Origin: Syntrophobacterales bacterium
GTDB lineage: Bacteria; Desulfobacterota; Desulfobaccia; Desulfobaccales; 0-14-0-80-60-11
NCBI GenBank assembly: GCA_023512475.1
Contig: JAILZL010000001.1
Location: forward strand, 75,516-139,515
DNA: 64,000 nucleotides
Direction: 5' to 3'
The notes under the pieces were generated by a model. It searched no databases, had not been told where the DNA came from, and saw only the letters and a program-made list of their open reading frames with translations. This document shows positions 1 through 64,000 of the stretch, one piece after another. Position 1 is the stretch's first letter. Each line of letters opens with the position of its first letter. The position numbers and the translations under genes are program-made.

Positions 1-2430
1 AAAGCCGTGCCCCGGCCGGCGGATATCCTCCCCGACCCCGCGGCCCGGGAGGTGGGGCAGAAACTGGGGGCGGACATCGTGGTCTCCGGCCGCCTGCTGC
101 TGGTGGGGGACCTGCTGACCCTGGAGACCCGCCTGGTGGAGGTGAGCGGCCGCACCCCGCCCGCCACCCTGAAGGCGGAAGGCCCCGGCTTACGGGCTCT
201 CACCGGCCTCAGCCGCCAGCTGGCCCAGGACACCGCCCAGAAGATCCTGGGCCGGGAGAAGATCGCCCGCATCGAGGTGAAGGGCAACCGCCGCATCGAA
301 AAGGACGCGGTCCTGGGGGTGATGCAGACCCGGGAGGGCGACGTCCTGGCCCCGGCCCGCCTGCGGGAGGACCTCAAGGCCATCTACAAGATGGGCTACT
401 TCACCGATGTCAGACTGAGTGTCAGCGACACCCCCGCCGGCCGGGTGCTCACTGTCCTCGTGGAGGAGAAGCCCGCCATCCGGGAGATCCGGGTCCAGGG
501 CAACCGCAAGCTGAAACAGAAAAAGATCCTGGAGGTGGTGGACCTCAAACCCTTCAGCATCGCCTCCGAAGCCGCCATCCGGGAGAGCGTCAACAAGATC
601 AAGAAGCTCTACAGCGACGAGGGCTTTGCCGAGGCCACGGTGGATTATCGCCTGGATCAGGTCACCCCCACGGAGGTGACCCTGACCTTCCTGGTGAACG
701 AAGGCGGCAAGGTCTTTGTCAAACAGATCAAGTTCGAAGGCAATACCGCCATCAAGTCCAAGGACCTAAAAAAGGTGATGGAGACCAAGGAAAAGACCCT
801 CCTCACCTTCATCACCGGCGCCGGCAAACTCAACCGGGAGATCCTGGAACGGGATGTGGAAAAGATCACCGCGGCCTACTACAACAAAGGCTACATCAAG
901 GCCAAGGTGGGGGAGCCCAAAATCGACATCAAGGGCGGCAATATCTACATCACCATCCCCATCCAGGAAGGGCCCCAATATCAGATGGGCCAGGTGGACC
1001 TCCAGGGGGACCTCCTGGAGGATAAGGACAAGCTTCTCAAGCGTCTGGGCATCACCAAAAGCAAAATCTACAGCCGGGAAATCATTCAGAATGACATCAG
1101 CAACCTGAGCGACCTCTACGCCGACCAGGGGTATGCCAACGCCGACATCACCCCCCTCATCAAGGAGGACGAGGAAGCCCGCCGGGTGGACATCGTCTTT
1201 GATATCCGCAAAGGGGAAAAGGTCTATTTCGAGCGCATTGAGGTGACGGGCAATGTCAAGACCCGGGACAAGGTCATCCGCCGGGAGCTTAGGGTCTATG
1301 AGCAGGAGCAGTTCTCCGCCACCAAGCTCAAGGAAAGCGTGCGCAACCTCAGGCGCCTGGAGTACTTCGAGGACGTCAATTTCAGCACCTCCCCGGGGAG
1401 CGCCCCGGACCGCATCAACCTGAAGATCTCCGTCAAGGAACGGCCCACCGGCACCTTCGGGGTGGGCATGGGCTACAGCACCCAGGACCGCCTGGTGGGC
1501 ATGGTGGAGGTCAGCCAGGCCAATCTCTTCGGCCGGGGGCAGCAGCTCAAGGTCCAGGGCATCCTCGGCGCCATCTCCACCCGTTTCCGCCTCAGCTTCA
1601 CCGAGCCTTATTTCCTGGACCGGCCCCTGGCGGTGGGGTTCGACGTCTATAACTGGGAGCGGGAATTCGACGAATACACCCGCCGCAGCATCGGCGGCTC
1701 CCTGCGCCTCTCCCATCCCTTACGCTGGAAGTACACCCGCATCTACGGCTCCTACCGCTTTGAAAACGTCAATATTTCGGACCTGTCCCCCTTTGCCTCC
1801 CCCATCCTGAAGGAGGCGGCCACCATCAAAAACACCAGCGCCATCTCCCTGATGCTGCGGCGGGATTCCCGGGACGCCCTCTTCACCCCCACCCGGGGCT
1901 CCGACAACAGCATCGCCATCGAGATGGCCGGGCTGGGGGGCGATACCGCCTATATGCGCTACATCCTGGAGTCCGGCTGGTACATCCCCTTATGGTGGGG
2001 GCATGTGGGGGTGTTCCACTTCCGGGGCGGCTACATGAACGTCCTCACCTGGGGGGCCCTGCCGGCCTATGAGAAATTTTACCTGGGCGGCATTGACAGT
2101 ATCCGGGGCTTCACCTTCGCCGACATCAGCCCCCGGGACCCCACCACGGGGCAGCGGGTGGGCGGCACCAAGTTTTTGCAGTTCAACTTGGAATACCGCT
2201 TCCCGGTGCCCTTGATCAAGAAATATGGCATCACCGGGGTCACCTTCTTTGATGCCGGCAACGTCTACGGCAGCTTCCCCACGCCGCCCTTCCTCAGGAC
2301 CAGCGTGGGCGCCGGCATCCGCTGGTACTCCCCTCTGGGGCCGCTCAGGATCGAGTGGGGCTACAACATCTCCCCCAAGCCCTGGGAGCGCCAGAGCAAC
2401 TGGGAATTCACCATGGGCGGCACCTTCTGA
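1..2430 (+). CDS. bamA: Outer-membrane assembly factor BamA (5' end cut by window)
   Basis: BamA inserts beta-barrel proteins into the outer membrane. The reading frame is open from base 1 with no convincing start, so the N-terminus lies outside. The visible part starts with about 80 residues resembling the N-terminal domain of TolB/FlgO-like proteins (GADIVVSGRLLLVGD). It is followed by five POTRA domains, recognisable by repeated (I/V)xVxGN motifs near residues 88, 162, 241, 330 and 410. A 16-strand Omp85 barrel runs from about residue 480 and contains the loop-6 motif SIRGF. The protein ends in GTF, a terminal aromatic residue typical of barrel proteins. The pre-POTRA domain is seen in several Desulfobacterota BamA proteins and is absent from E. 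coli. The next genes are ompH and lpxD, the common envelope-biogenesis order. Confidence 0.96.
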   Translation, partial: KAVPRPADILPDPAAREVGQKLGADIVVSGRLLLVGDLLTLETRLVEVSGRTPPATLKAEGPGLRALTGLSRQLAQDTAQKILGREKIARIEVKGNRRIEKDAVLGVMQTREGDVLAPARLREDLKAIYKMGYFTDVRLSVSDTPAGRVLTVLVEEKPAIREIRVQGNRKLKQKKILEVVDLKPFSIASEAAIRESVNKIKKLYSDEGFAEATVDYRLDQVTPTEVTLTFLVNEGGKVFVKQIKFEGNTAIKSKDLKKVMETKEKTLLTFITGAGKLNREILERDVEKITAAYYNKGYIKAKVGEPKIDIKGGNIYITIPIQEGPQYQMGQVDLQGDLLEDKDKLLKRLGITKSKIYSREIIQNDISNLSDLYADQGYANADITPLIKEDEEARRVDIVFDIRKGEKVYFERIEVTGNVKTRDKVIRRELRVYEQEQFSATKLKESVRNLRRLEYFEDVNFSTSPGSAPDRINLKISVKERPTGTFGVGMGYSTQDRLVGMVEVSQANLFGRGQQLKVQGILGAISTRFRLSFTEPYFLDRPLAVGFDVYNWEREFDEYTRRSIGGSLRLSHPLRWKYTRIYGSYRFENVNISDLSPFASPILKEAATIKNTSAISLMLRRDSRDALFTPTRGSDNSIAIEMAGLGGDTAYMRYILESGWYIPLWWGHVGVFHFRGGYMNVLTWGALPAYEKFYLGGIDSIRGFTFADISPRDPTTGQRVGGTKFLQFNLEYRFPVPLIKKYGITGVTFFDAGNVYGSFPTPPFLRTSVGAGIRWYSPLGPLRIEWGYNISPKPWERQSNWEFTMGGTF

Positions 2431-2505
2431 GACGGCGGCGCCTGTGGCTTTCACCCGAATCTCTTTCGGGTTATTTTGGCTGGGCACTTCATAAGGAGGC
2501 ATTAC

Positions 2506-3006
2506 ATGTTCGGATGGTTCATCGTGCTGGCGGCGGCGGCGCTGCTGGCCTTCTCCCCCGCCGGGGCCGCGGCCCAGGTCAAGATCGGGGTGGTGGATGT
2601 CAACGACATTATCGGCAAGTCCCCCGAAGGCAAACGCATCCAGGATACCCTGAAGCGCAAGATGGAGGAAATGGGGCGTCCCCTGGAGCAGCGGCGCCAG
2701 GAGTTGGCCCGCCAGATTGAAGAGTTCGAAAAGCAAAAGGGGGTCATGAAGGAGGACGCCCGCAAGCGCAAGGAGGAGGAGCTCCAGAAGAAGGCCAGCG
2801 ATCTGCAGAAATCCGCCCAGGAGGCCGACAAGGCCCTGGCCAAACTCCAGGAACAGGAACTGGGGCCCCTGATGAAGAAACTGGAGCAGGCGGTGGAGGC
2901 GGTGGCCAACGAGGAAAAGCTGGACCTGGTGCTCCCCAAGGCCGGCATCTTCGTGCGCAACAAGAACCTGGACATCACCGAGAAGGTGCGGGCCCGGTTC
3001 AAATAA
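2506..3006 (+). CDS. ompH: OmpH/Skp periplasmic chaperone
   Basis: A 166-residue Skp family protein, the periplasmic holdase that carries unfolded outer-membrane proteins to BamA. The start is set by AAGGAGG eight bases before ATG 2506; an earlier in-frame GTG lacks such a site. Residues 1-24 form a signal peptide (hydrophobic run ending AGAAAQ). The mature protein opens with the family signature KIGVVDVNDI. A long charged helical region at about residues 50-130, rich in E, K, Q and R, forms the coiled-coil tentacles. It lies directly after bamA and before lpxD and is probably cotranscribed with them. Confidence 0.93.
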   Translation: MFGWFIVLAAAALLAFSPAGAAAQVKIGVVDVNDIIGKSPEGKRIQDTLKRKMEEMGRPLEQRRQELARQIEEFEKQKGVMKEDARKRKEEELQKKASDLQKSAQEADKALAKLQEQELGPLMKKLEQAVEAVANEEKLDLVLPKAGIFVRNKNLDITEKVRARFK

Positions 3007-3103
3007 CGGCCGTCTGGGCTGTGGGGCCTGACTCTCCCGCACGCCAGGCGGGGGCGGCCGGGCCGGGGCCGCTCCTCCTTCTTCCCGCGGGGCCGAATCC
3101 CTC

Positions 3104-4147
3104 ATGGAATACACACTGGCGGAACTGGCAACCCGCTTGGGCGGAGAGCTCAGAGGGCCGGGGGATCTCCGGATCTCCGGGATCGCGGCCGTGGATCAGG
3201 CCACCCCCCGGGATCTGAGTTTCATCGCCCAAAAGAAATACCTGAAGAAGGTGTCCGCCAGTCGGGCGGCAGCCTTCCTCGTCGCTCCCGAGTGGGCGGA
3301 GCTGGGCCGCCCCTGCATCGTGGTGCCCCAGCCGTATCTGGCCTATGCCCGGGCCGCCGCCCTCTTTGCCCCCCCGCCCTGGCGCTGGCCGGGAGTGAGC
3401 GACCGGGCCTGGCTGGGGCAGAGCGTCCAGCTGGGGGCGGAGGTCTCCGTGGCCCCCTTCGCCTTCATCGGCGACGGCTGCCGCCTGGGGGACCGGGTCA
3501 CCATCGGCCCGGGGTGTATCCTGGGCCGGGAGGTGGAGATCGGCCCCGACACCTATCTCCACCCCCGGGTCACCATCCTGGACCGCTGCCGCATCGGGGC
3601 CCGGGTCATCATCCACAGCGGCGCGGTCATCGGCGCCGATGGTTTTGGCTATGTCCCCACCCCCCAGGGCCACGAGAAGATCCCCCAGCTGGGTATCGTG
3701 GTCCTGGAGGACGAAGTGGAGATCGGCGCCAACACCACCATCGACCGGGCCGCCTTGGGCGAGACCCGCATCGGCCGGGGCACCAAGATCGATAATCTGG
3801 TGCAGGTGGCCCACAATGTGGTGGTGGGGGAGCACTCCATCCTGGTGGCCCAGGTGGGGGTCGCCGGCTCCGCCAAGCTGGGGAAACGGGTGGTCCTGGG
3901 CGGCCAGGCGGCGGTGGTGGGCCACCTGGAGGTGGGGGACGGGGTGCAGGTGGGGGGCAAAAGCGCCCTCACCCACTCCGTGGGCCCCGGCCAGGTGATG
4001 CTGGGCTCCCCGGCCCGGCCCTATAAGGAATTCCTGGCCATGCACGGCGTCATGGTCAAGCTGCCGGACCTTTACCGACGCCTGAAGAAACTGGAGCAAC
4101 AGGTGGCCGCCCTCACCGGCGCCACCTCCCCCGAGACGGAGTCATGA
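3104..4147 (+). CDS. lpxD: UDP-3-O-acylglucosamine N-acyltransferase LpxD
   Basis: LpxD performs the third lipid A step, adding an N-linked hydroxyacyl chain from acyl-ACP to UDP-3-O-acyl-glucosamine. At 347 residues it has the normal family length. Residues 1-100 are the uridine-binding N-terminal domain, followed by hexapeptide repeats of the left-handed beta helix (for example VTIGPG, VEIGPD, ARVIIHSGAVIGADGFG). The presumed catalytic histidine is in QVAHNVVVGEH. A C-terminal helix (LYRRLKKLEQQ) is also typical. No good Shine-Dalgarno site precedes ATG 3104. The stop overlaps the fabZ start by four bases (ATGA), so the two are translationally coupled. Confidence 0.96.
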   Translation: MEYTLAELATRLGGELRGPGDLRISGIAAVDQATPRDLSFIAQKKYLKKVSASRAAAFLVAPEWAELGRPCIVVPQPYLAYARAAALFAPPPWRWPGVSDRAWLGQSVQLGAEVSVAPFAFIGDGCRLGDRVTIGPGCILGREVEIGPDTYLHPRVTILDRCRIGARVIIHSGAVIGADGFGYVPTPQGHEKIPQLGIVVLEDEVEIGANTTIDRAALGETRIGRGTKIDNLVQVAHNVVVGEHSILVAQVGVAGSAKLGKRVVLGGQAAVVGHLEVGDGVQVGGKSALTHSVGPGQVMLGSPARPYKEFLAMHGVMVKLPDLYRRLKKLEQQVAALTGATSPETES

Positions 4148-4599
4148 GCGCACCCACGTCCCTGGATTTGGCCGAGATCAAGCGGCTGCTGCCGCACCGC
4201 TACCCCTTTCTCCTGGTGGACCGCATCCTGGAGCTGGAGATCGGCAAGCGGGTGGTGGGCTTAAAAAACGTCACCTTAAACGAGCCCTTCTTCCCGGGCC
4301 ACTTCCCCAACAATCCCATCATGCCCGGGGTGCTCATCATCGAGGCCATGGCCCAGGTGGGGGGCATTCTGGCCCTGCTCTCGACTCCCGATTTGCAGGG
4401 GGAGTCCGCCATCTATCTCATGGGGGTGGACAAGATGCGCTTCCGCAAACCGGTGGTGCCCGGGGATCAGCTGATCATGGAGCTCACCACCATCCGGGGG
4501 GGCAGGAAGTTCTACAAGATGGCCGGCAAGGCCTTCGTCAATCAGACCCTGGTGGCGGAAGGGGAGCTCATGGCCGCAGTGGGCAGTGAAGGGGAGTGA
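4144..4599 (+). CDS. fabZ: 3-hydroxyacyl-ACP dehydratase FabZ
   Basis: FabZ dehydrates (3R)-hydroxyacyl-ACP in fatty acid elongation and competes with LpxA and LpxD for the same substrate. The 151-residue hot-dog protein has the PHRYPFLLVDR opening. Its catalytic segment FFPGHFPNNPIMPGV is followed by IEAMAQ, giving the active-site His and Glu. It overlaps lpxD by four bases and ends two bases before lpxA. The lpxD-fabZ-lpxA order is shared with many Gram-negative genomes and keeps lipid A and phospholipid synthesis in step. Confidence 0.97.
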   Translation: MSAPTSLDLAEIKRLLPHRYPFLLVDRILELEIGKRVVGLKNVTLNEPFFPGHFPNNPIMPGVLIIEAMAQVGGILALLSTPDLQGESAIYLMGVDKMRFRKPVVPGDQLIMELTTIRGGRKFYKMAGKAFVNQTLVAEGELMAAVGSEGE

Positions 4600-4601
4600 G
4601 G

Positions 4602-5411
4602 ATGGCGCACATCCACCCCACCGCCATCGTGGACCCCGCCGCGGAGCTGGGGCCGGGGGTCACCGTGGGCCCCTACAGCATCATCGCCGGCCACGTGGTC
4701 ATCGGCGCCGACACCGAGATCGGCCCCCATGTGGTCATCCGGGAGTACACCACCATCGGGGCCCGCTGCCGCATCTTCCAGTTCGCCTCGGTGGGAGAGA
4801 TCCCCCAGGACCTGAAATTCCAGGGCGAGCGCACTGAGCTCATCATCGGGGATGACAACACCATCCGGGAGTATGCCACCCTGCACCGGGGCACTGCGGC
4901 GGGGGGCGGGGTCACCCGGGTGGGGAACGGCAACCTCTTCATGGCCTACACCCACGTGGCCCACGACTGTATCATCGGCAACGGCGTCATCATGTCCAAC
5001 GCCGCCACCCTGGCGGGCCACATCATCGTGGAAGACCGGGCCATCATCAGCGGTCTGGCCGCCATCCACCAGTTCTGCCGCATCGGCCGCCATGCCTTTG
5101 TGGGCGGGGCCTCGGCGGTGGCCCGGGATGTACCCCCGTACAGCCTGGTGTACGGCAACCGGGCCAAGCTCATGGGCCTCAACCTGGTGGGCCTGAAACG
5201 GGCCGGGTTCAGCGATGCCACCATTCAGGCCCTGCGTCAGGCCTTTGATCTCCTGTTTCTGGCCCCCGGCACCTTGAAGGAGGCGGTGGCCCGGGTGCGG
5301 GAGGAATGGGGCCACATCCCGGAAGTGCAGCACCTCCTCACCTTTGTGGAGACCTCCGAGCGAGGCATCACTCCCGCCAATGGCCGGGAAAATCGGACTC
5401 ATCGCGGGTAA
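4602..5411 (+). CDS. lpxA: UDP-N-acetylglucosamine O-acyltransferase LpxA
   Basis: First enzyme of lipid A synthesis: it transfers a 3-hydroxyacyl chain from ACP to the 3-OH of UDP-GlcNAc. The 269-residue protein begins with the typical HPTAIVDPAAELGPGV. It continues as hexapeptide repeats and carries the catalytic histidine in YTHVAHDCIIGNG. The C-terminal helical domain starts near NLVGLKRAGFS, and GLKR is a family signature. ATG 4602 is preferred over the in-frame GTG at 4596 because GGGGAGTGAGG sits directly in front of it. Its 3' end overlaps lpxI by 32 bases. Confidence 0.96.
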   Translation: MAHIHPTAIVDPAAELGPGVTVGPYSIIAGHVVIGADTEIGPHVVIREYTTIGARCRIFQFASVGEIPQDLKFQGERTELIIGDDNTIREYATLHRGTAAGGGVTRVGNGNLFMAYTHVAHDCIIGNGVIMSNAATLAGHIIVEDRAIISGLAAIHQFCRIGRHAFVGGASAVARDVPPYSLVYGNRAKLMGLNLVGLKRAGFSDATIQALRQAFDLLFLAPGTLKEAVARVREEWGHIPEVQHLLTFVETSERGITPANGRENRTHRG

Positions 5412-6225
5412 CGGCCAGTTTCCCTTTCTGTGCGCCCGGGCCGCCCGAAGCCGGGGCCTCACGGTCATTGCCGTGGCTCATCGCCAGGAGACCGACCCCG
5501 CCCTGGCGGAGCTGGTGGACGAGCTCCATTGGGTCTATGTGGGCCAGCTGGGAAAGATCATCCGCATCCTGAAGGAGGCGGGCGTCACCCAGGCCCTCAT
5601 GGCCGGTGGGGTGAACCGGGGCCGCCTCTTCCATCACTTCCGCCCGGATCTCCGGGCCCTGAACGTCCTCCGGCGGGCGGGGGCGGGGATGGATGACCGG
5701 CTCCTGAGGGAGGTGGCGGCGGAGATGGAGCGGGAGGGCATCACCGTCTGCTCAGCCACCCTCTTCCAGGAGGAGCTTTTGGCCCCGGCAGGACCCCTGA
5801 CCCGCCGTCGGCCCAACCGCCGGGAGATGACGGACATCGCCTTCGGTTATGAGCTGGCCAAGGAGATCGGCCGGCTGGACATCGGCCAGTGTGTGGTGGT
5901 GCGCCATCAGGTGGTGGCGGCGGTGGAGGCGGCGGAGGGCACCGATGAGACCATCCGGCGGGGGGGCCGGCTGGCCGGGCCCGGCGCGGTGGTGGTGAAG
6001 GTGGCCAAGCCCCAGCAGGATCTGCGCTTCGACCAGCCGGCGGTGGGGCTCACCACCATCGCCACCATGGCCGAGGTGGGGGCAAAGGTGTTGGCCATCG
6101 AGGCGGGCACCACCCTGATCTTCGACCGGGAGGAGATGCTGGCCCTGGCCGAGCGTGAGGGCATCGCGGTCTTTGGCATCGCGCCGCCTCCGGAGCCCTC
6201 CTCCCCGGCCGGCAAGGACTTCTGA
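5380..6225 (+). CDS. lpxI: UDP-2,3-diacylglucosamine pyrophosphatase LpxI
   Basis: LpxI (DUF1009 family) hydrolyses UDP-2,3-diacylglucosamine to lipid X and UMP. It replaces the unrelated LpxH in alphaproteobacteria and many Desulfobacterota. The 281-residue product opens with KIGLIAGNGQFP. It contains the family regions MAGGVNRGRLF, TDIAFGYELAKEIGRLDIGQ and a C-terminal segment with VLAIEAGTTLI. ATG 5380 lies inside the lpxA end; a longer GTG start at 5344 would give an N-terminus without family similarity. It is the last gene of the envelope operon; no lpxB or waaA follows here. Confidence 0.94.
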   Translation: MAGKIGLIAGNGQFPFLCARAARSRGLTVIAVAHRQETDPALAELVDELHWVYVGQLGKIIRILKEAGVTQALMAGGVNRGRLFHHFRPDLRALNVLRRAGAGMDDRLLREVAAEMEREGITVCSATLFQEELLAPAGPLTRRRPNRREMTDIAFGYELAKEIGRLDIGQCVVVRHQVVAAVEAAEGTDETIRRGGRLAGPGAVVVKVAKPQQDLRFDQPAVGLTTIATMAEVGAKVLAIEAGTTLIFDREEMLALAEREGIAVFGIAPPPEPSSPAGKDF

Positions 6226-6567
6226 CCCGCCCTCGGCCACCGCGGGCCCACGCCGGCAGAAGGGAAAAAATTTCCGGGGAGCGACGGGAACCCGGCGACT
6301 CCCCCCCCGCCTGCGTCCCCTGCCGCTCCCCCCGCCGGGGTTCTGTGCCGGCCAACCGGCGGAGAGCCCGGTCCTGATTGAAATGCCCTCCTCTGCCCGC
6401 GTCCTTATCGCCTTGAGACCTGGCATCCGGTGCCGCAGGATCACCCCAGTGCCCTATCCCACCCCATCGTGATCAGGAGCGTTTCCCTGCCTCAAGGGAG
6501 TGTGCCGGGTACTCCTCTCAGGACAGGAGCGCCTCCATCCTGCCGCCGGCCGGTCCGCCCTCGCCCA
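6226..6567 (+). other. Intergenic stretch, convergent gene ends
   Basis: 342 bases between the lpxI stop and the stop of the minus-strand TadG-like gene. I see no convincing gene. An imperfect palindrome GGAAAAAATTTCC lies near 6266. No clear terminator hairpin with a T-run is visible. Confidence 0.5.
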
Positions 6568-7605
6568 TCACCCGGTCCCAGCCCGGCCCCTGATCTCGTG
6601 GGGGCTATCGCACCAAAGAGGGGGAGCCGGCGAGGAGGCCGAAATAAGTGGAGCCTCCGGGTTGGGCCCCGGGAGCGCCACGTAGTAATTGAGGGTTTCC
6701 GCCTCAAGGCGCTTGTCCTGGCCGCTGGCGTCCACCAGGGTGAGGCGGATGGCGGCGAATCCCCGGACCTCGGCCCAGCCGGTGTGGGAGTCCGCCGGGA
6801 TCACCGGCAGCATCACATTCCAGGTGCCTCCCTTGTCCCTGAGGATGTCTCCCAGCTTTTTGAGGCTGGCGTCATCCACCCCTTCTTTCACCTTGATGAA
6901 ATCCCCCACTTTGAGGGGCGGGGTCTCCACTCTGTCTTCAATGATATCCCGGATGAGGGAGGAGGCGGGGTTCTGCCAGAAGAAGGTGTGCCAGCAGCCG
7001 TCGTCCCCCGGGGTGGGGTTGAGATGGATGACCAGTTTTTGCCCTACCGACGGGAGTTTGTCGTTATCCACCGCCAGGGGCAGGGTTTTGGTGCCTGGCG
7101 GCACCTGGCCCACGGCGCCGCTCAGGGCGATGGCCCGGGCGGTCAGGGTGACGGTGCTGCTGCCGGTGATGAGGCCGCCCACATAGAGCTGCACCGGCTT
7201 GGTGGCCACCGCCTGGACCGCGTTGACGGTGAGGGGGTTGCTGCAGCCGGTTTCGGTAAAGGCCTTGGTGGTGAGATCATAATAGCCCACCCGGATGGTG
7301 AGGCTCCCGCCCGGCAGGGGCTCGGCGTCGGTGGGGTTGGCGGTGCCTAGGGTCCGGGCGGCGGCCACGGCCCGGGAGCAGTCCAGGGAGATGGGCCTCA
7401 CCTGGCTGCTGCCCGGGGACACGAACAGGCGCTGGGCCCCGGCCAGAGCGGCGGCGTCCGCGGCCCGCTGCAGTTCACTCTTCACCATGAACAGATGGCC
7501 CAGATCAATGGTGACGGCCAGAATGCCGATGGCCGCCGCCAGGGCAAAGCCCATCAGGGGCAGGGCCACTCCCCGGTCCTCCTGCCAAAATCTCCGGCGT
7601 GTCAT
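6568..7605 (-). CDS. TadG-like secreted/pseudopilus protein, paralogue 1
   Basis: A 345-residue protein with an N-terminal Tad domain: a short basic leader, then GVALPLMGFALAAAIGILAVTIDLGHLF, which combines a pilin-like segment and a membrane helix. It continues with the family signature SELQRAADAAALAGAQ. The C-terminal half (about 150-330) is a larger extracytoplasmic region with GDDGCWHTFF, KVGDFIKVKEGV and SHTGWAEV. ATG 7605 is chosen because GAGAGAGA precedes it and longer starts add an unlikely leader. It lies 112 bases downstream of the TadE-like gene. A paralogue with the same C-terminal region is at 39562-40608. The family is tied to Flp/Tad secretion, but no tad ATPase or secretin is in the window. 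The exact role is unknown. Confidence 0.8.
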   Translation of the reverse strand: MTRRRFWQEDRGVALPLMGFALAAAIGILAVTIDLGHLFMVKSELQRAADAAALAGAQRLFVSPGSSQVRPISLDCSRAVAAARTLGTANPTDAEPLPGGSLTIRVGYYDLTTKAFTETGCSNPLTVNAVQAVATKPVQLYVGGLITGSSTVTLTARAIALSGAVGQVPPGTKTLPLAVDNDKLPSVGQKLVIHLNPTPGDDGCWHTFFWQNPASSLIRDIIEDRVETPPLKVGDFIKVKEGVDDASLKKLGDILRDKGGTWNVMLPVIPADSHTGWAEVRGFAAIRLTLVDASGQDKRLEAETLNYYVALPGPNPEAPLISASSPAPPLWCDSPHEIRGRAGTG

Positions 7606-7717
7606 AAGTCTCTCTCTTTGGTTCCGTTGGCCCAGGCACTTGAAGTTGCCCATCAGCCTCAACCTGTTCATGGCCGGGTCCTTCTCTCTGTGGCTCCAGT
7701 GGCCCGCACTGCCCAGG

Positions 7718-8251
7718 CTAGGGCGGCGGCGGCACGCTGACATGCCATTCCGCCGCCATGATGGTGCGGGCCTGAAGGAAAAAATTCTGGTCGCCGGGCT
7801 GCCGGGTGTAGCCGAAAAAGGAGCGGAAATTGGGCAGCAGCATCATCCGGTAGGGGATCTGCCTGAGGGCGACGGTCACCAGGGTGCCGGAGGCGCTGTA
7901 CTCCCAGGTGTAGCTGAACTGGCTGTCGTTCAGCACCAGGGGCTGGCCGCTGGCGTCCTTGATGCGGTGCCGGGTGAGGTAATTCTGGACGATCTGCCGG
8001 ACCTGGCTCTGGGTCAGGGCGGGCCGCACGGTGTTGGTGTCATCCACCGCCTTGATGGCGGCCCGGGCCCCCTCCCGGGTGGCATTGGTGAGGACCTGCT
8101 TTTCCCAGAAGAGCATCCCCAGATCCAGGGCCCCTCCCAGGATGAAAAGGAGGAGGGGCAGGATGAGGGCCAGCTCCAGAGTGACGTTGCCGGCCTCCGG
8201 GGGAAACCAGGCGGAGGCCTTCCTGTTCTGAACCTTCCTCTCCTCCGGCAT
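7718..8251 (-). CDS. TadE-like pseudopilin
   Basis: A 177-residue TadE family protein. After a short basic leader it has GNVTLELALILPLLLFILGGALDLG, with the Glu at the usual fifth position of a type IV pilin-like helix. Then follows TNATREGARAAI, a TadE signature. TadE and TadF are minor pseudopilins processed by a prepilin peptidase. The start ATG is preceded by GGGAGGGG. It is upstream of and probably cotranscribed with the TadG-like gene. The C-terminus ends in a proline run. Confidence 0.82.
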   Translation of the reverse strand: MPEERKVQNRKASAWFPPEAGNVTLELALILPLLLFILGGALDLGMLFWEKQVLTNATREGARAAIKAVDDTNTVRPALTQSQVRQIVQNYLTRHRIKDASGQPLVLNDSQFSYTWEYSASGTLVTVALRQIPYRMMLLPNFRSFFGYTRQPGDQNFFLQARTIMAAEWHVSVPPPP

Positions 8252-8323
8252 TTTTTCCCCTCCCGGGTCCGGCCTTGCGGCCTGCCTTCCCCAGGCCGCT
8301 GGCCGGCCTTGTCCTGCCCTCTG

Positions 8324-8343
8324 TTTCGGCAGGAGCGCCGAAA
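8324..8343. other. Inverted repeat between protease and TadE-like gene
   Basis: Perfect 7-bp arms TTTCGGC and GCCGAAA around a 6-base loop. It sits between the stop of the minus-strand protease and the TadE-like start. There is no adequate T-run on the minus side, so it may be an mRNA-stabilising or weak termination hairpin. Confidence 0.4.
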
Positions 8344-8509
8344 AACTTTGATCCGGCCCTGACGGGGGTGAACTCAGAGGAAATTCCCGGTCTTAGGGAG
8401 TGGGGATGCCGGTGGTGCCGCGCCGGGCGGGGAGGGGGAGATCACCTGCCTACCCTGGCGGTCTCCCCGCGGGCGGGCTGCCGCCGCCCTCCCCCGGGGA
8501 TGAGGAGGG

Positions 8510-9751
8510 TCATTTGAATTTCTGGGTCACCGTCACCGTGGTGCCGGCCACGGAAATGGTGCCCACCCGGACCTTCCGGGTGAAATTGGGGGCCACCGAG
8601 AAGACCACGGTGCCGCTGCCCGTCACATACTCGGTGGGCGAGCTGATGGTGATCCAGCTGACGCTGGCGCTGGGCTTCCAGGAGCTGCAGCCGCTCGTGG
8701 CCGAGGCGGTGACGGTGATCTTGTAGCCGCTCCCGCCCAGCCTCGGCACCGTGAAGCCGGTGGGGGAGACGCTATAGGTGCAGCTGGGGCTGGGAGGGGC
8801 CGGATTGGCGCCCTGGTAGGCGATGGTGTAATAGCCGAACTCGCAGCCCCTGGGGGTGGCGCTGTTAGGGGCCAGCTGATCGTAGCCGATCCAGAAATAG
8901 CCGTTCAGGCCCCAACCGGTGCCCCAGCTGTTTTTGGCCAGGAAGGCCTGCTGGGTGTCGTCATAGCCCACCAGCAGAATGGCGTGGCCGCCCTGGTAAC
9001 TGCCGGAGGTATAGTGGTAGACCCCGCTTTTATAGTAGTAAAAGTCGGAATAGACATCCATGGTGGTGACCAGGGGGCCGTAGGTGTAGAGGGCGTTTTT
9101 CAGGGCGCTTACCGTGGGGGAGGTGGTGCAGACGTAGGCCCAGGAGTCGATGTCATAAGTGGCGCTGAACACGGTGCTGCAGGCATTGCTGCAGCTGCCG
9201 TTGGTGGCGGTGTAGGGGTAGCAGCTCTCCAGGGGCAGGCCGGTGTCCCGGATGTAGTTGGAGGCGGCGCCAATGTAGCCGCCGCTGCAGGAGCCGGCCC
9301 CGGAGCAGGAGACCAGCACCTGCTCCGCCAGGTTGAGGTCCACCCCCGGGGTGTTTTTCAGGCGCAGCTGGTAGGACTCCAGAGCCCCGGCGGTGGCGAA
9401 GGCCCAGCAACTGCCGCAGGTCCCCTGGTTGCGCACCGGGGTGACCCAGTTGCCGTTATTGTTGCGCCAGTCCAGGGCGGGGGGCAGGGCGGTGAGGGGT
9501 TCCGCGGCCGCGGTGAGGGGTTCCGCCTCCTCCGGTTCGTGTTTCTTGATCAGCCCCACCAGGGCTTTGCGCTTCTCCTGGGGGAGGCGGACGATGGGGT
9601 TGTCCCCGGCCTGCCAGCGGGCCCCCCGGGCTTTGATGGCCGCCTGGAGGTCCGCCAGTTCATCGGCGAAGGCGGGAAGGCCGAAGAAGAGAATCGCCAG
9701 GGCTGCCAGAAGCCCGGCGACGGGGGCAAAAGGGGAACGAGACGGTTTCAT
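8510..9751 (-). CDS. Secreted papain-family (C1A) cysteine protease with BACON-like domain
   Basis: A 413-residue protein with a signal peptide (residues 1-29, ending AFA-D). The mature catalytic domain begins near LPPALDWRNNNGN. The oxyanion Gln and catalytic Cys are in NQGTCGSCWAFA, the catalytic His in GGHAILLVGYD and the Asn in AKNSWGTGWG, so all four key residues are present. The prodomain is short, about 75 residues. After a proline linker, the last 95 residues resemble a BACON/all-beta domain (VSWITISSPTEYV ending in VTVTQ), which often mediates binding in secreted proteins. Several Cys pairs suggest disulfides. GAGGAGGAAA fixes ATG 9751; an in-frame start at 9820 adds an implausible leader. 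Bacterial C1A proteases of this form are uncommon, and its substrate cannot be read from sequence. Confidence 0.9.
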   Translation of the reverse strand: MKPSRSPFAPVAGLLAALAILFFGLPAFADELADLQAAIKARGARWQAGDNPIVRLPQEKRKALVGLIKKHEPEEAEPLTAAAEPLTALPPALDWRNNNGNWVTPVRNQGTCGSCWAFATAGALESYQLRLKNTPGVDLNLAEQVLVSCSGAGSCSGGYIGAASNYIRDTGLPLESCYPYTATNGSCSNACSTVFSATYDIDSWAYVCTTSPTVSALKNALYTYGPLVTTMDVYSDFYYYKSGVYHYTSGSYQGGHAILLVGYDDTQQAFLAKNSWGTGWGLNGYFWIGYDQLAPNSATPRGCEFGYYTIAYQGANPAPPSPSCTYSVSPTGFTVPRLGGSGYKITVTASATSGCSSWKPSASVSWITISSPTEYVTGSGTVVFSVAPNFTRKVRVGTISVAGTTVTVTQKFK

Positions 9752-9969
9752 GGAAGGTTTCCTCCTCGCACTGATAAATCCCTGTCTGCCCCTCCCTGGC
9801 GACCATCCGGAAGCGGGCATGATCCGGGGAAACGGCTCCGGGCCCCCGCCTCGGCCCCTCCCTAGCCATAAGGTCTCTTCTCTGGCTCTTTATCGGCCGG
9901 AGGCGCCCCGGGGATGATTTTTGGCCTTTTACCGGGAGGGCGGCATCATCACCGCCACCCCACCTGGGG

Positions 9970-10881
9970 TCAGACGCGCTCAAAGAGCGGCCGGCCCAAG
10001 AGACCGGTGGGCCGGAAGATCAACAGCACCAACAGCAGGGAAAAGGCCACGAAATCCCGATAGGTGGAGGAGGGGAGGAAAACCGGGGTGAAGATCTCCA
10101 CCAGGCCCAGGATGAAGCCCCCCAGCATGGCCCCCCGGATGTTGCCGATGCCGCCCACCACCGCGGCGATGAAGGCCCACCAGCCGATACGGATGCCCAT
10201 GTAGGGGTCCAGCACCGGGTAGGCCAGCCCGTACATCAGGCCCCCCGCGGCGGCGATGGCGGAGCCCAGGGCAAAGGTGAGGGAGATGACCCGGTCCACC
10301 GGCACCCCCATGAGGGGCACCAGGGGCCGGTTGTAGGAGATGGCCCGCATGGCCATGCCCAAAAGGGTGCGGCGTACCAGGAGATCCAGGGCCACCATGA
10401 TACCTGCGGCCAGAAAGATGATGAGGAGCTGCAGCGGGGTGACGGCCAGCCCCCCCACCTTGAGGACCACGGCGGGGATGAGGGGGGGAAACTGCCGGGG
10501 CTCGGGCCCCAGCATGGCCAGGGTGAAATTCTCCAGAAACAGCCCCACCCCCAGGGCGGTGATCACCGCGCTCACCCGGGGCGCGGCCCGGAGCGGCCGG
10601 TAGGCCAGGCGCTCGATAAGCACCCCCAGCAGGGCGGTGAGGGTCATGCTGAAGCACAGGGCCCCCAGAAACACCAGGGGGGCGGGAAGCTGATACGGCA
10701 GGCCCAGGAGAAACAACGCCCCGGCCAGACTCAGGTAGGCCCCCACCATGAAGATGTCGCCGTGGGCGAAATTGATCATGGTGAGGATGCCATAGACCAT
10801 GGTGTAGCCCAGGGCGATGAGGGCATAGACGCTGCCCAGCTGGATCGCGTTCAGGACGTTCTGGGCCACCACTGGGAGCAT
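9970..10881 (-). CDS. livH: Branched-chain amino acid ABC transporter permease LivH
   Basis: A 303-residue inner-membrane permease with about eight hydrophobic helices. It begins with the LivH signature IQLGSVYALIALGYTMVYGI and has INFAHGDIFMVGAY. It carries GGIGNIRGAMLGGFILG, the EAA-like loop that contacts the ATPase. It lies 116 bases downstream of the binding protein. The matching livM, livG and livF genes are on the opposite strand at 28134-30698, so the transporter is encoded in two separated parts. Substrates of the family are Leu/Ile/Val or related amides; specificity is not determined. Confidence 0.93.
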   Translation of the reverse strand: MLPVVAQNVLNAIQLGSVYALIALGYTMVYGILTMINFAHGDIFMVGAYLSLAGALFLLGLPYQLPAPLVFLGALCFSMTLTALLGVLIERLAYRPLRAAPRVSAVITALGVGLFLENFTLAMLGPEPRQFPPLIPAVVLKVGGLAVTPLQLLIIFLAAGIMVALDLLVRRTLLGMAMRAISYNRPLVPLMGVPVDRVISLTFALGSAIAAAGGLMYGLAYPVLDPYMGIRIGWWAFIAAVVGGIGNIRGAMLGGFILGLVEIFTPVFLPSSTYRDFVAFSLLLVLLIFRPTGLLGRPLFERV

Positions 10882-10997
10882 GGTCGCCTCGGTGGGGGGG
10901 AAGTCAGGGGCTGCGGGAGCCGCCCCTTTTTTCCGTTGCGTGGGGGAGGGGCGGGGAGGTCACTCCCCGGTCCCCTTCCCCCACCTCCCCCTCCGGG

Positions 10998-12149
10998 TCA
11001 GGGGGAGACGCTGGCGTGGTAGGTGAACCTGCCGTCCTTGATCTGCAGAATCACCGCGCTCTTGACCGGGTCTCCGGTGCCCTTGAAGCTCATCTTGCCG
11101 GTGACGCCTTCAAACTCCCGGATGGAGGCCAGGGCGTCCCGCAGCTTCTGGCGGTCGGGGGCGCCGGCCTGGGCCAGGGCCGCCAGGAGGAGACTGCCGG
11201 CATCATAAGTGAGGGCCGCGACGTCATCCGGGGTCTTGCCGTAGCGCTCCTGGTAGTCCCGGATGAATTTCCGGGCCTTTTCCGTGGCGATGTCCGGCGC
11301 ATAGTGGGTGCTGAAGTAGCTCCCCTCCAGGTCCGGGCCGCCCAGCTTCAGGAGCTCCTCGCTTCCCCAGGAGTCGGAGCCGATGATGGCGCAAGCCAGC
11401 CCCAGCCGCCGGGCCTGCTGCACCTGCAGGGGCACTTCGTTGTAGTAGTTGGGGAGGAAGAGCACCTGAGGATTGGCCCCCTTGATCTTGGTGAGCTGGG
11501 AGGAAAAATCCATGTCCCCCTTGGTGTAGGACTCAAAGGCCACCACCTTGCCGCCCGCCTCTTCAAAGAACTTTTTGAAGAACTCGGCGATGCCCTTGTT
11601 GTATTCCGAGGCCACATCATAGAGGACCGCAGCGGTCTCCGCCTTGAGGTGGTCCCGGGCGAATTTGGCCATCACCTGGCCCTGGAAATCGTCAATGAAG
11701 CAGGCCCGGAAGACGTATTTCTTGCCCTCGGTGGTCTTGGGGTTGGTGGACCAGGGGGAGACCATGGGGGTCTGGGCGTCCTCGCAGATGCGGGCCGCGG
11801 GGATGGCGTTCCCGGAGGCGTTGGGGCCGATGACCGCCAGGACCCGGTTCTGGGTGATGAGCTTCTGGGCCGCGGCGGCGGCGGATTCCGCTTTATCCTC
11901 ATTGTCCTCGATGAACAGCTTGACCTGGTAAGTCTTGTCCCCCAGTTTGACCCCGCCGGCCTGATTGACCTGCGCGGCCAGAAGCTCGGCGGCGTTTTTG
12001 CAGGAGGCCCCCACCGCCGGCTTGCTGCCGGTGAGCTCGGCGTTCACTCCGAGGCGCACCTCGTTGACTTCCGGCTTGCCGCACCCCGGCGCCGTCCACA
12101 GGAGCCCCATGATCGCCATCATGCTCATGAGCAGCCGCAGGGAATACAT
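10998..12149 (-). CDS. livK: Branched-chain amino acid-type ABC substrate-binding lipoprotein
   Basis: A 383-residue periplasmic binding protein (type I fold). The N-terminus is a lipoprotein signal, with a hydrophobic run ending TAPGC that makes Cys24 or so the lipidation site. The core has VRLGVNAELTG, VLAVIGPNASGNAIPAA, MVSPWSTNP and VAALTYDAGSLLLAA, all typical of LivJ/LivK proteins. GGGAGGAAGG in front of ATG 12149 decides the start. The perfect palindrome at 12181-12200 is 31 bases upstream of this ATG. It is transcribed with livH and divergent from the CRP/FNR-type regulator. Confidence 0.92.
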   Translation of the reverse strand: MYSLRLLMSMMAIMGLLWTAPGCGKPEVNEVRLGVNAELTGSKPAVGASCKNAAELLAAQVNQAGGVKLGDKTYQVKLFIEDNEDKAESAAAAAQKLITQNRVLAVIGPNASGNAIPAARICEDAQTPMVSPWSTNPKTTEGKKYVFRACFIDDFQGQVMAKFARDHLKAETAAVLYDVASEYNKGIAEFFKKFFEEAGGKVVAFESYTKGDMDFSSQLTKIKGANPQVLFLPNYYNEVPLQVQQARRLGLACAIIGSDSWGSEELLKLGGPDLEGSYFSTHYAPDIATEKARKFIRDYQERYGKTPDDVAALTYDAGSLLLAALAQAGAPDRQKLRDALASIREFEGVTGKMSFKGTGDPVKSAVILQIKDGRFTYHASVSP

Positions 12150-12180
12150 GCGCCTTCCTCCCGTCTCTGGTGAAGATATC

Positions 12181-12200
12181 TGCGCACGGCCCTGTGCGCA
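12181..12200. promoter_or_regulatory. Perfect 7-6-7 palindrome, candidate CRP/FNR-type operator
   Basis: TGCGCAC-N6-GTGCGCA is a perfect inverted repeat with the two-fold spacing (N6) typical of CRP/FNR family sites. It lies in the divergent region between livK (31 bases from its ATG) and the regulator gene starting at 12329. Its binding partner is inferred from position only. Confidence 0.55.
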
Positions 12201-12328
12201 CCATAACAGAAATCCGGCTTCGGGGTCAATCCGAAAACCTGGGCTCCGGTGCCCGTTTGTCTCTTCCGTCCGGCGGCGTTCTCTGCCACAATCGGAGTGC
12301 ATCACCCCCAAAAGGAAGGAGCTGGGCG

Positions 12329-13027
12329 ATGTCGGAGGACAAGGCGGCCATCCTACGGCGGATCTATCTGTTTTCCGGCCTCCCGGAGGAGGACTTGGCG
12401 GCGTTGGCCCGGCTGGCCGTGGCCCGCAATTTCCCCAAAGACGCCGTTATCTTCTGGGAAGGCCGCCAAGCCGCCGGTTTCTTCATCCTCCTGGAGGGGC
12501 AGGTCAAACTGGTGAAGAGCTCGCCGGACGGCAAGGAATACATCCTGCGCCTGGTGGGACCGTGGGAGACCTTCGGGGAGGCCGCGGTGCTGGCGGAAGA
12601 TGTCTATCCCGCCACCGCGGTGGCCTTGAGCGACTGCCGGACCCTGTTTTTCCCCACAGCCCCCTTCCTGGCCCTGCTCACCGCCTCCCCCCGCCTGTCC
12701 CGGAACATGCTGGCCACCATGAGCCGCCTCCTGTACCATCTGACCCGGCAGTTGGAGGACCTCTCCCTGAAGGAGGTCTCCGCCCGGCTGGCCCGCTTTA
12801 TTCTGGACAAATGTCGGGAAACCCACGGACAGGTGGCCCCGGATCTGGTAATCGAACTGAATATTTCCAAAACCCATCTGGCTTCCTATCTGGGAACCAT
12901 TAGCGAGACCCTCTCCCGCACCTTGGCCCGCCTCAAGGCCCTGGGCGTCATTAACGAAGAAAAGGGTCGCATCACCATCAAGGAACCCCAGCTGCTGGAG
13001 AACATCGCCCGGGGGATCAAGGTATGA
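12329..13027 (+). CDS. CRP/FNR family transcriptional regulator
   Basis: A 232-residue regulator. Residues 10-120 form a cyclic-nucleotide-type beta barrel (FSGLPEEDLAALARLA, FFILLEGQVKLVKSSPDGKEYIL, GEAAVLAEDVYPATAVAL). A dimerisation helix follows, then a winged helix at about 155-220 with the recognition part SKTHLASYLGTISETLSRTLARL. The N-terminal cysteines of oxygen-sensing FNR are absent, so no [4Fe-4S] switch is expected; ligand unknown. AAAGGAAGGAG precedes ATG 12329. It is divergent from livK, with a CRP-like palindrome in between. A second CRP-like palindrome precedes nfnA at 57412. Control of either target by this protein is a hypothesis. Confidence 0.9.
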   Translation: MSEDKAAILRRIYLFSGLPEEDLAALARLAVARNFPKDAVIFWEGRQAAGFFILLEGQVKLVKSSPDGKEYILRLVGPWETFGEAAVLAEDVYPATAVALSDCRTLFFPTAPFLALLTASPRLSRNMLATMSRLLYHLTRQLEDLSLKEVSARLARFILDKCRETHGQVAPDLVIELNISKTHLASYLGTISETLSRTLARLKALGVINEEKGRITIKEPQLLENIARGIKV

Positions 13028-13052
13028 CACACGAGACACCCGGCAAAAAAAT

Positions 13053-13108
13053 AAAAATGTCTATAAGGAAAAAAATGTCTTGACAGCAATAACCTGCCAT
13101 CATTATAT
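13053..13108 (+). promoter_or_regulatory. mucR promoter with 18-bp-spaced direct repeats
   Basis: An AT-rich island in GC-rich DNA. TTGACA at 13080-13085 and TTATAT at 13103-13108 are 17 bases apart, a good sigma-70 promoter. Two copies of AAAAATGTCT (13053-13062 and 13071-13080) stand 18 bases apart and reach the -35 box. They are candidate operator half-sites, possibly for MucR autoregulation, since Ros/MucR proteins prefer AT-rich targets. Confidence 0.6.
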
Positions 13109-13179
13109 AAAATACAAGAACGGTTGTGGATGCGCCCGCCGATCCGGTTGGAAAAAACAACTGAAAGGACTCACCCCCT

Positions 13180-13623
13180 ATGGCGACGGAAATCCTCAAA
13201 TTAACGGCTCAGATTGTCATCTCCCACGCCTCCATGAGTGAACTCACCCCCAAGGAACTGGTGGAAGAAATCCGGGACGTGTACCACCTCCTCAGCTCCT
13301 TGGAGGCCGGGGCTCCGGCGGAAGCCGCGCCGGTGCAGAAGCCGGTTTTGCCGGAAGAAGTCAAGAAACCTCCCATCCCCCTGGAGGATATTGTCCAGGA
13401 CAAGTTTGTCGTCTGCCTGGAGTGCGGCAAGAAGATGCGCACCCTCAAGGCCCATATCCGCAAGAGCCATGGTCTCACGCCGCAGGAATACTTCCGGCGT
13501 TACGGCTTGGACCCCAAGAAATATCCCCTGGTGTGCCGGGAGTACTCGGAACAGCGGCGGGCCCTGGCCAAAGAAAAGGGCCTGGGCGAAAAAGGCGCCG
13601 CCCGGCGGAAAGCCACCGTGTAA
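13180..13623 (+). CDS. MucR/Ros family zinc-finger transcriptional regulator
   Basis: A 147-residue MucR family protein. The C-terminal half has the prokaryotic zinc finger CLECGKKMRTLKAHIRKSH (C-x2-C...H-x4-H type). It continues with the conserved GLTPQEYFRRYGL and YPLVCREYSEQRRALAKEKGLG. The N-terminus matches the family oligomerisation region (LTAQIVISHAS...LTPKELVEEI). A proline-rich linker joins the two. The gene is monocistronic, with its own promoter and an intrinsic terminator at 13679. Family members are nucleoid-associated-like repressors of exopolysaccharide and motility genes in alphaproteobacteria. Targets here are unknown. Confidence 0.92.
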   Translation: MATEILKLTAQIVISHASMSELTPKELVEEIRDVYHLLSSLEAGAPAEAAPVQKPVLPEEVKKPPIPLEDIVQDKFVVCLECGKKMRTLKAHIRKSHGLTPQEYFRRYGLDPKKYPLVCREYSEQRRALAKEKGLGEKGAARRKATV

Positions 13624-13678
13624 CCCCCGAGGCCCGGGAGGCTCATCCCCCGGGGCGGAAAAGGGCGCCGCCGGCGGG

Positions 13679-13710
13679 GAAGAGGGGCGCGTGCCGTCCC
13701 TCTTCTTTTT
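13679..13710 (+). terminator. Intrinsic terminator after mucR
   Basis: Arms GAAGAGGG (13679-13686) and CCCTCTTC (13698-13705) form a perfect 8-bp stem followed directly by five T. It separates mucR from cdd. Confidence 0.8.
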
Positions 13711-13753
13711 CGCCCCGACCTTCCACTCCGACCAGCCGCCCTCCGGAGGGTCG

Positions 13754-14173
13754 ATGTCACCGGTATCCTTGACCCCTGCCGCCCGGCGCCGTCTCCTTGA
13801 GGCCGCCACCGCCGCGCTCGGAAAGGCCTATGCCCCCTATTCCGCCATCCGGGTGGGCGCGGCGGTGCTCACCTCGGAAGGGCGGATCTTTGCCGGCGCC
13901 AACCTGGAGAACGCCTCTTACGGGCTCAGCCTGTGCGCCGAGCGGGTGGCGGTGGCCGCGGCCGCCGCCGCCCTCGGGGGGGAAAACCTGCGCCTTCAGG
14001 CCGTGGCGGTGGTGAGCGACCATCCGGGGCCTTTCCCTCCCTGCGGCGCCTGCCGCCAGGTACTGGCGGAATTCGGCCCCGAGGCCCTCATCCTCTATCG
14101 GGGGGAGGCGGGCCTGGAAGAGGTGAGGCTGGCCGACCTCCTGCCCCGGAGCTTCCTCCTCCGGCCGGGCTGA
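13754..14173 (+). CDS. cdd: Cytidine deaminase
   Basis: A 139-residue homotetrameric-type cytidine deaminase of pyrimidine salvage, converting (deoxy)cytidine to uridine. The substrate-contact segment is AYAPYSAIRVGAAV. The zinc site is formed by LENASYGLSLCAERVA (catalytic Glu and first Cys) and PPCGACRQVLAEF (two further Cys). CTCCGGAGGG stands before ATG 13754. It is followed by 290 bases without a gene, so it is probably a single unit. Confidence 0.95.
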   Translation: MSPVSLTPAARRRLLEAATAALGKAYAPYSAIRVGAAVLTSEGRIFAGANLENASYGLSLCAERVAVAAAAAALGGENLRLQAVAVVSDHPGPFPPCGACRQVLAEFGPEALILYRGEAGLEEVRLADLLPRSFLLRPG

Positions 14174-14301
14174 TTCCTCCAAGACGGGAAAAAGCCCGTC
14201 ATGTCTTGCAGAGGGGCGGCCGGCACTTTAACTTAAATGGAAAAAAGGCCCTGGCGGCGACCGGAACCGGCCCGGGGAGCGGCGGGAATTGTGCCCCGCA
14301 C

Positions 14302-14330
14302 CTTACCAAGGCTCCCCCGGGGAGATATAA
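14302..14330 (+). promoter_or_regulatory. Candidate sigma-70 promoter for the 85-residue protein
   Basis: A consensus -10 box TATAAT (14325-14330) lies 17 bases after TTACCA (14302-14307), about 135 bases before ATG 14465. The -10 is exact and the -35 is moderate. Confidence 0.5.
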
Positions 14331-14464
14331 TACAAAGGCTGAAGCGTGTCGGAGAGTCCCGTGCCGCGGGGCTTCTTTCCGGGAACCATGCCCCGGAGAG
14401 GCCCCCCGGGCGGAAAGCCGGGGCGGACATCTCAAGGCCACAGCATGGAGCGGAGGAGACGGAC

Positions 14465-14722
14465 ATGGGCTATACGCTGATGGGTCTGAAAAACAAGATC
14501 GAGGAGATGTATCCGGAGATCGTCCGGCACGGCATCGTGTGCAGCGTCACCTTCGATGAGGCCAAAAACGCCTATATCGTGCATTTCAAAAAGGACCACC
14601 ACGAACTGACCACCCACCTGGAAAAGGCGGACGCCGACGCCTGCATGGAGGGCCAGAAGTGCGTCTACCTGGGGGTGCAGATCGGCCAGTTCATCAAAAA
14701 TTTCGAGGCCCAGGAGAAATAA
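14465..14722 (+). CDS. Small conserved-looking hypothetical protein (85 aa)
   Basis: Not assigned to a named family. The 85-residue acidic and basic soluble protein begins MGYTLMGLKNKIEEMYPEI and ends QIGQFIKNFEAQEK. It contains two cysteines and the motif FKKDHHELTTHLEK, which gives an HH pair. No signal peptide or membrane helix is seen. GGAGGAGACGG before the ATG and a TATAAT box upstream support expression. It is followed after 59 bases by a DsrE-like gene on the same strand. Confidence 0.7.
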   Translation: MGYTLMGLKNKIEEMYPEIVRHGIVCSVTFDEAKNAYIVHFKKDHHELTTHLEKADADACMEGQKCVYLGVQIGQFIKNFEAQEK

Positions 14723-14781
14723 GCCCCTTCAGGGCATCCGGGAGGGAGTGATCTTCCCGGGCCGACCCGAAGGACGAGGCC

Positions 14782-15132
14782 ATGGCCGGCAGATACGCCC
14801 TCTTCGCCTTTAACGGCGAAGCCATGTGTTTTGTGCATGTGCTGCTGAACGCCCTGGATCTGGCGGCCCGGGGCCATGAGGTGCAGGTGGTGGTGGAGGG
14901 GGCCGCCTGCGGGCTGATACCCCGGCTGGCGGAGGCGGGCAACCCCCTGGCCCCCCTTTTCGCCCAAGCCCGGGAGAAAGGCCTCGTGGCCGGGGTGTGC
15001 CGGGCCTGTGCCGCCAAGCTGGGGACCCTGGCGGCCGCTGAAGCCCAGGGGCTGCCGCTCCTGGCCGACATGCAGGGCCACGCCGGCATGGGCGCCTTTG
15101 TGGACCGGGGTTTTACCATCATCACCTTCTGA
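14782..15132 (+). CDS. DsrE-like small cytoplasmic protein
   Basis: A 116-residue protein resembling the DsrE/DsrF-like fold seen in sulfur-relay and many uncharacterised anaerobe proteins. It has an N-terminal strand YALFAFNGEAMCFVHVLLNALDLAARG, then EVQVVVEG and a conserved Cys pair VCRACAAKLG. The CRAC segment near residue 75 could be the active or metal-binding site. It contains no membrane segment. It forms a pair with the preceding 85-residue gene. Function in sulfur trafficking would be an extrapolation from the fold. Confidence 0.65.
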   Translation: MAGRYALFAFNGEAMCFVHVLLNALDLAARGHEVQVVVEGAACGLIPRLAEAGNPLAPLFAQAREKGLVAGVCRACAAKLGTLAAAEAQGLPLLADMQGHAGMGAFVDRGFTIITF

Positions 15133-15222
15133 GCGCACCGGCCCGGAGGGGACAAAACCGGGACGGAGGTTCCGGGACCTGCCCGGATGGCCCCGTTCAC
15201 GCTCCGGGGAGGATGTCCAGTT

Positions 15223-17586
15223 ATGCTTTTTTCCCGCCCACCCCACCTGCCGCGGGTGGAAAAATTCCGTCAGCGCCGCCGCCGGGCCCGCTGGCTGGGG
15301 GCCATTCTCTATGGCCTCATCCTGGCCGGCCTCCTGGGTGGGGCCGGCCTGGGGGTCTACGTTTATTATTTCCACCTCCAGGACCTGCCGGACATCTCCT
15401 CCATCAAGGAATACCGCCCCCCGGTGGTGACCCGCATCTATGCCCGGGACGGTCGCCAGATGGGGGAGTTTTACGCCGAACGGCGCATCGAGGTGCCCTA
15501 CAGCCGGCTGCCCCGGCATCTCATCCTGGCCTTTGTGGCCGCCGAGGACGCCCGTTTCTTTGAGCATCCCGGGGTGGACATCTTCGGCATCATCCGGGCC
15601 TTCTTCCGCAACCTGGAGGCCGGGGAGATCGTCCAGGGCGGCAGCACCATCACCCAGCAGTTGGTGAAGCGCATCCTTTTGACCTCGGAGAAGAGCTTCG
15701 GCCGTAAGATCAAGGAGGCGGTGCTGGCCTACCGCATTGACAATTACCTCACCAAGGAAGAGATCCTGGAGCTCTATCTCAACCAGATCTTTCTGGGCCA
15801 CGGGGCCTACGGGGTGGAGGCCGCGGCCCAGGAATACTTCTCCAAACACGTGGAGGACCTCACCCTGGCCGAGGCCGCCCTCCTGGCCGGCATCCCCAAG
15901 GCGCCCAGCCGCTATTCCCCGTACATGAACCCCCACCACGCCAAGGAGCGCCAGGCCTATGTGCTGCGCCGCATGGCCGAGGTGGGCTTCATCAGCCAGG
16001 CGGAGGCCCAGGCGGCTTTGCGTCAGGAAATCAAGCTGAAACCCCAGCGGCCGGGCTGGATCAAGGAGTGCGGCTACTTCACCGAGCACGTCCGGAGCCT
16101 CCTGGAGGAGCGTTTCGGCCGGGACCGGGTCCTGAATCTGGGTCTCCGGGTCTATACCACCGCCGATGTGGACCTGCACCGCCTGGGCCAGCAGGCCATC
16201 CGGGAAGGCATTGACGGGCTGGTGCGCCGCAACGGTTACCGGGGACCCCTGCGCCACGTCCAGGGCAAGGAACGCCTCGCCTACCAGCAGCGGCTGGAGC
16301 GCTATTACCAGAAATACCCCCCCCGGAAAGGCCAGCTGGCCAACGCCCTGGTGACCTCCGTGGACCGCAGATCCGGTCAGATCCAGCTGAAGCTGGGAAA
16401 CTACAGCGCGGTGCTGGTGCGGCCGGACGGGCGCTCGCCTGCGGGGTCCGCCGCCTTTCGGCCGGGGGACGTGGTGGCCGTGCGTCTCCTGGAGGAGGAC
16501 CGGGCCCGGAAGGTCTGGCAGGCGGCGGTGGAGCCTGCTCCTTTGGTGCAGGCGGCCCTGCTCTCCATGGAGCTGGAATCCGGCAAGGTGCGGACCCTGC
16601 TGGGCGGCAAGGACTTCACCGACAGCACCTTCAACCGGGCCACCCAGGCCCGCCGCCAGCCCGGCAGCGCCTTCAAGCCCATCATTTATGCCGCCGCGGT
16701 GGAGCGGGGCTACGGACCCAACTCCATCCTCCTGGATGAGCCCCTCTCCCTGCCCGGCGGCCGGGCCGGCCAGGTGTGGTCGCCCCAGAACTACGATCAC
16801 ACCTTTAGCGGCCCCATCACCCTGGCCACCGCCCTGGCCAAGTCCCGCAATGTCCCGGCGGTGCGCATGATGATGAGTCTCGGGGTGCCCGCCACCCTGG
16901 AGATGGCCAAAACCCTGGGCATCACCTCCCCCATCTACCCCAACTACGCCTCCGCCCTGGGGGCCTCGGAGGTGACCCTCCTGGAGCTCACCCGGGCCTA
17001 TTCGGTCTTCCCCAACCGGGGGGCCCTGGTGGAGCCCCTGTTCATTGAGCGCATCGAGGACCGGGATGGCCGGGTCCTTTATGAAGGGCGCCCCCAGCGC
17101 CGCCAGGCCATCTCCGCCCGCAGCGCCGACATCATGACCCAGTTGCTCGTGGGCGTGGTGGAACGGGGCACCGCCACCCGGGTGAAGGTGCTGGGCCGGC
17201 CGGTGGGCGGCAAAACCGGCACCACCAACAAGACCAAGGACGCCTGGTTTATCGGCTTCACCCCCTCGGTCATCACCGGGGTGTGGGTGGGCATGGATGA
17301 GGAACGCAGCCTGGGCCCCAAGGAGACCGGCAGCCAGGCGGCGGCCCCCATCTTCATCTCCTACATGAAGGAAGCCCTCAAGGGCCGGCCGCCGGAGCAG
17401 TTCCCGGCCCTCGGCGCCACCACCCTGGCCCGGGGCCAGGAGGAGGCGGGCCGCGATGACGAAGCCGACGCCGACGAGATCGAGGAGTACTACCCGGAGG
17501 AGGACGCCACCCTGACGGAGGTGCCGGCCAGCCCCAAAGCCCCGGTCTCACCGCGGCAGTTTTTCAAAAGCGATCTCGACGGTTAG
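15223..17586 (+). CDS. mrcA: Penicillin-binding protein 1A (bifunctional transglycosylase/transpeptidase)
   Basis: A 787-residue class A PBP. A basic cytoplasmic tail and a membrane helix (ILYGLILAGLLGGAGLGVYVYYF) are followed by the GT51 domain (catalytic Glu in AAEDARFFEHPGVD; QGGSTITQQL). An OB-like insert lies around residues 330-430. The transpeptidase has the nucleophile Ser in GSAFKP, SRN as the second motif and KTGTTNKTKDAW as the third. The acidic C-terminal tail (DDEADADEIEEYYPEED) is low complexity. GGGGAGG ten bases before ATG 15223 favours this start over ATG 15187. The enzyme builds and cross-links peptidoglycan at the periplasmic face. Confidence 0.95.
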   Translation: MLFSRPPHLPRVEKFRQRRRRARWLGAILYGLILAGLLGGAGLGVYVYYFHLQDLPDISSIKEYRPPVVTRIYARDGRQMGEFYAERRIEVPYSRLPRHLILAFVAAEDARFFEHPGVDIFGIIRAFFRNLEAGEIVQGGSTITQQLVKRILLTSEKSFGRKIKEAVLAYRIDNYLTKEEILELYLNQIFLGHGAYGVEAAAQEYFSKHVEDLTLAEAALLAGIPKAPSRYSPYMNPHHAKERQAYVLRRMAEVGFISQAEAQAALRQEIKLKPQRPGWIKECGYFTEHVRSLLEERFGRDRVLNLGLRVYTTADVDLHRLGQQAIREGIDGLVRRNGYRGPLRHVQGKERLAYQQRLERYYQKYPPRKGQLANALVTSVDRRSGQIQLKLGNYSAVLVRPDGRSPAGSAAFRPGDVVAVRLLEEDRARKVWQAAVEPAPLVQAALLSMELESGKVRTLLGGKDFTDSTFNRATQARRQPGSAFKPIIYAAAVERGYGPNSILLDEPLSLPGGRAGQVWSPQNYDHTFSGPITLATALAKSRNVPAVRMMMSLGVPATLEMAKTLGITSPIYPNYASALGASEVTLLELTRAYSVFPNRGALVEPLFIERIEDRDGRVLYEGRPQRRQAISARSADIMTQLLVGVVERGTATRVKVLGRPVGGKTGTTNKTKDAWFIGFTPSVITGVWVGMDEERSLGPKETGSQAAAPIFISYMKEALKGRPPEQFPALGATTLARGQEEAGRDDEADADEIEEYYPEEDATLTEVPASPKAPVSPRQFFKSDLDG

Positions 17587-17750
17587 GCTTGCCTTGCCCG
17601 GCTCCTTGGGTTACAGTGAACCCATAACACGGCGGCAGCAGGCACCCGCCTCTGGCCCGCCCGGATGCCGGACGCCCGGTGAGGCCCCGGTTCCATGCCG
17701 GCCGCCGTCCCCCTGCCCGGTCCGTTTTCAGCAAAGAGGCCTGATTCCCC

Positions 17751-18590
17751 ATGCGTGACATCCATGTGCAGGATATCATCGCGGCCGTCAAACAGGCCGC
17801 CATCACCGCCAATTATGTCATCGGCCCGGACCTGCTGGCCGCCTTCCGGCGCGGCCTGGCGGAGGAGGAGTCCCCCACCGGCCGGGAAATCTTCCGCCAG
17901 CTCATCGAAAACGCTCAGGTGGCCGATAGGGAATGTGTCCCCTTATGCCAGGACTGCGGGCTGATGGTCATCTTTGCCGAGGTGGGCCAGGAGGTGCGCA
18001 TCGTCGGGGGGGAGTTCCAGGCGGCCCTGCAGGAGGGGGTGCGCCAGGGCTACCAGGAGGGCTATCTGCGCAAGTCCGTCTGCCATCCCCTCACCCGGAA
18101 GAACACCGGGGACAACACCCCAGCGGTGATCCACACCGAGATCGTCCCCGGCGACCGCCTCAAGCTCTGGGTGGTGCCCAAAGGCGGCGGCAGCGAAAAC
18201 ATGAGCCGGCTGTTCATGCTCAAACCGGCCCAGGGCTGGGAGGGCATCAAGGAAGCGGTGGTGGCCACGGTCAGGGAGGCGGGGCCCAACGCCTGCCCCC
18301 CGTATATTGTCGGGGTGGGTATCGGCGGTAATTTCGAGCGCGCCGCCCTGTTGGCCAAAAAATCCCTGCTCCGGGAGCTGGGGAGCCCCAACCCGGACCC
18401 GGAGCTGGCCCCCCTGGAAGAGGAACTCCTCGCAGCCGTCAATGATCTGGGGATCGGCCCCCAGGGGTTGGGAGGCCGCCTCACCGCCCTGGGGGTGCAT
18501 ATCCTGATGCAGCCCTGCCACATCGCCAGCCTGCCGGTGGCGGTGAACATCCAGTGCCATTCCTCCCGGCACCGGGAAGTGGAGTTGTAA
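17751..18590 (+). CDS. Class I fumarate hydratase, alpha subunit (or tartrate dehydratase alpha)
   Basis: A 279-residue N-terminal-type subunit of the oxygen-sensitive [4Fe-4S] fumarase family. Cysteines likely to hold the cluster are in VPLCQDCGL, NACPP and the C-terminal region MQPCHIASLP. Signature segments are NTGDNTPAVIHTEIVPGD and KGGGSENMSRLFML. The beta subunit follows after 44 bases. Fumarase is preferred over tartrate dehydratase because of the anaerobic C4 and acetate metabolism expected here, but the two activities cannot be told apart from sequence alone. AAGAGGCC lies just upstream of the ATG. Confidence 0.92.
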   Translation: MRDIHVQDIIAAVKQAAITANYVIGPDLLAAFRRGLAEEESPTGREIFRQLIENAQVADRECVPLCQDCGLMVIFAEVGQEVRIVGGEFQAALQEGVRQGYQEGYLRKSVCHPLTRKNTGDNTPAVIHTEIVPGDRLKLWVVPKGGGSENMSRLFMLKPAQGWEGIKEAVVATVREAGPNACPPYIVGVGIGGNFERAALLAKKSLLRELGSPNPDPELAPLEEELLAAVNDLGIGPQGLGGRLTALGVHILMQPCHIASLPVAVNIQCHSSRHREVEL

Positions 18591-18634
18591 GGATGGCGGC
18601 GCCCCGGCGCCGACAAGACTGATCCGAGGTCGCC

Positions 18635-19195
18635 ATGCCCAAAGATGTGCGCCTGACGCCCCCGCTCACCACCGCTGATGTCCTGCCCCTGGAGATCGGC
18701 GACCGGGTGCTGGTGAGCGGGGTGATTTACACGGCCCGGGATGCCGCCCACCGGCGGCTCCTGGAGCTTCTGGCTGCCGGTCAGCCCCTGCCGGTGGACT
18801 TTCAGGGCCAGGTCCTGTATTATGTGGGGCCCTCGCCCGCCCGGCCCGGCCGGGTCATCGGCGCCGCCGGCCCCACCACCGCCACCCGCATGGACGTCTA
18901 CACCCCCACCCTGCTCCGGTTGGGGCTCAAGGCCATGATCGGCAAGGGCCGCCGCAGCCCCGAGGTCATCGCCGCCCTCAAGGAGTACCAGGCGGTGTAT
19001 CTGGGAGCCACCGGTGGGGCCGGCGCCCTCATCTCCCAATGCATCCGGGAGGCGGAGGTGGTGGCCTTCGAGGATCTGGGGCCGGAAGCCATCCACCGCC
19101 TGGTGGTGGAGGACCTGCCCACCATCGTCATCAATGATTGTGCCGGTCGGGATCTGTATGATGAGGGTCTGAGGCGCTATGCCCGCACCGCCTGA
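18635..19195 (+). CDS. Class I fumarate hydratase, beta subunit
   Basis: A 186-residue C-terminal-type subunit that completes the two-subunit class I fumarase. Recognisable parts are LEIGDRVLVSGVIYTARDAAHRRL, YYVGPSPARPGRVIGAAGPTT split over residues 66-88, ATRMDVYTPTLL, MIGKGRRS and the terminal NDCAGRDLYDEG. In single-chain fumarases this is the swivelling C-terminal domain. It lies directly after the alpha subunit with no terminator between, so cotranscription is expected. Confidence 0.92.
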   Translation: MPKDVRLTPPLTTADVLPLEIGDRVLVSGVIYTARDAAHRRLLELLAAGQPLPVDFQGQVLYYVGPSPARPGRVIGAAGPTTATRMDVYTPTLLRLGLKAMIGKGRRSPEVIAALKEYQAVYLGATGGAGALISQCIREAEVVAFEDLGPEAIHRLVVEDLPTIVINDCAGRDLYDEGLRRYARTA

Positions 19196-19290
19196 GGCCG
19201 GCGGGAGCAGCCGGCTTCGCCCCCCTGAGGCCCCAGGCAGCCCGGAACCTCCGGCCGCTGTGCCGGCGACTCCCTGAGAGCCGAACCTTT

Positions 19291-20661
19291 ATGCCCCACG
19301 ATTTGGACAAAATCGCCGCCCGAGTCAGGGAAAAGCGGGAATCCTTCCGGGAATACCGCTTCACCGAACTGGAGAACGACGCCCTCAAGACCTTCTTCGA
19401 CCTGGCCCAGGAATACGAAACCCTGGACAACTTTTACCGGGTGGTGGTGACCGTCCTCAAGGAGTACTTCGGCTGGGAGACCCGCCTGTATCTCCTGCGC
19501 CAGGACGGCCGCCTGGAGACGGTGGTGGACAGCCGGGAAGGGGTCCTCCCCGAGCGCCCCCTGGCCCCACCCGGAGTGGAGCTGGCGGGACAGGCTTATG
19601 CCTTAGAGGAGGCCTGGCTGGTGCCCATCCGGGGCAATCTCCTGCTGGTGGAGCGCCTCCCCTTCTATGCCAAGGAGCAGCTCATCGGCATGCTGGAGGT
19701 CTCCCCCGCCGCCGCTCTCTCCCAGCACAACCGCTTCTTCCTGGAAAAATACGCCAACCGGCTGGGCTACAACCTGCACTCCAAGGTCATCTACTGGCAG
19801 AACATCCAGCACATCCGCTTCATCAACAGCCTGGTGGCGGACATTGAGCACAACGTCATCGTGCCCAACATCGCCCTGAGCCTGTATCTGCGCCATCTCC
19901 GGGACAAGATCCGCACCCTGGAGGAGCTGGAGTGCGCCTGCGAGATCCGCACCGAGAAGTGCGAGAAATTTCCCGAGGCCCAGGCCACCTTCCGCCAGCT
20001 CATCCAGGGGCTGAAGCACGATTACCACACCCTGGAGCAGCAATACAAAGGCATCAGCCTGTTCATCGAATCCCTCTTCCGCCCCTCTCATTTCCAGCGG
20101 GGCCACCTGGTGCTCCGGCGGCGGCCCCACCGGGTGATGAGCGACATCATCCAGCCCCAGCTGCAGCTCTTTCTCCCCCGCCTCAAGGAGCGGGGCATCG
20201 AGATCGACGTCGCCCTGGGCGGGGTGCCCGATGAAGAGATCCTGCTCTCCGTGGACAAGGGCCTCATGGCCCAGGTGTATGCCAATCTCTTCTCCAATGC
20301 GGTGAAATACACCCGCCCCAATCATGAGGGGCGCAAATACATCTCCTTCGGGCGGGAAATCCTCCGGGACTACTTCGGACCGGGGAAACACGGCTGCAAG
20401 TTCAACGTCTTTTCCACCGGCCCCCATCTTCCTCCGGAGGATGTGCCCCACATCTTTGAAGAGGGCTATCGCGGCCACAACATCAACGGCGAAGCCGGCA
20501 CCGGCCGGGGCCTCTATTTCGTGCGCAACGTCATCGAAACCCACGGCGGCCAGGTGGGCTATGAGCCCACCCCCGGGGGCAACAATTTTTACTTCATTCT
20601 GCCCATGATGGAGGTGCCGGAGGCCTCCTTCGCGGCCAAGGTGGCCTCCGGCGGTGTCTGA
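19291..20661 (+). CDS. Soluble sensor histidine kinase with GAF-like input domain
   Basis: A 456-residue kinase without membrane helices. Residues about 45-175 look like a GAF-type sensor (LDNFYRVVVTVLKEYFGWETRLYLL). The phospho-acceptor region is atypical, with the probable His in ADIEHNVIVPNIAL. The ATPase domain has the N box NLFSNAVKYT and a glycine box GEAGTGRGLYFVRNV. A linker with three Cys (CACEIRTEKCEKF) could sense redox state or bind metal. No response regulator is adjacent. The downstream gene is a small coiled-coil protein, and the fumarase genes are upstream. Confidence 0.85.
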   Translation: MPHDLDKIAARVREKRESFREYRFTELENDALKTFFDLAQEYETLDNFYRVVVTVLKEYFGWETRLYLLRQDGRLETVVDSREGVLPERPLAPPGVELAGQAYALEEAWLVPIRGNLLLVERLPFYAKEQLIGMLEVSPAAALSQHNRFFLEKYANRLGYNLHSKVIYWQNIQHIRFINSLVADIEHNVIVPNIALSLYLRHLRDKIRTLEELECACEIRTEKCEKFPEAQATFRQLIQGLKHDYHTLEQQYKGISLFIESLFRPSHFQRGHLVLRRRPHRVMSDIIQPQLQLFLPRLKERGIEIDVALGGVPDEEILLSVDKGLMAQVYANLFSNAVKYTRPNHEGRKYISFGREILRDYFGPGKHGCKFNVFSTGPHLPPEDVPHIFEEGYRGHNINGEAGTGRGLYFVRNVIETHGGQVGYEPTPGGNNFYFILPMMEVPEASFAAKVASGGV

Positions 20662-20927
20662 GGGGCTTTGGCACGTGGTTGAAAAAAGGTTATTCGGGGA
20701 AGGGGGCAGGGGCCACAGACCTGCCCCTCCCCCGAGATGCGGGTTCGCCAAACCGGCACAATCGGCCGGCCTCTCTTTCACCAGCCTGTAAGGCCGGCCA
20801 CGGTGCTGAGAGGCTCCCGGCCCTGGGAAAAAGGAGGGCGTGGGGCCGTGACCCCGCCCCCAGAGCCGGCCCGGGGTGGCCTGCAGCTCCCCCCACCCGA
20901 GGAGAGAGGGCTCCACCGGAAAACGCC

Positions 20928-21131
20928 ATGTCCATCAAATATCTGGCCCAGGAACTTTACCGCCTCAGCCGGCGGGTGGATGAGCTGGAAAAACAGCTGA
21001 AAGGCTTCCGGGAACGGGGCGAACCCTCCCCGGAATGGGCCCGGCTGGAGGCCGAGCTGGCGGAGGCCGTCAAAGAGCGGGACCGCCTGCGGGCCGTCCT
21101 GGAGGCCAAAAAGGAAAAGCCCTTGGTCTGA
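20928..21131 (+). CDS. Small coiled-coil protein (67 aa)
   Basis: Not a recognised family. The 67 residues are almost entirely amphipathic helix with heptad spacing (LYRLSRRVDELEKQLK, then LEAELAEAVKERDRLRAVLEAKKEK), so a coiled-coil dimer is likely. GAGGAGAGAGG is about 18 bases before ATG 20928, rather far, so translation may be weak. It lies 266 bases after the histidine kinase gene on the same strand. Confidence 0.55.
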   Translation: MSIKYLAQELYRLSRRVDELEKQLKGFRERGEPSPEWARLEAELAEAVKERDRLRAVLEAKKEKPLV

Positions 21132-21296
21132 CCGGCCCCCGCCGGGAGGATGCAGGGCAAAGGGGTGGGGGCTGCCCGCCCCGCCTGCCGGGCGCGGCGC
21201 CCCGGGAGGGGGAAGGCCGGGCGGCTCCCGACCCTGGGCACCCAGGAGCCGGGCCCCGGGCCGGCACCGCCCCGGACGGCGGGAGGGGTGCCCGCG

Positions 21297-21584
21297 TCAG
21301 CACAGCCAGCAGCCGGCCTCCCGGATCTGTTCGTACCATTTCTGGAGCAGGGGCGCCCGGTCCTTCTTGGTGAGAAACAAGAGCTGCAGCACCTGGCGCA
21401 TGTCGATGAAGCCGGCAAAATAGGCGTATTTCACCAGGTTTTCCAGGTTTTCCGGGGAGAACTCCCGGGCCTTCTCCGGCACCCGCTCCCAGAAATCCTC
21501 CGCCTGGATGATCTCCTTCACCCGCTGGTAATGCTCCCGCAGCTGCTCTTCTGTGGGAGTCCTCACCGAGCCGACCTGAACCAT
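21297..21584 (-). CDS. Small helical hypothetical protein (95 aa)
   Basis: Not assigned to a family. A 95-residue mostly helical protein with the segments REHYQRVKEIIQAEDFWERVP and NLVKYAYFAGFIDMRQVLQLLFL. It ends in CWLC, a C-terminal CxxC motif that could bind metal or a thiol partner. AAGAGGCG precedes ATG 21584; longer starts run into the 3' end of the upstream FAD gene. It is 68 bases downstream of that gene and possibly in one transcript. Confidence 0.6.
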   Translation of the reverse strand: MVQVGSVRTPTEEQLREHYQRVKEIIQAEDFWERVPEKAREFSPENLENLVKYAYFAGFIDMRQVLQLLFLTKKDRAPLLQKWYEQIREAGCWLC

Positions 21585-21652
21585 CGCCTCTTGCCCCCGG
21601 GTGTCTGAAGGGATTGAGCCTCTCGTAAGGAGAGGCAAAAAAGCCCGGACCT

Positions 21653-23137
21653 CTAGCCTTTTTCCCCTGAAGCCAGCACCTCCCGGGCCCGCCGGGCCGC
21701 CTTTTGCCCCTCCAGGATGGCCGCCTCCACGCACGGCAGGCCCGCCAGATCGGAGTGGGCCAGGATCAGGCGGCCCTGCACCGGACGGGGCCGCCCCTCC
21801 TGGCGCAGCCGGGTGAGAAAACCGGGATAAGGCACCACCTGGGCGTGCCCGAAGCGATACAGGCGCACCTCCTCCACGCCGGCCGCCGCCTCCGGAAAAT
21901 GCCGGGCCACTGCCCTAAGCAGCCGCGTCGCCTGCTCTGCCTCCGGCTGCTGCAGCAGCTGCGGCCGGCCCCCCGGGAAGGGCTGGGGGGCATAGAGGAT
22001 CATGGCCTTCCGGGCCTGCGGGGGCGACCCCCGGGGGGAGAGGATGAAATCCGAAAAGGCCTCCTCCCCCATCATCCAGTTCTCATACCCCGGGGCCTGG
22101 ATGTTAAGGGGCCCGAGCAGGGCGGCCACCACATAGCTGCTGTAGCGGAAATGCTCAAAATCCTCCGCCCCCCAGCCGCTCTCCGGGGGGAGAAGATGGT
22201 GCATGGCGAATTTCCCGCCCGCCAGGATCACCGCCTGGGCCTCCACCAGGAGGGTCTCCCCCTCCGCTGCCCGGGCCAACAGTCGGACCCGGTCCCGGGT
22301 GCAGGTCAGCCCCACCACCACCCGGCCCACCAGGGGCTGCCGGGGCAGGGCCGCAGTCAGGGCCCTCACCAGGCGGGCGTTTCCCTCCGGAAAGGCCATA
22401 ATCCGGGAGGCCTCCGAAAATTCCGACATGAGAAAGCTCACACCCGCCCACGCGGAGACCTGGTGGGGCAGAGCCCCCAGGCAGGAGACGCAGTAGGGGG
22501 CGAAAAAGGCGGTGGCCACCGGAGGCAGACCCCGTTCCCGCTCCAGATAGTCCGCCAGCGACCGGCGGTCCAGCTCCGGATGGCTGAAGTCCTCCCCCAG
22601 GGGGTCCCACTCCTCCTCCCAGGCCGCCAGGTCCTCCGCCAGACGCAGCAGCCCCTCCCGCACCGCCGCCCCGAAGGGCAACTGCCGCACCCCCCGGGCG
22701 CTGTAGCAATCCGGAAACCACTGCCCCCGATAGTACAGGGCGCTGGCCGGGGGCTCCACCACCGCCGCCTCCACCGGCAGGCCCAGGTCCCGGTACCAGG
22801 CGGCCCAGGCCCCGTTCCAGGGATAATAGGAGTAAGCCGAGCCCGCGGGATAGGGGATCCCCGCATACTCATCCGCCAGGCAGACACCCCCCGGCTGAGT
22901 CCCGGCCTCCAGCACCACTACCTCCCGGTCCCGGAGATGGTAGGCCGCGGTGAGGCCGGAGAGTCCGGCCCCCACCACCGCCACCTCCACCCGCAGGTCC
23001 GGCCGGTCCGGCCACGCCCCGGGAGGCTCCCCGGGAGGAAGAAAATGCCGATGGCAGGGTCCGGCCACTTCCCCCCGCCACTTCCGGATCAGGGGGCGGG
23101 TGGTGCCGCCGGGCACTGGGTCACTTTGGTCCGTCAT
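21653..23137 (-). CDS. FAD-dependent amine oxidase/protoporphyrinogen oxidase-like protein
   Basis: A 494-residue flavoprotein. The Rossmann FAD motif is VAVVGAGLSGLTAAYHL, with the ribose-binding Glu in VVVLEAGTQPGG. The rest follows the NAD(P)-binding_8/amino-oxidase layout, ending with LILAHSDLAGLPCVEAAILEGQKAA, the second FAD-contact segment. The family covers amine oxidases, carotenoid desaturases and protoporphyrinogen oxidases. No haem or carotenoid gene is adjacent, so the substrate is unknown. GGAGTGAGAACAG precedes the ATG. LarB and an HpnI-like gene follow upstream on the same strand. Confidence 0.82.
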   Translation of the reverse strand: MTDQSDPVPGGTTRPLIRKWRGEVAGPCHRHFLPPGEPPGAWPDRPDLRVEVAVVGAGLSGLTAAYHLRDREVVVLEAGTQPGGVCLADEYAGIPYPAGSAYSYYPWNGAWAAWYRDLGLPVEAAVVEPPASALYYRGQWFPDCYSARGVRQLPFGAAVREGLLRLAEDLAAWEEEWDPLGEDFSHPELDRRSLADYLERERGLPPVATAFFAPYCVSCLGALPHQVSAWAGVSFLMSEFSEASRIMAFPEGNARLVRALTAALPRQPLVGRVVVGLTCTRDRVRLLARAAEGETLLVEAQAVILAGGKFAMHHLLPPESGWGAEDFEHFRYSSYVVAALLGPLNIQAPGYENWMMGEEAFSDFILSPRGSPPQARKAMILYAPQPFPGGRPQLLQQPEAEQATRLLRAVARHFPEAAAGVEEVRLYRFGHAQVVPYPGFLTRLRQEGRPRPVQGRLILAHSDLAGLPCVEAAILEGQKAARRAREVLASGEKG

Positions 23138-23212
23138 CTGTTCTCACTCCGGCCGGAAGCGCCCGGCACCCGGTGGCCGGGAGGCCGGGAGGCGCCGGCC
23201 GGTGGGGTCTCC

Positions 23213-23965
23213 TCACTCCTTGCGGTTGATCAGGGCCGCCAGATAGCCGGCCCCGAAGCCGTTGTCAATATTCACCACCGCCACCCCGTTGGCGCAGGAG
23301 TTGAGCATGGCCAGCAGGGCCGCCAGCCCCCCGAAACTGGCGCCATACCCCACGCTGGTGGGCACCGCCACCACCGGCCGGTCCACCAGCCCGGCCACCA
23401 CGCTGGGGAGAGCCCCTTCCATGCCGGCCACCACCACAAACACCCCCGCCTCCCGGAACAGGTGGCGGTAGGAAAGAAGCCGGTGCAGCCCGGCCACCCC
23501 GCAATCGTAAATGGTCTCCACCCGGTTGCCCATGATGCGGGCGGTGACCGCCGCCTCTTCCGCCACCGGGATGTCGGAGGTGCCGGCGCTCAGCACCAGC
23601 ACCAGCCCCCGTCCCCGGTCCGGGATCTCCCCCCGACTTAAGGTCAGGGTCCGGGACGCGGAATAATAGACCGCGGCGGGAAATTCCTCCCCCAGCTCCT
23701 CGGCCTGGGACGGCGGCACCCGGGTCACGAGGATATGCGGGGAGCGGGTCCAGAGGGCCTTAAGGATGGCCTTGAGCTGGGCCGTCTCCTTACCCGGCGC
23801 GAAGACCACTTCCGGAAAGCCCTGACGCAGGGCCCGGTGGTGGTCCACCCGGGCAAAACCCAGATCCTCAAAGGGCAGCGCCCGCAGGCGGTCCACGGCC
23901 TCGGCCACCGTGAGACGCCCGGCCTGCACTTCCTTTAAAATCTCCTCAATATGGGTGGCATCCAT
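23213..23965 (-). CDS. larB: Nickel-pincer cofactor biosynthesis protein LarB
   Basis: LarB carboxylates and hydrolyses nicotinic acid adenine dinucleotide to pyridinium-3,5-biscarboxylate mononucleotide, the first step to the nickel-pincer cofactor of lactate racemase and related enzymes. The 250-residue protein has the N-terminal LarB region (EILKEVQAGRLTVAEAVDRL, EDLGFARVDHHRALRQGFPE). A PurE/AIRC-like domain follows (VLSAGTSDIPVAEEAAVTA, GMEGALPSVVAGL, PTSVGYGASFGGLAALLAMLNSCANGV). The longer start at 24037 adds 24 non-family residues, so ATG 23965 is used although no strong SD is seen. LarC and LarE are not in the window. Confidence 0.93.
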   Translation of the reverse strand: MDATHIEEILKEVQAGRLTVAEAVDRLRALPFEDLGFARVDHHRALRQGFPEVVFAPGKETAQLKAILKALWTRSPHILVTRVPPSQAEELGEEFPAAVYYSASRTLTLSRGEIPDRGRGLVLVLSAGTSDIPVAEEAAVTARIMGNRVETIYDCGVAGLHRLLSYRHLFREAGVFVVVAGMEGALPSVVAGLVDRPVVAVPTSVGYGASFGGLAALLAMLNSCANGVAVVNIDNGFGAGYLAALINRKE

Positions 23966-24076
23966 GATGGACTTTTGGGCGTCCGGGCCAGGTACTCCCG
24001 GCCCGCCGCGCCGGTAACAAGGTTGTAAATAGACCATATTCCCGGCCTCTGCGACCGGGCTGAGGGAAGAAGGCGG

Positions 24077-25222
24077 TCACTTTTTCCCCTCCGGCCAGGG
24101 CTTGAGCCGGCCATCCGGGGAGAGCCGGAAGCGCCGGCCCCGCCAGGTGACCGTCTTTCCCGGAAAGCTGAGAAGCCAGAACCCGAAGGCCATCAGGTCC
24201 TTGAGGGGCACGAGGGCCCATGCCGGCCCCGGAAACCGCCCCTGAAGGCAGCGCCTCAGGGAGTACCAGCTCAGCCCCAGACGCACCGCCACCGTAACGG
24301 CCACCAGCCCGGCGCCTCCGGCCGACCAGCCGCTGAGTCCCCAGCCCGCCAGGGCGAACACCAGGACCTGGGTGATGCCGTAGGCCAGATATCCCCGGGG
24401 ACGGCAGACCCGATAGGTCCGGCTCCAGCGGAGCTGGTGGAGGACATAGTCCCTCAGGCTCATGGCCGATGCCCCGGTCTCCACCACGTACGGCAGGAGA
24501 TCCACCTGAAAGCCGGCCCGGCGGATCCGGTGCCCCAACTGGTAATCATCCGCCAGATAGTCCGCCAGGGGGGCGAAGCCGCCGATGGCCTCGTAGGCCC
24601 GGCGGGTGAAGGCCATGGCTGCGCCCAGGGCAAAGTCCACCCCCTCCACATACCGGGCCACCGCCACCGAGGGGATGAAATCGCCGGCGATGGTGAGGCT
24701 CTCCAGCATGGCCCCCAGGGTACAGGGTGGCGCAGCCCGATAGGGGCAGGAAACCAGGCCCATGCCCGGCCGGGCCAGGGCGGCCACCGCGGTGCCCAGG
24801 AAATCCGGCCCCACCCGCACGTCGGCATCGGCGATAACCAGGAGGTCGTATCGGGCCCGGGGGGCCAGTTGCTGCAGAATGCTCACCTTGGGGTTGTGCC
24901 CCCGGTTCTCGGGGCAGACGACCACCGCCACCGGTACTTCCGGATGCCGCCGGGCCAGCGCCCTCAGCTCCGGGAGGGCCGGATCCTGGGGGTCCGCCAC
25001 CCCGAAGAGCACCTCATACGGGCCATAGCTCTGGGTCAGAAAGCTTTCCAGGCATTCCCGGGTGCCCGGCTCCCAGCCCTTCACCGGCTTGAACACCGTC
25101 ACCCCGGGGCCGCGGGGTACAACGGGGGGGCGGGGCCGTGCCCACAAGCGCGCCAGACAGACCCAGGCCCCCAGCTGATAGATCAGGGCGGCCACCCAGA
25201 AAAGCCAGCATAAAGTGCGCAT
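24077..25222 (-). CDS. hpnI: HpnI-like glycosyltransferase (GT21, hopanoid/ceramide type)
   Basis: A 381-residue membrane GT2/GT21 enzyme. An N-terminal helix is followed by the GT-A domain (VTVFKPVKGWEPG, D residues in VIADADVRVGPDFL) and the D-x3-D...Q/R-W motif (YLADDYQLGHRIRRAG with QLRWSRTYR). Two or three C-terminal helices follow. This is the layout of ceramide glucosyltransferases and of HpnI, which adds N-acetylglucosamine to diplopterol-type hopanoids. No squalene-hopene cyclase is in the window, so the hopanoid role is inferred from family. It is 111 bases upstream of larB, minus strand. Confidence 0.85.
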   Translation of the reverse strand: MRTLCWLFWVAALIYQLGAWVCLARLWARPRPPVVPRGPGVTVFKPVKGWEPGTRECLESFLTQSYGPYEVLFGVADPQDPALPELRALARRHPEVPVAVVVCPENRGHNPKVSILQQLAPRARYDLLVIADADVRVGPDFLGTAVAALARPGMGLVSCPYRAAPPCTLGAMLESLTIAGDFIPSVAVARYVEGVDFALGAAMAFTRRAYEAIGGFAPLADYLADDYQLGHRIRRAGFQVDLLPYVVETGASAMSLRDYVLHQLRWSRTYRVCRPRGYLAYGITQVLVFALAGWGLSGWSAGGAGLVAVTVAVRLGLSWYSLRRCLQGRFPGPAWALVPLKDLMAFGFWLLSFPGKTVTWRGRRFRLSPDGRLKPWPEGKK

Positions 25223-25309
25223 GGTCGGGATTTCCCGTTAAGTTATACTCCAGGAAGAGCCGATAACCAAGACAAAGGCCAGCCGCAGGGGAGCACAGGG
25301 GAACACGGC

Positions 25310-26020
25310 ATGCCGCTGGAGGCGGTTCTCTTCGATCTTTATGGGACCCTGGTGGATATCCTCACCGATGAAGGGGACCCGAGGCTGTATCAGGAGCTGG
25401 GCAAGTTCCTGGGCTATTACGGCATCCGCCTGGCCCCCGAGGAGCTGGCCGCCAAATATCAGCACTATGCCGCCGCCCAACTCCGGGAGCGCCCCCGCCC
25501 CTATGGCGACATCGACGTCTTTCTGGTCTTTGAGGCCATCCTCCTGGAGGGGCTGGGGAAGCAGCCGGAGCGCTCTCTCACCCTGTGCACCGCCCGCCTC
25601 TTCCGCTCCTTGAGCCGCCGGCATTTCCGCCTCTTCCCGGACGCCCGGCCGGCCCTGGTGGAACTGAAGCGCCGCTACCGCCTGGGTCTGGTCACCGACG
25701 CCCAGTGGGTCTTCAGCGAGCCGGAGATCAACTTCCTGAAGATCGGCGATTTTTTTGACACCGTCATCCTGTCCTCCCGCTATTTCGTCCGCAAACCCAG
25801 CCCCCAGATTTACGCCCACGCCCTGAAGGCCCTGTGGGTAAAGCCCTCCCAGGCGGTGTATGTCGGCAACGACCTGGACAACGACGTCCCCGGCCCCTTG
25901 AGTCTGGGGATGCCAGTGGTGCTGGTGGACCGGGGAACCCTGCCCCCGGAGGTTCCGGTCCCCGTCCTTTCCGACCTTCGGGACCTTCCCTCCTTTCTTC
26001 AGAAGCGGTATAATGGCTGA
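25310..26020 (+). CDS. HAD-superfamily hydrolase (subfamily IA)
   Basis: A 236-residue HAD phosphatase-like protein. Motif I is LFDLYGTLVD, in which the general-acid Asp of DxDGT is Tyr, a form also found in haloacid dehalogenases and some phosphatases. Motif II is LVTDA, motif III the Lys in RKPSPQIY and motif IV VYVGNDLDNDVPGP. A helical cap lies between residues 20 and 90. It is divergent from the HpnI gene, with only 87 bases between. Substrate cannot be predicted. Confidence 0.88.
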   Translation: MPLEAVLFDLYGTLVDILTDEGDPRLYQELGKFLGYYGIRLAPEELAAKYQHYAAAQLRERPRPYGDIDVFLVFEAILLEGLGKQPERSLTLCTARLFRSLSRRHFRLFPDARPALVELKRRYRLGLVTDAQWVFSEPEINFLKIGDFFDTVILSSRYFVRKPSPQIYAHALKALWVKPSQAVYVGNDLDNDVPGPLSLGMPVVLVDRGTLPPEVPVPVLSDLRDLPSFLQKRYNG

Positions 26021-26078
26021 ACAAATTCCCTGGCAGCCTTCCTGACGCAGGCAAGGCTTCCGCCGGAAAGGAAGGAGT

Positions 26079-26420
26079 ATGAGCACATCTGTGGCCTGGC
26101 GGGAGGATTATGACGCGGCCCTGGGGGAGGCCAGGCAGAGCGGCCGTCCCCTGGTGGTGGAGTTCTATCTGGAGGGCTGCCCCCATTGCCGGCGGCTGGC
26201 GGAGGAAACCCATACCGACGCCCGGGTGGCCGCCGCCTTAAACGACCGCTTCGTGCCGGTGCGCCTGGAAGGACGCCAGCACATGGACCTGGTGCAGAAA
26301 TTCGGCGTCCGGGGGGCCCCCACCACCCTGATTGTGGACGCCGCGGGCAAGGAGCTGGCCCGGCTCGTGGGGTTTCACACCCCGGAAGAGTACCTGGCGG
26401 AGCTGAACAAGGCCGCCTGA
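26079..26420 (+). CDS. Thioredoxin-like protein (cytoplasmic)
   Basis: A 113-residue thioredoxin-fold protein with the active site EGCPHCRRL. The cis-proline loop is GAPTTLIVD, and a C-terminal helix EEYLAELNKAA completes the fold. It resembles DUF953/thiol:disulfide (DsbD gamma-like) proteins but has no signal peptide, so it acts in the cytoplasm. GGAAAGGAAGGAGT precedes ATG 26079, a strong site. The HAD gene is 58 bases upstream on the same strand. Confidence 0.9.
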   Translation: MSTSVAWREDYDAALGEARQSGRPLVVEFYLEGCPHCRRLAEETHTDARVAAALNDRFVPVRLEGRQHMDLVQKFGVRGAPTTLIVDAAGKELARLVGFHTPEEYLAELNKAA

Positions 26421-26605
26421 GGGCCGCCCCTCCCGGGGACGGGGTGGGATGACGGCGACGCGCCCGAGGGTGGAGTGATCCCAGGATCCAGGCCTCCCGG
26501 GCCAGGAGGGGACTTTGGCCCGGCAGCATGACAACCGGGGCCGGCGGGCAGGACCGGGGGAGGGTCGGACCACTCCCCGGCCCGGAGGCAGCAAGGGGGG
26601 GACGG

Positions 26606-27637
26606 ATGACCAGCAGCAGAGTAATGCGGGCGATTTTTTCCGGCGGCAGGGCCGTCCTGCTGGCGGCGGTGCTGGCCGCACTTCTGGGCGTCCAGGGAGC
26701 GCCGGCGGCCGACGAGGATGAGGGCCTAGTGACCGCCAAGGCCTTTGTCATCCTGGACGCCAAGACCGGCCGCACCCTGCTGGCCCTCAATCCTCACCTC
26801 ATGCTGCCCCCGGCCAGCACCTTGAAGGTGATGACCGCCCTGATGGTCATGGAACGCCTGAACCTGGAGGACAAGGTGACGGTGAGCCCCTATGCCGCCG
26901 CTGCCCCGGCCTCCAAGATCAATCTGCAGCCGGGGGAGACCCTCACCGTGCGGGACCTCCTCTACGCCCTGCTCCTGTCTTCCGCCAATGACGGCGCCCG
27001 GGCCCTGGCGGAAAAGATCAGCGGCAGTGAGGAGGCGTTCGCGGCCGAAGCCACCCGGCAGATGCGGGCCTGGGGGGCCTACCGCACCCGGCTGGCCACC
27101 GCCAACGGCCTGCCGGCGGAGGGCCAGTATTCCACCGCCGAAGATCTGGCCCTCCTCTTCCGCCGGGCCATCCAGTATCCGGAGTTGGCCCGGATCATGG
27201 CCACCAAATACTACTCCATCCCCGGCGACCGGGAACTGCGCAATCACGACCGCTTCCTGTTCACCACCCCCCTGGCCCAAGGCGGCAAGACGGGCTACAC
27301 CCGGGCCTCCCGCCACACCTATGTGGGCCGCTTCAAAAACGGCGACCAGGAGATCATCATCGCCATGCTGGGCAGCGCCCAGAAATGGGCCGACATGCGC
27401 ACCCTCATCGAAAAGGGCTTTGAGCTCTCCGGCGCGCCCATCGCCAAGATGGAGCCCCTGGAAGAGCGCCTGTGGTTTGCCAAAAAGCACACCGGCCGCT
27501 ATGCCCAGGCCGGGGTGCGCGCTTCCGGGAAACGCACCAAAGCCAAGGTCATCACCGCCAACATCACCGGCGGCGGCAACAAGAAAATCGACCGCAGCCG
27601 GAAAAAGAAATCCTCCCGCTACAAAGGGGGATCCTGA
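26606..27637 (+). CDS. D-alanyl-D-alanine carboxypeptidase (peptidase S11)
   Basis: A 343-residue low-molecular-weight PBP that trims the terminal D-Ala of peptidoglycan stem peptides in the periplasm. The signal peptide covers residues 1-33 (ending GAPAAD). The catalytic motifs are PASTLKVM (SxxK), SSANDG (SxN) and GGKTGYT (KTG). The C-terminus is unusual: instead of the PBP5 beta domain and amphipathic anchor it ends in a strongly basic tail (KKIDRSRKKKSSRYK). ATG 26606 is used because it yields a clean signal peptide. A small gene follows three bases after the stop. Confidence 0.92.
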   Translation: MTSSRVMRAIFSGGRAVLLAAVLAALLGVQGAPAADEDEGLVTAKAFVILDAKTGRTLLALNPHLMLPPASTLKVMTALMVMERLNLEDKVTVSPYAAAAPASKINLQPGETLTVRDLLYALLLSSANDGARALAEKISGSEEAFAAEATRQMRAWGAYRTRLATANGLPAEGQYSTAEDLALLFRRAIQYPELARIMATKYYSIPGDRELRNHDRFLFTTPLAQGGKTGYTRASRHTYVGRFKNGDQEIIIAMLGSAQKWADMRTLIEKGFELSGAPIAKMEPLEERLWFAKKHTGRYAQAGVRASGKRTKAKVITANITGGGNKKIDRSRKKKSSRYKGGS

Positions 27638-27640
27638 GAC

Positions 27641-27898
27641 GTGAAAGGGCTGTTCAACAAGGTGCGGAACACCGTCACCCGGCAGCGCTATGTGGTGTCC
27701 ACCATCAAGAAGGCCGAGGGACTGTATGAGACGGCGGTCTTTGAGGCCACCTTTTTTTACTTCCCCAAAAGTCTTTCCCGGCCGGCCGTGGCCAAGGAAA
27801 CCCATAGCAAAGACGAGGCCTGGGACCTGCACTATGAGGTGGTGGCCCGCCTGGCCACCGAATACCCGCCCCGCCTCTTTAAGGAGCTGAAGAAGTAG
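27641..27898 (+). CDS. Small hypothetical protein (85 aa), GTG start
   Basis: No family recognised. The 85-residue basic protein is rich in aromatic residues, with FEATFFYFPKSLSRPAVAKE and WDLHYEVVARLATEYPPRLFKELKK. It starts at a GTG three bases after the carboxypeptidase stop, which implies translational coupling. No signal peptide and no clear membrane helix. Its existence rests on position and codon usage like the neighbours. Confidence 0.6.
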   Translation: MKGLFNKVRNTVTRQRYVVSTIKKAEGLYETAVFEATFFYFPKSLSRPAVAKETHSKDEAWDLHYEVVARLATEYPPRLFKELKK

Positions 27899-28133
27899 AC
27901 CGGGGGCGGTCAGACCCGGGACCGGCGCTTCGGGGTTTCCCACCCGGGAGCCGGGTCAAAGGGGACCGCCGCCTGCCGGCGCCAGCCCCAGGACCGGGTT
28001 CCGGCCTCCTGGGGCCGGCCCCTCCGCCGCACCGTGCGGGTCCCACCCTCACCCCAAAGGCCGCCGCTCATTTTCCCCTGCCTTGGCCCGGCGTTTATGC
28101 TATAGTCTGACACTTACGCCCGGACGCTGGCCC

Positions 28134-29093
28134 ATGTCCCGAGTTCCCCTCTTCCTGCGACGCCTTGCCCTGCCGGCGGGATTGCTGGCCCTGGCCTGGA
28201 TCCTGCCGGCCGCGGAGCTCCTCAACCCGTACCTGGTGCAGGTGTCGATGTATGTGGGGATCAACATGATCCTCACCCTGTCGTTGAACCTGGTCAACGG
28301 CTACATGGGGGAGTTCTCCGTGGGCCATGCCGGCTTCATGGCGGTGGGGGCTTATACCGCCTCGGTGCTCACGGTGTGGGTGGTGCCCGCCGCCCTGGCG
28401 CCCTGGCTCTTCCCGGCGGTCCTCCTGGCGGGAGGGGCCGCGGCGGCCCTCTCCGGCCTGGTGGTGGCCTTCCCCTCCTTCCGCACCCGGGGGGACTACC
28501 TGGCCATCGTCACCCTGGCCTTCAACATGATCGTCAAAAGCGCCCTGGAGAACCTGGAGGTTCTGGGCGGCCCCCGGGGGTTCCTCGGCATGCCCCGCCT
28601 CACCACCCTGCCCTGGGTGGTGGCCTGTGTCCTCCTCACTTTGGTTGTCTGCCGGCATCTCATCTATTCCAATTTCGGCCGGGGGGTGGTGGCCATTCGG
28701 GAGGATGAGGTGGCCGCCGCCCTGACCTCGGTGGACACCCGGCGGGTGAAGCTCTACGCCTTTCTGGTCTCCGCCTTCCTGGCCGGGGTGGCGGGCGGCC
28801 TCTACGCCCACGTGCTGCAGTTCATCAACCCCCGGAGCTTCTCCATCCTCAAGTCCACCGACATGCTGGTCATGGTCTATCTGGGCGGGGTCGGGTCTTT
28901 GATGGGTTCCCTCCTGGGCGCCGCCCTGTTTACCGTACTCCTGGAGTTGCTCCGCCCCTTAGGTCTGTGGCGCTGGGTGGTGGGGCCTCTGCTTCTGGTC
29001 CTGCTCATGATCTTCAGGCCCCGGGGCCTCATGGGTTTTCGGGATCCCCGCTGGCTGAAGGAGGAGGAGGAACTCCCCCCGGGGCCGGCCTGA
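28134..29093 (+). CDS. livM: Branched-chain amino acid ABC transporter permease LivM
   Basis: A 319-residue permease with about nine hydrophobic helices. The LivM signatures are LSLNLVNGYMGEFSVGHAGFMAVGAY, RTRGDYLAIVTLAFNMI and GGVGSLMGSLLGA, the last being the loop that meets the ATPase. ATG 28134 lies at a position fitting the first helix; no strong SD is seen. LivG follows after 24 bases and livF after a further 63. It pairs with LivH encoded at 9970-10881. Confidence 0.93.
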   Translation: MSRVPLFLRRLALPAGLLALAWILPAAELLNPYLVQVSMYVGINMILTLSLNLVNGYMGEFSVGHAGFMAVGAYTASVLTVWVVPAALAPWLFPAVLLAGGAAAALSGLVVAFPSFRTRGDYLAIVTLAFNMIVKSALENLEVLGGPRGFLGMPRLTTLPWVVACVLLTLVVCRHLIYSNFGRGVVAIREDEVAAALTSVDTRRVKLYAFLVSAFLAGVAGGLYAHVLQFINPRSFSILKSTDMLVMVYLGGVGSLMGSLLGAALFTVLLELLRPLGLWRWVVGPLLLVLLMIFRPRGLMGFRDPRWLKEEEELPPGPA

Positions 29094-29117
29094 GGCCCGG
29101 GGAGAGCTGACCCGTCC

Positions 29118-29918
<801 letters not shown>

Positions 29919-29981
29919 GGAGGAGGCTCCGCCTGGCGCTGATAGAGAGGATCCCCCACCGCCCCCACCGATGAGGACGCC

Positions 29982-30698
29982 ATGACGGCCCCGGCACTGC
30001 TCTTGGTGGAGGACCTGTGGATCGCCTATGACCGCATCCAGGCGGTGCGGGGGGTGTCCTTTGCCATCGCCGAGGGGGAGATCGTCACCCTCATCGGCGC
30101 CAACGGCGCGGGCAAATCCTCCATTCTCCGCACCCTGGCGGGCCTGCAGCCGGCCGCCCGGGGGCGGGTGCTCTTTGCCGGGGAGGATCTCCTGAGCCTG
30201 CCCGCCCACCTGCGCACCCAGCGGGGACTGGCCCTGGTCCCCGAAGGCCGGGGCATCTTCGGCACCCTGACGGTATGGGAGAATCTGCGCCTGGCGGCCT
30301 ACGCCCGGCGGGATGCGGAGATGGAGGCGGACCTGGAGCGGGTCTTCCGCCTCTTTCCCCGCCTGGCGGAGCGGCGCCACCAGCTGGGGGGGACGCTGTC
30401 CGGCGGCGAGCAGCAGATGCTGGCCGTGGGCCGGGCCCTCATGAGCCGGGCCCGGCTGCTCCTCCTGGATGAGCCCTCCATGGGCCTGGCGCCCCTGCTG
30501 GTGCGGGAGATCTTCCGGGTGCTGCTGCGCCTCAACCTCAGCGGCACCACCATCCTGTTGGTGGAACAGAACGCCCGCCTGGCCCTGGAGGTCGCCCACC
30601 GGGCCTATATCCTGGAAACCGGGGAGATCACCCTCTCCGGCCCCGCCGCCGCCCTGCGCCGCCATCCCCGGGTCCAGGCCGCCTATCTGGGCGGCTGA
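29982..30698 (+). CDS. livF: Branched-chain amino acid ABC transporter ATP-binding protein LivF
   Basis: The second ATPase of the transporter, 238 residues. Walker A is GANGAGKSS, the signature is LSGGEQQMLAVGRAL, Walker B is LLLLDEPSMGLAP and the H loop is in ILLVEQNARLAL. EGRGIFGTLTVWENL is the LivF-specific Q-loop region. It ends the livMGF cluster; no binding protein gene follows, so the cluster depends on the one at 10998-12149 or another elsewhere. Confidence 0.94.
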   Translation: MTAPALLLVEDLWIAYDRIQAVRGVSFAIAEGEIVTLIGANGAGKSSILRTLAGLQPAARGRVLFAGEDLLSLPAHLRTQRGLALVPEGRGIFGTLTVWENLRLAAYARRDAEMEADLERVFRLFPRLAERRHQLGGTLSGGEQQMLAVGRALMSRARLLLLDEPSMGLAPLLVREIFRVLLRLNLSGTTILLVEQNARLALEVAHRAYILETGEITLSGPAAALRRHPRVQAAYLGG

Positions 30699-30761
30699 GC
30701 CGGGAACCCCCGCCCGAGCCTGGGGAAGAGGGAACCGCAGGCCGCACTCTTGGAGCCTCCT

Positions 30762-30790
30762 TTGTCTTTATTATCTTTGGTGCATAAAAA
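30762..30790 (+). promoter_or_regulatory. Candidate promoter of mrp
   Basis: TTGTCT (30762-30767) and TAAAAA (30785-30790) are 17 bases apart in an AT-rich patch, about 95 bases before the mrp ATG. Boxes are near consensus. Confidence 0.5.
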
Positions 30791-30883
30791 GGTGAGGGGC
30801 CTTAAGAGAAATCTTGGCTTTTCCGGGGGGGCGGGATACAGTACTCCCAACAGAGAAGGTGATCCCAAGGAGAGTGAACGGCG

Positions 30884-32095
30884 ATGGAAAAGTGTCCCCA
30901 CGAAGGTGACGCCAAGACCTGCGCCACCTGTGATCTGGCGAAACAAGAACAGAAATCCGCCGAAGACCTGGCCCTCTGCCGCACCCTGCAGCAGATCCGC
31001 CACAAGATCCTGGTGATGAGCGGCAAAGGCGGCGTGGGCAAAAGCAGCGTGGCCGTGGCCCTGGCCCTGGCCCTGGCCCGCCGGGGCTACCGGGTGGGCC
31101 TCATGGATGTGGACATCCACGGCCCCAATGTGCTGCGCATGCTGGGCCTCAAGGAGGCCTTCGATCTGCAGCACGCCCAGTTTCAGCTCCCCCCCGAGCT
31201 CTTTCACCGCCTCAAGGTGATCTCCGTGGAGGCGGTGATGAGAAACCGGGAGATCGCCGTCATCTGGCGGGGGCCTTTGAAGCACCAGCTCATCCGCCAG
31301 TTCCTCACCGACATCCAGTGGGGGGAGCTGGATTATCTGGTCATCGACGCACCCCCTGGCACCGGGGATGAGCCCATGAGCGTGGCCCAGACCATCCCCG
31401 GGGCCAAGGCCCTCATTGTCACCACCCCCCAGGAGATCTCCCTGGCCGATGTGCGCAAATCCCTCAATTTCTGCCAGAAGGTCAATCTGGAGATTCTGGG
31501 CCTGGTGGAGAACATGAGCGGTTACGCCTGTCCCCACTGCGGCCAGGAGGTGCCGCTGTTCAAGAAAGGGGGCGGGCAAAAGACGGCCCAGGCCTACAAG
31601 GTCCCCCTGGTGGGCTCCCTGCCCTTCGACCCCGGCATGGTGGAAGCCGCGGACGACGGCCGCCTCCTGGAGCTGACCGAGGAGAACAGCCCCTTCTTCC
31701 GGGCCCTCAAACCCATGGTGAATTATCTTGTCCAGGTCCTGCCGCCGGGGCCGGCCCCCACCCGGGAGCCCGGAGTGTGGAAGTTCGCCGTGCCCCTGGA
31801 CGACGGCCACCCCGCCGCCCGTCTGGCGGACGCCCGGGACTTTGCCTTCCTGACGGTGAAGGAGGGCCGACTCGTGGCCCAGGAGACCCGGCCGGCGCCG
31901 GCCCCCGAGGAAGGGGCCCTCCCGGTGTGGCTGGAGGAGCAGGGGGTGACCCACCTCCTCACCCGCAGCCTGGGGGACAAGGCCCGGGAACTCCTGCAGA
32001 AAAAGGGCATCGAGGTGGTGAGCGACCTCCCGGAGGCGGAGCCGGCAACCCTGGTCAGCCAGTATCTGGCCGCACATCCCCAGCCGGCGGGGTAG
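30884..32095 (+). CDS. mrp: Mrp/NBP35 Fe-S cluster carrier fused to a NifX/NifB-like domain
   Basis: A 403-residue fusion. The N-terminus has a Cys cluster (CPHEGDAKTCATCDLA), as in NBP35-type carriers. The P-loop ATPase follows with the deviant Walker A VMSGKGGVGKSS, LMDVDIHGPN and VIDAPPGTGDE, and the cluster-binding CxxC in YACPHCGQEVPLF. After about residue 285 comes a dinitrogenase iron-molybdenum cofactor-type domain (KFAVPLDDGHPAARLADA, LLTRSLGDKARELLQKKGIEV). The ATPase part delivers Fe-S clusters to apoproteins. The fused domain could bind a metal cluster in transit. Such fusions are known in anaerobes. This is a sensible partner in a region rich in Fe-S enzymes. Confidence 0.92.
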   Translation: MEKCPHEGDAKTCATCDLAKQEQKSAEDLALCRTLQQIRHKILVMSGKGGVGKSSVAVALALALARRGYRVGLMDVDIHGPNVLRMLGLKEAFDLQHAQFQLPPELFHRLKVISVEAVMRNREIAVIWRGPLKHQLIRQFLTDIQWGELDYLVIDAPPGTGDEPMSVAQTIPGAKALIVTTPQEISLADVRKSLNFCQKVNLEILGLVENMSGYACPHCGQEVPLFKKGGGQKTAQAYKVPLVGSLPFDPGMVEAADDGRLLELTEENSPFFRALKPMVNYLVQVLPPGPAPTREPGVWKFAVPLDDGHPAARLADARDFAFLTVKEGRLVAQETRPAPAPEEGALPVWLEEQGVTHLLTRSLGDKARELLQKKGIEVVSDLPEAEPATLVSQYLAAHPQPAG

Positions 32096-32383
32096 TCCTC
32101 AGGGGAAGGCAGGGAGGAACTGCGGCCTCCCCGCCTCCCGGCCCTGCCGAACCTGAGCATACTCCCCGCCAGCGTGGGGGCTTGCCTCCCCCCTTTGCCC
32201 TGCCTGAAAATCACGGGAGGGGCGGGAATCACTCCCGGCCCCTCCCCGTTTCCTTGGCAGGCGGTGGACCCCCGCAACCCGGTGGGGTAAGGCTGGCCGA
32301 TTTTGCCGGTTTGGCCAGGCCAACTCCCGTTTCCGGTCTGTGACCCCCCGACCCCTTCCCCGAATCACTTTTTCCACAACCTG

Positions 32384-33235
32384 CTAGAGGATCCCCTGGA
32401 GATGCCGGACTGCATTGGCAAAAAGGGTCAACCCCGGACCCGGCGCCTCCCGGTAGGGCTGGCCGGCCCGCCGCCAGGCCTCTTTCTCCCAGGTCCAGGT
32501 GGGGTGCTGAAAAGAAGAGATAAAGGCCTCCGGGTGGGGCATGAGTCCCAGGACCCGGCCCGTGGCATCAGTGATCCCGGCGATGTCCCGGAGCGAGCCG
32601 TTGGGGTTGTGGGGGAAGCGGCCCTCTGCCGGCTCACCCTCCGGGGTGGCGTAGATCAGGGCCACCTGCTGCCGGGCGATGAGCTCCTCCAGGATCTCCG
32701 GGGGGGCAAAGAATTTCCCCTCACCGTGGCGCACCGGCAGCTCGAAGTGCACCAGACCCCGGGTGAAGACGCACCGGGAGGGCAAAGCGGCCAGATGCAC
32801 CCAGGCGTCCCGGAAGTTGCCGCAGTCGTTGGGGAGCAGGGCCACCTCCCGGCGGAAGGGCCGGCCCGGCAGCCCCGGCAGGAGCCCCAGGTTCACCAGG
32901 ACCTGGAAGCCGTTGCAGATGCCGAGGACCAGGCGGCCGGCGTCCACAAACTCCTGCAGGGCCTGGCCCAGGGCCAGCTTGAGGCGCAGGGCCAGGATGA
33001 CCCCGGCGCCGTGGTCGTCCCCCCAGGAGAAGCCCCCGGGGATGGCCAGCAGGTGGTAGTCCCACAGGAGGTCCGGCCGCTCCAGGAGTTCCCCCGTGTG
33101 CCGCCGCACCGCCTCCGCCCCGGCCTGGCGCAGGGCAAAGGCGGTCTCGTGATCGCAGTTGAGCCCGTAGCCGTAGAGGACCAGGGCCCGGGGCCGGGGA
33201 GCGGCGTCTGCCGGCAAGGGCCTGTCAGGTTTCAT
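32384..33235 (-). CDS. purQ: Phosphoribosylformylglycinamidine synthase subunit PurQ
   Basis: The glutaminase subunit of FGAM synthase in purine synthesis; 283 residues, longer than the roughly 230 of Bacillus PurQ. The N-terminal part YGYGLNCDHETAFALRQAGA is the PurQ signature. The nucleophile Cys is in VLGICNGFQVL and the His/Glu of the triad are in GLMPHPEAF. IPGGFSWGDD forms the oxyanion strand. purL and purS are not adjacent. It stands convergent to mrp with 288 bases between, where no gene is seen. Confidence 0.93.
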   Translation of the reverse strand: MKPDRPLPADAAPRPRALVLYGYGLNCDHETAFALRQAGAEAVRRHTGELLERPDLLWDYHLLAIPGGFSWGDDHGAGVILALRLKLALGQALQEFVDAGRLVLGICNGFQVLVNLGLLPGLPGRPFRREVALLPNDCGNFRDAWVHLAALPSRCVFTRGLVHFELPVRHGEGKFFAPPEILEELIARQQVALIYATPEGEPAEGRFPHNPNGSLRDIAGITDATGRVLGLMPHPEAFISSFQHPTWTWEKEAWRRAGQPYREAPGPGLTLFANAVRHLQGIL

Positions 33236-33404
33236 GGCTTCCCGCCCACATGGAATCCGGACGCCTCATCAGGAACAGCCCCGAAACCGCCCTTCGACGG
33301 GGGAACCGGGAAACGGCGAAGGGTGAGGAAGCGCCGGGCGACGCCAAAATTCTGGCGCTGACTGGGGCCCAGGTGCCTTTCGGCCCCGCCTGTGGCCTCT
33401 GCCG

Positions 33405-36062
33405 CTACTTGCGGCCGCCCTTCTTCTTGCCGGGGAAGGCCTTCTTTTCCTCCCGCTTCTGCTTCTGGGCCGCCAGCTCGATGACCTTCTCCCGCTTCAC
33501 CTCCACCCGCTTCACTTCCTTGCGCCAGGAAAAGACGATGGGGCTGGCCACAAAGACGGAGGAATACGTCCCCACTATCACCCCCAGGATCATGGCCAAC
33601 GCGAAGTCCTCCAGCACCACCCCCCCGAAGAAATACAGGGCCACTACCACCAGAAACACGGTGAGGGTGGTGACGATGGTGCGGGAGAGGACCTCATTGA
33701 CGCTCTGGTTGATGATCTCCCCCAGGGTGCCCCGGCGGCGGGCCAGGTTCTCCCGGATGCGGTCAAAGACCACCACCGTGTCGGTGAGGGAGTAGCCGGC
33801 GATGGTGAGGAGGGCGGTGACCACCAGCAGGGTGATCTCCTTCCCCAGGAAATAAAACACCCCCAGCACTGCCAGGACGTCGTGGAAGGTGGCCACCGCC
33901 GCGGCCACCCCGAAGACGAACTCAAAACGCCAGGCGATGTAGGCAATGATGCCGACCAGGGAAATGGCGATGGCGATGATGGCCTTGCGGCGCAGGTCCT
34001 TGCTGATGGACGCGCCGATCTCGGAGGTGCCCGCCACCGTGAACTGGCCGTCGGGCAGGGCCTTGTTCAGGGTGGCGGCCAGCTTGTCCGCCATTTGGCC
34101 CACGCTCTCCTCGGAGCGCTTCAGCTTCAGCATCAGACCCTTGCCGCCCTCCAGGGGCTGGATCTCGGCGTGGCCCCAGCCCTCCTTGTCCAGCACCTGG
34201 CGGATCTCCCCGATACTGTAAGCCTTGGCCGCCTCGAACTGCACCATGGCACCGCCGGCGAATTCCACCCCCAGATTGCCCACCCCCCGGCCGTACTGCA
34301 CGAAGGCCAGGAGGCCCAGCAGGGCCAGGACGCCGGAGAGGATGTAGGCATAGCGCCGCCAGGCGATGAAATCCAGGTCCGGTTTCTCAAACATCTGCCG
34401 GAAGCGCAGGGCGCTGAGCCAGCGCTTCAGGAGGCAATACTCATACACCGCCCGGGTGCCGTAGAGGGCGGTGAAGAGATTGAGGGTGACACCCAATGAC
34501 AGGGTGACGGCAAAGCCCTTGATGGGCCCGGTGCCGAAGAGAAAGAGCACCAGGGCGGTGATCAGGGTGGTGACGTGGGAGTCGATGATGGTCCAGAAGG
34601 CCTTGTCGTAGCCCCCGTCAATGCCCGATTTCAGGGGCTTGCCGGCGGCGAACTCCTCCCGCATGCGCTCATAGATGAGGACGTTGGAGTCCACCGCCAT
34701 GCCCACCGACAGGATGATGCCGGCAATCCCCGGCAGGGTAAGGGTGGCGTTCAGCAGCGACAGGCAGCCCAGGAGCATGATGACGTTGAGGATGAGGGCG
34801 TAGTCCGCCACCACCCCGGAAAAGCCGTAGTAAAAGATCATGAAGGCCACCACCAGGACCGTGCCGATGAGGCCGGAAATAAGCCCCTTGCGGATGGAAT
34901 CCGCCCCCAAAGTGGGCCCCACGGTGATGTTCTGCACGATCTTGACGCTGGCGGGCAAGGCGCCGGCCCGGAGCACAATGGCCAGATCGTGGGCCTCCTC
35001 CGCGGTGTAGGAGCCGGTGATCTGGGCCTTGCCGCCGGCGATGCGCTCCTGGATCACCGGCGCGGAGCGCACCACGTCGTCCAGGATGATGGCCAGGCGT
35101 TTCTTGACGTTTTCCCCGGTGATGCGGGCGAACTGCTCGGCACCCCGGCGGTTGAAATCCACCGACACATAAGGCTCGTTATAATCGCCGATGCGCACCG
35201 CGGCGTTTTTCACCGCATCCCCGGTCAACAGGACCTTTTTCTTCAGGAGGATCGGCACGGTGAGCACCCGGTGGGTCTCCCGGTCCAGGCGCTTTTCAAA
35301 ATAGATCTCGGTTTCCGGGGGCAGCTTGTCCGCCAGGGCCCGGTTCAGCTCCTCCCGGGTGTAGCCGGGCTTGAGGCGGCCGTCCCTCAGGGCCTTCTCG
35401 ATGAGCTCCTCCAGATTGAGGGCGACGGTGTCCTCCACCAGCTTGAATTCCAGCTGGGCCGTCTGGCCGATGAGATCCATGGCCCGCTGCGGGTCCTGGA
35501 TGCCCGGGAGCTGTACTACAATCTGGTCGGTGCCCTGGCGCACGATGACCGGCTCTGCCACCCCGAACTGGTCGATGCGGTTGCGCAGCACCTCCAGGCT
35601 CTGGGCCAGGGTGCGCTCGCTCAGCTGGCTCACTTCCCCGGGCTTCAGCTTCAGGGTGTAGCGCAGAGCCCCATCCTGCCGCTCGGGGGGCTCCGCCTCC
35701 ACCTGCGGAAATTCCTCCTTCAGCAGTCGCCCGAAGGCCGCCTGCTCCTCCCGGTTGAGCAGGGTCACCGGGAGGGTCTGCTTGGCGGCTTCCCCCACCC
35801 GCAGGGCCAGATTGCGCCGCTCCGCCAGGTCTGTGAGGTCCGTGGCCAGCCGGTTGAGGGCGTTGTTCACCGCCTGCTCCAGGTCCACTTCCAGGACCAG
35901 GTGCATGCCGCCCTTCAGATCCAGCCCCAGATTGAGCCCCCGGCTGATGTGCCGGGTGAACCACTGCGGCAGAGGAAGGGGAAAGGACGGGAGGATGAGA
36001 AGGATGGAGACCGCAGTGAGGAAAAACAAAAAAAGAAATTTCAGGCGGACGGTGCGCAGCAT
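33405..36062 (-). CDS. secDF: Fused protein-export membrane protein SecDF
   Basis: An 885-residue protein joining SecD and SecF in one chain. It uses the proton motive force to assist Sec-dependent translocation. The first helix is followed by the D1 motif GLDLKGGMHLVLEVD. The large periplasmic P1 domain spans about 60-390, and the D4-type motif LPGIAGIILSVGMAVDSNVLIYERMREE marks the SecD core. The SecF half starts near residue 600 (LGVEFAGGAMVQFE) with a second GYSLTDTVVVFDRIREN. Twelve membrane helices are expected. ATG 36062 follows CAGGAGAAG. The basic tail KKAFPGKKKGGRK is cytoplasmic. No yajC is seen. Fusion is common in Firmicutes and scattered elsewhere. Confidence 0.95.
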   Translation of the reverse strand: MLRTVRLKFLFLFFLTAVSILLILPSFPLPLPQWFTRHISRGLNLGLDLKGGMHLVLEVDLEQAVNNALNRLATDLTDLAERRNLALRVGEAAKQTLPVTLLNREEQAAFGRLLKEEFPQVEAEPPERQDGALRYTLKLKPGEVSQLSERTLAQSLEVLRNRIDQFGVAEPVIVRQGTDQIVVQLPGIQDPQRAMDLIGQTAQLEFKLVEDTVALNLEELIEKALRDGRLKPGYTREELNRALADKLPPETEIYFEKRLDRETHRVLTVPILLKKKVLLTGDAVKNAAVRIGDYNEPYVSVDFNRRGAEQFARITGENVKKRLAIILDDVVRSAPVIQERIAGGKAQITGSYTAEEAHDLAIVLRAGALPASVKIVQNITVGPTLGADSIRKGLISGLIGTVLVVAFMIFYYGFSGVVADYALILNVIMLLGCLSLLNATLTLPGIAGIILSVGMAVDSNVLIYERMREEFAAGKPLKSGIDGGYDKAFWTIIDSHVTTLITALVLFLFGTGPIKGFAVTLSLGVTLNLFTALYGTRAVYEYCLLKRWLSALRFRQMFEKPDLDFIAWRRYAYILSGVLALLGLLAFVQYGRGVGNLGVEFAGGAMVQFEAAKAYSIGEIRQVLDKEGWGHAEIQPLEGGKGLMLKLKRSEESVGQMADKLAATLNKALPDGQFTVAGTSEIGASISKDLRRKAIIAIAISLVGIIAYIAWRFEFVFGVAAAVATFHDVLAVLGVFYFLGKEITLLVVTALLTIAGYSLTDTVVVFDRIRENLARRRGTLGEIINQSVNEVLSRTIVTTLTVFLVVVALYFFGGVVLEDFALAMILGVIVGTYSSVFVASPIVFSWRKEVKRVEVKREKVIELAAQKQKREEKKAFPGKKKGGRK

Positions 36063-36751
36063 CAAGGCTTCTCCTGCGGGCCGGAGGATGCCACCGCCGG
36101 CCCGGAGTCCGGGACCTCCCCCGGAGGGAGATCGTCAAGTAACCTTATAAAAGATGGGGGGGAGTGTCAAGGTGCGGCGGCCCGGACGCCCTGACTGGCC
36201 TTTGCCCCGGCGCTGCTGTACAATTAAGGCCGCGTGAGCGCGGACGGGAGATCTCCGGCAGGCACCTCCCGCCTCCTGGCCTGAACCGGATCGGGGGAAG
36301 GAGCGGCAGAGGGACGGCCCGGTCTCCGGCTTCCCTTGCCGGTCCGGGGGCCAGGACTTTCCGCGCCGGAAAAGGCCTTCCCCCAGGAGAGACCTGGTGG
36401 TCCCGGCCTGGGGGGCGCCGGAGAGCAAAGGCGGAAACGCCGGGAGTATGTCCCTGGACTGCGCTGCCCGGGGCTTTCCTTACCTCTCGGAGGGGGGCAC
36501 AGGGCGGGAGGGAATCTGCGGGGGCAGGCGGCCGCGGTTTCTCTCCTGCCGCCGGGCTGAGGGGCCGGGGAAATCGGCCGGCACCCTGGTGGACCGCTCG
36601 GAGGGAGTGCCCCGGTCGGGCGATTTTTCGGGACCCGGGAGGAGAGCCTCCTTCCGGCCGGCAGGGGAGCCGGGAGTGGCGGGGCGGCTGCGAGGCTCCG
36701 CCTCCACTCCGGCGCACCTGCTTCATCCAGCACGTACAAGGGAGCGGACAC
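36063..36751. other. Long non-coding-looking stretch upstream of secDF
   Basis: 689 bases between the divergent secDF and the 65-residue ORF. Open frames exist on both strands, but all look like GC-rich shadows: P, R, G and A rich, without known motifs or start signals. A TACAAT box lies at about 36218 on the plus strand without a good -35. An AT-rich patch near 36140-36155 may serve the secDF promoter. No RNA gene recognised. Confidence 0.45.
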
Positions 36752-36949
36752 ATGCGGGAACAGGCAGCCAGATTGGCCCAGGCCACCCGGGAGCTGGTGG
36801 CCTACATCGAAAACAACCAGGTGTACGACAAACTGGCGGACTGCGGCTGCGGGCTCTATGATTCCTACCGGACCGATGCCTTTGAAGCCGTGCTCGCCGC
36901 GGCCAAGGCGGCCCTGAAGGAGATGGAAGCGGTGCTGCCCGGCGCCTGA
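36752..36949 (+). CDS. Small hypothetical protein (65 aa)
   Basis: Unassigned 65-residue helical protein: MREQAARLAQATRELVAYI, then a Cys motif ADCGCGLYDSYRTDAFE and a terminal helix AAAKAALKEMEAVLPGA. ACAAGGGAGCGG stands eight bases before the ATG, which supports translation. The CGC motif could bind metal. Isolated between two non-coding stretches. Confidence 0.6.
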   Translation: MREQAARLAQATRELVAYIENNQVYDKLADCGCGLYDSYRTDAFEAVLAAAKAALKEMEAVLPGA

Positions 36950-37506
36950 GCCCGCCGCCGCGCCAGCCCCACTCCCGCAGGGGGTCCCGGGGGTCAGGAG
37001 GTCCGCAGGGCAAAGACGGGCCCTGGGAGGTCAGCGGGACCGGTCAGCCGGTGCTCATCCTGCCGCGGCGTGACCTTCCTTCCGGAAGGCGGTGTCCCCG
37101 AAGGTCAGCTGGGGCAGGGAAGGCAACCATCGGCTCCAGGGCCGGGGTCAACTACCGGCCGGCCCGGCGGCGTCGGCCCGGAATCCCCCGGGCTGCCGGC
37201 GGCGCCCTGGGGCGCCCGGGCTGCCTTAGCCCTTCACTCATCATGCCCCGCCTGCCCACTCATCATGCCCCGCCTGCCCACTCATCGTGCCCTGCCTGCC
37301 CACTCATCGTGCCCTGCCTCATCCCCCCGCCCGTCGTGCCCTGCCCCGACCTCCCCTGCCAACCCCGGGGTCAGGGTGCGCCGCTTGGCCCCGGTTCAAC
37401 CGGATCGCCTCCGGCGTGGAAAGGCGTTGACCGTTCCGCCCGGTGGTGGCCACGCTGGCCGCCTGAGCGGAACCGGATTGCCTCACCCGTTAAAAAGCGT
37501 CCACCC
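36950..37506. other. Gene-poor stretch with minisatellite
   Basis: 557 bases with no credible gene on either strand. The middle holds the 22-bp tandem repeat listed separately. The right end adjoins the broken DUF89 gene, so the region may be a remnant of rearranged DNA. Confidence 0.5.
37236..37323. repeat. 22-bp tandem repeat (four copies, degenerating)
   Basis: The unit ACTCATCATGCCCCGCCTGC plus CC is repeated head to tail at 37236, 37258, 37280 and 37302. Copies 1 and 2 are identical. Copies 3 and 4 share ATCGTGCCCTG in place of ATCATGCCCCG, and the fourth decays at its end. A weaker fifth echo follows to about 37348. Spacerless units rule out CRISPR. Confidence 0.85.
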
Positions 37507-37854
37507 CTAATCCAGGGCGTTGCCCAATGCCGCCAGGGTGAGGAGGGCGGCCGGCTCCGTCGGCAAAGGGGGGGGCAGCACCTGCCGGGCCAGCCGGGCC
37601 AGCAGCGCCGTCTCCGCCTGCTTGCGGGGCAGGAACGGATCGGGATTGCCGGTCAGCTCCCGGATGACCCGGTGACAGCGGTTGGCGATCAGGGCCGGGA
37701 TGGCTCCGGGGCCCACCTCCGCCGCCACCACGGCCCAGGCGGCTTCCCGGGCCTTCCGGCGCCGCTCCGGATCGGGGGTGGCCAAAGACGCCGTGAGCTC
37801 CACCAGCCGTTTGAGGCAGGGGAGGCAGTCAGACTGGAAGTGCATGGCTCTCAT
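37507..37854 (-). pseudogene. Truncated DUF89 (ARMT1-like) protein, N-terminal part only
   Basis: The 115 codons match the helical N-terminal domain of bacterial/archaeal DUF89 metal-dependent phosphatases: MHFQSDCLPCLKRLVELT with the CxxC-like pair, then HRVIRELTGNPDPFLPRKQAE and AALGNALD. In full proteins the last motif (GNxID) leads into the catalytic domain with its Asp/Asn metal site, giving about 280 residues. Here a TAG follows immediately, and translating past it shows another stop and no family sequence. The catalytic half is therefore missing. It abuts the repeat-bearing stretch. A short functional protein cannot be excluded. Confidence 0.7.
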
Positions 37855-37927
37855 GGTTTGCAGATCCCTGACGGCTGCCTCTGGGGGAGGGGAGCAGGGA
37901 GGTGGTGGAAGGGCGCCGCCTTCAGCC

Positions 37928-38824
37928 CTACGGCCCCCCCACCTTGATGCGGCTGGCCAGACAGGCCCGGCAGGTGCCGGAGCGGAAGCGGGCGGCGTCG
38001 GACAGGGACAGCACCCCCACCACCACCTCCGGCCGCTCCTTATAGACGAAGAGGCGATGGATGTCCGCGAAAATCATCTGCCGCAGGGCGGCCTCCAGGG
38101 CTTCCTCCTGTTCCACGGCCACCACCGGCTGTTGCATGATCTCCCGGACCGGGGTGTCGGGGGGCATCTCATGGAGATAGGCCAAAATCAGGTCGGTTTT
38201 GGACACCACCCCCACCGGCCGGCCCTGGGAGGTCCGGATGAGGACGGCGGCCAGCCGCTGGGCCGCCAGGCCCTCCATCACCTCGTACAGGCTGGCAGAC
38301 TCCGGAAAGGCGGCCACCCCCGGGGTCATCACCTCCCGGACCCGCACCTGGTTGGCCAGGTCCAGCCCCCTCTCCCCCTTTTTCAGCAGGGTGCGCCGGC
38401 AGCGGTGGCAGAAGCGGTACAACACCCCCACGATATCCGGGTAGGCGAGCACCCCCACCGCCACCCCCGGAGGCTCCTCTTCCACATACAGGCGGTGCAC
38501 CCGGAGGCTGCGCATCACCTCCAGGGCGGCGTCCAGGGAGTCCTCCGGCCGGCAGAACAAAGGCGGCCCCACCATGACGGCCTCCAGGGGGGTGTCCAGG
38601 GGCAGCCCGGCGTAATAGGCCCCCATCAGGTCGGTTTTGGACACCACTCCCAGGGCCCGGCGGTCCGGGGCCTCCACCAGGAGGGCGTTCACCTTGAACT
38701 TGACCGTGCTCCGGATGGCCTGCGCCACCGTGGCCGTCTGCAACAGATGCACCACCTGCCGGCGCATGGCCTCCCGCACCGTCACCCCGGTGAGCACCCC
38801 TTTCTGATCCACCCTCAGGAGCAT
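37928..38824 (-). CDS. Four-CBS-domain protein with two CxxC motifs
   Basis: A 298-residue protein made of two CBS pairs (Bateman modules), with repeats TVREAMRRQVVHLLQTATV, LEAVMVGPPLFCRPEDS, VREVMTPGVAAFPESAS and VREIMQQPVVAVEQEEA. Each ends in a GVVSKTDL- or GVLSLSD-like strand. CBS pairs bind adenine nucleotides and regulate partner proteins. Between the modules lies YRFCHRCRRTLLKKGE and at the C-terminus GTCRACLASRIK, two CxxC pairs that could form a metal site. No catalytic domain is attached. A smaller CBS protein is encoded 87 bases upstream on the same strand. Confidence 0.87.
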   Translation of the reverse strand: MLLRVDQKGVLTGVTVREAMRRQVVHLLQTATVAQAIRSTVKFKVNALLVEAPDRRALGVVSKTDLMGAYYAGLPLDTPLEAVMVGPPLFCRPEDSLDAALEVMRSLRVHRLYVEEEPPGVAVGVLAYPDIVGVLYRFCHRCRRTLLKKGERGLDLANQVRVREVMTPGVAAFPESASLYEVMEGLAAQRLAAVLIRTSQGRPVGVVSKTDLILAYLHEMPPDTPVREIMQQPVVAVEQEEALEAALRQMIFADIHRLFVYKERPEVVVGVLSLSDAARFRSGTCRACLASRIKVGGP

Positions 38825-38911
38825 GACCCGGGCCCTCCGGCCTCCAGCAGGCCCGTGCGGGAATTCACCGCCATCTCCGAAATCGCCTTAATCAGCTTAA
38901 TCCCACTTTCC

Positions 38912-39421
38912 TCAGGCCGGATCCACACACTCCCAGTCGCACTCCGGGAGGCTGACGGTCAGCCGGTCCAGGAGATATTCAAACACCCGGGACAGATAGA
39001 CGATGCCCAGGATGCGGCCCTGTTCCACCACCGGGAGACGCCGCACGTGCTTTTTCAGCATCAGATCAATGACCCTAAGGAGGTGGGTGTCCGGTTCCAC
39101 CGTGATGAGGTCGGTGGTCATCACATCCCCCACCCGCAAGGCCGCCGCCTGGCGGCAGGTCCGGTCCAGCAACCCCTCCAGGTCCAGGTCCTGCATCTCC
39201 CCCCAGAGGTGGATGTGCTTGGGGCGGATGGCCAGCAGGATGTCATACAACGAGAGCATCCCCACCAGCTTCCCCTGATGGTCCACCACCATCATGCCGA
39301 AGACCCGCCGCCCGGTGGCCTCGCCGGCCTCCACAAAGGCCCGGGCCGCCTGGCCCAAAGTGTGCCCGGGCCTCAGGGTGAAAAAGCGGGTGTCCATCAC
39401 CTGCCGGGCGCTGTCAGCCAT
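38912..39421 (-). CDS. Two-CBS-domain protein
   Basis: A 169-residue protein with one CBS pair: QVMDTRFFTLRPGHTLGQAA...GMLSLYDILLAI and VGDVMTTDLITVEPDTHLLRVI...GIVYLSRVFEYLL. GGAGGAGGT before ATG 39421 fixes the start; two GTG codons just upstream are less likely. Probably binds AMP/ATP or a related nucleotide and acts with the following four-CBS protein. No transporter or enzyme domain is present. Confidence 0.86.
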   Translation of the reverse strand: MADSARQVMDTRFFTLRPGHTLGQAARAFVEAGEATGRRVFGMMVVDHQGKLVGMLSLYDILLAIRPKHIHLWGEMQDLDLEGLLDRTCRQAAALRVGDVMTTDLITVEPDTHLLRVIDLMLKKHVRRLPVVEQGRILGIVYLSRVFEYLLDRLTVSLPECDWECVDPA

Positions 39422-39561
39422 CACCACCTCCTCCAGGAGAAAATGGGGCCCGGTTAATTTGTATCACCTCCCTCTCCCCCGGGGCAATGCCGCGGCCTGG
39501 GCCACCCCGGGAAAATTTTTTCCTCAAGGAATTCCGGCCGATAAATGAACCGAGGAGGATT

Positions 39562-40608
39562 ATGCGTATGGTTCTGACGCCTGAGAAGGGCAGGCTGAGA
39601 CCTATCCGGGGTGTAAACCGGCGGTGGGGGCGACTGGTCTCGGATCAGTCCGGGGCGGTCCTCCCCCTGATGGGGGCTTTCCTGGCCGCCTCCCTGGGCG
39701 CCCTGGCCCTGAGCATTGACCTGGGCCGGGCCTATACCGTCAAGGGGGAGCTGCAACGGACCGCGGACGCCGCCGCTTTGGCCGGCGCCCTGCGCCTGCT
39801 CACGCCCCCCCAGGGCCTCAGCGGCCTGCAAGCCATTACCCCCGATTGCAGCCGGGCCCAAAACGTCATCACCACCATCACCCCCCGCAACCGGATTGAC
39901 ACCGGCACGGCCGATGCCCTCACCCTTCATTTCGGCACGTGGGACATGGGCTACGGGACCTTTACCCCCACCGGCTGTGCCAACCCCGGGGCCATCACGG
40001 CGGTGGAGGCCTGGGCCCACAAGAATTTTCTCTGGCATTTCGGCGGGATCCTCACCGGCAACCCCGCCATGACCCTGACCGCCCGGGCGGTGGCCTATAT
40101 CGGCCCGGTGGGGGCCATGCCCACCGGCACCTTCCCCCTGGCCATTGACCAAAGCGCCGTCCCCGCCGCCGGCCGCCAGGTGGTCATCCGCCTGAACCCG
40201 TCCCCCGGGGACAACGGCTGCTGGCACACCTTTGACGACCAATCGCCGGGCTCCCGGGATCTTCGGGGCCTGGTGAACGGCAGCATCCCGGCCCCGCCCT
40301 TAAAGGTGGGGGATTGTATCCGGGTCAAGGAGGGGGTGAGCACCTGCGTCCTCAAAGAGCTGGGGAATCAGCTGGCGGCCCGGGGCGGCACCTGGGAGGT
40401 GGTCTGTCCGGTCATCCCGGACGGTTCCCACACCGGCTGGAAAAAGGTCCTGGGCTTTGCCCCCATCCGCCTCACCCTGGTGGACAGTCACGGTGGCGGC
40501 AAACGGGTGGAAGGGATAACTCTGATTCACTACGCCACCCCCTTAGGGGAGCCGGGGGGGCCGGTGAACTATGGCCTCTGGGCCGCCTCCCCCCGCCTGG
40601 TGCGCTGA
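39562..40608 (+). CDS. TadG-like secreted/pseudopilus protein, paralogue 2
   Basis: A 348-residue paralogue of the protein at 6568-7605. It has the same Tad N-terminus (AVLPLMGAFLAASLGALALSIDLG, then GELQRTADAAALAGALRLL) and the same C-terminal region (PSPGDNGCWHTFDD, PPLKVGDCIRVKEGV, PDGSHTGWKKVLGF, RLTLVD). It differs by an added Cys set: CIRVKEGVSTCVL and VVCPVIP, where paralogue 1 has Phe, Ala and Met. This suggests an extra disulfide. GAGGAGG precedes ATG 39562. No TadE or secretion genes are adjacent here. Confidence 0.8.
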   Translation: MRMVLTPEKGRLRPIRGVNRRWGRLVSDQSGAVLPLMGAFLAASLGALALSIDLGRAYTVKGELQRTADAAALAGALRLLTPPQGLSGLQAITPDCSRAQNVITTITPRNRIDTGTADALTLHFGTWDMGYGTFTPTGCANPGAITAVEAWAHKNFLWHFGGILTGNPAMTLTARAVAYIGPVGAMPTGTFPLAIDQSAVPAAGRQVVIRLNPSPGDNGCWHTFDDQSPGSRDLRGLVNGSIPAPPLKVGDCIRVKEGVSTCVLKELGNQLAARGGTWEVVCPVIPDGSHTGWKKVLGFAPIRLTLVDSHGGGKRVEGITLIHYATPLGEPGGPVNYGLWAASPRLVR

Positions 40609-40809
40609 CCCTCACCCCTTGAGCGCCGCCGGCACGAATCGGCGCACACCCGAGGCGACCGGCGGCGCTTTCCGGGCCGATACCAGGAAGGGCCCCTTCC
40701 CCTCGCCCTCCCGCGCCCCTGCTTCCGGGCGCCAATTGACTTCTCGCCCCAGGAGGGATAGCATACACAGACACCGGCATGACCGGCGCATCCCTGCACC
40801 GAGGTGCTC

Positions 40810-42249
40810 ATGGACCGCTACGAAGACAGCGCCTGGACGGCCAGAATGGCTGTGGGCCTGGATTTCAACTACGCCATGGCCGATTTTGTCGAGCAGCACG
40901 GCCTCACCTGGGAAGAACTCGCCGCCCTGGAGCCCCGCATGGCCCAGGTGCGCCAGCGCCTGGAGGAGGGCCGGGCCCAGGGCCGTCTGGCCTTTATGGA
41001 CCTCCCCTACGACCAGACCCTGATCCGGGAGATCCAGGCGGTGGCCAAACCCCTGCTGGAATTCCTGTGGGAATTCGTCGTCCTGGGGATCGGGGGCTCC
41101 GCTTTGGGGGCCCGGGCCCTGCATCAGGCCCTCTGCCACCCCCAGCACAACCGGCTGCCCCTGGGCCGTCGCCAGCACAAGCCCTCCCTGTGGGTGCTGG
41201 ACAACATCGACCCGGACTGGCTCTACGGCATCCTGGACGGCCTGGACCTGAGGCGCACCGGCATCAATGTCATCAGCAAATCCGGCAGCACCGCTGAAAC
41301 CCTGGCCCAGTTCCTCTTTATCCATCGCATGCTGAAAAACCGGGTGGGGGAGGATAAGCTACGGGAACGCCTCATCATCACCACCGACCTGGAAAAAGGG
41401 CCTCTCCGCCGGCTGGCGCTGAAGGGCGGCTTCCGCTCCCTGCCGGTGCCTCCCCAGGTGGGGGGGCGCTTTTCCGTGCTCTCCGCCGTGGGGCTCCTCC
41501 CGGCCCACATGGTGGGCATCAACATCCGGGAGCTCCTGGCCGGGGCCCGGTTCATGGACCAACGCCTGAAGGAGAGGGACTTCCTCAAAAACCCGGCCCT
41601 CCTCCTGGCGGCCCTCGCCTATCTCTTTGCCAGCGCCAAACAGCGCCCCATGCTGGTGATCATGCCCTACGCCAGCAGTCTGGCGGGTCTGGCGGAGTGG
41701 TTCTGCCAGCTCTGGGCCGAAAGCCTGGGGAAGAAACACGACCTGGCCGGTCAGGTGGTGGAGACAGGGAGCACCCCGGTCCGCGCCCTGGGCGTCACCG
41801 ACCAGCATTCCCAATTGCAGCTCTATATGGAAGGCCCCCACGACAAGCTCATCTGTTTCCTCAAGGTGGAGAAATTCCAGCACGATGTGCCCCTGCCGCC
41901 TTTGGAGATGGACCTGGAGGAGCTGGAATACCTGGAAGGCCGCACTTTAAATGAGCTGTTGGCGGCGGAGTTTGAGGCCACCGCCTTCAACCTCATGAAG
42001 GCCGGGCGTCCCAGCCTCACCCTCACCCTGCCGGAGATCAATGCCTTCACCATCGGCCAGCTCATCTACCTTTTGGAGGTGGCCACCGTCGCCGCGGGCG
42101 AGCTCTTCGGCGTCAACCCCCTGGACCAGCCGGGGGTGGAGGGGGGCAAACTCACCACCTTCGGCCTCATGGGCCGGCCGGGGTTCGAAAACTACCGGGA
42201 GGAGATCCGTCATTACAAACCGAAGCTGGTGAAATACACCGCCAACTGA
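40810..42249 (+). CDS. pgi: Glucose-6-phosphate isomerase
   Basis: A 479-residue SIS-domain isomerase interconverting glucose-6-P and fructose-6-P. Recognised segments are VVLGIGGSALGARAL, NVISKSGSTAETLAQF, GGRFSVLSAVGLLPA (SIS phosphate site), GSTPVRALGVTDQHSQLQLYMEGP with catalytic His, and the C-terminal VNPLDQPGVEGGK with the catalytic Lys. The protein follows the shorter bacterial/archaeal layout rather than the 550-residue E. coli type. GAGGTG lies three bases before ATG 40810; GTG 40804 is an alternative. Confidence 0.95.
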   Translation: MDRYEDSAWTARMAVGLDFNYAMADFVEQHGLTWEELAALEPRMAQVRQRLEEGRAQGRLAFMDLPYDQTLIREIQAVAKPLLEFLWEFVVLGIGGSALGARALHQALCHPQHNRLPLGRRQHKPSLWVLDNIDPDWLYGILDGLDLRRTGINVISKSGSTAETLAQFLFIHRMLKNRVGEDKLRERLIITTDLEKGPLRRLALKGGFRSLPVPPQVGGRFSVLSAVGLLPAHMVGINIRELLAGARFMDQRLKERDFLKNPALLLAALAYLFASAKQRPMLVIMPYASSLAGLAEWFCQLWAESLGKKHDLAGQVVETGSTPVRALGVTDQHSQLQLYMEGPHDKLICFLKVEKFQHDVPLPPLEMDLEELEYLEGRTLNELLAAEFEATAFNLMKAGRPSLTLTLPEINAFTIGQLIYLLEVATVAAGELFGVNPLDQPGVEGGKLTTFGLMGRPGFENYREEIRHYKPKLVKYTAN

Positions 42250-42385
42250 GCTTCCGGCGCCGCCCCCCGGAGCGCCCCGCCCGGTGCGGGACGCCGCAAG
42301 CGGGGGGTCAGGCGCCCCAAGACCGCAAAGCCGGCCCCGGCCCGGGGTAGGGCGGCGCCCTGCTCCCTCCGGGGCCCGGCGGCTG

Positions 42386-42416
42386 CCCTTCCCCGGGGGT
42401 CCGGGGCGGGTTTTTT
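42386..42416 (+). terminator. Intrinsic terminator after pgi
   Basis: CCCCGG (42391-42396), loop GGGT, CCGGGG (42401-42406), extended by CCC (42386-42388)/GGG (42408-42410), then six T at 42411-42416. Confidence 0.75.
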
Positions 42417-42531
42417 GTCCTGGTTCCCGTCCCTTGCCTGCAATTTCTCCCGTTCTCATGGTAAAATAAAGTGACACTCTCACCCGGCGTCGCCCGGGGG
42501 AAGATCACCGGACGCGGCTCGGCAGCGTGAC

Positions 42532-43998
42532 ATGGCCAAGGACACGCCCAAAAACCCCGCCATGCGGGTGGCCTCCTGGTGGACCCGCCAACAGGACCTG
42601 GAGACCTTCCGGCTGGCCCGCTTCTTTTCCCTCACCAGCTTTGTGATCATTGTGCTGTCCACCGCCCTGCTCACCCTGCTTCTGGCCCACCGGGCCCAGC
42701 AGATGGCCTTGAAGAAGAGCCAGGATTATCTCAAGCTGTTGGCCGCCAACCTCAATCACCAGGTCTTCCAGCAGTTTCTCCTCCCCACCGCCATCCTCAA
42801 GCAGGGTAACGTGCGGGTCGCCGAACCGGACCAGTACCAGCTCCTGGACCAGGTGGTGCGCAACACCATCCACGGCTTCCATGTGGAGAAACTGGCCCTG
42901 TACGACGAGGTGGGATTTCTGGCCTACAGCACCGTGCCCGCCGAGTTGGGCAAGGACTGCTTCGAGGTGGTGGGGGTGCGCCAGGCCCTCTTCGGGGAGG
43001 AATACTTCGAACTTCCTGGCCGGCATCTGCTCTGGGCCATCCTGGCGCGCCTCAGCCACTCCGAGGCCCGCCTCACCGGCTACTTCCCCTTCCGCCTGGA
43101 GGGCAAGGAGTCCCAGGACCTGGGCGCGGTGGTGGGGGTGTTTGAGATCACCCAGAACATCACCCGGGATCTGGCCGAGATCAGCCGCTTCCAGCTCATC
43201 ATCCTCCTCGTCTCCACCCTCATTATGGGCGGCCTGTTTCTGGCCCTGCGGCACATCGTCAAGCAGGCGGAGGTGATCATGGAGCGGCGGCAGGCGGAGC
43301 AGCGGGCCCTGGAGGCCCAGCTCCACCAGGCCGAGCGCCTGGCGGCCCTGGGCGAGATGACCGCGGGCGTGGCCCATGAGATCCGCAACCCCCTGGGAAT
43401 CATCAGCTCCACCGCCGAGCTGCTGCACCAGCGCTTGAGCCGCTACGAGCCGGGCAACCGTCTGGCCCAGATCATCGTGGAAGAGGCCACCCGCCTGAAT
43501 AACAAGGTGACGGAATTCCTGGATTTCGCCCGGCCGCGCCTGCCCAACCTGCAACCGGTGGACCTGGAAAAGGTCCTGGAGCGCAGCCTGGAGTTCCTGG
43601 AGCCGGAAATCCGCCGCCTCAACATCCAGGTGACGCGGCACTACCAGATGAACGGCCGGCCCCAGGTGGCGGATCCCGAGCTGCTGCATCAGGCCTTCCT
43701 CAATATCCTGCTCAACGCCCTCCAGGCCATGCCCCACGGGGGGGAACTGCGGGTCAGCCTCACCGCCGGCCCCAACGGCGGCAGCCACATCCGGATGGAG
43801 GACACCGGCGAGGGCATCGACCCCGAACGCCTGAAAAAAATCTTCAACCCCTTCTTCACCACCAAGGAGAAGGGGAGCGGTCTCGGGCTGCCCATCGTCA
43901 AAAGCATCGTGGACAGTCATCAGGGGGAGATCCGGGTGGAGAGCGAGCCCGGCCGCGGCACCGCAGTGATCATTCATCTCCCGCCTTTGCTGGGGTGA
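42532..43998 (+). CDS. Membrane sensor histidine kinase (NtrB/AtoS-like)
   Basis: A 488-residue kinase. Transmembrane helices lie at about 36-56 (SFVIIVLSTALLTLLLA) and 218-240 (FQLIILLVSTLIMGGLFLAL), enclosing a 160-residue extracytoplasmic sensor. The HisKA motif is MTAGVAHEIRNPLGIIS, the N box ILLNALQAMPHGG, G1 EDTGEGI, the F box FNPFFTTK and G2 GSGLGLPIVKSIV. The partner is the sigma-54 regulator starting 131 bases later. The sensor region has no named domain that I can recognise, so the signal is unknown. Confidence 0.93.
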   Translation: MAKDTPKNPAMRVASWWTRQQDLETFRLARFFSLTSFVIIVLSTALLTLLLAHRAQQMALKKSQDYLKLLAANLNHQVFQQFLLPTAILKQGNVRVAEPDQYQLLDQVVRNTIHGFHVEKLALYDEVGFLAYSTVPAELGKDCFEVVGVRQALFGEEYFELPGRHLLWAILARLSHSEARLTGYFPFRLEGKESQDLGAVVGVFEITQNITRDLAEISRFQLIILLVSTLIMGGLFLALRHIVKQAEVIMERRQAEQRALEAQLHQAERLAALGEMTAGVAHEIRNPLGIISSTAELLHQRLSRYEPGNRLAQIIVEEATRLNNKVTEFLDFARPRLPNLQPVDLEKVLERSLEFLEPEIRRLNIQVTRHYQMNGRPQVADPELLHQAFLNILLNALQAMPHGGELRVSLTAGPNGGSHIRMEDTGEGIDPERLKKIFNPFFTTKEKGSGLGLPIVKSIVDSHQGEIRVESEPGRGTAVIIHLPPLLG

Positions 43999-44033
43999 CT
44001 TAAGGAAGGGGTGATGAACCGGGGGCCGAACCG

Positions 44034-44070
44034 GCCCCTCCCTCAACCCCCATGCGGGGGTGGGAGGGGC
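44034..44070 (+). other. Strong stem-loop between kinase and regulator genes
   Basis: Arms GCCCCTCCC (44034-44042) and GGGAGGGGC (44062-44070) enclose a second stem ACCCCC/GGGGGT with loop ATGC. Together they give about 15 bp with a three-base bulge. No T-run follows. It may control the kinase:regulator ratio by mRNA processing or stability. Confidence 0.5.
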
Positions 44071-44129
44071 AGGCGGGACACCGGGCTCCCCGGGCCACCC
44101 CGGACGGGTTCAGGTGACAAAGGAGCTGC

Positions 44130-45503
44130 ATGGATACCATCCTGGTCGTGGATGATGAGGCCAACTACCTCACGGTGATGGAGGCCCTGTTGGGCGAGGC
44201 GGGGTATGAGACCCTCACCGCCGCCGGCGGCGCCGAGGCCCTCAAGGTGGCGGCCCAGGCGGATCTGGACCTGGTGCTCACCGATATGAAGATGCCCCAG
44301 ATGAGCGGCATCGAGCTCTTGACCGAGCTCAAACGCCTGGATCCGGATCTGCCGGTGATCATCATGACCGCTTACGGCACCGTGGAAAAGGCGGTGGAGG
44401 CCATGAAGAAGGGCGCCTTCGATTACATCCTCAAGCCCTTCAAGAATGAGGAAATCCTGGTCACCATCGCCAAGGCCCTGGAACACCGCCACCTGTGGCG
44501 GCAGAACCGCCTGCTGGGGCAGGAACTGGGCAAACGCTACGGCACCGCCAACATTGTGGGCCACAGCAAGGCCATGCAGGAGATCCTGGCCCTGGTGCGC
44601 CGGGTGGCCCCCACCAAGGCCACCGTCCTCATCAGCGGCGAATCCGGCACCGGCAAGGAGCTCATCGCCCGGGCCATCCACAGCCTCTCCCCCCGGGCCG
44701 CCAAACCCTTCATCTCCGTGAATGTGGCCGCCCTCACCGAAACCCTGCTGGAAAGCGAACTCTTCGGCCACGAAAAGGGCGCCTTCACCCATGCGGTGGC
44801 CATGCGCAAGGGCCGCTTCGAGCTCGCCGACGGCGGCACCCTCTTTCTGGACGAAGTGGCAGAGATGACCCCCGCCCTGCAGGTCAAGCTCCTGCGGGTA
44901 CTCCAGGAGATGGAATTCGAGCGGGTGGGGGGCACCCGCACCATCAAGGTGGACGTCCGGGTAGTGGCCGCCACCAACAAGGACCTGAAGGACGAAGTGG
45001 AGGCCGGGCGCTTCCGGGAAGACCTCTTCTACCGCCTCAACGTGGTGCACCTGAAGATCCCCCCTTTGCGCCAGCGGCCGGAAGACATCCCCCCCCTGGC
45101 CCACCACTTCATGCGCAAATACGCCCAGGAAAACGCCCGGGGGGAGGTGAATCTCACCCCCGAGGCCCTGACGGTCCTGAACCGCTACCCCTGGCCGGGA
45201 AACGTCCGGGAGCTGGAAAACGTCATGGAGCGGGCCGTGATCCTCTGCCACGGCCGGGTCATCACCCCCCAGGACCTGCCCGCGGAGTTGGCCGGGGCCC
45301 GGCCGGACACATCCCTGGACCTGGGCCAGTCCCTCCCCTTCCACCTGCCACTCCCCGAGGCCCTGGAGCGCATCGAGGAGCAGATGATCCGCCGGGCCCT
45401 GGAGCAGGCCGGCAACGTCCAGGTGCGGGCCGCAGAGCTTTTGGGCATCACCAAAAGCCTCCTCCAGTACAAGCTGAAAAAATACCAGCTCACCACCCAG
45501 TGA
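44130..45503 (+). CDS. Sigma-54-dependent response regulator (NtrC family)
   Basis: A 457-residue regulator. Receiver domain 1-120: acidic pocket DDE, phospho-Asp in LVLTDMKMP, Thr in IMTAYG, Lys in LKPF. The AAA+ domain has Walker A GESGTGKE, Walker B GGTLFLDEV and arginine finger region PLRQRPEDIPPL. The sigma-54 contact loop reads GAFTHA instead of the usual GAFTGA. The Fis-type HTH at the C-terminus is VQVRAAELLGITKSLLQYKLKKY. Paired with the kinase upstream. thrC starts eight bases after the stop, so the two may share a transcript. Targets should have -24/-12 promoters; none is evident nearby. Confidence 0.94.
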   Translation: MDTILVVDDEANYLTVMEALLGEAGYETLTAAGGAEALKVAAQADLDLVLTDMKMPQMSGIELLTELKRLDPDLPVIIMTAYGTVEKAVEAMKKGAFDYILKPFKNEEILVTIAKALEHRHLWRQNRLLGQELGKRYGTANIVGHSKAMQEILALVRRVAPTKATVLISGESGTGKELIARAIHSLSPRAAKPFISVNVAALTETLLESELFGHEKGAFTHAVAMRKGRFELADGGTLFLDEVAEMTPALQVKLLRVLQEMEFERVGGTRTIKVDVRVVAATNKDLKDEVEAGRFREDLFYRLNVVHLKIPPLRQRPEDIPPLAHHFMRKYAQENARGEVNLTPEALTVLNRYPWPGNVRELENVMERAVILCHGRVITPQDLPAELAGARPDTSLDLGQSLPFHLPLPEALERIEEQMIRRALEQAGNVQVRAAELLGITKSLLQYKLKKYQLTTQ

Positions 45504-45510
45504 GAGCCCC

Positions 45511-46986
45511 ATGAAACTGCGCGACTTTCCCCCTGACCTCACGCCTCACCTGCTGCCCGAGCCCACCGGCGAGATGCTCTACCGGTGCCTGGAGTGCGGC
45601 CGGGAATACGGCATTTCCGAGCTTCTGTACACCTGCCCCGCCTGCCGGGGCCTCTTTCTTCTGGTGGACAAACAGGAGGCCCGCTTAAAGGAGCGGCCCG
45701 GGGCCTTCTGGCGGCGTCTCTTTGATTACCGCCGCCTGCTCAATGTGCCCGCCCTTCGGGGGGTGTTCTGTTACTACGAGCTCATTGCGCCGGTGATTCC
45801 GCTTTCGGATATCGTCTATCTGGGGGAGGGGCACACCCCGGAGGTGGCGGCCTGCCCCGCCCTGGCGGAGGCGGTGGGCCGGCCCTTCACCTTCAAAAAC
45901 GACGGCCAGAACCCCTCCGCCTCCTTCAAGGACCGGGGCATGGCCGCGGCCTTAAGCTACCTGAATTTCCTGGTACGCAGCGAAAACCTGGGGCGGGTCC
46001 TGGCCATCTGCGCCTCCACCGGCGACACTTCCGCCGCCGCCGCCCTCTATGCCGCCTATCTGGGGGACAAGGTGGCCTCCGCGGTGCTCCTGCCCCACGG
46101 CAAGGTCACCCCCCAGCAGCTGGCCCAGCCCCTGGGGGCCGGGGCCCGGGTCCTGGAGATCCCCGGGGTCTTCGATGACTGCATGAAGGTGGTGGAGGCG
46201 CTGGCGGACAGCTATCAGGTGGCCCTCCTCAACTCCAAAAACTCCTGGCGCATCCGGGGCCAGGAATCCTACGCCTTCGAGATCGCCCAGACCCACGACT
46301 ATGAGCTGGCGGGCCTCTCCGTGGTGGTGCCGGTGGGCAATGCCGGCAACATCACCGCCATCATGCAGGGGTTTCTCCGCCTCCACGACCTGGGGATCAT
46401 CGACACCCTGCCCCGGGTGGTGGGGGTGCAGTCGGCCCACGCCGACCCGGTCTTCCGCTATTTCCGGGAGCCCCGGGGCCGGCGGGTCTTCACCCCCGTC
46501 ATGGTCAGGCCCTCCGTGGCCCAGGCCGCCATGATCGGCAACCCCGTCAGTATGCCCCGGGTCATCCGCCTGGCGGAGGAATACACCCGCCGGGCCGGGG
46601 AGGACAGCGTGGTGGTGGTCCAGGTGAGCGAACAGGAGATCATGGATTCCATGCTCCTGGCCAACCGCCATGGCCACATCGCCTGCACCCAGGGGGGCGA
46701 ATCCCTGGCGGGCTTCCGGGCCGCCATCCGGGCCGGCCTCCTGGACCAAGACGAGCAGGGCGTCCTGGACGCCACCGCCCACCACCTGAAATTCATCGGC
46801 TTTCAGCAGATGTATTTCGACAATACCTTCCCCCCGGAGTTTGAGGTCACCCCCAAACCCGAATTTCAGAACCACCCCCGCCTGCTTACGCCGGCCACCG
46901 ACGATCCCCAGGAGAAGACCCGGGACCTGGCCCGGCAGATCGCCCATCTCCTGGGCCTGACCCCCAAAGGGGCGGCCCGGCCGTAA
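45511..46986 (+). CDS. thrC: Threonine synthase
   Basis: A 491-residue PLP enzyme converting O-phosphohomoserine to threonine. The N-terminus carries a zinc-ribbon-like set (YRCLECGREYG and YTCPACRGLF). The PLP Lys is in NPSASFKDRGMAAAL and the phosphate loop is in VPVGNAGNITAIMQGF. The closing substrate segment is CTQGGESLAGF. Length and ribbon fit the ThrC type found in Desulfobacterota. It starts eight bases after the response regulator stop with only a weak SD (GAGCCCC). Confidence 0.93.
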   Translation: MKLRDFPPDLTPHLLPEPTGEMLYRCLECGREYGISELLYTCPACRGLFLLVDKQEARLKERPGAFWRRLFDYRRLLNVPALRGVFCYYELIAPVIPLSDIVYLGEGHTPEVAACPALAEAVGRPFTFKNDGQNPSASFKDRGMAAALSYLNFLVRSENLGRVLAICASTGDTSAAAALYAAYLGDKVASAVLLPHGKVTPQQLAQPLGAGARVLEIPGVFDDCMKVVEALADSYQVALLNSKNSWRIRGQESYAFEIAQTHDYELAGLSVVVPVGNAGNITAIMQGFLRLHDLGIIDTLPRVVGVQSAHADPVFRYFREPRGRRVFTPVMVRPSVAQAAMIGNPVSMPRVIRLAEEYTRRAGEDSVVVVQVSEQEIMDSMLLANRHGHIACTQGGESLAGFRAAIRAGLLDQDEQGVLDATAHHLKFIGFQQMYFDNTFPPEFEVTPKPEFQNHPRLLTPATDDPQEKTRDLARQIAHLLGLTPKGAARP

Positions 46987-47072
46987 GGATGCTTCCGGGA
47001 GGATCCGGGGTCTGACTCCCTCCTTCCCCCAGGCCTCCTTACGGGATCCAGCCCTGTCTTCCTCCGCCCCGG

Positions 47073-47106
47073 AAAAAAACGGCCGCCTCCGGAAGGGAGG
47101 CGGCCG
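47073..47106 (-). terminator. Intrinsic terminator of the hydrogenase operon
   Basis: A perfect 11-bp stem: CGGCCGCCTCC (47080-47090), loop of five, GGAGGCGGCCG (47096-47106). On the minus strand it is followed by seven T (47079-47073). It lies 113 bases after the selenocysteine-extended mvhA stop. Confidence 0.88.
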
Positions 47107-47218
47107 GTGGAGGGTTGTATGGGTAAGGGAACGATCCCTGCTGAGGGCGTCGGGGCCGGAGAGCCCGGGCGGTGCCTGCCGGTCAGGAAACCGTCCCGGC
47201 CCCCCTCGTCACTTCCTG

Positions 47219-48721
47219 CTACCGGGCCCGGGTGATCAGCCGGCCCCGGCTGTCGAAGACCTCGATTTCCACGGTGCGACCGCCATCCAGGCGGTGGGTG
47301 GCGCAGCTCAGTCACGGGTCGTAGCAGCGCACCGCCATCTCCACCCGGTTTAAGGCCTCTTCGGTGACCACCCCGTGTCGGATGACGCTCTGGGCCGCCT
47401 GGCGGATGCTCATGTTCATGGGCGCCACATTGTGGGTGGTGCCCACAATAAGGTTGGCCCGGGTGATGAGGCCGTTTTTGTCGGTGGAGTAGTCGTGGAT
47501 CAGGGTGCCCCGGGGGGCCTCCACGCAGCCCACCCCCCGCCCGGCCTTGGGCTCCACCGGGTTGCGCACGTGGGGGTCGGTGATCTCCGGGTCCTCCAGG
47601 TGCTCCACCACCTTCTCGCAGGCGTAGAGGAGCTCGATGAGCCGGGCCCAGTGATAGAGCATGGTGGACTGGGCCGGCCGCCCGAAGCGGCTGCGGAACT
47701 CCTCCAGCTCCGCCTGGGCCAGGGGCGTGCTGATTTTGTCGCAGACATTGAGGCGGGCCAGGGTGTTCACCCGGTAGATGCCTTTGGGGTTCTCCGGATC
47801 CATGGAGAAGCCCTCGCCCCATACCCGGGCGTAGGGGAACTTGGAGTAGGCCCAGTCTTCCACGTGCTCCCCCAGGTAATAGGCATACTCCAGGTGGCTG
47901 AAGTCCTGGTAGGAGCCATCCGGCCTCATGAGGCGCAGCACCCCCTCAAAGAAGTTGAGGGAGCCGTCTGTGGGGTCCACGGTGCCCAGAAAGCCGGTGG
48001 TGATCTCCCCCAGGCGCACGGTGGCGTCGTCCAGGTGGGCAAAGACGTTCTTTTTGGCCCAGTTTAGGCAGAATATGGCGAAGTCCAGCTGCTCCCGGCT
48101 CTTTTCCAGGAGCTCCTGGCGCTCCGCCTCGGTCATGGGCTTGGAGAAGCCCCCGGGCACCACCGCCACCGGGTGGATGACCTTGCCGGCGAACTTTTCG
48201 ATCATCATCTGGCCGGCCTGGCGCATCTTCACCACCCGGGCGGCCAGCTCCGGCGCGGCCTTCACCACCCCCAGGACGTTCCGGACGGAATAGTCCGCCC
48301 CGGGCCCCAGGACAAAGTCGGGGGCCGCCAGGAAGAAGAAGTGGAGGATCTTGTCATTGATCTGGGCCATCACCAGCATGAGCTCCCGGAGCTTTTTGCC
48401 GGCGGGGGGGATTTTGGCCCCGAAGCAGCCATCCACCGCCTTGTTGGAGGCGGTGTGGTGCATCCAGGGGCAGATGCCGCAGATGCGGTTGACGATGCGG
48501 GGCACCTCCTCCGCCGGGCGCCCTTCGATGAATTTCTCAAAGCCCCGGAGGGCCATGATGTTGAGGCGGGTGTCCGCCACGTTGCCCTCGTCGTCCAGCA
48601 CGATGGCGATGCGGGCGTGGCCTTCGATGCGGGTGATGGGCTGGATGTTGATCACCCGCCGGCCGCTCCCGGCGCCGTGGGTAAAGGCCTGATCAGCCGT
48701 GGCTTCGATGGTCTGTGCCAT
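47219..48721 (-). CDS. mvhA: [NiFeSe] hydrogenase large subunit MvhA, selenoprotein (Sec470)
   Basis: The catalytic subunit of a group 3c-type cytoplasmic hydrogenase, 500 residues if the TGA at 47312-47314 is read as selenocysteine. The N-terminal nickel motif is RICGICPWMHH. At the C-terminus the frame reads AVRCYDP, TGA, LSCATHRLDGG, so the TGA replaces the first Cys of the DPCxxCxxH nickel motif. It then continues 24 residues (VEIEVFDSRGRLITRAR) to TAG, matching the usual MvhA tail. Stopping at the TGA would remove two of four Ni-Fe ligands. A hairpin at 47279-47295 follows the TGA. GAGGAAGAC precedes ATG 48721. Whether the tail is cleaved by a maturation protease is unknown; none is encoded here. 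Confidence 0.93.
47279..47295 (-). other. Candidate bacterial SECIS hairpin of mvhA
   Basis: Starting 16 bases after the in-frame TGA, ACCGCC, loop TGGAT, GGCGGT form a perfect 6-bp hairpin. Loop and distance are identical to those in mvhD while the stem differs at compensated positions. Bacterial SECIS elements lie inside the coding region just after UGA and bind SelB. Confidence 0.8.
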
Positions 48722-48844
48722 GATGTCTTCCTCAAAAATGGTGGTGGGGGAGGGGCGGCAATCTTCCCTTGGGCCTCATCCCCTCCCTCCCCCGTAGGGA
48801 AGGGAGGGGGCTGGGATCAGCGCCCCCCGGCCCTCCCCCGGGAT

Positions 48845-49786
48845 CTACTTCCCTGCCGCCCGGCGCTTCAGGAGGCCGTGGGCGCCGGAGAACTCCAGCA
48901 CGGTGGCCCGGTCGGTGATGGAGTGCACGTCGATGCGGTTGCTGGCCAGGGCGTTCAGGTAGTCCAGCAGCTGGTTGCCGTCCTTGCGCACCGGCCCATA
49001 GCAGCCCTGGCAGGGCACCCGGGCCCGGATACACTGGGGCGCCTCGCCGCTCAGGCCGGCGCAGCCCGCCCGGGTGACGGGCCCCAGACACTGGAAGCCC
49101 TGCTCCAGCAGGCAGTGCATCTCACTTAAGGGTTTCGCCGGGTCGTAGTGGGCGTTATGGGTGAAGCGGTGCAGTTTCTTCAGTTTGCCCTTCCCCAGCC
49201 GGATGGTGGGGCAGGTGTCGCACACACTCTTGTCCGGCAGCCGGGGCTCCCGGCCCTCCAGGAGGGCGGTGAGGGCCTCGGCGATGAGATCCGGATGCGG
49301 CGGGCAGCCCTGAAGATAAATGTCCACCTGGATCTTCTCATCCAGGGCGTACGTGCGGTCCAGAATGGGGGGCAGCACTGCATCCGCCGGCGGGTCATGA
49401 GGATCGGTGCTCTCGCTGGTGCGGTAGTAGCGCTCCAGGAGCGCGGGATTGTCAAACAGGTTCATGAGGGCGGGGATCCCGCCGTGGGTGGCGCAGGTCC
49501 CCAGGGCGATGATGATCTCGCAGCTGCGGCGCATGGCCTGGGCCACCTCCAGGTGCTCCTGGTTGCGGATGCCCCCGGAGATGAGGCCCACCGTGGCCTG
49601 GGGGATCTCCAGGTGGTGCAGGTCCCCCTCCCCCCTCTGCCCGAAGTACTTGTGATCCATGAGCACCGGGATGTGGACGAACTCCAGGTGCGGCAGCACG
49701 GTGAGCAGGGTCTCCCCCAGGTTGAGGATGGCCACCTCGCAGCCGGAACAGGAATTGAGCCATTCTGAGGCGACTTTGACCGGCAT
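48845..49786 (-). CDS. mvhG: Hydrogenase small subunit MvhG
   Basis: A 313-residue electron-transfer subunit carrying Fe-S clusters between the Ni-Fe site and MvhD. The proximal cluster ligands are in LNSCSGCEVAILN, IALGTCATHGGIP and LQGCPPHPDLI. Further Cys (CDTCPTI, CLEQGFQCLGPVTRAGC, VPCQGCYGP) provide two more clusters. There is no Tat signal, which agrees with a cytoplasmic group 3 enzyme. GGAGGG before ATG 49786; nine bases after the FrhB-like stop. mvhA follows after 123 bases. Confidence 0.94.
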   Translation of the reverse strand: MPVKVASEWLNSCSGCEVAILNLGETLLTVLPHLEFVHIPVLMDHKYFGQRGEGDLHHLEIPQATVGLISGGIRNQEHLEVAQAMRRSCEIIIALGTCATHGGIPALMNLFDNPALLERYYRTSESTDPHDPPADAVLPPILDRTYALDEKIQVDIYLQGCPPHPDLIAEALTALLEGREPRLPDKSVCDTCPTIRLGKGKLKKLHRFTHNAHYDPAKPLSEMHCLLEQGFQCLGPVTRAGCAGLSGEAPQCIRARVPCQGCYGPVRKDGNQLLDYLNALASNRIDVHSITDRATVLEFSGAHGLLKRRAAGK

Positions 49787-49795
49787 GGGACCCTC

Positions 49796-50917
49796 CTAAC
49801 CCTTCACCGTGACGGCGCGGCGCTCCAGTTCGGCATGCTTGGCCGCCGCCCGCGCCTTCTTTTTGTCCGACCACTCCAGGACCACATTGAGGGCCTGATG
49901 CGCCATCTGCTGGCTCCCCACCTCCACGTCCACCCCCCGGGCGTCGGCCAGCACCGCCCGGCCCAGGGGCGAACGCACAATCACGGTGGTCCAGCCCTCC
50001 GGCGCGCCGATGCCGCCAAAGGACAGGTCGGCGTATTCGGCGGCGTAGTCGTCGCAGTACTGGCAGGCGTAGCGCTTCATGAACTCCAGCTTCTCCAAGG
50101 GGATGGTGCGCAGCTCCCCGGACTTCAGATGCACCATCAGGGTTTCCTTGACATTGATCTTGCGCACCTCCTCCCAGCGGAACTCCCCCAGCTCCATGAG
50201 CCGGCGGCGCTCGGCCTCGCCGAAGTGGAAGTTGCCGGTGCAGAAGAGGCCCAGATGCAGAGTGATGGAGCCCGCAGGCACCACCCCCAGCACCTCCATG
50301 CGCCTCAAGGCGTTGATCTGGCAGGGGGTGCCCACAAAGGCCACCCGGTGGAGGCGCTTTTTGGCCACCTCCCCCAGCTCCATGATGGAAGGGGAAAAGG
50401 TGCTGGTCTCCAGGGAGGCATAGACCCGGGAGAAATGGGTCATGCCGTGGATGGTGTCGAAGTGGAAGCCGGCGGCGTCCAGGATCTCCTCCCGGGTGAT
50501 GGCCAGCCAGGGCCAGCGGCGGAATTCCCCCACCTTGCGGCTGACAATGGCCCCGTCAATGCGGCCCAGATCAAAGAGATGCAGCAGGAGGGCGGTGACC
50601 ACGCCGCCGTCGGTGCCCCGGGCCCGCACCCCGGGATCCATGGCCCGGGCCACCTGGGTGCTGAGGATGCGGCCCATGGGCGCACTCCAGGACACCAGGC
50701 GCTTGGTCTCCTCGTCCAGCTCGTGGATCTCCGGACAGATGGAATAACACAGGCCGCACTCAATGCACTTTTCAATGTCCTTGTAGCGGGGGCGGCCGTC
50801 CTCCCCCAGCTCCAGGGCGCCGTAGTTGATGGCGGTGCAGAAGGTGACGCAGCCGCCGCAGTGGTGGCACAGCCCCGGCTTCTGCACCTCCTGGATGAGG
50901 TGGAAAAAGGTCTTCAT
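49796..50917 (-). CDS. FrhB/FdhB-like iron-sulfur flavoprotein in the hydrogenase operon
   Basis: A 373-residue member of the coenzyme F420 hydrogenase/dehydrogenase beta family. Two ferredoxin-type motifs at the N-terminus (CHHCGGCVTFC and KCIECGLCYSICPE) are followed by the FrhB core. That core has TDGGVVTALLLHL, AFVGTPCQINALRRM, GLFCTGNF and RYACQYCDDYAAEYADLSFGG. The family oxidises or reduces F420 or passes electrons through FAD and Fe-S. It sits between mvhD and mvhG where methanogen operons have nothing, so it may be a branch point for electrons. Whether this organism makes F420 is unknown. GGGGAGGAGG precedes ATG 50917, 17 bases after the extended mvhD stop. The longer frame overlapping mvhD is rejected. 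Confidence 0.9.
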   Translation of the reverse strand: MKTFFHLIQEVQKPGLCHHCGGCVTFCTAINYGALELGEDGRPRYKDIEKCIECGLCYSICPEIHELDEETKRLVSWSAPMGRILSTQVARAMDPGVRARGTDGGVVTALLLHLFDLGRIDGAIVSRKVGEFRRWPWLAITREEILDAAGFHFDTIHGMTHFSRVYASLETSTFSPSIMELGEVAKKRLHRVAFVGTPCQINALRRMEVLGVVPAGSITLHLGLFCTGNFHFGEAERRRLMELGEFRWEEVRKINVKETLMVHLKSGELRTIPLEKLEFMKRYACQYCDDYAAEYADLSFGGIGAPEGWTTVIVRSPLGRAVLADARGVDVEVGSQQMAHQALNVVLEWSDKKKARAAAKHAELERRAVTVKG

Positions 50918-50934
50918 GGCGCCTCCTCCCCGGG

Positions 50935-51378
50935 TCAGCCGGCGGCCTCCGCCAGCTCCGCCTTCCGCGGTCTGAGCGGATTGGGCCCCAACGCCCGGAT
51001 CTTTTCCACAAACTGGGTCACCACCTGGGCAAACCGGGGGGCTTCGGCGGAGGACACCCACTCCAGAGCATAACGCTCCGGGTCGAGGTTCAGGGTTTCC
51101 AGGACCAGCCGGGTGGCTTCGTATCGGGACAGGGCTTTGTAATTACCATCCAGGTAATGACAGTCACCCAGATGTCACCCCATCACCAGGACGCCGTCCA
51201 CCCCCCGGCTCAACGCCTTCACCACCAGCTCCGGATGCACCATGCCGGAGCAGTTCACCCGGATCACCCGGAGATTCGGCGGATACTGCAGGCGGGACAC
51301 CCCCGCCAGATCCGCCCCCGCATACGCACACCAGTTGCACAAAAAGCCTAAGACCACCGGTTCAAAGGTCTCTTCCAC
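50935..51378 (-). CDS. mvhD: MvhD, hydrogenase-heterodisulfide reductase linker, selenoprotein (Sec68)
   Basis: MvhD carries a [2Fe-2S] cluster that joins MvhAG to HdrA. Read with TGA 51175-51177 as selenocysteine the protein has 147 residues, the normal length. Before it come GFLCNWCAYAGADLAG and VNCSGMVHPELVVKAL. The TGA sits in VLVMG-U-HLGDCHYLDGN, exactly at the conserved Cys of the family motif GCHxGDCHY. The tail continues with KALSRYEATRLVLETLNL and stops at 50935. A GTG start at 51378 follows AAGGAGG; the ATG at 51435 has no SD. A hairpin at 51142-51158 follows the TGA. Plain ORF calling leaves only a truncated fragment. Confidence 0.93.
51142..51158 (-). other. Candidate bacterial SECIS hairpin of mvhD
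   Basis: ATTACC, loop TGGAT, GGTAAT: a perfect 6-bp stem starting 16 bases after the TGA. Spacing and loop equal those of mvhA, while the stem differs by paired substitutions. Confidence 0.8.
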
Positions 51379-51492
51379 GACTCTCGCCTCCTTAATGGCG
51401 GGGCCGGCGGGAGGGAGCCCTCCCATGCCCCCCAACCCATCTGCCGGGTCGGGAGGGGGGGCCTTCCATCCCTGTCCCTCCCCCGCTTCCGC

Positions 51493-54400
51493 CTACAATG
51501 CCTCCAGCACGGCCTCCACCTGGGCTTCCAGTTGGGGGAGGGTGAAGCCGTGCACGGTGATGCCCTCTTTGGGGCAGGTGGCTTCACAGAGGCCGCAGCC
51601 CTTGCAGAGGGCCTTGTCGCTCACCACCCGGCGGTGGCGGCGGCCGTCGTCCCCCTGGTAGTCTTCCAGTTTCAGGGCCAGGTAAGGGCAGACGTCCACG
51701 CACAGGCCGCAGCCGTCGCAGTGGGCGGTGACCTCGCTCTTGATGGCGTCCAGTTCCATGGCGCTCTTGGCCAGGATGATGCCCGCCCGGGTGACCGCCG
51801 CCTTGGCCTGGCTCACGGCCTCCTCCAGGGGTTTGGGGTAATGGCACAAGCCGGCCAGAAAGACCCCGTCCACGGTGGAATCCACCGGCCTCAGCTTGGG
51901 ATGGGCCTCGGTGAGGAAGCCGTCTTCATTGACGCCGCATTTGAAGAGCTCCACCAGGCCGCTGGTGTCATGGGGCCGGATGCCGCTGGCCAGGACCAGG
52001 TAGTCCGGGGAGAGCCTGACCGGCAGCCCCAGGATGGGGTCGGTGACCGTGACCTCAAGGCGGCCGGCGCTCTCCGTCACCCGGGGTTTGTTCTCCAGGG
52101 TGTATGGGATAAAGATCACCCCCAGCTCCCGGGCCTTGGTGGAGAGATTCTCCCTCAGGCCGTAGGTGCGCAGATCCCGGTAGAGGATGTACACCGGCTT
52201 CTCCGGGTCCAGCTCCTTCAGGCGGATGGCGTTTTCCACCGAGTGGGTGCAGCAGGTGCGGCTGCAGTACATCCGGCCGGGCTCCCGGGAGCCCACGCAC
52301 TGGATAAAGACCACCGGCCCCGCGGCCTTGAGGTCTGCGGGTTTCTCCCTGAGGAGGGCGTCCAGCTCCAGGGCGGTGAGCACCCGGGGATGCTCGCCGT
52401 AGAGGTATTCCTCGGGCTTGTATTCCTGGCCGCCGATGGCCAGCACCGCCACCCCGAAGGAGACGCGGCGGCTCTCCCCGGCCACGCTGATCTCGCCGGT
52501 GAAATTCCCCACCGAGCCGGAGACGCTTTTCAGCTCCGCCTGCTTGAGGACCTGGATTTTGGGGTGGTTCTCCACCTGGGCGATGAGGCCGGTGAGGAAA
52601 GGCCGCACCTCCTCGCCCTTCCAGGTGCGGTTCAGAAGCCAGGCGTTGCCCCCCAGCTTGTCCCCTTTCTCCACCAGGGTGACGGCGTAGCCCTGCTCCG
52701 CCAGCTCCAGGGCCGCGGTCAGGCCGGCCACGCCGCCGCCCACCACCAGGGCCTGCTGCACCACCGGCACCGCCGCCCGGGCGAGGGGGTAGTCCAGGGC
52801 CGCCTTGGCCACCGCCATGCGCACCTGGTCCTTGGCCTTTCTGGTGGCATAGGCGGGGTTGTGCTGGTGCACCCAGGAGCCCTGGTTGCGGATGTTGGCC
52901 ATCTCCACCAGATAGGGGTTGAGGCCCGCCTCCCGCAGGGTGTCCTGGAACAGGGCCTCGTGGGTGCGGGGGGTGCAGGCGGCGATGACGATGCGGTTCA
53001 GATTCAGCTCCCGGATCCTGGCGGCGATGAGGTCCTGGGTGTCCGTGGAGCAGGTGAAGAGATTGTTCTCCACCAGGACCACCCGGGGCAGGGTGCGGGC
53101 GTAGTCCGCCAGCTCCTGGACGTCAATGACCCCGGCGATGTTGATGCCGCAGGAGCAGATGAAGACCCCGATACGGGGCTCCTCCTTGGAGACATCCCGC
53201 TCCGGGGGGTAGGTCTTCTCCCGGGTGAGGGTGCCCCGGGCCATGACCAGGGTCCGGGCCGCCTCGCCCGCGGCGGCGGAGGCGTCCATGACCGCCCGGG
53301 GGATGGACTTGGGGGACTCGGCGGCGCCGCAGACATAGATGCCGGGCCGGGAGGTGGCCACCGGGTTGAAGCCGGTGGTCTCCACGAAGCGGAAGGGGTT
53401 CAGATCCACCCCCACGGTCGTCGCCAGCTCCAGGGCCCCGTCCTGGGCCTCCAGTCCCACCGAGAGCACCGCCAGGTCGAAGTCCTCCTGCCGGGTGCGG
53501 CCGTCTTCGGCCACGTATTCCACCACCACCCCCCGGCTTAAGGGCCCGGGGAGGATACTGTGGGGCCGGGCCCGCACGAAGCGCACCCCCTTGGCCTGGG
53601 CGTTGACGTAGTAGCGCTCGAACTCCTTGTTGTGGGCCCTGAGATCCATGTAAAAGATCACGGTCTCGGCACCGGGCACATGGTCCGCGGTGACCAGGGC
53701 CTGTTTCACCGCGTACATGCAGCACACCGTGGAGCAGTAGGGGTTGCCCCGGCCGTCCTGGCTGCGGGAGCCCACGCACTGGATCCAGGCCACCTTGTGG
53801 GGCTCCTGGTGATCCGAAGGCCGGATGAGGTGCCCCTGGAAGGGCCCGCCGGCGGACAGCAGCCGCTCATACTCCAGGCCGGTGACCACATCGGGGATGC
53901 GCCCGTAGCCGTAGGGGGCCAGCACCCGGGGGTCAAAGGGGCGGTAGCCCGGGGCCAGGATGAGGGCCCCCACCTTCAGGGAAAGTTCTTCCCCGGGATC
54001 CGCGAAGTTGATGGCGCCGGTGGGGCAGAACTTCTCGCAGGCCTTGCACTTGCCCTTGAGGAAATAGAGGCAGGCCTCCGGATCGATGGCGTATTTCAAG
54101 GGGACGGTCTGGCTGTAGTAGATGTAGATGGCCCGGCGCTTGCCCACCCCCAGGTTGTAATCGTCGGGGACCTTCTTGGGGCATTTTTCGGCGCACAGGC
54201 CGCAGGCGATGCATTTGTCCGGATCCACATAGCGGGGCGCTTGCCGGAGGGTGACGGTGAAATTGCCGGGGTGGCCCTGAATGCCGGTGACCGTGGACAG
54301 CGTGTGCAGCTCAATGTTCAAGTGCCGACCGCACTCGACCAACTTGGGCGACAGAATTCACATGGCGCAGTCGTTGGTCGGGTAGGTCTTGTCCAGCTGG

Positions 54401-54537
54401 GCCATCTTGCCGCCGATGCCGGCTTTGGCCTCCACCAAGTGGACATAATAGCCGGAGTCGGCCAGGTCCAGGGCGGCCTGGATGCCGGCGATGCCGCCGC
54501 CCACCACCATGACCGAACCCACCACATTTCCTGTCAT
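51493..54537 (-). CDS. hdrA: HdrA-type flavin-bifurcating subunit, selenoprotein (Sec60), long form
   Basis: HdrA bifurcates electrons at FAD between ferredoxin and a second acceptor. With TGA 54358-54360 read as selenocysteine this is 1014 residues, against about 650 in methanogens. Residues 1-450: a thioredoxin-reductase-like module ([39 protein letters not shown]) with ferredoxin motifs ([12 protein letters not shown]). Residues 450-1014: a second, complete HdrA unit ([49 protein letters not shown]) ending in [12 protein letters not shown] and [12 protein letters not shown]. The TGA is at the Cys of the NDCxxC motif. GGGAGGAC stands before ATG 54537, and an HTH-encoding frame runs in from upstream without a stop. 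hdrBC are absent from the cluster. Confidence 0.92.
54319..54346 (-). other. Candidate SECIS hairpin of hdrA
   Basis: CAAGT and ACTTG (5 bp), an internal loop, then CGA and TCG (3 bp) around loop GTGCGG. The apical loop starts 23 bases after the TGA, versus 22 in mvhA and mvhD. Weaker than the other two. Confidence 0.5.
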
Positions 54538-54801
54538 GTTGTCCTCCCGGGATGCTGTGGCCCCCAGCCGTGCGGCCGGACGGGGTTGTGCCTCCCGCCC
54601 CCCGCCCACCTGCCGGGGGGCCAGGGCCTCCGGCTCCAGGTGGAATTCCTGGCAGAGGCGGGCGAAGTCTTCCGGGGTGAAGACCAGGCCCTTGCCGGGT
54701 CCGGGGCGGCAGGGCAGGCGGCCGCTCTTCACCCAGTTGCGGATGGTGTTGCGGTGGACACCGATGGCTTTAGCCAAGGCCACGAGGTGGACCACAAACA
54801 T
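54358..54801 (-). CDS. Helix-turn-helix reading frame, in frame with and running into hdrA
   Basis: From ATG 54801 (AAAGGAG seven bases upstream) the frame encodes a MerR/excisionase-like [23 protein letters not shown], then [18 protein letters not shown] and [16 protein letters not shown]. It enters a Gly/Pro/Arg linker of about 30 residues and, with no stop codon, the hdrA start at 54537. The end given is the UGA (147 residues if not decoded). With UGA decoded as Sec the product would be an 1102-residue HTH-HdrA fusion. The strong internal SD before 54537 suggests that HdrA is also made alone. Either the HTH is a true regulatory extension, or the two frames are joined by loss of a stop. The repeats at 54843-54881 are candidate targets. 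Confidence 0.7.
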
Positions 54802-54842
54802 GGCGGCGCTCCTTTCCGGCCTTCCCTGGGCGGGAGGCTGAT

Positions 54843-54881
54843 TGTGCTTTTTGTGCATATAAAAAGATGTGCATTTTGTGC
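54843..54881. promoter_or_regulatory. Paired 14-bp repeats, candidate operator of the HTH-hdrA promoter
   Basis: TGTGCTTTTTGTGC (54843-54856) and TGTGCATTTTGTGC (54868-54881) differ at one base and are 25 bases apart. Each contains two TGTGC units nine bases apart. They lie directly downstream of the -10 box on the minus strand, where a bound protein would block transcription. Confidence 0.65.
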
Positions 54882-54882
54882 T

Positions 54883-54911
54883 TTTTTAATATGAAATCTC
54901 AGCCTTGTCAA
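54883..54911 (-). promoter_or_regulatory. Sigma-70 promoter of the hydrogenase operon
   Basis: On the minus strand TTGACA (54911-54906), 17 bases, TAAAAA (54888-54883). The start of transcription would fall near 54875, inside the repeats. The region is AT-rich against its surroundings. Confidence 0.7.
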
Positions 54912-54940
54912 GAAAAATCTGCCCCCCTTCCCCGGGCAAT

Positions 54941-54972
54941 AAAAAAAGGGCCGGGGGAGTGCCCCCCGGCCC
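54941..54972 (-). terminator. Intrinsic terminator after nfnB
   Basis: GGGCCGGGGG (54948-54957), five-base loop, CCCCCGGCCC (54963-54972): a perfect 10-bp stem. On the minus strand seven T follow (54947-54941). It separates nfn from the hydrogenase promoter. Confidence 0.88.
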
Positions 54973-54994
54973 CGCTGGCCCCATCCGTTGAGGC

Positions 54995-56410
54995 TTACCA
55001 GCCGTAGGTCAGAAAGTCATGGATGGAGTTGCTGGCCAGGCGGCCGGCCCCCATGGCCAGGATCACCGTGGCCGCACCGGTGACGATGTCGCCGCCGGCC
55101 CACACCCGGGGCTTCATGGTCTTGCCGGTCTTGGGATCGGCGATGATATAGCCCCACTTGTTCAGGGCCAGGCCGGGGGTGGACTTGGTGAGGAGCGGGT
55201 TGGCCCCGGAGCCGATGGCGATGACCGCGGTGTCGATCTCCACCAGGAATTCCGAGCCCGGAATGGGCACAGGGCGGCGCCGGCCGGAGGCGTCGGGTTC
55301 CCCCAGCTCCATCCTCAGGCACTCCACCCCGGTGAGGTAGCCGTCCTCATTGCCCAGAAAGCGCACCGGGTTGGTGAGGAAGAGGAATTCCACCCCCTCC
55401 TCCTCGGCGTGGTGGATCTCCGCCGCCCGGGCCGGCATTTCGGCATGGGAGCGCCGGTAGATGATGTAGGAGTGCTCCGCGCCCATGCGCAGGGCGGTGC
55501 GGGCCGCGTCCATGGCCACGTTGCCGCCGCCGAAGGTGGCCACGTTTTTCCCCCGGACCAGGGGCGTATCGTAGTTGGGGAAGTCGTAGGCCCGCATCAG
55601 ATTGGAGCGGGTGAGGTACTCATTGGCAGAATAGACCCCGATGTAGTGCTCCCCGGGGATGTTGAGGAACATGGGGAGCCCGGCCCCCACTCCCAGAAAG
55701 ACGGCGTCGAAGCGCTCCAGAAGCTCGTCCACCGTCTCGGAGCGGCCGATGACCGCGTTCACCTCGATTTTGACCCCCAGGCGCTCCAGGTAGCGGCATT
55801 CGTGGGCCACGATCTCCTTGGGGAGACGGAACTCCGGGATGCCGTAGATGAGCACCCCGCCGGGGGCATGCAGGGCCTCGAAGATGGTGACCTCGTGGCC
55901 CTTGAGGATGAGGTCGCCGGCCACGGTGAGCCCGGCGGGCCCGGAGCCCACCACCGCCACCTTCTTGCCGGTGGGCTCCGCCTTGGGGGGCAGGATGTCC
56001 CGGCCGTGCAGACGCTGGTAGTCGGCGGCGAAGCGCTCCAGGTTGCCGATGGCCACCGGCTCGTCCTTCTTGCCCAGGATGCACAGGCCCTCGCACTGGA
56101 TCTCCTGGGGGCAGACCCGGCCGCACACCGCGGGCAGGGAGTTCTTCTCCCAGAGCCTGCGGATGGCCGCCTCGAAGTCCCCTTCCTTGATGAACTTGAT
56201 GAAGCCGGGGATGTCGATCTCCACCGGGCAGCCCTGGACGCAGCGGGGATCCTTGCACTGGATGCAGCGCTCCGCCTCCTTCATGGCCAGCTCGGGGGTA
56301 TAGCCCAGAGGGACCTCGTCGAAGTTACGGCGCCGGACCTGGCTATCCTGCTCCGGCATCTTCTGCCGGGGGATTTTCTCTTTTTTCGGGGCCTTGACTT
56401 CTTCAGACAT
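54995..56410 (-). CDS. nfnB: NfnB/GltD-like subunit of NADH-dependent ferredoxin:NADP+ oxidoreductase
   Basis: A 471-residue flavoprotein with the N-terminal Fe-S domain (CIQCKDPRCVQGCPV and CGRVCPQEIQCEGLC). Two nucleotide-binding Rossmann parts follow (VAVVGSGPAGLTVAGDLI for FAD, VATFGGGNVAMDAARTALRMG for NADP). The C-terminal FAD segment is VWAGGDIVTGAATVILAMGAGR. Such proteins are glutamate synthase small subunits, SudA or NfnB. The directly upstream NfnA-like gene (25 bases apart) and the absence of gltB point to NfnB, which bifurcates from NADPH to ferredoxin and NAD+. Sulfide dehydrogenase SudAB is an alternative. Confidence 0.9.
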   Translation of the reverse strand: MSEEVKAPKKEKIPRQKMPEQDSQVRRRNFDEVPLGYTPELAMKEAERCIQCKDPRCVQGCPVEIDIPGFIKFIKEGDFEAAIRRLWEKNSLPAVCGRVCPQEIQCEGLCILGKKDEPVAIGNLERFAADYQRLHGRDILPPKAEPTGKKVAVVGSGPAGLTVAGDLILKGHEVTIFEALHAPGGVLIYGIPEFRLPKEIVAHECRYLERLGVKIEVNAVIGRSETVDELLERFDAVFLGVGAGLPMFLNIPGEHYIGVYSANEYLTRSNLMRAYDFPNYDTPLVRGKNVATFGGGNVAMDAARTALRMGAEHSYIIYRRSHAEMPARAAEIHHAEEEGVEFLFLTNPVRFLGNEDGYLTGVECLRMELGEPDASGRRRPVPIPGSEFLVEIDTAVIAIGSGANPLLTKSTPGLALNKWGYIIADPKTGKTMKPRVWAGGDIVTGAATVILAMGAGRLASNSIHDFLTYGW

Positions 56411-56435
56411 GCGTCATTCCTCCCTCTCGTCTGTG

Positions 56436-57290
56436 TCAGCTTTTGCAGGAGCAGCCCTGCCCCAGGCTGGCTTTAAAGCGGTCGTAGGAGAGTTTCTCTT
56501 CGGGCAGATACGAGCGCAGGCGCAGGGTCAGCTCGTCGAAGTCCACGGCGTGGCCGTCGAACTCGGGGCCGTCCACGCAGGCGAACTGCATCCTGCCCCC
56601 CACCTGCACCCGGCAGCAGCCGCACATGCCGGTGCCGTCCAGCATGATGGGGTTGAGGCTCACCAGGGTCTTGACGCCGAACTCCTTGGTCATCTGGCTG
56701 CAGAACTTCATCATGGGCACCGGGCCGATGCACACCGCCAGGCCGATGTCCTTGTTCTCCGTGAGGACCTTTTTCAGCACGTCGGTGACAAAGCCCTTGT
56801 GGCCATAGGTGCCGTCGTCGGTGCAGATGTGGAGCTCATGGGAGGCGGCCCGCATCTTGTCCTCCAGGATCAGGAGGTCCTTGGTCCGGGCGCCGATGAT
56901 GGCGATCACATGGTTGCCCAGCTGTTTCAGCCCCCGGGTGATGGGGTGCAGCACCGCGATGCCGGTGCCGCCGCCGACGCACACCACCTTGCCCACCTTT
57001 TCCAGATGGGTGGGCTGTCCCAGGGGGCCGATGACATCGAGATACGAATCCCCCACTTTCAGGGTCTTGAAGAGGGCGGTGCTTTTGCCCACCACGGCGT
57101 AGATAACGTTGATGAGACCCCGCTCCGGGTCGGTGTCGGCCATGGTCAGGGGAATGCGCTCCCCCGTCTCGTTGGCCCGCAGGATGACGAACTGGCCCGG
57201 CTTGGCCTTCTGGGCGATCTTGGGGGCCCTGACCCAGTTGCTGATGATGGTGCCCTGGGCCATTTCCTCGCGTTCCACGATTTCAAACAT
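56436..57290 (-). CDS. nfnA: NfnA/SudB-like ferredoxin-NADP+ reductase subunit
   Basis: A 284-residue subunit with an FAD-binding barrel (motif RIPLTMADTD), an NAD-binding part (VVCVGGGTGIAVLHPI, CIGPVPMMKFCSQMT) and a C-terminal [2Fe-2S] site in GTGMCGCCRVQVGGRMQFAC. The chain ends GCSCKS. In NfnAB this subunit binds NAD(H) and the 2Fe cluster. It is the first gene of the minus-strand pair. A CRP/FNR-like palindrome lies 122 bases upstream, so redox or energy-state control is plausible. Confidence 0.91.
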   Translation of the reverse strand: MFEIVEREEMAQGTIISNWVRAPKIAQKAKPGQFVILRANETGERIPLTMADTDPERGLINVIYAVVGKSTALFKTLKVGDSYLDVIGPLGQPTHLEKVGKVVCVGGGTGIAVLHPITRGLKQLGNHVIAIIGARTKDLLILEDKMRAASHELHICTDDGTYGHKGFVTDVLKKVLTENKDIGLAVCIGPVPMMKFCSQMTKEFGVKTLVSLNPIMLDGTGMCGCCRVQVGGRMQFACVDGPEFDGHAVDFDELTLRLRSYLPEEKLSYDRFKASLGQGCSCKS

Positions 57291-57411
57291 ACGCCTGTCT
57301 CCTCACTTCGGGAAAATTGGTGCCGCGCCTTGCTGCCTCGCAGGTGGTCTCCCGACGGCCTTCTGCTCCTGTAATCCGTTCCTCATACCATGGGAGCCGG
57401 ACCGGAATCAA

Positions 57412-57425
57412 GTGATAAATATCAC
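57412..57425. promoter_or_regulatory. CRP/FNR-like palindrome upstream of nfnA
   Basis: GTGA-N6-TCAC in the context AGTGATAAATATCACA, with arms GTGAT/ATCAC perfect, inside an AT-rich patch in the fhs-nfnA gap. It resembles the two-fold sites of CRP/FNR family regulators. The binding protein is not known. Confidence 0.55.
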
Positions 57426-57528
57426 AATGGCACCCAAGAGGGAAGCGGAATTATCTTCGGCGGTTACATCCGGGTCTGGCGCCGCTGGCGACGCCTCCGG
57501 CGCGGCCATGCCTCCGGCCTTCCCCCAC

Positions 57529-57561
57529 AAAAAAGCCGGCCCCCCCAAGGAGGAGCCGGCT
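57529..57561 (-). terminator. Intrinsic terminator after fhs
   Basis: AGCCGGC (57534-57540) pairs with GCCGGCT (57555-57561), with further partial pairing inside. Six T follow on the minus strand (57534-57529). It lies 45 bases after the fhs stop. Confidence 0.7.
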
Positions 57562-57605
57562 CGGCCCCGGCCGGGGGCGGCCCGGCCGGGGGCGGGAGGG
57601 CGGTT

Positions 57606-59390
57606 TTAGAACAGCCCGATGACCTTGCCGGTCTTCACATCCACGTCCACACGGCGGAAGGCCGGGTCGGAGGAGGTGCCGGGCATGAGGGAGATGGCGC
57701 CGCACACCGGGCAGATGAACTTGGCGCCGCTGAAGACCAGGAAGTCCCGCACCGGCAGCCGCCAGCCCTTGGGCACGCCCTTCTTGGTGGGGTCGTGGCT
57801 GAGGCTCAGGTGGGTCTTCACCATCATGGTGGCGTATTCGTTGTATTTGGGATCCTTCTCGAAGCGCTCCGCCTTGGCCACGGCCTCGGGGAGGAAGTCC
57901 ACGCCGTCGGCCCCGTACACTTCCTTGGCGATGACTTCCACCCGCTTCCGGAGGGGCAGCTCATTGGGATAGAGGAACTTGAAGTCGTTCTTCTCCTTGC
58001 AGGCATCCATGACCGCGTCGGCGAACTCCAGGGCGCCTTCGCCGCCGAACTGCCAGTGCTTGGACACCGCCACCCGGGCCCCTTCGGCCTCGCACACCCG
58101 CCGGATGAGGTCGTGCTCCTCCTTGGAGTCGAAGTGGAAGGCGTTGATGCACACCACCGGGTTGATGCCCGCCTTTTTGATGGTGCGGATATGATGCACC
58201 GCGTTGGCGACGCCGTCCTCCAGCCACTTGAAGGTCTGGGGAGTGGCCTCGAAGTATTCCTTGGGGATGGGTTTGCCGGGCGGGCAGGGGAGCGCGCCGG
58301 CGTTGACGCCGTGATGCTTGAGGCCCCGCACCGTGGTGGTGAGCACCGCCACATGGGGCTTGAGGCCGCTGAAACGGCACTTCACGTTCCAGAACTTCTC
58401 AAAGCCGATGTCGGCGCCGAAACCGGACTCGGTGACATGGTAGTCAAAGAGCTTCAGGCCGATCTGGTCGGCGATGATGGAGCTTTGGCCCACCGCGATG
58501 TTGGCGAAGGGGCCGGCGTGAATCAGGACCGGCTGCTTCTCCACGGTCTGCATGAGGGTGGGGTTGATGGAGGGCACCATCCAGGCGGTCATGGCGTTGC
58601 CCACTTCCAGGTCCCCGGTGGTGATGGGATTGCCCCGCTTGTCATAGCACACGGTGATCTGGTTGAGGCGCTCCTTCATGTCCGCCAGGGAGGTGGTAAT
58701 GGAGAGGATGGCCATGACCTCCGAGGACACCGCGATGCCGAACTTGGAGGCCATCATGAAGCCGTCCATCTTGCCGCCGATGCCGATGATGATGTTGCGC
58801 AGCGCCTGGGCGCAGAAGTCGATGATCCAGCCCATTTCGAAGTTCTTGGGGTCGATGTCCAGGCGCTTGAGGTTGCGCTTCGCCAGCTGCTCATCGGTGT
58901 AATTGAACTCGTGCTGCAGGCGGGAGGTGGCGGCCACCATGGCCAGGTTGTGGGCGTTCATGATGTTGTTGATATCGCCGGTGAGCCCCAGGGAGAACTC
59001 GGTCATGGGGATCAGAAGCGAAATGCCGCCGCCCGCCGCGGTGCCCTTGATGTTCATGGTGGGGCCGCCGGAAGGCTGCCGGAGGGCGCCGCCCACATTG
59101 ACGCCCCGCTTGCCCAGACCCTCGATCAACCCCAGGGAGGTGGTGGATTTGCCCTCCCCCAGAGGGGTGGGGGTGATGGCGGTGACGTCGATGTAGTAGC
59201 CGTCGGGCTTGTCCTTCAGGCGCTCCAGGCATTTCAGGTAGTCAATCCGACCGATCTTCTGCCCATAGGGAATGCGCTCGTCCTTGGGGATGCCCAGCAT
59301 CTCGCACATCTCGTCGAAGGGGATCATCTCCGCTTCGGCGATTTCGGCGATCTGCCAGTCCTTCATGGTTACCGGATCATACTTCGCCAT
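57606..59390 (-). CDS. fhs: Formate-tetrahydrofolate ligase
   Basis: A 594-residue enzyme that activates formate with ATP and tetrahydrofolate to 10-formyl-THF, a step of the Wood-Ljungdahl methyl branch. The ATP site is in [16 protein letters not shown]. Other family segments are [20 protein letters not shown] split over residues 116-135, [30 protein letters not shown] and [12 protein letters not shown]. Length is within the normal 550-630 range. AAGGAGG precedes ATG 59390, with a strong promoter at 59525-59553. It has its own terminator, so it is monocistronic, and it is divergent from metV-metF. Confidence 0.96.
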
Positions 59391-59524
59391 AGACTCGCCT
59401 CCTTCAGATTAGGGTGTGTCCCTGCCGTCCGTGGGCTCCGGCGCCTGGCTCAAGCGCGCAGAAAGCCTGCATGGTTCCTGGCCTCGAACCCGCCAGGCCT
59501 CATGCTTTTTTTCACATATGCCAC

Positions 59525-59553
59525 CTTTTAGACGAGAGTCTGGGGTTTGTCAA
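59525..59553 (-). promoter_or_regulatory. Sigma-70 promoter of fhs
   Basis: Minus strand TTGACA (59553-59548), 17 bases, TAAAAG (59530-59525), about 135 bases before the fhs ATG. Confidence 0.7.
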
Positions 59554-59611
59554 TAAATATTTTGCGGCCCAGAATGCTTTTTTCCCCGGCCCCACGGCGG
59601 GGATTTTTGGT

Positions 59612-59640
59612 TTGACAAAGATTTTCCGGCCCCCTACAAT
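59612..59640 (+). promoter_or_regulatory. Sigma-70 promoter of metV-metF
   Basis: TTGACA (59612-59617), 17 bases, TACAAT (59635-59640): near-perfect consensus. It stands back to back with the fhs promoter. Confidence 0.8.
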
Positions 59641-59666
59641 GTGAAGAGAATTACAAGAACGGGACC

Positions 59667-59734
59667 GCTCCCGGCCAAGGGGCCGGGAGCCTGAGGAAAG
59701 ACGGTTTTATACCCGAACCCGGGCCCCCCGGGTT
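59667..59734 (+). other. Structured 5' leader of metV
   Basis: Two perfect hairpins follow the predicted transcription start. The first is GCTCCCGGCC (59667-59676), loop AAGG, GGCCGGGAGC (59681-59690). The second is AACCCGGG (59716-59723), loop CCC, CCCGGGTT (59727-59734). The second ends just before the Shine-Dalgarno sequence AGGAGG (59736-59741) and could affect ribosome access. It matches no riboswitch class I know. Confidence 0.6.
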
Positions 59735-59746
59735 TAGGAGGACGGC

Positions 59747-60418
59747 ATGGTTGTCGCGGAATCGAAACCCGTCACAGAAATTCTGGACATGATCAAGGAG
59801 TGCAAGAAGGTGGTGGTGGCCGGCTGCAAAGGCTGCGTCACGGTCTGCAACTCCGGCGGCGAGAAGGAAGTGGGCATCCTGGCCTCCGAGCTGCGTCTGG
59901 CCCGCAAGGTGGCCGGCGACGACCTGGAGGTCCTGGAGTACACCTGCGAACGCCAGTGCGACCCGGAGTACATCGAGCCCCTGGACGACCTGGTGAAGGA
60001 CGTGGACGCGGTGGTCTCCATCGCCTGCAGCGTGGGGCCCCAGTACATCGCCGCCCGCTATCCCTTTCTGCCGGTGTTTCCGGGACTGAACACGGTCTTC
60101 ATCGGCGGCGCGGCGGAACACGGCGTCTGGAAGGAATATTGCCAGGCCTGCGGCCACTGTATCATCGGGGATTTCGGCGGGCTGTGTCCGGTGACCCGCT
60201 GCGCCAAGTCCCTGATGAACGGCCCCTGCGGCGGCTCCTCCGGGGGCAAGTGCGAAGTGGGCAAAGGCACCATCGACTGCATCTGGCACCTCATCTATGA
60301 ACGGCTGAAAAACCTGGGACAGCTCTCCAGGCTGGAAAACCCCTGGGGTTTCAAGAACTGGTCCACCAGCCGGGACGGCGGGCCCCGCACCATGATCCGG
60401 GAGGAGTTACGGAAATGA
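59747..60418 (+). CDS. metV: MetV, zinc/Fe-S partner subunit of methylene-THF reductase
   Basis: A 223-residue protein of the methylenetetrahydrofolate reductase C-terminal (MetV) family. It is the partner of MetF in acetogens and related anaerobes. Cysteine motifs are GCKGCVTVCNSGGEKE, CERQCDP, CQACGHCIIGDFGGLCPVTRC and NGPCGGSSGGKCEV, enough for zinc and Fe-S binding. AGGAGG stands upstream of ATG 59747. The stop overlaps the metF start (ATGA), so the two are made together. MetVF reduces methylene-THF to methyl-THF; the physiological electron partner is uncertain and may involve other subunits. Confidence 0.94.
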   Translation: MVVAESKPVTEILDMIKECKKVVVAGCKGCVTVCNSGGEKEVGILASELRLARKVAGDDLEVLEYTCERQCDPEYIEPLDDLVKDVDAVVSIACSVGPQYIAARYPFLPVFPGLNTVFIGGAAEHGVWKEYCQACGHCIIGDFGGLCPVTRCAKSLMNGPCGGSSGGKCEVGKGTIDCIWHLIYERLKNLGQLSRLENPWGFKNWSTSRDGGPRTMIREELRK

Positions 60419-61347
60419 CACTGACGGCCGGGAGCAAACTGGAAAAGATTCTGAAAAGCGGCCAAAAGGCCGTCACCTGCGAATGCGGCCCGCCCCGGGG
60501 CGCCGACGCCGAGCATTTCCGCCACAAGGCCTCCTTCCTCAAGGACTGCGCCGACGCGGTGAACGTCACCGACAACCAGACCGCGGTGGTGCGCTTCTGC
60601 TCCCTGGCGGCCTGCCGCATCCTGATGGACATGGGCATCGAGCCGGTGATGCAGATGGTCACCCGGGACATGAACCGCATCGCCCTGCAGAGCAACGTCC
60701 TGGGCGCCGCGGCCCTGGGGATCAAAAACCTCCTGTGCCTCACCGGCGACCACAACTCCTTCGGCGATCATCCCCAGGCCAAAAACGTCCATGACCTGGA
60801 CTCGGTGCAGCTTCTGGCCGCGGTCAAGGCCATGCGGGATGACGGCAAGATGATCAGCGGCACCGAGGTGGTGGGCCGCCCCCAGATGTTTCTGGGCGCG
60901 GCGGTGAACCCCTTCGCCGACCCCTTCGAGTTCCGGGTGGTGCGCATGGCCAAAAAGATCAAGGCCGGGGCCCAGTTCGTCCAGACCCAGTGCATCTATG
61001 ACATGGAGCGCTTCGCCAAGTTCATGCAGATGGCCAATGACATGGGCCTGACGGAACAGTGTTACGTCCTGGCCGGGGTCACCCCCTTCAAAAGCGTGGG
61101 CATGGCCAACTACATGAAAAAATTCGTCCCCGGCATGCTGGTGCCCGACTCCTACATCCAGCGCCTCAAGGGAGTGCCCAAAGAGAAGCAGGCGGAGGAG
61201 GGCATCAAGATCGCAGTGGAGCAGATCCAGCAGCTGTTGGAGATGAAGGGCGTGGCCGGCATCCACCTCATGGCCATCGAATGGGAGGAGAAGGCGCCGG
61301 AGATCCTCAAGGCCGCCGGGCTCCTGCCCCGGCCTCAGGTGGATTAA
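60415..61347 (+). CDS. metF: Methylenetetrahydrofolate reductase MetF
   Basis: A 310-residue flavin TIM-barrel enzyme. Family segments are VTCECGPPRGADAEHF with the catalytic Glu, VNVTDNQTAVVRFCSL, LLCLTGDHNSFGDHP, GAQFVQTQCIYDMERF and YVLAGVTPFKS. The short, MetV-linked form lacks the C-terminal regulatory region of eukaryotic MTHFR. It overlaps metV by four bases and is followed by a terminator at 61404, which ends the metVF unit before cooS. Confidence 0.94.
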   Translation: MTLTAGSKLEKILKSGQKAVTCECGPPRGADAEHFRHKASFLKDCADAVNVTDNQTAVVRFCSLAACRILMDMGIEPVMQMVTRDMNRIALQSNVLGAAALGIKNLLCLTGDHNSFGDHPQAKNVHDLDSVQLLAAVKAMRDDGKMISGTEVVGRPQMFLGAAVNPFADPFEFRVVRMAKKIKAGAQFVQTQCIYDMERFAKFMQMANDMGLTEQCYVLAGVTPFKSVGMANYMKKFVPGMLVPDSYIQRLKGVPKEKQAEEGIKIAVEQIQQLLEMKGVAGIHLMAIEWEEKAPEILKAAGLLPRPQVD

Positions 61348-61403
61348 CCCGCTTCGGCGGCGGGCCGGACAGGGCACCGCCCCGGCCCCAGAGCGGCGCT
61401 TCC

Positions 61404-61437
61404 CGCCCGGCCTACCTGATGGGGGCCGGGCGTTTTT
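61404..61437 (+). terminator. Intrinsic terminator between metF and cooS
   Basis: CGCCCGGCC (61404-61412), 11-base loop, GGCCGGGCG (61424-61432), then five T (61433-61437). It implies that cooS has its own start or depends on read-through. Confidence 0.8.
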
Positions 61438-61511
61438 GTGGACCCAAAGAGGCTGACCGCCGGCCACAGGAGGCCGGCCCCGAATGGAGGCGAAGCCAAG
61501 GAGGTGCGGTG

Positions 61512-63404
61512 ATGGATCACCGGGAAAAATCCACGGAGGCGATCTCGATTCAGGCGGATACCCTGGCCCTGGCGGAACATGCCCGCCGGCAGGGGGTGGA
61601 GACGGTCTGGGACCGGGCCGCCCGCCAGGAACCCCAATGCGGCTTCTGCGCCCTGGGCCTCAGTTGCCGCATCTGCGTCATGGGCCCGTGCCGCATCGAC
61701 CCCTTCGGCGAGGGACCCACCCACGGCATCTGTGGCGCCGACGCCGACATCATGGTGGCCCGCAACCTGGGGCGCATGATCGCCGCCGGGGCCGCCTCCC
61801 ACTCCGACCATGGCCGGGACCTGGTGGAGACCCTCCACGCGGTGGCCCACGGCAAGGCCCCGGGCTATCAGATCACCGACCCGGCCAAGCTGGAGCGCCT
61901 GGCGGCGGAATTCGGTCTGGACCCCCACCTCTCCGTGACGGAGAAGGCCAAGGCCCTGGCCGAGGCCCTCATGGAGGAATACGGCATCAAAAAAGGCTAT
62001 CTCACCTTCTCCAAACGCCTCCCCGCCGCCCGCCTGGCCAAATGGCAGGCCTTGGGCATCTCCCCCCGGGGGGTGGACTGGGAAGTGACGGAGATGCTGC
62101 ACCGCACCCACATGGGGGTGGACAACGACTATGTCAACCTCCTCCTCCAGGCCCTGCGCTGCGCCCTGGCGGACGGCTGGGGCGGCTCCATGATCGCCAC
62201 CGAGATTTCGGATGTGCTCTTCGGCACCCCCACCCCCACCCCCAGTGAGGTGAACATCGGCGTCCTCAAGAAGGACCAGGTGAACATCATCCTCCACGGC
62301 CACAGCCCCCTGGTGAGCGAGATGGTGGTGCGGGCCGCCCAGGAGCCGGCCCTGCTGGCCCGGGCCCGGGAGCTGGGGGCCGCCGGCATCAACCTGGCGG
62401 GGCTGTGCTGCACCGGCAACGAAGTGCTGATGCGTAAGGGCATCCCCATGGCCGGCAACCACCTGGTGCAGGAACTGGCCCTCCTCACCGGGGTGGTGGA
62501 GGCCATGGTGGTGGACTACCAGTGCATCATGCCGGCGGTGCCGGAGGTGGCCGCCTGCTATCACACCCTGTTTTTCACCACCTCCGCCAAGGCCAAATTC
62601 CCCAAGGCGGTGCATCTGCCCTTCAGCCCGGAAAACGGCGAGGCCCTGGGCCGGGAACTGGTGAGCCGGGCGGTGGAGAACTTCGCCCGCCGCCATCCGG
62701 CCAAAATCCACCTCCCCGACGCTCAGACGGTGCGCCAGATGAGCGGCTTTTCCGTGGAGGCCATCCTTAGGGCCCTGGGGGGCACGCCGGAACCTCTCCT
62801 CCACGCCATCAGGGCGGGCCAGATCCGGGGCGCCGCGGCGGTGGTGGGGTGCAACAACCCCAAGGTCACCCAGGACCTGGGCCATACCACCATCACCCGG
62901 GAGCTCATCGCCCATGACATCCTGGTGGTGGATACCGGCTGCACCGCGGTGGCCACCGCCAAGGCGGGCTTGAAGCAGCCGGAGGCCGCGGCCCAGGCGG
63001 GTCCGGGCCTCCGGGCCGTGTGCGAGGCTTTGAAGATCCCGCCGGTCCTGCATATGGGCTCCTGCGTGGACAACACCCGCATCATCAACCTGGTGGCGGC
63101 CCTGGCCAACGCCCTGGGGGTGGACGTGGACCAGCTCCCGGTGGCCGCCGCGGCGCCGGAGTGGTATTCGGAGAAGGCCGCGGCCATCGGCTGCTATGCC
63201 GTGGCCACCGGCGTGTTCACCGTGCTGGGGGTGACGCCCCCGGTTTTGGGCAGCAAAAACGTCACCGAACTCCTCCTCTCCGGCCTCCAGGAGCACCTGG
63301 GGGCCTGTTTTGCGGTGGAGCCCGACCCCCGGAAGGCCGCCGCCCTGATGATCCGCCACATCGAGGGGAAACGCCAGGGGCTGGGGCTGGACAGCCGGCT
63401 GTAA
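61512..63404 (+). CDS. cooS: Anaerobic carbon-monoxide dehydrogenase catalytic subunit CooS
   Basis: A 630-residue Ni-Fe-S CO dehydrogenase interconverting CO2 and CO. The N-terminal D and B cluster ligands are in CGFCALGLSCRICVMGPCR, preceding IDPFGEGPTHGICGADADIMVARN. The C-cluster ligands lie further on: MLHRTHMGVDND (His), LAGLCCTGNEVLMR, GCNNPK, DTGCTAVA and MGSCVDNTR. AAGGAGGTGCGGTG precedes ATG 61512; a longer in-frame start at 61059 lies inside metF and is rejected. Length equals that of stand-alone or AcsA-type enzymes. The acetyl-CoA synthase subunits are not in the window. Confidence 0.96.
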   Translation: MDHREKSTEAISIQADTLALAEHARRQGVETVWDRAARQEPQCGFCALGLSCRICVMGPCRIDPFGEGPTHGICGADADIMVARNLGRMIAAGAASHSDHGRDLVETLHAVAHGKAPGYQITDPAKLERLAAEFGLDPHLSVTEKAKALAEALMEEYGIKKGYLTFSKRLPAARLAKWQALGISPRGVDWEVTEMLHRTHMGVDNDYVNLLLQALRCALADGWGGSMIATEISDVLFGTPTPTPSEVNIGVLKKDQVNIILHGHSPLVSEMVVRAAQEPALLARARELGAAGINLAGLCCTGNEVLMRKGIPMAGNHLVQELALLTGVVEAMVVDYQCIMPAVPEVAACYHTLFFTTSAKAKFPKAVHLPFSPENGEALGRELVSRAVENFARRHPAKIHLPDAQTVRQMSGFSVEAILRALGGTPEPLLHAIRAGQIRGAAAVVGCNNPKVTQDLGHTTITRELIAHDILVVDTGCTAVATAKAGLKQPEAAAQAGPGLRAVCEALKIPPVLHMGSCVDNTRIINLVAALANALGVDVDQLPVAAAAPEWYSEKAAAIGCYAVATGVFTVLGVTPPVLGSKNVTELLLSGLQEHLGACFAVEPDPRKAAALMIRHIEGKRQGLGLDSRL

Positions 63405-63631
63405 ATGGGGGTGGTTCACCCAGGGTGAGGGAGAAGGGGCCAGTGGGGCGGGGCCGCCGTAGTCCCGCCCTCCTCCCCATGAATCTTGCCGGCATACTCC
63501 CGGGGGAGAGAGGAGGGGCGTGCGGCCCGCTTCCCTCCCCCCACCGTCCGACCCTGGCCGCAACGACAGTCCCAAAAGAAGCCGAGGGACCTCGGCAGTC
63601 CCCCTCCCCCGGGGCCCGCCGCCGAAAAGGA

Positions 63632-63660
63632 TTGACAATCCGGGCGGCGCACAGTAAGAA
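63632..63660 (+). promoter_or_regulatory. Sigma-70 promoter of trxA
   Basis: TTGACA (63632-63637), 17 bases, TAAGAA (63655-63660), about 40 bases before the thioredoxin ATG. Confidence 0.65.
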
Positions 63661-63702
63661 ATAGACCAAAATACGCCGCATTATTTCAGGGAGGGGAGCA
63701 TT

Positions 63703-64000
63703 ATGGCGGGTGAACCCTTGGAAGTGAGCGACGCCAGCTTTGAGGAGGACATCCTCAAGTCCGACATCCCGGCTCTGGTGGACTTCTGGGCGGCCTGGTG
63801 CGGGCCCTGCCGGGCGGTGGCCCCGGTGGTGGAGGAACTGGCCCGGGATTATGCCGGCAAGGTGAAGGTGGCCAAGATGAACGTGGATGAGAACGCCAAG
63901 ACCCCGGCCAAATACGGCATCCGCGCCATCCCCACCCTCATCATCTTTAAAGGCGGCCAGGTGGTGGAGCAGATCACCGGCGCTGTCTCCAAGGGCGTCA
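63703..64000 (+). CDS. trxA: Thioredoxin (3' end cut by window)
   Basis: The first 99 residues of a classical thioredoxin. The active site is [15 protein letters not shown], the cis-Pro loop [11 protein letters not shown] and the C-terminal helix begins GAVSKGV. Only about ten residues are missing at the window edge. GGGAGGGGAG precedes ATG 63703 and it has its own promoter. It is a cytoplasmic dithiol reductant; a thioredoxin reductase gene often follows but cannot be seen here. Confidence 0.95.

Follow-up and report, generated by a model that had tools for sequence, protein, structure and literature searches.

Because the disulfide that serves methanogens as acceptor is, to our knowledge, absent from sulfate reducers and syntrophs, the energetics by which these organisms link H2, ferredoxin and the Wood–Ljungdahl pathway are an open question. 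The 64,000-nucleotide stretch analyzed here (the window) carries an operon in which the gene of a FrhB-like flavoprotein lies among those of a Mvh-type hydrogenase and HdrA. A preliminary description had placed this protein between mvhD and mvhG with no HdrBC, and had suggested that the complex passes electrons through it to a high-potential acceptor other than a heterodisulfide. What FrhB does in such an operon, and with which redox partner, is considered below.

The operon HdrA–MvhD–FrhB–MvhG–MvhA forms one minus-strand unit at about 54.9–47.2 kb of the window (Table 1). The FrhB frame lies exactly where it had been placed, and the two ferredoxin motifs attributed to it are present as an N-terminal CxxCxxCx3C repeated twice (C17–C27 and C51–C61). 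MvhA contains the L1 motif ICGICPWMH and the L2 motif DPULSCATH, the latter with selenocysteine (Sec) replacing Cys. Together with MvhG, MvhD and HdrA, these are among the components expected of a Mvh–Hdr electron-bifurcating hydrogenase. Three Sec codons are thus predicted within one operon, one in-frame TGA each in HdrA, MvhD and MvhA, and SelB is encoded in the host genome with a score above cut-off. DsrA also scored above its cut-off, and the host is therefore probably a sulfate reducer. Strong terminator-like hairpins flank the unit; the scan of the window returned 21 such sites against 9.2 expected in shuffles.

Table 1. Features of the FrhB operon and its neighbors (window positions)
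Feature	Positions	Strand	Basis or remark
MvhA, hydrogenase large subunit	47219..48721	-	best NCBIfam match VhuA, score under its cut-off
MvhA in-frame TGA (Sec, U470)	47314-47312	-	within DPULSCATH
MvhG, hydrogenase small subunit	48845..49786	-	profile match
FrhB-like iron–sulfur flavoprotein, 373 aa	49796..50917	-	ATG at 50917, stop at 49796; profile, sequence and fold matches
MvhD/FlpD	50935..51378	-	PF02662, 9.8e-53; GTG start
MvhD in-frame TGA (Sec, U68)	51177-51175	-	read from the frame
HdrA, whole frame from longest ATG	54858..51493	-	upstream of MvhD
HdrA proper	51493..54537	-	FAD half, then N-domain, second FAD half, C-terminal ferredoxin domain
HdrA in-frame TGA (Sec, U167)	54360-54358	-	in first FAD half, Cys197 equivalent
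HTH_17 domain and linker	54538..54801	-	stop-free frame into HdrA; longest ATG at 54858
Terminator-like hairpin, 3' of mvhA	47080..47106	-	hairpin scan
Terminator-like hairpin, 5' of HTH-hdrA start	54947..54973	-	hairpin scan; parts operon from NfnAB-like genes
NfnB/GltA-like subunit	54995..56410	-	upstream, probably a separate unit
NfnA-like subunit	56436..57290	-	profile search
Formate–tetrahydrofolate ligase (Fhs)	57606..59390	-	named by reading the sequence
MetV	59747..60418	+	PF12225
MetF	60415..61347	+	named by reading the sequence

The protein belongs to the FrhB/FdhB family, as it exceeded the gathering scores of both PF04432 (4.6e-35, 121.2 bits; cut-off 23.3) and PF04422 (9e-14, 51.8 bits; cut-off 22). 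Against TIGR03289, the equivalog model for the coenzyme F420 hydrogenase beta subunit, it scored 131.7 bits, below the cut-off of 331.5. Fold searches with an AF2 model (pLDDT 69.5, with the ferredoxin domain and an insert poorly modeled) returned the F420 subunits of Frh, CODH and Fwd as the closest structures (Z 29.9–25.9; 29.9 for Frh and 28.6 for 8riu), followed by plant HCAR at 23.1; residues 1–79, which form the ferredoxin domain and are modeled poorly, hardly entered into these matches. The family assignment is borne out by the predicted fold. The nearest named relatives are from an uncultured bacterium (94% identity) and from Desulfobacca or deltaproteobacterial assemblies (72–78%). 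In a phylum sample of 297 genomes, 54 gave a FrhB match at a threshold of 1e-20. Close relatives (at least 44% identity) occur in 21 of the 54, the window's own genome included, and the best matches in the remaining genomes with a match reach at most 35%. A wider scan yielded 188 relatives; the best 80 of the 188 were used, some of them overlapping the phylum-sample genomes, and their labels are mostly deltaproteobacterial or Desulfobacterota.

Bacterial matches to PF04432 are no proof of F420 use. F420 biosynthesis genes were sought in the host genome, which is 99.99% complete, with the CofD and CofH models. The CofD profile (PF01933) found no match there. The CofH model found two, both under the cut-off, and these genes were rejected as F420 genes since one passes the cut-off for MqnE and the other that for MqnC, enzymes of the futalosine route to menaquinone. 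PF01933 was matched in 5 of 20 further genomes with FrhB. Four of these matches, all but that of G276, were classified, one as YvcK and three as GAK-type, and none of the four scored high enough for CofD. With no CofD match, and with CofH-like genes that are MqnE and MqnC, F420 is unlikely to occur in the host.

The substrate pocket was compared between 81 bacterial FrhB rows and four archaeal F420 chains, from Frh (6qgr, 9r51), CODH (8riu) and Fwd (8rja). The frame that holds FAD and the inner [4Fe–4S] cluster (cluster ligands and FAD loops) is preserved across the bacterial rows, and C199, C226, C285, C288 and the GG of the FAD loop are identical across all four archaeal chains. Twelve positions are at least 95% fixed in the 81 rows, yet absent from the four archaeal chains; one of them, Y171, falls in an insert that the archaeal chains lack. 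G302 aligns with the Ser of a GSV or GSI loop in all four. We take the GSV loop to be S209–V210 of Methanothermobacter marburgensis FrhB, the numbering being inferred rather than aligned, and PMC3591093 places S209–V210 next to the F420 ring. In the loop that surrounds the FAD ring (described in PMC3930138), G228 replaces an archaeal Glu; T102 takes the place of the archaeal Gln preceding the GG motif. The IGKGK turn is altered to V-KE-x-L in most bacterial rows shown. The turn of 8rja is close to the bacterial form and that of 8riu is without the first lysine, so that this motif alone does not exclude F420.

At the F420 site, the bacterial rows thus depart from the archaeal structures. The F420 pocket of FrhB looks rebuilt, with some of the 12 positions at the described site. 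Together with the missing F420 genes, the changed pocket points to a partner other than F420. Continued use of F420, obtained from other organisms or by an unrecognized route, would agree with the family, the fold and the many preserved family landmarks; given the altered site and the genome searches above, in the host and in the further FrhB genomes, we regard it as very unlikely. The pocket changes are present in all context classes of FrhB loci described below, so the redox partner is probably one and the same in all of them. No NAD(P) site was identified in FrhB, and its sequence gives no positive sign of NAD(P).

The minimum Mvh–Hdr set comprises MvhADG and HdrABC (PMC6085437). The reported lack of HdrBC holds for the operon, where neither was recognized among the open frames, but not for the genome. 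The HdrB-type CCG domain has 12 matches in the host genome. Contig C54 encodes HdrC and HdrB with HdrA, MvhD, MetV and MetF, and contig C58 carries HdrC–HdrB–HdrA, HdrC being named by sequence reading in both cases.

Among the best 80 of the 188 relatives, the order MvhD–FrhB–MvhG was found in 26 (some ended by contig ends), so the order seen in the window is not due to chance. No HdrB or HdrD-like gene was recognized nearby in these 26. Two cultured species, Desulfosarcina widdelii (L137) and Desulfocicer vacuolatum (L155), are among the carriers of the operon. The sequence HdrD-like–FrhB–MvhG occurs in 19 of the best 80, and HdrD-like–FrhB without MvhGA in view in 3. Other contexts in this set are MetV–MetF–FrhB (12 loci, 8 with HdrB), direct HdrA–FrhB (8 loci, 6 with HdrB) and a divergent HdrA/MvhD–FrhB arrangement (9 loci); the rest are one MvhD–FrhB locus ended by the contig and two at contig edges. 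HdrA or MvhD is visible in 77 of the best 80, and the remaining three run into contig ends. FrhB therefore accompanies mainly HdrA, rather than the hydrogenase, and does not stand in opposition to HdrBC. It is present without an adjoining HdrA in G277 and G258. The chromosome of G277 holds an HdrA–MvhD–MvhGA set elsewhere from FrhB (L058).

That FrhB stands in for HdrBC, as had been supposed, does not hold as a rule. HdrB shares a gene run with FrhB in 14 of the best 80 of the 188, and two genomes (G204, G248) combine FrhB, HdrA, HdrD-like, HdrB-like and MvhDGA in a single run. In the FrhB tree, where 18 of 83 inner branches were drawn open and distant rows sit on long branches, the plain hydrogenase type requires 12 changes and the HdrD-like type 11, of which 6 each are forced by well-supported branches. 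These counts suggest that the HdrD-like gene comes and goes while FrhB remains. The MetVF type requires only 2 changes, and its FrhBs group apart.

The converse set consisted of 20 Mvh loci without a FrhB neighbor, selected from more; the genomes of G214 and G277 hold FrhB elsewhere. An HdrD-like gene directly precedes HdrA in 6 of the 20, indicating that an Hdr-type module can serve as an alternative to FrhB. HdrA pieces are separated by a NfnB-like one in 2, only MvhG–MvhA is shown in 4, and four (L211–L214) have HdrA–MvhD–MvhGA with no recognized third module. The last 4 are mixed, with an HdrC-like gene in L202 and HdrD-like genes in other arrangements in L203, L215 and L216. Mean HdrA and MvhA identities were 62.0 and 65.9 in loci with FrhB (n = 33 of 38 parsed) and 53.9 and 66.3 in those without (n = 13 of 20). 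The idea that HdrA identity tracks FrhB was not relied on, as the 13 pairs were entered by hand, 7 loci without FrhB were dropped and the second HdrA match of L205 was used.

The repeated company of Hdr-type modules bears on the direction in which FrhB might work. As a donor arm like ElpB or FdhB, it would feed electrons from a reduced carrier into HdrA beside H2, and the acceptor would be an HdrBC or HdrD-like module encoded elsewhere, with DsrC as one conceivable substrate. The Elp–Hdr structure and activity (PMC12350162) set a precedent. HdrBC on C54 and C58, DsrA in the genome, the 14 loci with HdrB and 19 with HdrD-like and MvhG among the best 80 of the 188, and the combined runs of G204 and G248 would all fit. 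On the other hand, the 26 window-type loci of the best 80 have neither HdrB nor HdrD-like recognized nearby, and FrhB adjoins MvhGA here, whereas in Elp the hydrogenase is replaced. We consider a donor arm possible, but on the unlikely side.

HdrA itself may offer room for more than one partner. It is fused from two halves, both with an HA4-type cluster motif. The first half, an FAD domain 1 with an inserted ferredoxin, alone has the Cys197 site, and the second alone has the N-domain. Such complementary halves have been proposed to act as a pseudo-heterodimer by Chadwick et al. (PMC9012536). Through two non-equivalent outlets, one HdrA could work with FrhB and with an HdrBC or HdrD-like module at once, which would explain their coexistence. 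The HdrA Sec falls at the position of Cys197 of M. wolfeii HdrA, a ligand of the inter-subunit cluster. This position is a TGA codon in 38 of the 44 matches from FrhB loci and in 8 of the 11 from other loci.

A HTH_17/MerR-like domain lies upstream of HdrA in the same frame. Among 48 FrhB loci that are of hydrogenase or HdrD-like type, the HdrA start was readable in 31; the domain is in frame without a stop in 27 of the 31, in frame with stops in 1 and missing in 3, and the truncated L105 is also without it. It was found in none of the readable starts of the Mvh loci without adjacent FrhB (10 of 20 readable), the MetVF type (2 of 12), the HdrA–FrhB type (5 of 8) or the divergent type (2 of 9). 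The gene possibly encodes a HTH–HdrA fusion with an internal HdrA start. A purine-rich stretch precedes the inner ATG, so a shorter HdrA may be made too. A search of open-access literature, covering titles and abstract openings, returned no report of a HTH–HdrA fusion.

The upstream neighbors were also examined. The NfnAB-like pair (54995–57290) directly precedes the FrhB operon, both in the window and in two other genomes (G044, G236), and was not recognized in the more distant relatives checked. On contig C54 of the host, a NfnB/GltA-like segment lies inside HdrA in a single long open frame (L069, about 3.6–8.0 kb); similar insertions are described for ANME-1 (PMC9012536). The Fhs neighbor recurs in two genomes of the genus. 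MetV and MetF are divergently encoded about 5 kb upstream of hdrA, and the window MetF is 60–64% identical (best segment) to the FrhB-adjacent MetF of the 12 MetVF-type relatives. With the other MetF of the host, on C54, it shares only 35% identity.

These identities, and the MetV–MetF–FrhB order in 12 of the best 80 of the 188, would suit a hub that serves methylene-tetrahydrofolate reduction, in which MvhD would bind MetVF instead of MvhGA, as in the MetVF–FrhB relatives. The separate grouping of MetVF-type FrhBs in the tree, the opposite strand of the window MetVF and the presence of MvhGA within the operon argue against it, and we think it quite improbable. A broader reading combines several of these features: HdrA hubs of Desulfobacterota lacking F420 would carry a FrhB re-specified for a two-electron carrier and interchangeable enzymes (hydrogenase or methylene-tetrahydrofolate reductase), and in the hydrogenase type a DNA-binding HTH–HdrA would report the complex's redox state to its own operon. 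Taken as a whole, this is speculative and rather unlikely.

Our preferred reading, which we judge to be evenly balanced between right and wrong, is a [NiFeSe] hydrogenase–MvhD–HdrA complex with FrhB as a built-in third redox module for a soluble partner X that is neither F420 nor a heterodisulfide. Cytoplasmic [NiFeSe] MvhAG would be wired via MvhD to the fused two-half HdrA, which should bifurcate or confurcate electrons. Bifurcation needs three couples. MvhA would supply that of H2 and HdrA that of ferredoxin; for the remaining one, the window operon offers FrhB as its sole candidate. Electrons would move between an HdrA cluster, the two ferredoxin clusters of FrhB, its inner [4Fe–4S] cluster and FAD, which would exchange two electrons with X. 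H2 would thereby be coupled to reduced ferredoxin and reduced X, by bifurcation during H2 uptake for the Wood–Ljungdahl pathway and by confurcation during H2 release. We infer that the complex forms, and in the same way the docking site of FrhB, the direction of flow and the nature of X, which is most likely a mid-potential hydride carrier, possibly NAD(P)H. A potential of about -320 mV, like that of NAD(P), would suit both directions, with HydABC hydrogenases as a parallel case.

FrhB is thus best read, from its sequence and setting, as a redox module of HdrA hubs for a non-F420 two-electron carrier, alongside H2 and ferredoxin. Of the original suggestion of a non-heterodisulfide acceptor, the fixed place of FrhB in the operon is borne out, and the changed pocket and the missing F420 genes favor another partner; the sequence fits a high-potential acceptor and a donor as in Elp–Hdr equally. 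Counter to the model, FrhB lacks an adjoining HdrA in G277 and G258, L211–L214 have no recognized third module, and HdrBC encoded elsewhere in the genome could join the window HdrA.

FrhB-type subunits paired with HdrA are already known from ANME archaea. What seems to be new is a FrhB clade, without F420 and with an altered pocket, in [NiFeSe] hydrogenase–HdrA operons across sulfate-reducing bacteria; the same kind of literature search, of titles and abstract openings in open access, returned no FrhB in HdrA–hydrogenase operons of sulfate reducers. FrhB, which keeps steady company with HdrA in many relatives among sulfate reducers and has an altered substrate pocket, offers a concrete protein for finding the missing carrier.

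Among known systems, the MvhAGD–HdrABC complex of methanogens (5odc/5odh) shares MvhA, MvhG, MvhD and HdrA homologs and the expected wiring. The window operon differs in having FrhB and no HdrBC, a HdrA fused from two halves, and Sec in MvhA, MvhD and HdrA. In the Moorella-type MetFV–MvhD–HdrABC (PMC6085437) the MvhD–HdrA hub is common to both, and a related set lies on contig C54 of the host; there, MetVF takes the place of the hydrogenase, HdrBC is present and FrhB is not. The HdrA/HdrL loci of Desulfobacterium autotrophicum HRM2 can be likened to the window by gene name alone: in a figure legend of PMC2702500, HdrA–MvhD loci V–VIII hold a "formate dehydrogenase subunit B" gene, in two of them with no FdhA following.

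The HdrA clusters of ANME-1 and ANME-2d (PMC9012536) pair HdrA with FdhB/FrhB, some without FdhA (FdhB-only clusters in ANME-1), and share the fused HdrA with complementary Cys197 site and N-domain. Those archaea use F420, and the HdrA halves of the window stand in swapped order. In Elp–Hdr and Fdh–Hdr (8rvu, 7bkb; PMC12350162), a FrhB-family subunit with FAD and [4Fe–4S] likewise exchanges electrons with HdrA/MvhD, and ElpB feeds Hdr. In those complexes the subunit takes the place of the hydrogenase, with F420H2 as its substrate, whereas the window FrhB adjoins the hydrogenase, has ferredoxin clusters at its N terminus and shows changes in the F420 pocket; no ElpA (FdhA without MopB) was found among the operon's open frames. 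The closest solved structures by sequence are the CODH and Fwd F420 subunits of ethane-oxidizing archaea (8riu, 8rja; PMC11493965). They share with the window FrhB an N-terminal two-cluster ferredoxin domain joined to an F420-reductase domain, but belong to other host enzymes, have measured F420 reduction, carry Ser at G302 and lack the insert.
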